A program made the translations under genes and the position numbers. Shown here piece after piece: positions 1-11,675 of a stretch of DNA of 11,675 nt (within the stretch, counting starts at the first letter, position 1; each line of letters starts with the position of its first letter). Source of the stretch: Alphaproteobacteria bacterium (GTDB lineage: Bacteria; Pseudomonadota; Alphaproteobacteria; Micavibrionales; Micavibrionaceae); contig JAUICS010000016.1 of the NCBI GenBank assembly GCA_030427765.1, forward strand, positions 1-11,675. The letters are read 5' to 3'. Below the pieces are notes generated by a model, which saw only the letters and a list, made by a program, of their open reading frames with translations, was not told where the DNA came from and did not search any database.

Positions 1-1
1 G

Positions 2-1315
2 GACGCGGTGGGCAAAACGCTGGATCGTGATAATAACCCGATACCGCTTATGCTGGATTCGGAAGACGACCGTGTTGCAATGCTAAAAGAAGAAGACACA
101 GTTGTATTAACCACCGGTCAGTATATGGAGCAAAAAAGCCGTTTCATGCAATTTGTGAATGGCGTTGGTCATAAAAAATCACACATCCGTCCACCTAGCG
201 ATCCGAAAAAAGAAGCATTGGTTGTTTTACGTGGCCCGTATCCACAAATGAAACGTGAATGGGCCAATATGTGGCGTGGTCTTAAACAAGTTTTGAAATC
301 GGGTTTTCGGGTTTATTTCCATGGGTATAGCAAGAGAACATTGAAAGAATATGAACGTCGTGGCTTGCCGCTTAAAGACCCGCATGAGGCCCTTCGTAAA
401 GAATTTCCAAAAGTTCGTTTTATGGAACTTTCGGATGGTGGTCACAATGGCCGTAACCAGATGATACGTTTCCTTTCCGAGATTCAGAAAGGCGCAACGG
501 ATGCCGGACGTCCGCCGCCGGTTCTCATTCCAATGCACACCGACGCCCGCGGTTTGAAAGCGGCGCAGGACGTTGCCGATGCCGTTGGATACACAAATGT
601 TCGTTTCACTATGCCGGGTCAAACCGTTGGGGTAAACAAAGACGGATACGTATATATTGCAAAAGGAGCACAACATAAACTGCTCGGGGCGCGTCAGGTG
701 CCACGTGACCGTGACGGTAATGTGGCAAAGGGCGGAAAAATTCTTGTTGGCTCACCATGGGTTTATGACTGGCTTGAGCCCGATTACGAGAATGGTGGGT
801 TTAAGGTTCTTGCGGAAGCCGTGACACCAGCACAGACACAGGCTTATATTGACGCAGTGAAAGCACGTGAAGGGCATAGTCCGTTTTCATACAAATCATG
901 GGTGTATATGAATCTGGAAACCGGTTTTGCGAAACCATTGGCCGAATATGCCGCGACCAGTGAGAAAGGTCCGGAACGTGTTGTAGATGCTAGTGCTATA
1001 TTCGATAATTTTGCAGAAAAAGGGTTTAGTCCGCCACCGTCACCGGACATGCCGAAAATTGATTGGGAGCATGTGAAGGAAGAAAAAGCGGCCCCTGGGC
1101 AAAAATGGAAGATGTATGTCGATAAGGATAAAGGGCAATCCATCTTTACACATAGAGGTAAGGGATTGGTTGCCGTATTCAATTATAAGAAAAGCGGTGA
1201 AACTCATATCTATAAATTACAGGCCGATGGCACGTTTAGTGAGCAAAGCGTCCTTGTGCCGCCGCCGGATGACTGGCAACCGGGTGAAGACCCATATCCG
1301 GCCTTTATGATGTAG
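2..1315 (+). CDS. RNase J-like beta-CASP protein, C-terminal part (5' truncated by window edge)
   Basis: The frame is open to the left edge, so the GTG at position 8 is probably not the true start and an N-terminal metallo-beta-lactamase domain is likely missing. Numbering from that GTG, I see features of the beta-CASP region of RNase J-type ribonucleases: VVLTTG (residues 32-37) followed by a segment resembling the family's GEP-SAL-RIA-G-H stretch, a histidine at 146 in GGHNG where RNase J has SGHA, and IPMHTD (174-179) where RNase J has PVHGE. After the last histidine come the family-like alternating pattern (LKAAQDVADAVG) and a C-terminal extension of about 220 residues that I do not recognise. 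Family members act on RNA as endo- or 5'-exonucleases using two zinc ions in the cytoplasm. The insert between residues 100 and 140 and the changed motifs make this a divergent relative, so nuclease activity is uncertain. It ends 5 nt before the next gene, suggesting an operon. Confidence 0.6.
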   Translation, partial: DAVGKTLDRDNNPIPLMLDSEDDRVAMLKEEDTVVLTTGQYMEQKSRFMQFVNGVGHKKSHIRPPSDPKKEALVVLRGPYPQMKREWANMWRGLKQVLKSGFRVYFHGYSKRTLKEYERRGLPLKDPHEALRKEFPKVRFMELSDGGHNGRNQMIRFLSEIQKGATDAGRPPPVLIPMHTDARGLKAAQDVADAVGYTNVRFTMPGQTVGVNKDGYVYIAKGAQHKLLGARQVPRDRDGNVAKGGKILVGSPWVYDWLEPDYENGGFKVLAEAVTPAQTQAYIDAVKAREGHSPFSYKSWVYMNLETGFAKPLAEYAATSEKGPERVVDASAIFDNFAEKGFSPPPSPDMPKIDWEHVKEEKAAPGQKWKMYVDKDKGQSIFTHRGKGLVAVFNYKKSGETHIYKLQADGTFSEQSVLVPPPDDWQPGEDPYPAFMM

Positions 1316-1320
1316 GCAAT

Positions 1321-1881
1321 ATGATGACTGCTGATATTCAAACGCATATTCAGAGATTGTTGCAGGGACAAGACCGCATGGACGATGCACGTGTTGAAAG
1401 TGTCGGCGTATATAATGACGGGTTCTCACATATTGAATTTATTGCGGATCATACGGAATTTTTGTTGGCTAATTGTTTTAATTTATCTGCCTCTGGCCCC
1501 TTTGCGCCGCAGCCGGGTGAGGGATGGACGATTGGGGCCGCCGATGCCAATGGCGAATTTCAGCCGTTAAAAAAATTACCGGAGCGTGAAGATGATGATC
1601 CATTGTCCGACCCGTCTGGGCCCGGCGTGATTGTATCGATTGACGGTGTTTTTAGTAAGGATGACGCCATCGCATTTGTTGATAGTCTGGTTGAAAACGT
1701 CACACCGCGACTATATGCATTTTACGGGCGTTATAATAGATTGGAAATTGGCTTTGTCATGTCGTCCGATGACCTTTCTGCGAAGCTGAAAACCGCGCGT
1801 CAGGGCACTGCTGCAAGTCATTCCGCAGGTGCCGCATATGCAGGCGGTTCGGAAGTGGTTCATTTTCGTCCGGATTTGTAG
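1321..1881 (+). CDS. hypothetical acidic protein, 186 aa
   Basis: I do not recognise this family. The start is one of two adjacent ATG codons (1321, 1324), only 5 nt after the upstream stop codon. No convincing Shine-Dalgarno sequence precedes it, so translational coupling to the RNase J-like gene is likely. The protein is rich in Asp and Glu, with no signal peptide and no membrane segment. It seems to have two halves: residues 1-80, with a hydrophobic strand-like region, and residues 95-155, starting at GPGVIVSIDGVFS and followed by alternating hydrophobic strands, which suggests a small alpha/beta fold. The last 30 residues are Ala/Gly/Ser-rich and probably flexible. No catalytic motif is visible. 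Confidence 0.7.
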   Translation: MMTADIQTHIQRLLQGQDRMDDARVESVGVYNDGFSHIEFIADHTEFLLANCFNLSASGPFAPQPGEGWTIGAADANGEFQPLKKLPEREDDDPLSDPSGPGVIVSIDGVFSKDDAIAFVDSLVENVTPRLYAFYGRYNRLEIGFVMSSDDLSAKLKTARQGTAASHSAGAAYAGGSEVVHFRPDL

Positions 1882-1898
1882 TTTTTGTCATAAGTTGC

Positions 1899-1928
1899 CT
1901 TGACATTGCATAGGTAAATCGTTAGACA
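1899..1928 (+). promoter_or_regulatory. candidate sigma-70 promoter for the 1964-2824 gene
   Basis: The sequence shows CTTGACA at 1899-1905 and TAGACA at 1923-1928, separated by 17 nt from the end of TTGACA. The -35 element matches the alphaproteobacterial CTTGAC consensus exactly; the -10 element is weak. It lies in the 82-nt gap before the next gene, so transcription would start near 1935. That would split the left cluster into two transcription units. Confidence 0.4.
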
Positions 1929-1963
1929 TAATCCAAGTAATATTGCAAAGGGGATTTGGGGAT

Positions 1964-2824
1964 ATGACACCGGAAAATACACCTGTTCTGGGTTTGGGAA
2001 CCGAGTTAATTCAGCGCGTTTGGTTTGGTGATGATACCGTCACGATCCGTATGCGTAATCATCAAAAATACGAAGATTTAATTGCCGCTGGCGCGGGACA
2101 ACAAATTGTCTTTCGTAATGATCCAAAAAAGACACAACCATCATTTCAAATCGATAGTCAGGTTAACCGAATTGAGGAAATTACCCTCGGCGATGTGCTT
2201 GGTCTGGACCCTGAGGATGTAAAAAAGGCTGGTGCCGATGCGGCCGTGGATTTATATGATTCACAATTTTACTGGTACGGGGATGAGGTCGATGACGACA
2301 CACAATTCGTACTGATTGAATATCAGGAACCGGAGATTGCGCCGACCTTGCGCGATGTCCGTACGTCGATTGGTAAAATTATGCTCTCGATCCCGGGGAT
2401 GGAGCATTTAACCGCGGATTTCCAATACTACCCATACCGTTATAATCAAGGCGTTGTTCTGGAAGTCAGTGACGATTACGCCAGTTTAAGAAAGCCGGGT
2501 GGCGGTCTCTATGATGTAGATGGCGTGGCGATTTTTGAAGGTGAGCTGTTTGACGGTGAAACATTCGGTTTCAAATTATATGGTGTCGGTGATCACATAT
2601 CACTGGAAAGCTTGAAACTATATGTAGCGCAATTCGCCGGTGATCGTTTTTACATGCACCGTCAGGATGACGGCACCATCGAAGTGTCCATTCAGGATAA
2701 GCCGGAGAATATCTTGGCACGTTTGCAGGATTTGCCTGCAAATAATGCAAGTGTCGGTTTCCAGCGCGGTATCGCATACCGCAATGATGGCGCCGGAATA
2801 CGTACATTTGATGCGGCGCCTTAA
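1964..2824 (+). CDS. hypothetical acidic protein, 286 aa
   Basis: I do not recognise this family. A TTG at 1943 opens the frame earlier, but I choose ATG 1964 because AAAGGGG lies just upstream at ribosome-binding distance and the intervening codons are themselves the purine-rich leader. The product is acidic and soluble-looking, with many predicted beta strands, for instance a segment with several Tyr residues (FQYYPYRYNQG) and a run ending ATFGFKLYG-like near residues 200-210. No signal peptide, transmembrane helix or catalytic signature is apparent. The downstream deaminase-like gene starts 12 nt after its stop and takes its Shine-Dalgarno sequence from the stop region, so the two are almost certainly co-transcribed. 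A function in partnership with the deaminase-like protein is only an inference from this spacing. Confidence 0.7.
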   Translation: MTPENTPVLGLGTELIQRVWFGDDTVTIRMRNHQKYEDLIAAGAGQQIVFRNDPKKTQPSFQIDSQVNRIEEITLGDVLGLDPEDVKKAGADAAVDLYDSQFYWYGDEVDDDTQFVLIEYQEPEIAPTLRDVRTSIGKIMLSIPGMEHLTADFQYYPYRYNQGVVLEVSDDYASLRKPGGGLYDVDGVAIFEGELFDGETFGFKLYGVGDHISLESLKLYVAQFAGDRFYMHRQDDGTIEVSIQDKPENILARLQDLPANNASVGFQRGIAYRNDGAGIRTFDAAP

Positions 2825-2836
2825 GGATATAGTGAC

Positions 2837-3628
2837 ATGTCAAACTGGCTTGGAATGAAAGATGAAGATTTTGTGGCGCGTGAGGATTTCATCGCGCGTG
2901 TTGATGCAAAACTCGCTGAACTTGGCTTTGATGATTATTCCTTAAATGACATCTTGATCTCACCGGAGCAGCTGGATAGTGAACTTGGTATTCGTGCGCC
3001 GTATGAAAAATTACGTCTGGCCTTGCTGACCACATTTGCCATGGCTGTGCGTTATGGCCGTCACCCGAAATTCAAAGTCGGTGTGTCTAATATTGATCCG
3101 CAAACCGGTGATATGATCGTTTTTGGCATTAACGGGCAAATTCCGAACTCCCGTCTAACGGAGGCGCAGGCAAATGACCGAGCCGTTCGTAGCCGTTATA
3201 CTAACCACCCCGACCGTGCATCACTAGATGCCATGGCGCGAAAGGGAATGGCAACCGAGGGCCTTATCCAGATGGGAACGTTATTCCACTGTGATGAATG
3301 CGCAACATCCCTGACCAATACCGGTGTCAAACTGGCCGTATGTGACCTGACCAAGATCGATGAATACAATATGGGATTGTTTCTTGAGGGCGAAATGGGG
3401 CCGGGCAATCAAGGCGCATCCTTTGCCCACACGGTAAAAAAATTCGCGGATGCGGGTATTCGGATTCTGGACATTCCTCTTGATAAAGACCCTGTGAAAC
3501 AGGCACTGGAGGAAGGGATTGACCTGGATGAACTTGATCGCCAAATGGGTGTATTCACAGATGGTGGAAACGACCAAACCATCCATATGTTCGCGCAGCC
3601 GTTATCGATTCCGGTTCTGGCAAAATAA
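2837..3628 (+). CDS. divergent CMP/dCMP deaminase-fold protein with HPD in place of HxE
   Basis: AAGGA at 2823-2827 gives a 9-nt spacing to this ATG. Residues 79-225 line up with the zinc-dependent cytidine/deoxycytidylate deaminase fold: KVGVSNIDPQTGDMIVFGINGQ (79-101, less the last residues) matches the family's VGAVIVDPD...GYNG substrate-loop segment, H124-P125-D126 sits where the HAE zinc/proton-shuttle motif belongs, TLFHCDEC (148-155) matches the TLFPCNEC zinc motif, and FADAGIRILDIP (203-214) matches the last strand. The zinc ligands H124, C152 and C155 are present. The catalytic Glu is replaced by Asp (codon GAC at 3212-3214) and the Pro before the first Cys is His. Residues 1-55 and 215-263 are family-unrelated extensions. 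Enzymes of this fold deaminate free nucleotides, riboflavin precursors, tRNA or DNA; the substrate here is unknown and activity may be altered or lost. It is the last gene of its operon, convergent with the HAD gene. Confidence 0.62.
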   Translation: MSNWLGMKDEDFVAREDFIARVDAKLAELGFDDYSLNDILISPEQLDSELGIRAPYEKLRLALLTTFAMAVRYGRHPKFKVGVSNIDPQTGDMIVFGINGQIPNSRLTEAQANDRAVRSRYTNHPDRASLDAMARKGMATEGLIQMGTLFHCDECATSLTNTGVKLAVCDLTKIDEYNMGLFLEGEMGPGNQGASFAHTVKKFADAGIRILDIPLDKDPVKQALEEGIDLDELDRQMGVFTDGGNDQTIHMFAQPLSIPVLAK

Positions 3629-3649
3629 TCAGAATACGTAAGCTTATAA

Positions 3650-4747
3650 TTAGTGCTGCGGCAGCGGGTGAAAATCCATTATCGCGGCACTTTCTGCTAC
3701 AACGTCAGTAAGAACGGTTGGTGCGGATGGCGGCGTAATGTGATCAAGAACATGGGCCGGATTATAAACAGGTGTAATGTTATCTGGGAATCCGTCTGAA
3801 CTTGTTTGTAAGGCCTTTTCAACCAATCCCTTGATGTAACCGTTACCGGGGCTAATACGGCGCAGGCGGGTAAAATCCTCACCCTTTGGTGTGCCATAGG
3901 CGGCGTTAAATACGTTTACGCCCTGACTGGCGGCCTTAATGCAAATATCCAGGTTGTCATCCAGAATTGCGATATTTTCTGTGCCGATGTCTTGGCCCGT
4001 GTGTTCGGTGAAATAGTCGGCAAGTATGCTGTAAATTTCGGTCGTATGTTTTGGCGCAACATTCATGTTGGCAACAACCAGATGGGGTGTGTGCTGTAAA
4101 TAACGGCGTGGTGATGCGACAATCGCAACATCATCGTTTTCATTATGTGGGTAATCTTTATCGCTACGGCTGATGACAAGATCAACTTCGCCGTGAATGA
4201 CGCCGCATGCTTCCATACGGGCCGCACCGAAATCGGCATTGGCATCTGTAAGAACGCATACAAGTACGCCATCTTCGCGTGCCCCTGCGATTAATTCGTC
4301 AACCCCTTCATATGGATCAAATCCGATGTCTTCATATGCTTTTTTAACCAGTGGCTTTACGGCTTGGTACGCGGCATCAACGGACCCCCATACCTCGGTC
4401 GCGAAGTCCGTATTCGCAATCACGTTGGCGAGGTCAAGCGGGTCGGCACGTGAACGGCGGAAGCCGTTTTCCATGTCGGGCAATAAGCTGCCGTGATAAC
4501 AAATCGTTTCAGCATCTTCTGCGTCTGCATTTACCGTGCTCGGGTCAAATGCATAACGCTCGGCATAATCCGGTGTGTTCTTAAATATCTCTGCAAAATT
4601 GTCCTGCGCGCGAAGGATGGTTGCGGCCTGAACCTGCTTATCTTTTGCAAGCTGTCTTAAAACAACTTCGACTGTGGATGTTGATATTTCGATAGACGGC
4701 AGGACAGTATTATCTATGTCCAATAAAAGTATTTTTGTCTCAGCCAT
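3650..4747 (-). CDS. HAD-superfamily hydrolase, 365 aa
   Basis: All four HAD motifs are visible: motif I D10-x-D12-x-T14 in DIDNTVL, motif II Thr167 in VLTDAN, motif III Lys233 in APKHTTE, and motif IV in ILDDNLD (D263, D264, D267). These residues form the Mg-dependent aspartyl-phosphate site of phosphatases and related phosphotransferases; D12 as general acid argues for phosphohydrolase activity. The long stretch between motifs I and II (about 150 residues) is mostly helical and fits a C1-type cap, somewhat resembling pyrimidine 5'-nucleotidase-like HADs that begin DIDNTLYP, although the substrate cannot be fixed. The protein is longer than most HADs, with a Pro-rich C-terminal tail after residue 320. 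The start has AGGGAT just upstream (minus strand). The gene is divergent from the TraA-like gene and stands alone behind its own promoter. Confidence 0.8.
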   Translation of the reverse strand: MAETKILLLDIDNTVLPSIEISTSTVEVVLRQLAKDKQVQAATILRAQDNFAEIFKNTPDYAERYAFDPSTVNADAEDAETICYHGSLLPDMENGFRRSRADPLDLANVIANTDFATEVWGSVDAAYQAVKPLVKKAYEDIGFDPYEGVDELIAGAREDGVLVCVLTDANADFGAARMEACGVIHGEVDLVISRSDKDYPHNENDDVAIVASPRRYLQHTPHLVVANMNVAPKHTTEIYSILADYFTEHTGQDIGTENIAILDDNLDICIKAASQGVNVFNAAYGTPKGEDFTRLRRISPGNGYIKGLVEKALQTSSDGFPDNITPVYNPAHVLDHITPPSAPTVLTDVVAESAAIMDFHPLPQH

Positions 4748-4801
4748 GGTATCCCTAACGCATGTTCAAATTTTTACTGTAGTATGTAAAATTAAGTTTA
4801 G

Positions 4802-4830
4802 ACATAGCCACTGCGGCAAATCGTGTCAAG
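4802..4830 (-). promoter_or_regulatory. sigma-70-type promoter for the HAD hydrolase gene
   Basis: Read on the minus strand, CTTGAC (4830-4825) is followed after exactly 17 nt by CTATGT (4807-4802). This is close to the CTTGAC-N17-CTATAT consensus described for alphaproteobacterial housekeeping promoters. Transcription would begin near 4795, giving a leader of about 50 nt before the ATG at 4747. This is the clearest promoter in the window. Confidence 0.6.
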
Positions 4831-4859
4831 ATAATATTATGATAAATAGACATCTATAG

Positions 4860-4888
4860 TTGACACACCCCATCTTCTAATTTATGAC
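4860..4888 (+). promoter_or_regulatory. candidate sigma-70 promoter for the TraA-like helicase gene
   Basis: A perfect TTGACA lies at 4860-4865, followed after 17 nt by TATGAC at 4883-4888 (four of six bases matching TATAAT). Its -35 box is 30 bp from the -35 box of the divergent HAD promoter. The expected transcript start near 4895 leaves a leader of about 100 nt before ATG 4994. The left arm of a perfect inverted repeat falls in its spacer, so a bound protein could block RNA polymerase. Confidence 0.5.
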
Positions 4889-4922
4889 AAACGTATATAA
4901 AACATATGAGGGGAAGATGGGG
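4868..4922. repeat. perfect 10-bp inverted repeat, 35-bp spacer
   Basis: CCCCATCTTC at 4868-4877 is matched exactly by its reverse complement GAAGATGGGG at 4913-4922, with 35 bp between. The left arm lies between the -35 and -10 boxes of the helicase-gene promoter and the right arm lies just after the expected transcript start. A transcript starting near 4895 contains only the right arm, so an RNA hairpin is unlikely and a two-site operator is the simplest reading. A relic of a transfer origin is possible because the downstream gene is TraA-like. Confidence 0.65.
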
Positions 4923-4993
4923 ATCTTTCGTTGCGCAAATGGCATGCGTCATGGGGAATGCCGGATCGTCACTTTCGATAGGAAATAGCCGCC

Positions 4994-7297
4994 ATGCCGA
5001 AGCAAAAATCACAATCCGTCTACATAGAAGGTGATACCCGCCTTTTGAAGGGTGTCAGCTACCAGTCATTTTTTGTCCATCCCGAAACAGGATCAATTAC
5101 GACACCCAAGAATTTTGGCAAAGACGCTGCTGATCAGGAAAAAGATGTTGATACGGTGTTTGAATTTCTAGAACGCCGTGTTGATAGCTTGTTTGCAGCG
5201 GCCGGTCCAATGGGTATTTTAACAAACGGATTTGAAGATATACCAACTGTGTCGTCTTTAAAACAACGTCTGGCGGTATGGGCACAGAAGGCGAAATCGG
5301 AACGTGGTGATACACCGGCACAGTTGATGCCGTTTGTTGAAACAATAAAATTACCGATACCAGATTTCCTGCCATCGGATCAGCAGGAAAAATTCCTACG
5401 TCATTTCATGAAAAGCGCCGGCAATGTGCCATGGGTCGCAACGGTTTCAAATATGACAGGCAAACCGGAAGCATTAATTATGATCAGCAACCGGGAAATC
5501 GGAACCGGACTACCAAATACAAGATTACGATTTTCGATGGCACCTGATTTTGCCAAATTGTCAAAACCGGCACTGCGAAACATATCGGACCTGTGGCGGA
5601 AAATTGTTAAAGAGGTCATGCCACTTGAAATGGTGACCGCGCAAAAGGCATGCTTCCACCTTGGAAATCTTGCGCCCGCCATTCGTCAGGCGTTTCAGGC
5701 CGCAGGCGAAATGGGGAACACAGACACCATTGCCGCCGAAATTATTGATATGGAAGGTAAAGGCATCATTCGCCGCTTGCTTCGCCAGAACGGTTTTCCA
5801 GCTGGCTTATATACACTCCCGTCCGTAAGGGACGAAGAGGAATATATCGTTGATCTGGCCAGTCGCATGGCAAGTGAGCGTACGCATTTTTTTGATGAAG
5901 ACATTGTAAACGACATTATTGCAACCCGCGAAACGATCATGAAAGATCAGGAGGCGGCGGTCAGATTATGTACGCAGCCAAATCGCCTTGTGGTCATCGA
6001 AGGATGGGCCGGTACGGGAAAAAGCTTTGTAACTCGTGCGCTAGAGGACGGTGCGGAAGCGCAAGGATATAACTTTTTCTATCTATCGCCAACGAATGCC
6101 GTGGCCGCCGACATGAGGAACGAAGGTATTGATGGGGCCAGTACGGCGCATAAATTGATACGCCGCCTATCCAGTGCCATGGAAAATGGCGAAACGCGTC
6201 TGGCACATGATGTAAACGACAATACCATCTTCGTGATTGATGAAGCGCAGATGATTGATAACAAGGTGCTGACAGAGTTACTGGAAATTGCGGATCGTGC
6301 GGGCGCCAAGGTTATTATGGTAGGGTCAAAAAACCAGTTGCCAAGCATATCCCGAGGCGGAATGTACAGCTACCTTGTGGATCATCCTGGTATTCCAACG
6401 GCGCATTTGCAGCAAATTTATCGTCATCGTAATGATCCTTATAAACGTGCGGCGGAATTTTTTGCGAAAGGTGAGTATCACAAGGGGCTAAAAATATTCG
6501 ATGATATGGGCTGGATTAAATGGTGTGATACACGAGCAGAGGCCAAAACATTGATGCGTGATTTGATCGCCGAGCCAAAGGACAAGGATGGTGAAGCAAT
6601 CGATTATAGCGAACGTCTTGTTCTGGCATATACAAACCGCGATGTTGCCCATTTTAATGATGAAGTGCAAAACGCACGTATCGGGGCCGGTGATATTGTA
6701 AATACGCGCGCCTATACGGTGGTTAAGGAAAAAGATGGCATTCCCGTAGAACGTAAAATTACGATTGGTGTCGCGGCGAATGAAAATGTGCAGGGAACAC
6801 GTATCTTGTTCAATAAAAACGATAAAAATCGCAAAATCATTAATGGCCAGATGGGCTTTGTTGAGGGGATATCCGAAGACGGTGAGGTATCTGTTCGTAT
6901 GGACGATGGTCGCCCGATTAATTTTTATCCTGACGAATTTCCGTATTTTGATTTGGCATACGCCACAACAATTCATAAGGGGCAAGGAATTACGTTTGAT
7001 GATACCGTTATGCTGTATTCTGGGCACTGGCGTGTGAAGGCGGCATATGTGGCATTAACACGTGCACGTGATGAAGTCGCACTGGTGGTTAGTCATGAAG
7101 ACCTGGGAATCAGTGTCGCCAAGAACGGTGCTGATGCGGTGAAGTCAAAACGTTTACGTTTACTGGCAACGCAGCTTTCTCAGCATGAGGAGGATGGCGT
7201 ATCCTTGCTTTATAATATCGAGGATGCACCGAAATCAATTACGAAAACACGTAAAACCGAAATAGAAAGGGAAGTGGCAATCGCCCTTTCCCCTTAA
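4994..7297 (+). CDS. TraA-like SF1B helicase with degenerate (HUH-less) relaxase-like N-terminus
   Basis: AGGAAA at 4980-4985 precedes this ATG by 8 nt. Helicase domain: Walker A GWAGTGKS (337-344), Walker B VIDEAQM (D416, E417), motif III GSKNQLPS (444-451), HKGQGITFD near residue 660, and YVALTRARD near the C-terminus. This is the RecD/TraA helicase set. Residues 284-311 and the Walker region follow the TraA pattern. Upstream, residues 90-210 resemble a MobA/MobL relaxase: a W-rich helix, then ETIKLP (116-121), then KPEALIMISNRE (157-168), which aligns with the NPHAHI--TTRE HUH motif but has Glu and Leu where the two metal-binding histidines should be. Nicking activity therefore seems lost while ATP-driven DNA unwinding looks retained. 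Motif III normally reads GDPxQL; the Asp is Ser445. No other transfer genes are nearby, so I infer a domesticated chromosomal helicase. Its end overlaps a hairpin. Confidence 0.75.
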   Translation: MPKQKSQSVYIEGDTRLLKGVSYQSFFVHPETGSITTPKNFGKDAADQEKDVDTVFEFLERRVDSLFAAAGPMGILTNGFEDIPTVSSLKQRLAVWAQKAKSERGDTPAQLMPFVETIKLPIPDFLPSDQQEKFLRHFMKSAGNVPWVATVSNMTGKPEALIMISNREIGTGLPNTRLRFSMAPDFAKLSKPALRNISDLWRKIVKEVMPLEMVTAQKACFHLGNLAPAIRQAFQAAGEMGNTDTIAAEIIDMEGKGIIRRLLRQNGFPAGLYTLPSVRDEEEYIVDLASRMASERTHFFDEDIVNDIIATRETIMKDQEAAVRLCTQPNRLVVIEGWAGTGKSFVTRALEDGAEAQGYNFFYLSPTNAVAADMRNEGIDGASTAHKLIRRLSSAMENGETRLAHDVNDNTIFVIDEAQMIDNKVLTELLEIADRAGAKVIMVGSKNQLPSISRGGMYSYLVDHPGIPTAHLQQIYRHRNDPYKRAAEFFAKGEYHKGLKIFDDMGWIKWCDTRAEAKTLMRDLIAEPKDKDGEAIDYSERLVLAYTNRDVAHFNDEVQNARIGAGDIVNTRAYTVVKEKDGIPVERKITIGVAANENVQGTRILFNKNDKNRKIINGQMGFVEGISEDGEVSVRMDDGRPINFYPDEFPYFDLAYATTIHKGQGITFDDTVMLYSGHWRVKAAYVALTRARDEVALVVSHEDLGISVAKNGADAVKSKRLRLLATQLSQHEEDGVSLLYNIEDAPKSITKTRKTEIEREVAIALSP
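7265..7290. terminator. hairpin between convergent genes, possible terminator
   Basis: GAAAGGG (7265-7271) pairs perfectly with CCCTTTC (7284-7290) around a 12-nt loop. It lies inside the last codons of the helicase gene, 26 nt beyond the stop codon of the minus-strand zinc-ribbon gene. On the minus strand the stem is followed by a moderately T-rich stretch (TATTTCGGTTTT); on the plus strand there is no T tract. It fits better as a weak terminator for the minus-strand gene than for the helicase gene. Confidence 0.35.
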
Positions 7298-7315
7298 AAT
7301 CATTCCGAAACAGGA

Positions 7316-7753
7316 TTAATTGTTTTTATCGTCGTCGTCTTTTTCAACGTTGATATCCAGATCGTCGTCGTCATCGGACAGATCATCGTCATCAATTGAA
7401 TCAAGGTCTTCCAGATCACCGTCAAGATCGATCTCATCGTCCAAATCTACGTCATCACCATCGTCAATGTCCTCCAGTGAGTCAACATCATCGTTATCGA
7501 CATCAAGATCAGTTTCATTCTCGTCTTTTTTGGTCTCTTTTGCTTTTGCTTCGGTCTTGCTTGTGTCGTTTTCGTTTGCTGCCGGACGCCCACGTTTACT
7601 GCGTGTCTTAACCTCTGTGCTGAATTCTGCACCGCAGTTTGGACAAACGATAGGTCGTTTGTTCATGTCGTAAAAACTGGTCGCACAACTAATACATATG
7701 CGTTTAAGCCCTCTTTTATCTAATTCTGTTTTTGCTGGTTGTGCATCTGACAT
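7316..7753 (-). CDS. TIGR02300-family zinc-ribbon protein with acidic tail
   Basis: Residues 13-44 match the TIGR02300 signature: two CxxC knuckles (C20/C23 and C37/C40) around FYDMNKRPIVCPNC, where family members typically read FYDLNK-PIVCPKC. They form a small zinc ribbon. Residues 51-57 (RSKRGRP) contain an RGRP core like an AT-hook. From about residue 79 to the end the protein is almost entirely Asp, Leu, Ile and a few Ser/Glu, a disordered acidic tail. The family is restricted mainly to Alphaproteobacteria and has no established function; a role in contact with nucleic acids or with basic proteins is an inference. The start has AAGGGAT upstream on the minus strand. It converges with the helicase gene (18 nt between stops) and diverges from the thiolase gene. 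Confidence 0.88.
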   Translation of the reverse strand: MSDAQPAKTELDKRGLKRICISCATSFYDMNKRPIVCPNCGAEFSTEVKTRSKRGRPAANENDTSKTEAKAKETKKDENETDLDVDNDDVDSLEDIDDGDDVDLDDEIDLDGDLEDLDSIDDDDLSDDDDDLDINVEKDDDDKNN

Positions 7754-7900
7754 ACTTGATCCCTTATTTGTCGATTATATTTTCTGGTTATTATCCGGAG
7801 CCATATAGCTCCACTATTTTCCAGTATTTGTCAAAACCAAATTTATAAAAAAATCATAACGCGTAATAACTTCATTTCAACAACAATCTGTAATATATTT

Positions 7901-7920
7901 AGGTGTAGTAAAATATACCT
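7901..7920. promoter_or_regulatory. imperfect palindrome upstream of the thiolase gene, possible operator
   Basis: AGGTGTAGTA and AAATATACCT form an imperfect dyad in which 7 of 10 positions pair. It lies about 40 nt before the thiolase start, downstream of the AT-rich part of a 208-nt divergent intergenic region (7754-7961). Beta-oxidation genes are often controlled by TetR- or GntR-type repressors that bind such dyads. I could not place a convincing -35/-10 pair for the thiolase gene, and the dyad could be chance in AT-rich sequence. Confidence 0.2.
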
Positions 7921-7961
7921 GCCCAAAAGATTAATCCACTAACGTCTCCCAGGAACTGATC

Positions 7962-9083
7962 ATGCATAAGAAAGTTGTTATTTGCGGTTTTAAACGCTCC
8001 CCGTTTCATTTTGCGACGAAAGGGTCGCTCGCGGGGGTTCGTCCTGATGACATGGCTGCCATGGTGGTTAAGGATCTCGTGAAAGATTTGAACGCGACGG
8101 ATATTGAAGATTTACTTCTTGGCTGTGCCTTTCCAGAGGCGGAGCAAGGATTTAATATTGCCCGTAACGTTGTGTTTATTGCCGGCTTACCGGTCAGTAT
8201 TGCCGGGGCAACTCTAAACCGTTTTTGTGCATCTTCTATGACAACAATCCATATGGCCGCCGGATATATCCAGATGGGCGCGGGTGAAGTGTTTATTGCG
8301 GGCGGCGTTGAATCGATGACACGCATACCGATGGGCGGTTATAACCCGATGCCAAACCATAATTTAAGGGAATCGTACCCGCACGCATATATTTCGATGG
8401 GGACCACGGCAGAAAATCTGGCGAAGAAATATGACGTAAGTCGGGATGAGCAGGATGAATTTGCTCTGAATTCACATCAGAAGGCCGCTGCGGCACGCGA
8501 AAACGGTAAATTTTCGGACGAAATTGTCTCAATTGACGGTGTTACGGCAGACGGATGTATTCGGGCAGAATCAACGATTGAATCACTGGCTGGTTTAAAA
8601 CCGGCGTTTGATAAGGATGGTTCGGTCACTGCCGGAACCTCATCACCGTTGACGGATGGTGCCGCCGCCGTGATCGTGGCCAGTGAAGAGTATGCAAAAA
8701 CCCATAATTTGCCGGTTTTGGCATCAATTCGATCCGTTGCCGTGTCCGGGTGTGATGCGGATGTTATGGGTATAGGACCTGTGAATGCTACGAAAAAGGC
8801 ACTGGAGCGCGCGGGTCTGGCAATTGATGACATTGATATAGTTGAACTGAATGAAGCGTTCGCCGCGCAGGCGTTGTCGGTCGTTAAGGACCTTGAAATA
8901 CCGCAGGATAAACTGAACTTGGATGGCGGCGCCATTGCACTGGGTCACCCGCTGGGGGCCAGCGGCGCCCGTATATCAGGAAAAGCGGCCTCATTGCTGA
9001 ACCGCGAAGGTAAATCACTAGCGCTGGCCACAATGTGCGTCGGCGGTGGGCAGGGCGCGGAAATAATTTTAGAAAAAGAATAA
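7962..9083 (+). CDS. acetyl-CoA C-acyltransferase (thiolase)
   Basis: This enzyme cleaves 3-ketoacyl-CoA with CoA to give acetyl-CoA and a shortened acyl-CoA, the last step of beta-oxidation; the same fold also serves in acetoacetyl-CoA synthesis. All thiolase active-site motifs are present: nucleophile C89 in NRFCASS, NEAF (297-300), H329 in GHPLGASGAR, and C359 in CVGGGQGAE. At 373 residues it is slightly short for the family (about 390-400), with the loop after residue 190 looking compact. It is cytoplasmic, with no signal peptide, and probably a tetramer. AGGA at 7951-7954 precedes the ATG. The nearby hydroxyacyl-CoA dehydrogenase points to the degradative FadA-type role rather than to polyhydroxybutyrate synthesis, although sequence alone does not exclude the latter. 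Confidence 0.93.
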   Translation: MHKKVVICGFKRSPFHFATKGSLAGVRPDDMAAMVVKDLVKDLNATDIEDLLLGCAFPEAEQGFNIARNVVFIAGLPVSIAGATLNRFCASSMTTIHMAAGYIQMGAGEVFIAGGVESMTRIPMGGYNPMPNHNLRESYPHAYISMGTTAENLAKKYDVSRDEQDEFALNSHQKAAAARENGKFSDEIVSIDGVTADGCIRAESTIESLAGLKPAFDKDGSVTAGTSSPLTDGAAAVIVASEEYAKTHNLPVLASIRSVAVSGCDADVMGIGPVNATKKALERAGLAIDDIDIVELNEAFAAQALSVVKDLEIPQDKLNLDGGAIALGHPLGASGARISGKAASLLNREGKSLALATMCVGGGQGAEIILEKE

Positions 9084-9174
9084 TTTCTATTTTGAAAATA
9101 TGTGTAAAAACAATACGATAATATTAGGGTTTAGTGCCTGATTAATACATTGTAAGGTTAATATTAATAAATTT

Positions 9175-9203
9175 ATGACATTTTAGATAAATTAGGCATT
9201 AAT
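9175..9203 (+). promoter_or_regulatory. candidate promoter giving a near-leaderless mRNA for the 9217 gene
   Basis: ATGACA (9175-9180) and ATTAAT (9198-9203) are separated by 17 nt in a very AT-rich 133-nt intergenic region (9084-9216), which also contains the palindrome TTAATATTAA at 9158-9167. A start about 7 nt after the -10 box falls near 9210, only a few bases before ATG 9217. This agrees with the absence of any Shine-Dalgarno sequence there. AT-rich sequence makes chance matches likely. Confidence 0.3.
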
Positions 9204-9216
9204 TTGCATTGATAGT

Positions 9217-10458
9217 ATGAGCGATAACTTTTTTAAAGTACTGAGTATTGAAGAAAATACGGAGCTTGACCGCACGGAGGCGAAGCTGCGCGAGAATATT
9301 CAGGACTGTATTTACCCGAAAAAACCCGAAGATAAAAATCTTCCGCTAAATAAAGAAATCGAAAAACTGAATGATTTTATGAGTAAGTTTTTTGATTACT
9401 CGCGGGACTGGCTGCGTGGCCATTATGTGATCGGGAAATCCGACGGCTCGACCGCACACGCCGAAGAATTGAAGGTCAAGGGCGCAAAGCTTCTGCAAAG
9501 TTTACAGGATGAATTAACGCAGTTTGTTATTAATTATTTGAAGCTGGAACGTTTTATTGCACTCGTTCGCGAACAAATCAAAAAACGTGAAGATAAAGAC
9601 CGTCACAGCATTGATGTTGAATGGACGGACAGTATCGCCGTATTTGTGGAGCGTTACCGTAAGACATTTGCCCAAATCATCGATATTATTGATGACCATA
9701 AAAAAGCCTATGATTTGCTGAAAGAACGCGATGATCAGGATATCGGTATGGAGCGTTTTGAATCCCGCGTGAAAGATATTCTGGGATTTAAAAAGGCACA
9801 GCCTCTCATAAGAGCGTTGTTTTCCGAATTACGCGGTTGCGAGTTTTCGAAGGCAAGGCAGACCCTGAAACAGATCGAGGAACAGGGCGGAATGTTCTCA
9901 CAAGGAAAAATGAAAGAAGCCATGAACCTTGGAAACGATTTGATTGAATTTTATGACTCGAAAGAGGCATTTTTACGAAACCGCGAGAATGACCGTTTGT
10001 TTTTACGTTATAAAGAGATCAAGCTTTTGTACGAAACGCAGAAAATGGACCTTGATAAGGCATATAAATACATCCGTAAGTACCATATGCCGTATCTACG
10101 CTATAAGCTTGAATCACTCATCAGGGTGAAAAAGCAAGTCATGTTAATCGGGTCTTATGAGCAGTTATTGACCCTTCATCGTAAGCTTTTAAAAGGACTT
10201 TCCAGTAAACTGGTTAAGATTGAGCACGAACGTATATTTGAGAACGAGGTTGTTACACCGATCGATTATCTGTTGAAACAACAGTTTTCAGAAGGCCCGA
10301 AATTGATTGAAAAAGCCGAAGCTATCGTCCGTGAATTCTTGAAAGCTCTTGAAGAATCACGGTTCCTTGATGAACGTGATTTATCACGTCATGCCATCAT
10401 TATGGATGCTGATGATAATGAGGGTGAGCCAGACCCCGAAAAAACTGCAGAAGCATAA
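9217..10458 (+). CDS. hypothetical helical / coiled-coil protein, 413 aa
   Basis: I do not recognise this family. The product is highly charged (Lys, Glu, Arg, Asp), with almost no Gly or Pro across residues 45-390, so it should be nearly all alpha-helical with long amphipathic or coiled-coil segments, for example around 85-125, 140-172, 195-222 and 310-380. There is no signal peptide or membrane helix, and no catalytic motif; the last 17 residues form a short acidic tail (DADDNEGEPDPEK). Such proteins usually act as scaffolds or structural or cytoskeletal partners, which remains an inference. No Shine-Dalgarno sequence precedes the ATG. It lies between two fatty-acid oxidation genes on the same strand, 133 nt after the thiolase and 74 nt before the dehydrogenase, so it may be a neighbour rather than a pathway member. 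Confidence 0.75.
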   Translation: MSDNFFKVLSIEENTELDRTEAKLRENIQDCIYPKKPEDKNLPLNKEIEKLNDFMSKFFDYSRDWLRGHYVIGKSDGSTAHAEELKVKGAKLLQSLQDELTQFVINYLKLERFIALVREQIKKREDKDRHSIDVEWTDSIAVFVERYRKTFAQIIDIIDDHKKAYDLLKERDDQDIGMERFESRVKDILGFKKAQPLIRALFSELRGCEFSKARQTLKQIEEQGGMFSQGKMKEAMNLGNDLIEFYDSKEAFLRNRENDRLFLRYKEIKLLYETQKMDLDKAYKYIRKYHMPYLRYKLESLIRVKKQVMLIGSYEQLLTLHRKLLKGLSSKLVKIEHERIFENEVVTPIDYLLKQQFSEGPKLIEKAEAIVREFLKALEESRFLDERDLSRHAIIMDADDNEGEPDPEKTAEA

Positions 10459-10504
10459 TTTCGTCCGCGCGGCGTAATGAGGGGTTTCCATTCCACTGAT
10501 TTCC

Positions 10505-10525
10505 TTTACATTTAAGGGGTGTAAA
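10505..10525 (+). promoter_or_regulatory. small hairpin presenting the Shine-Dalgarno sequence of the dehydrogenase gene
   Basis: TTTACA (10505-10510) can pair with TGTAAA (10520-10525) around a 9-nt loop that contains AAGGGG (10514-10519), the only good ribosome-binding sequence before the next gene. It sits 13 nt before ATG 10533, longer than ideal. The stem is short and A/T-rich, so its stability is doubtful. Confidence 0.3.
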
Positions 10526-10532
10526 TAAGTGA

Positions 10533-11675
10533 ATGGATTCTGTTATGTCTTTCAAAAAAATTGGTGTTATCGGTGCGGGTCTTATGGGTTCCGGTATTGC
10601 GGCCCAGATTGCAAATGCCGGGATTGACGTTGTTCTTCTTGATATAGTTCCGAAAGATGCGGATGATCGCAGCATGCTCGCCAAAGGCGCCGTTGATAAG
10701 ATGTTGAAGGCAAAACCGTCTGCATTTATGCATAAACGCAATGCACGGCATATCACACCCGGAAATATGGAAGATGATATTGATTTGCTGAAGGACTGTG
10801 ACTGGATTGTCGAGGTCGTTCTGGAGGACCTTGAAGTCAAACACGCTACATACGAAAAAATTGCCAATGTTCGTAAAGACGGCGCGATTGTATCCTCGAA
10901 TACATCGACCATCCCGCTTGAAAAATTGATTGAGGGACAATCACCGGATTTTCAGGAACACTTCCTGATCACCCATTTCTTTAACCCGCCACGTTTTATG
11001 CGCCTTCTGGAAATTGTTGTTGGTGATAAAACAAAACCGGACATTGTTAAACGGGTTGAAGCATTTTGCGACATTAACCTCGGTAAAACGGTTGTGTATT
11101 GTCACGATACGCCCGGTTTCATCGCAAACCGTCTGGCTATTTACTGGATGCAGGTGGCGATCAATGAATTGATTGCGCAGGGCATAACAATCGAGGTTGC
11201 GGATGCTGTTATGTCGAAACCGGTTGGTATTCCAAAAACCGGTGTCTTCGGTTTGATTGATTTAATTGGCGTGGATTTGATTCCCCATCTTGCGAAATCA
11301 ATGCTGGCGACCCTGCCCGAAAATGATAAATACCGTAATGAATTCAATGATTACGGGTTTCTCCACCAAATGATCGATGCGGGTTATAAGGGACGTAAAG
11401 GGAAAGGCGGATTTTTCCGTATGGACCCTGAGGCAATCAAAGGCGGTAAAAAAGTTAAACAGGCCTTACGCATTAATCCGGATAAATTTGAGGAAAACCA
11501 TTATGTAACAGCCGAAAAACCAAAGCTGGAGTCCGTGGTTGCCGGCAAGGCTGGTCTGAAGGCCGTTGTGACAACGGATGATGAAGGCGGGCGTTACGCG
11601 TGGGCCGTTTTGAAAAAAGTGCTGGCGTACATGGCTGCGCTTGTGCCGGATATTGCCGATGATATTTATTCGGTG
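10533..11675 (+). CDS. FadN-like 3-hydroxyacyl-CoA dehydrogenase, 5' part (cut by window end)
   Basis: The frame stays open to the last base, so the 3' part is outside the window. Two in-frame starts exist, ATG 10533 and ATG 10545; I give 10533 as closer to AAGGGG (10514-10519), but 10545 is equally possible and the residue numbers here count from it. An N-terminal Rossmann fold with GAGLMGSG (10-17) binds NAD; the catalytic region has SSNTST (117-122), H144 in HFFNPP, E156 in LLEIV and GFIANR (191-196), and the C-terminal dimerisation helices start near FGLIDLIG. The enzyme oxidises L-3-hydroxyacyl-CoA to 3-ketoacyl-CoA, feeding the thiolase encoded upstream. The sequence continues past the usual ~290 residues with a GRKGKGGFF segment and a further dehydrogenase-like repeat, which matches large FadN-type proteins that add an enoyl-CoA hydratase domain; that domain is not visible here. 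Confidence 0.9.
   Translation, partial: MDSVMSFKKIGVIGAGLMGSGIAAQIANAGIDVVLLDIVPKDADDRSMLAKGAVDKMLKAKPSAFMHKRNARHITPGNMEDDIDLLKDCDWIVEVVLEDLEVKHATYEKIANVRKDGAIVSSNTSTIPLEKLIEGQSPDFQEHFLITHFFNPPRFMRLLEIVVGDKTKPDIVKRVEAFCDINLGKTVVYCHDTPGFIANRLAIYWMQVAINELIAQGITIEVADAVMSKPVGIPKTGVFGLIDLIGVDLIPHLAKSMLATLPENDKYRNEFNDYGFLHQMIDAGYKGRKGKGGFFRMDPEAIKGGKKVKQALRINPDKFEENHYVTAEKPKLESVVAGKAGLKAVVTTDDEGGRYAWAVLKKVLAYMAALVPDIADDIYSV

Follow-up and report, generated by a model that had tools for sequence, protein, structure and literature searches.

The locus raises the question of what becomes of a TraA-like conjugation protein when its relaxase part no longer holds the residues for nicking. HUH relaxases need metal-binding histidines to nick oriT, and it is usually the relaxase domain by which conjugation proteins are identified. 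A sequence-only reading of the window (the whole analysed stretch of DNA, 11,675 nucleotides) had proposed that one of its proteins lost these histidines, kept a DNA-binding and helicase scaffold for a chromosomal task and stands for a conserved family of relaxase-dead TraA proteins. Based on the results below, the protein probably descends from a helicase-bearing MOBQ relaxase (TraA) and has lost its nicking ability, with a helicase motor that would still load on single-stranded DNA and an ex-relaxase that would be passive at most. The TraA lineage, the loss of the metal site, the survival of most helicase motifs and the position beside a chromosomal block all stood up to analysis, but the conserved family did not; that the scaffold binds DNA and serves a chromosomal task is what we infer.

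The gene lies at 4994..7297 on the forward strand and encodes a 767-aa TraA-lineage helicase with a degenerate MobA/MobL (relaxase) N-terminus. The ORF, its frame and the residue numbering had been given correctly, and the start is well bounded, since the open frame around the ORF comprises just 771 codons. The first 205 codons are free of stops, as are those of 1 in 200,000 base shuffles. By codon usage, these codons carry a weak coding signal (in-frame score 0.087 ± 0.051, versus 0.132 ± 0.032 for the helicase part and −0.158 to 0.055 for the five other frames). The N-terminal frame may be open only because translation of the helicase runs through that region.

Residues 211–705 (5624..7108, forward strand) correspond to a predicted SF1B helicase of the TraI/RecD2-like type, including its N-terminal helical subdomain; the assignment follows from Walker A, Walker B and further motifs. 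Both Walker motifs are present as previously read, GWAGTGKS at residues 337–344 (6002..6025, forward strand) and DEA at residues 416–418 (6239..6247, forward strand). In the phylogenetic tree, residues 211–705 nest among helicase-bearing MOBQ relaxases (TraA) with a support of 100/99, and the protein is placed with TraA, off the side of the RecD2-type SF1B helicases (99/98), on a long branch of 1.8. Conserved positions were defined as columns with 15 or more letters and at least 95% conservation among the 23 other rows of an alignment (A1). The protein retains 58 of the 73 strongly conserved helicase columns, including those of GxAGTGKS and DEA as well as Q448 and R690, and is changed at 15, including D445S (motif III) and Q478H. 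Because of these 15 changed columns and the long branch, helicase activity is not assured. For the relaxase part, 2 of 17 columns are retained, a rough figure because two rows of A1 have no relaxase, three have a MobP-type relaxase and the N-terminus of the protein is aligned unsurely.

The proposed conserved family of relaxase-dead TraA proteins found no counterpart in our searches, as no full-length homologue appeared in the protein database, in the order or in the contig scans. With the whole protein as the query, the best coverage in the protein database was 69% among 7998 candidates sharing most words, and exact-peptide scans of genome and viral contigs gave no full-length homologue. Five of the 142 genomes of the order (its own included) held any match; the four others were partial and on the helicase side, and the full-length protein is present as a single copy among the 142. 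In a sample of the class, 71 of 385 genomes matched (again with its own), the best other one at 38% over residues 273–702. Among the 5000 records kept from a plasmid search with the whole protein, one covered more than 80% of the query, namely an Agrobacterium MobF relaxase (22.8% identity, E 3e-13), whose alignment spans residues 121–766 of the query. Among the open-licence PubMed Central papers listed in literature searches, none was seen to describe a relaxase-dead TraA. The window protein thus stands alone, with no close relative, and is at present to be taken as a lead, not as a family.

Two candidate relatives were rejected. A match from the same family (G100), one of the four others in the order, is cut off by the end of its contig within the relaxase domain, with the active site out of view. 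A match of 38% identity (L042), considered as a second case, has no counterpart of the N-terminus in the matched sequence. In the latter (genome G457, contig 11), a 561-aa ORF codes for a TraA-type helicase without a relaxase, and its flanks contain, by eye, tyrosine recombinase-like and coupling-type ATPase-like ORFs.

The window represents contig 299 of a 1.99-Mb genome assembled in 429 contigs and 77.5% complete. Upstream, the TraA-like gene has a divergent neighbour coding for a HAD-like hydrolase (3650..4747, reverse strand), which was not found in eight related regions. Downstream, it converges with a gene for FYDLN_acid (TIGR02300; 7316..7753, reverse strand), a conserved chromosomal marker, after which come a thiolase, a 413-aa protein and a 3-hydroxyacyl-CoA dehydrogenase. 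The related regions, of 16–18.5 kb each, were taken from 8 of the 16 other genomes holding the 413-aa neighbour. FYDLN_acid, the thiolase and the 413-aa protein occur together in all eight and the dehydrogenase in six; in none of the eight was the TraA-like gene, the HAD gene, the deaminase-like gene or any of ORFs 1–3 matched. In three of four scanned regions, the slot beside FYDLN_acid is occupied by a PrmA methyltransferase. Since the conserved block occurs in related regions without the TraA-like gene, this gene is most likely located on the chromosome, within a lineage-specific stretch. Positions 8–4747 of the window are such a stretch, with no match in the eight related regions. Matches to PF03389, to the coupling protein (PF02534) and to VirB4 (PF03135) were absent from the genome, which is weak as an absence because the assembly is 77% complete and in 429 contigs.

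As side observations, positions 8–4747 hold ORFs of 435, 186, 293, 263 (deaminase-like) and 365 aa (HAD-like), the first three having no match in Pfam, NCBIfam, PHROG or PADLOC. The 413-aa protein (9217–10455), between the thiolase and the 3-hydroxyacyl-CoA dehydrogenase, belongs to no Pfam family. Of 57 other genomes, 16 have a match to it (22–31% identity), and its position beside genes of the beta-oxidation type is conserved in the eight regions.

Such surroundings also suit the remains of an integrated mobilisable element in decay, in which the relaxase was released from constraint first and the helicase is following, with no role for the host. We regard this as a possible but rather doubtful explanation. 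The gene adjoins ORFs that have no counterparts in the eight related regions, and a search of 57 other genomes gave no match to its deaminase-like neighbour. The single full-length copy in the order, the low coding signal of the N-terminus and the 15 altered helicase columns point the same way. However, the frame of 767 codons is intact despite very large divergence, and chance would rarely leave its first 205 codons open, as the base shuffles indicate. Walker A, Walker B and most of the helicase motifs are kept, the scanned ORFs of the window include no integrase and no other transfer gene, and the window contains no tRNA.

Whether the protein is indeed a former TraA relaxase depends on its N-terminus, where standard tools see little. 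For residues 1–225, neither Pfam (E <= 1) nor NCBIfam gave a match, and the curated PF03389 model likewise had none there at E <= 1. On the complete 767-aa protein, Pfam, NCBIfam, PHROGs and PADLOC returned helicase matches alone. A sequence search of the PDB with residues 1–265 gave E values of 1.6 and 2.1 for the best two entries, and residues 1–270, compared with 5.8 billion clustered proteins (2307 candidates sharing exact words were scored), retrieved the query itself alone at E <= 10. Using tblastn with residues 1–265 and E up to 10, six plasmid records (best E 0.5) and one phage record (best E 9) were obtained. In HMMER local mode, relaxase profiles against residues 1–240 remained at noise level; the MobA/MobL profile scored 1.2 bits, and 20 of 2000 shuffles scored higher. 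An intact relaxase in another frame was also considered and rejected, as a six-frame HMMER local search of the window stayed at noise level. Two HxH strings occur between 4700 and 5900, at 4803 and 5719, both off-frame and without relaxase context.

The sequence-only reading had expected a relaxase match in profile comparison, and this was obtained with a purpose-built MobA/MobL profile. The profile consists of 67 relaxase domains, 20 from protein-database homologues and 47 of 55 locus hits, namely those matched from the start of the domain. Using hhalign, residues 1–205 scored 33.3 against it (E 2e-4 for one comparison, probability 47%); the aligned part of the query is residues 117–205 (5342–5608, forward strand), with residues 1–116 outside. 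None of 300 shuffles reached this score (mean 12.8, maximum 24.6). The query also ranked first among 705 sequences, itself included, the 704 decoys being segments of helicase proteins, window proteins and six-frame ORFs of the fetched loci, from which MobA/MobL regions and P0032 had been removed beforehand. Several of the next-best segments are pieces of TrwC or MobP relaxases. Against a TrwC profile (13 rows), 5 of 100 shuffles matched the query score, and against a MobP profile (4 rows), 42 of 100 did so; as a test of MobA/MobL specificity this is modest, because these two profiles are shallower.

Other scoring schemes gave a more mixed picture. In our own profile alignment, the score of 73.9 with soft gaps was reached by 0 of 1000 shuffles and 7 of 525 natural segments, and that of 46.3 with standard gaps by 1 of 1000 shuffles and 23 of 525 natural segments; both natural counts include two MobA/MobL pieces that should properly be excluded. 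In a composition-corrected profile Smith–Waterman test, the query ranked 1st of 499 with soft gaps (z 6.6) and 5th of 499 with standard gaps (z 4.6), and a thiolase segment of the window, with z 5.1 and 5.8, marks the chance level. Six known MobA/MobL domains, each left out in turn, scored 208–340 by hhalign versus 33 for the query, which therefore lies far beyond the normal divergence of the family. Based on these comparisons, the N-terminal domain appears to share ancestry with the MOBQ MobA/MobL relaxases: hhalign argues for this, and HMMER in local mode does not.

The structure prediction that had been suggested for the N-terminus turned out to be uninformative, residues 1–217 alone giving a pLDDT of 35.6. 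In the full-length model mainly the helicase is resolved, and residues 1–93 have a pLDDT below 50. A strand-helix-strand-strand arrangement is visible at residues 114–165 of this model, but it is not independent evidence because the input alignment contained relaxase rows. In fold searches, the matches listed (best 50) were filled by the helicase; 2ns6 and 4ht4, two solved relaxase structures, are not among these 50, which carries no weight for the fold of the N-terminus.

An alternative origin of this region would be a domain swap, by which an unrelated N-terminus came to stand before a TraA helicase and its HUH-like match arose by chance or by convergence of a strand-helix-strand-strand element. 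The helicase clade has a precedent: three proteins (P0002–P0004) carry the same TraA helicase lineage behind a MobP-type (PF03432) relaxase instead of MobA/MobL, so relaxase domains are exchanged on the TraA-type helicase. Two further points fit this explanation: the N-terminus matched nothing in Pfam, NCBIfam or PDB sequence searches, and its raw profile score is reached by natural segments, with two MobA/MobL pieces in each count. Nevertheless, we consider a swap unlikely, given the first rank and the shuffles in hhalign and the better fit of the MobA/MobL profile than of the TrwC and MobP profiles. Moreover, the collinear match, which by profile alignments covers residues 71–205 (5204..5608, forward strand), runs into the helicase at the right place, and the W of the relaxase LWR segment is retained. 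Descent from a MOBQ TraA is thus the reading followed here, with some 50 residues or more missing between the LWR segment and the helicase.

Within the matched part, ETIKLP (residues 116–121; 5339..5356, forward strand) is the counterpart of the relaxase LALP strand in the alignments, and KPEALIMISNRE (residues 157–168; 5462..5497, forward strand) is that of relaxase motif III according to both hhalign and the pairwise comparison. As the earlier reading had it, these segments place HUH positions 2 and 3 on Glu159 (5468–5470, forward strand) and Leu161 (5474–5476, forward strand), so that both histidines are replaced in the alignments. The register was the same with R1162 MobA (PDB 2ns6), a solved MOBQ relaxase with histidines at 112, 120 and 122: H120 falls on E159 and H122 on L161, although the two sequences are only weakly similar, with 45 of 2000 shuffles reaching the same score. 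With NES (4ht4), another solved MOBQ relaxase, the alignment took a different register and a score that 318 of 2000 shuffles reached, which is not significant. HUH position 1 corresponds to Ser152 in the pairwise alignment or Val151 in the profile alignment. Residues 1–210 contain His29 and His137 as the only histidines, and since none occurs in residues 138–210, the metal triad cannot form. Tyr10 and Tyr23 are the only tyrosines of residues 1–210; the catalytic Tyr of motif I is likely lost, in a region where motif I has no confident alignment. Among the 67 profile domains, the catalytic Tyr is present in 66 and the three histidines in 67, 66 and 66, the sole exception being L038_1. Taken together, the sequence shows a helicase of the TraA clade, an intact frame and, at residues 117–205, what appears to be left of a much diverged MobA/MobL domain that has no metal-binding histidines. 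That the relaxase is still active through an atypical metal site, as in the HEN relaxases (MbeA of ColE1; motif III His-Glu-Asn), is very improbable: Glu159 occupies the position of the second His, and PMC12857230 describes HEN relaxases in the MOBP family and a motif III that can vary, but HEN retains one His and an Asn, whereas the query has Leu at the third position, no His in residues 138–210 and no Tyr in residues 1–210 beyond Tyr10 and Tyr23.

The closest known arrangement is that of Ti-type TraA (MOBQ relaxase with a C-terminal helicase; TIGR02768, PF03389), and PMC12857230 describes MOBQ relaxases that carry a helicase at their C-terminus as a cluster. The two are alike in the helicase half and its N-terminal helical subdomain and in domain order, with residual collinearity over residues 71–205 of the query. 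In contrast to Ti-type TraA, the query has no metal-binding histidines, is shortened before the helicase by the segment mentioned above and has a shorter C-terminal region. It reaches 246 bits with TIGR02768, below the cut-off of 590 and with residues 273–705 alone covered, and no transfer genes were found in its 77%-complete genome. In F/R1 TraI (MOBF) the situation is reversed, with an active relaxase and a copy of the helicase as the dead domain; according to PMC5422253, the vestigial helicase domain of F TraI binds ssDNA.

By analogy with F TraI, the ex-relaxase domain of the window protein may have no more than a passive role, binding single strands or serving as a docking module. The helicase would still load on single-stranded DNA and move 5′ to 3′ using ATP, and its substrate could be single-stranded DNA of the host chromosome, or of a transient element that another enzyme nicks. 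The adoption of conjugation parts for chromosomal use is described for the archaeal Ced system in PMC9905601. If this reading is true, the protein would illustrate how transfer machinery can be recruited to other tasks on DNA, and relaxase-based searches would miss such TraA-lineage helicases, as Pfam does here.

A further case of MobA/MobL degeneration, the one exception among the 67 profile domains, comes from a genome of the same order but of a different family (G056). At L038:741-1442 (contig 33:45186-45887), a 234-aa MobA/MobL protein matches PF03389 with 136 bits and has Tyr changed to Arg and HxH changed to YxI. Its ORF stops four bases short of the ATG that opens a MobA/MobL relaxase gene (L038:1450-2949), whose product has the Tyr and three histidines in place. 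A homologue from the protein database (P0060) is 85% identical to it over the full length and carries the same set of Arg, His, Tyr and Ile. Among the best 120 of 205 proteins found (query included), 113 have the Tyr and three histidines and two are this dead pair; the remaining five show gaps or a single change, where alignment or fragment effects are possible. As judged from these at least two sequences, a MobA/MobL protein predicted to be nicking-dead can persist, in a form distinct from the window protein. We suggest, tentatively, that nicking-dead MobA/MobL domains could be a retained and useful class in the order, of more than one origin, fused to a working helicase in the window and elsewhere present as stand-alone 234-aa proteins. 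Rather than working as enzymes, they would bind oriT or single strands, or be partners of active relaxases or silence them. The stand-alone dead paralogue beside an intact relaxase offers the better handle for a direct test.
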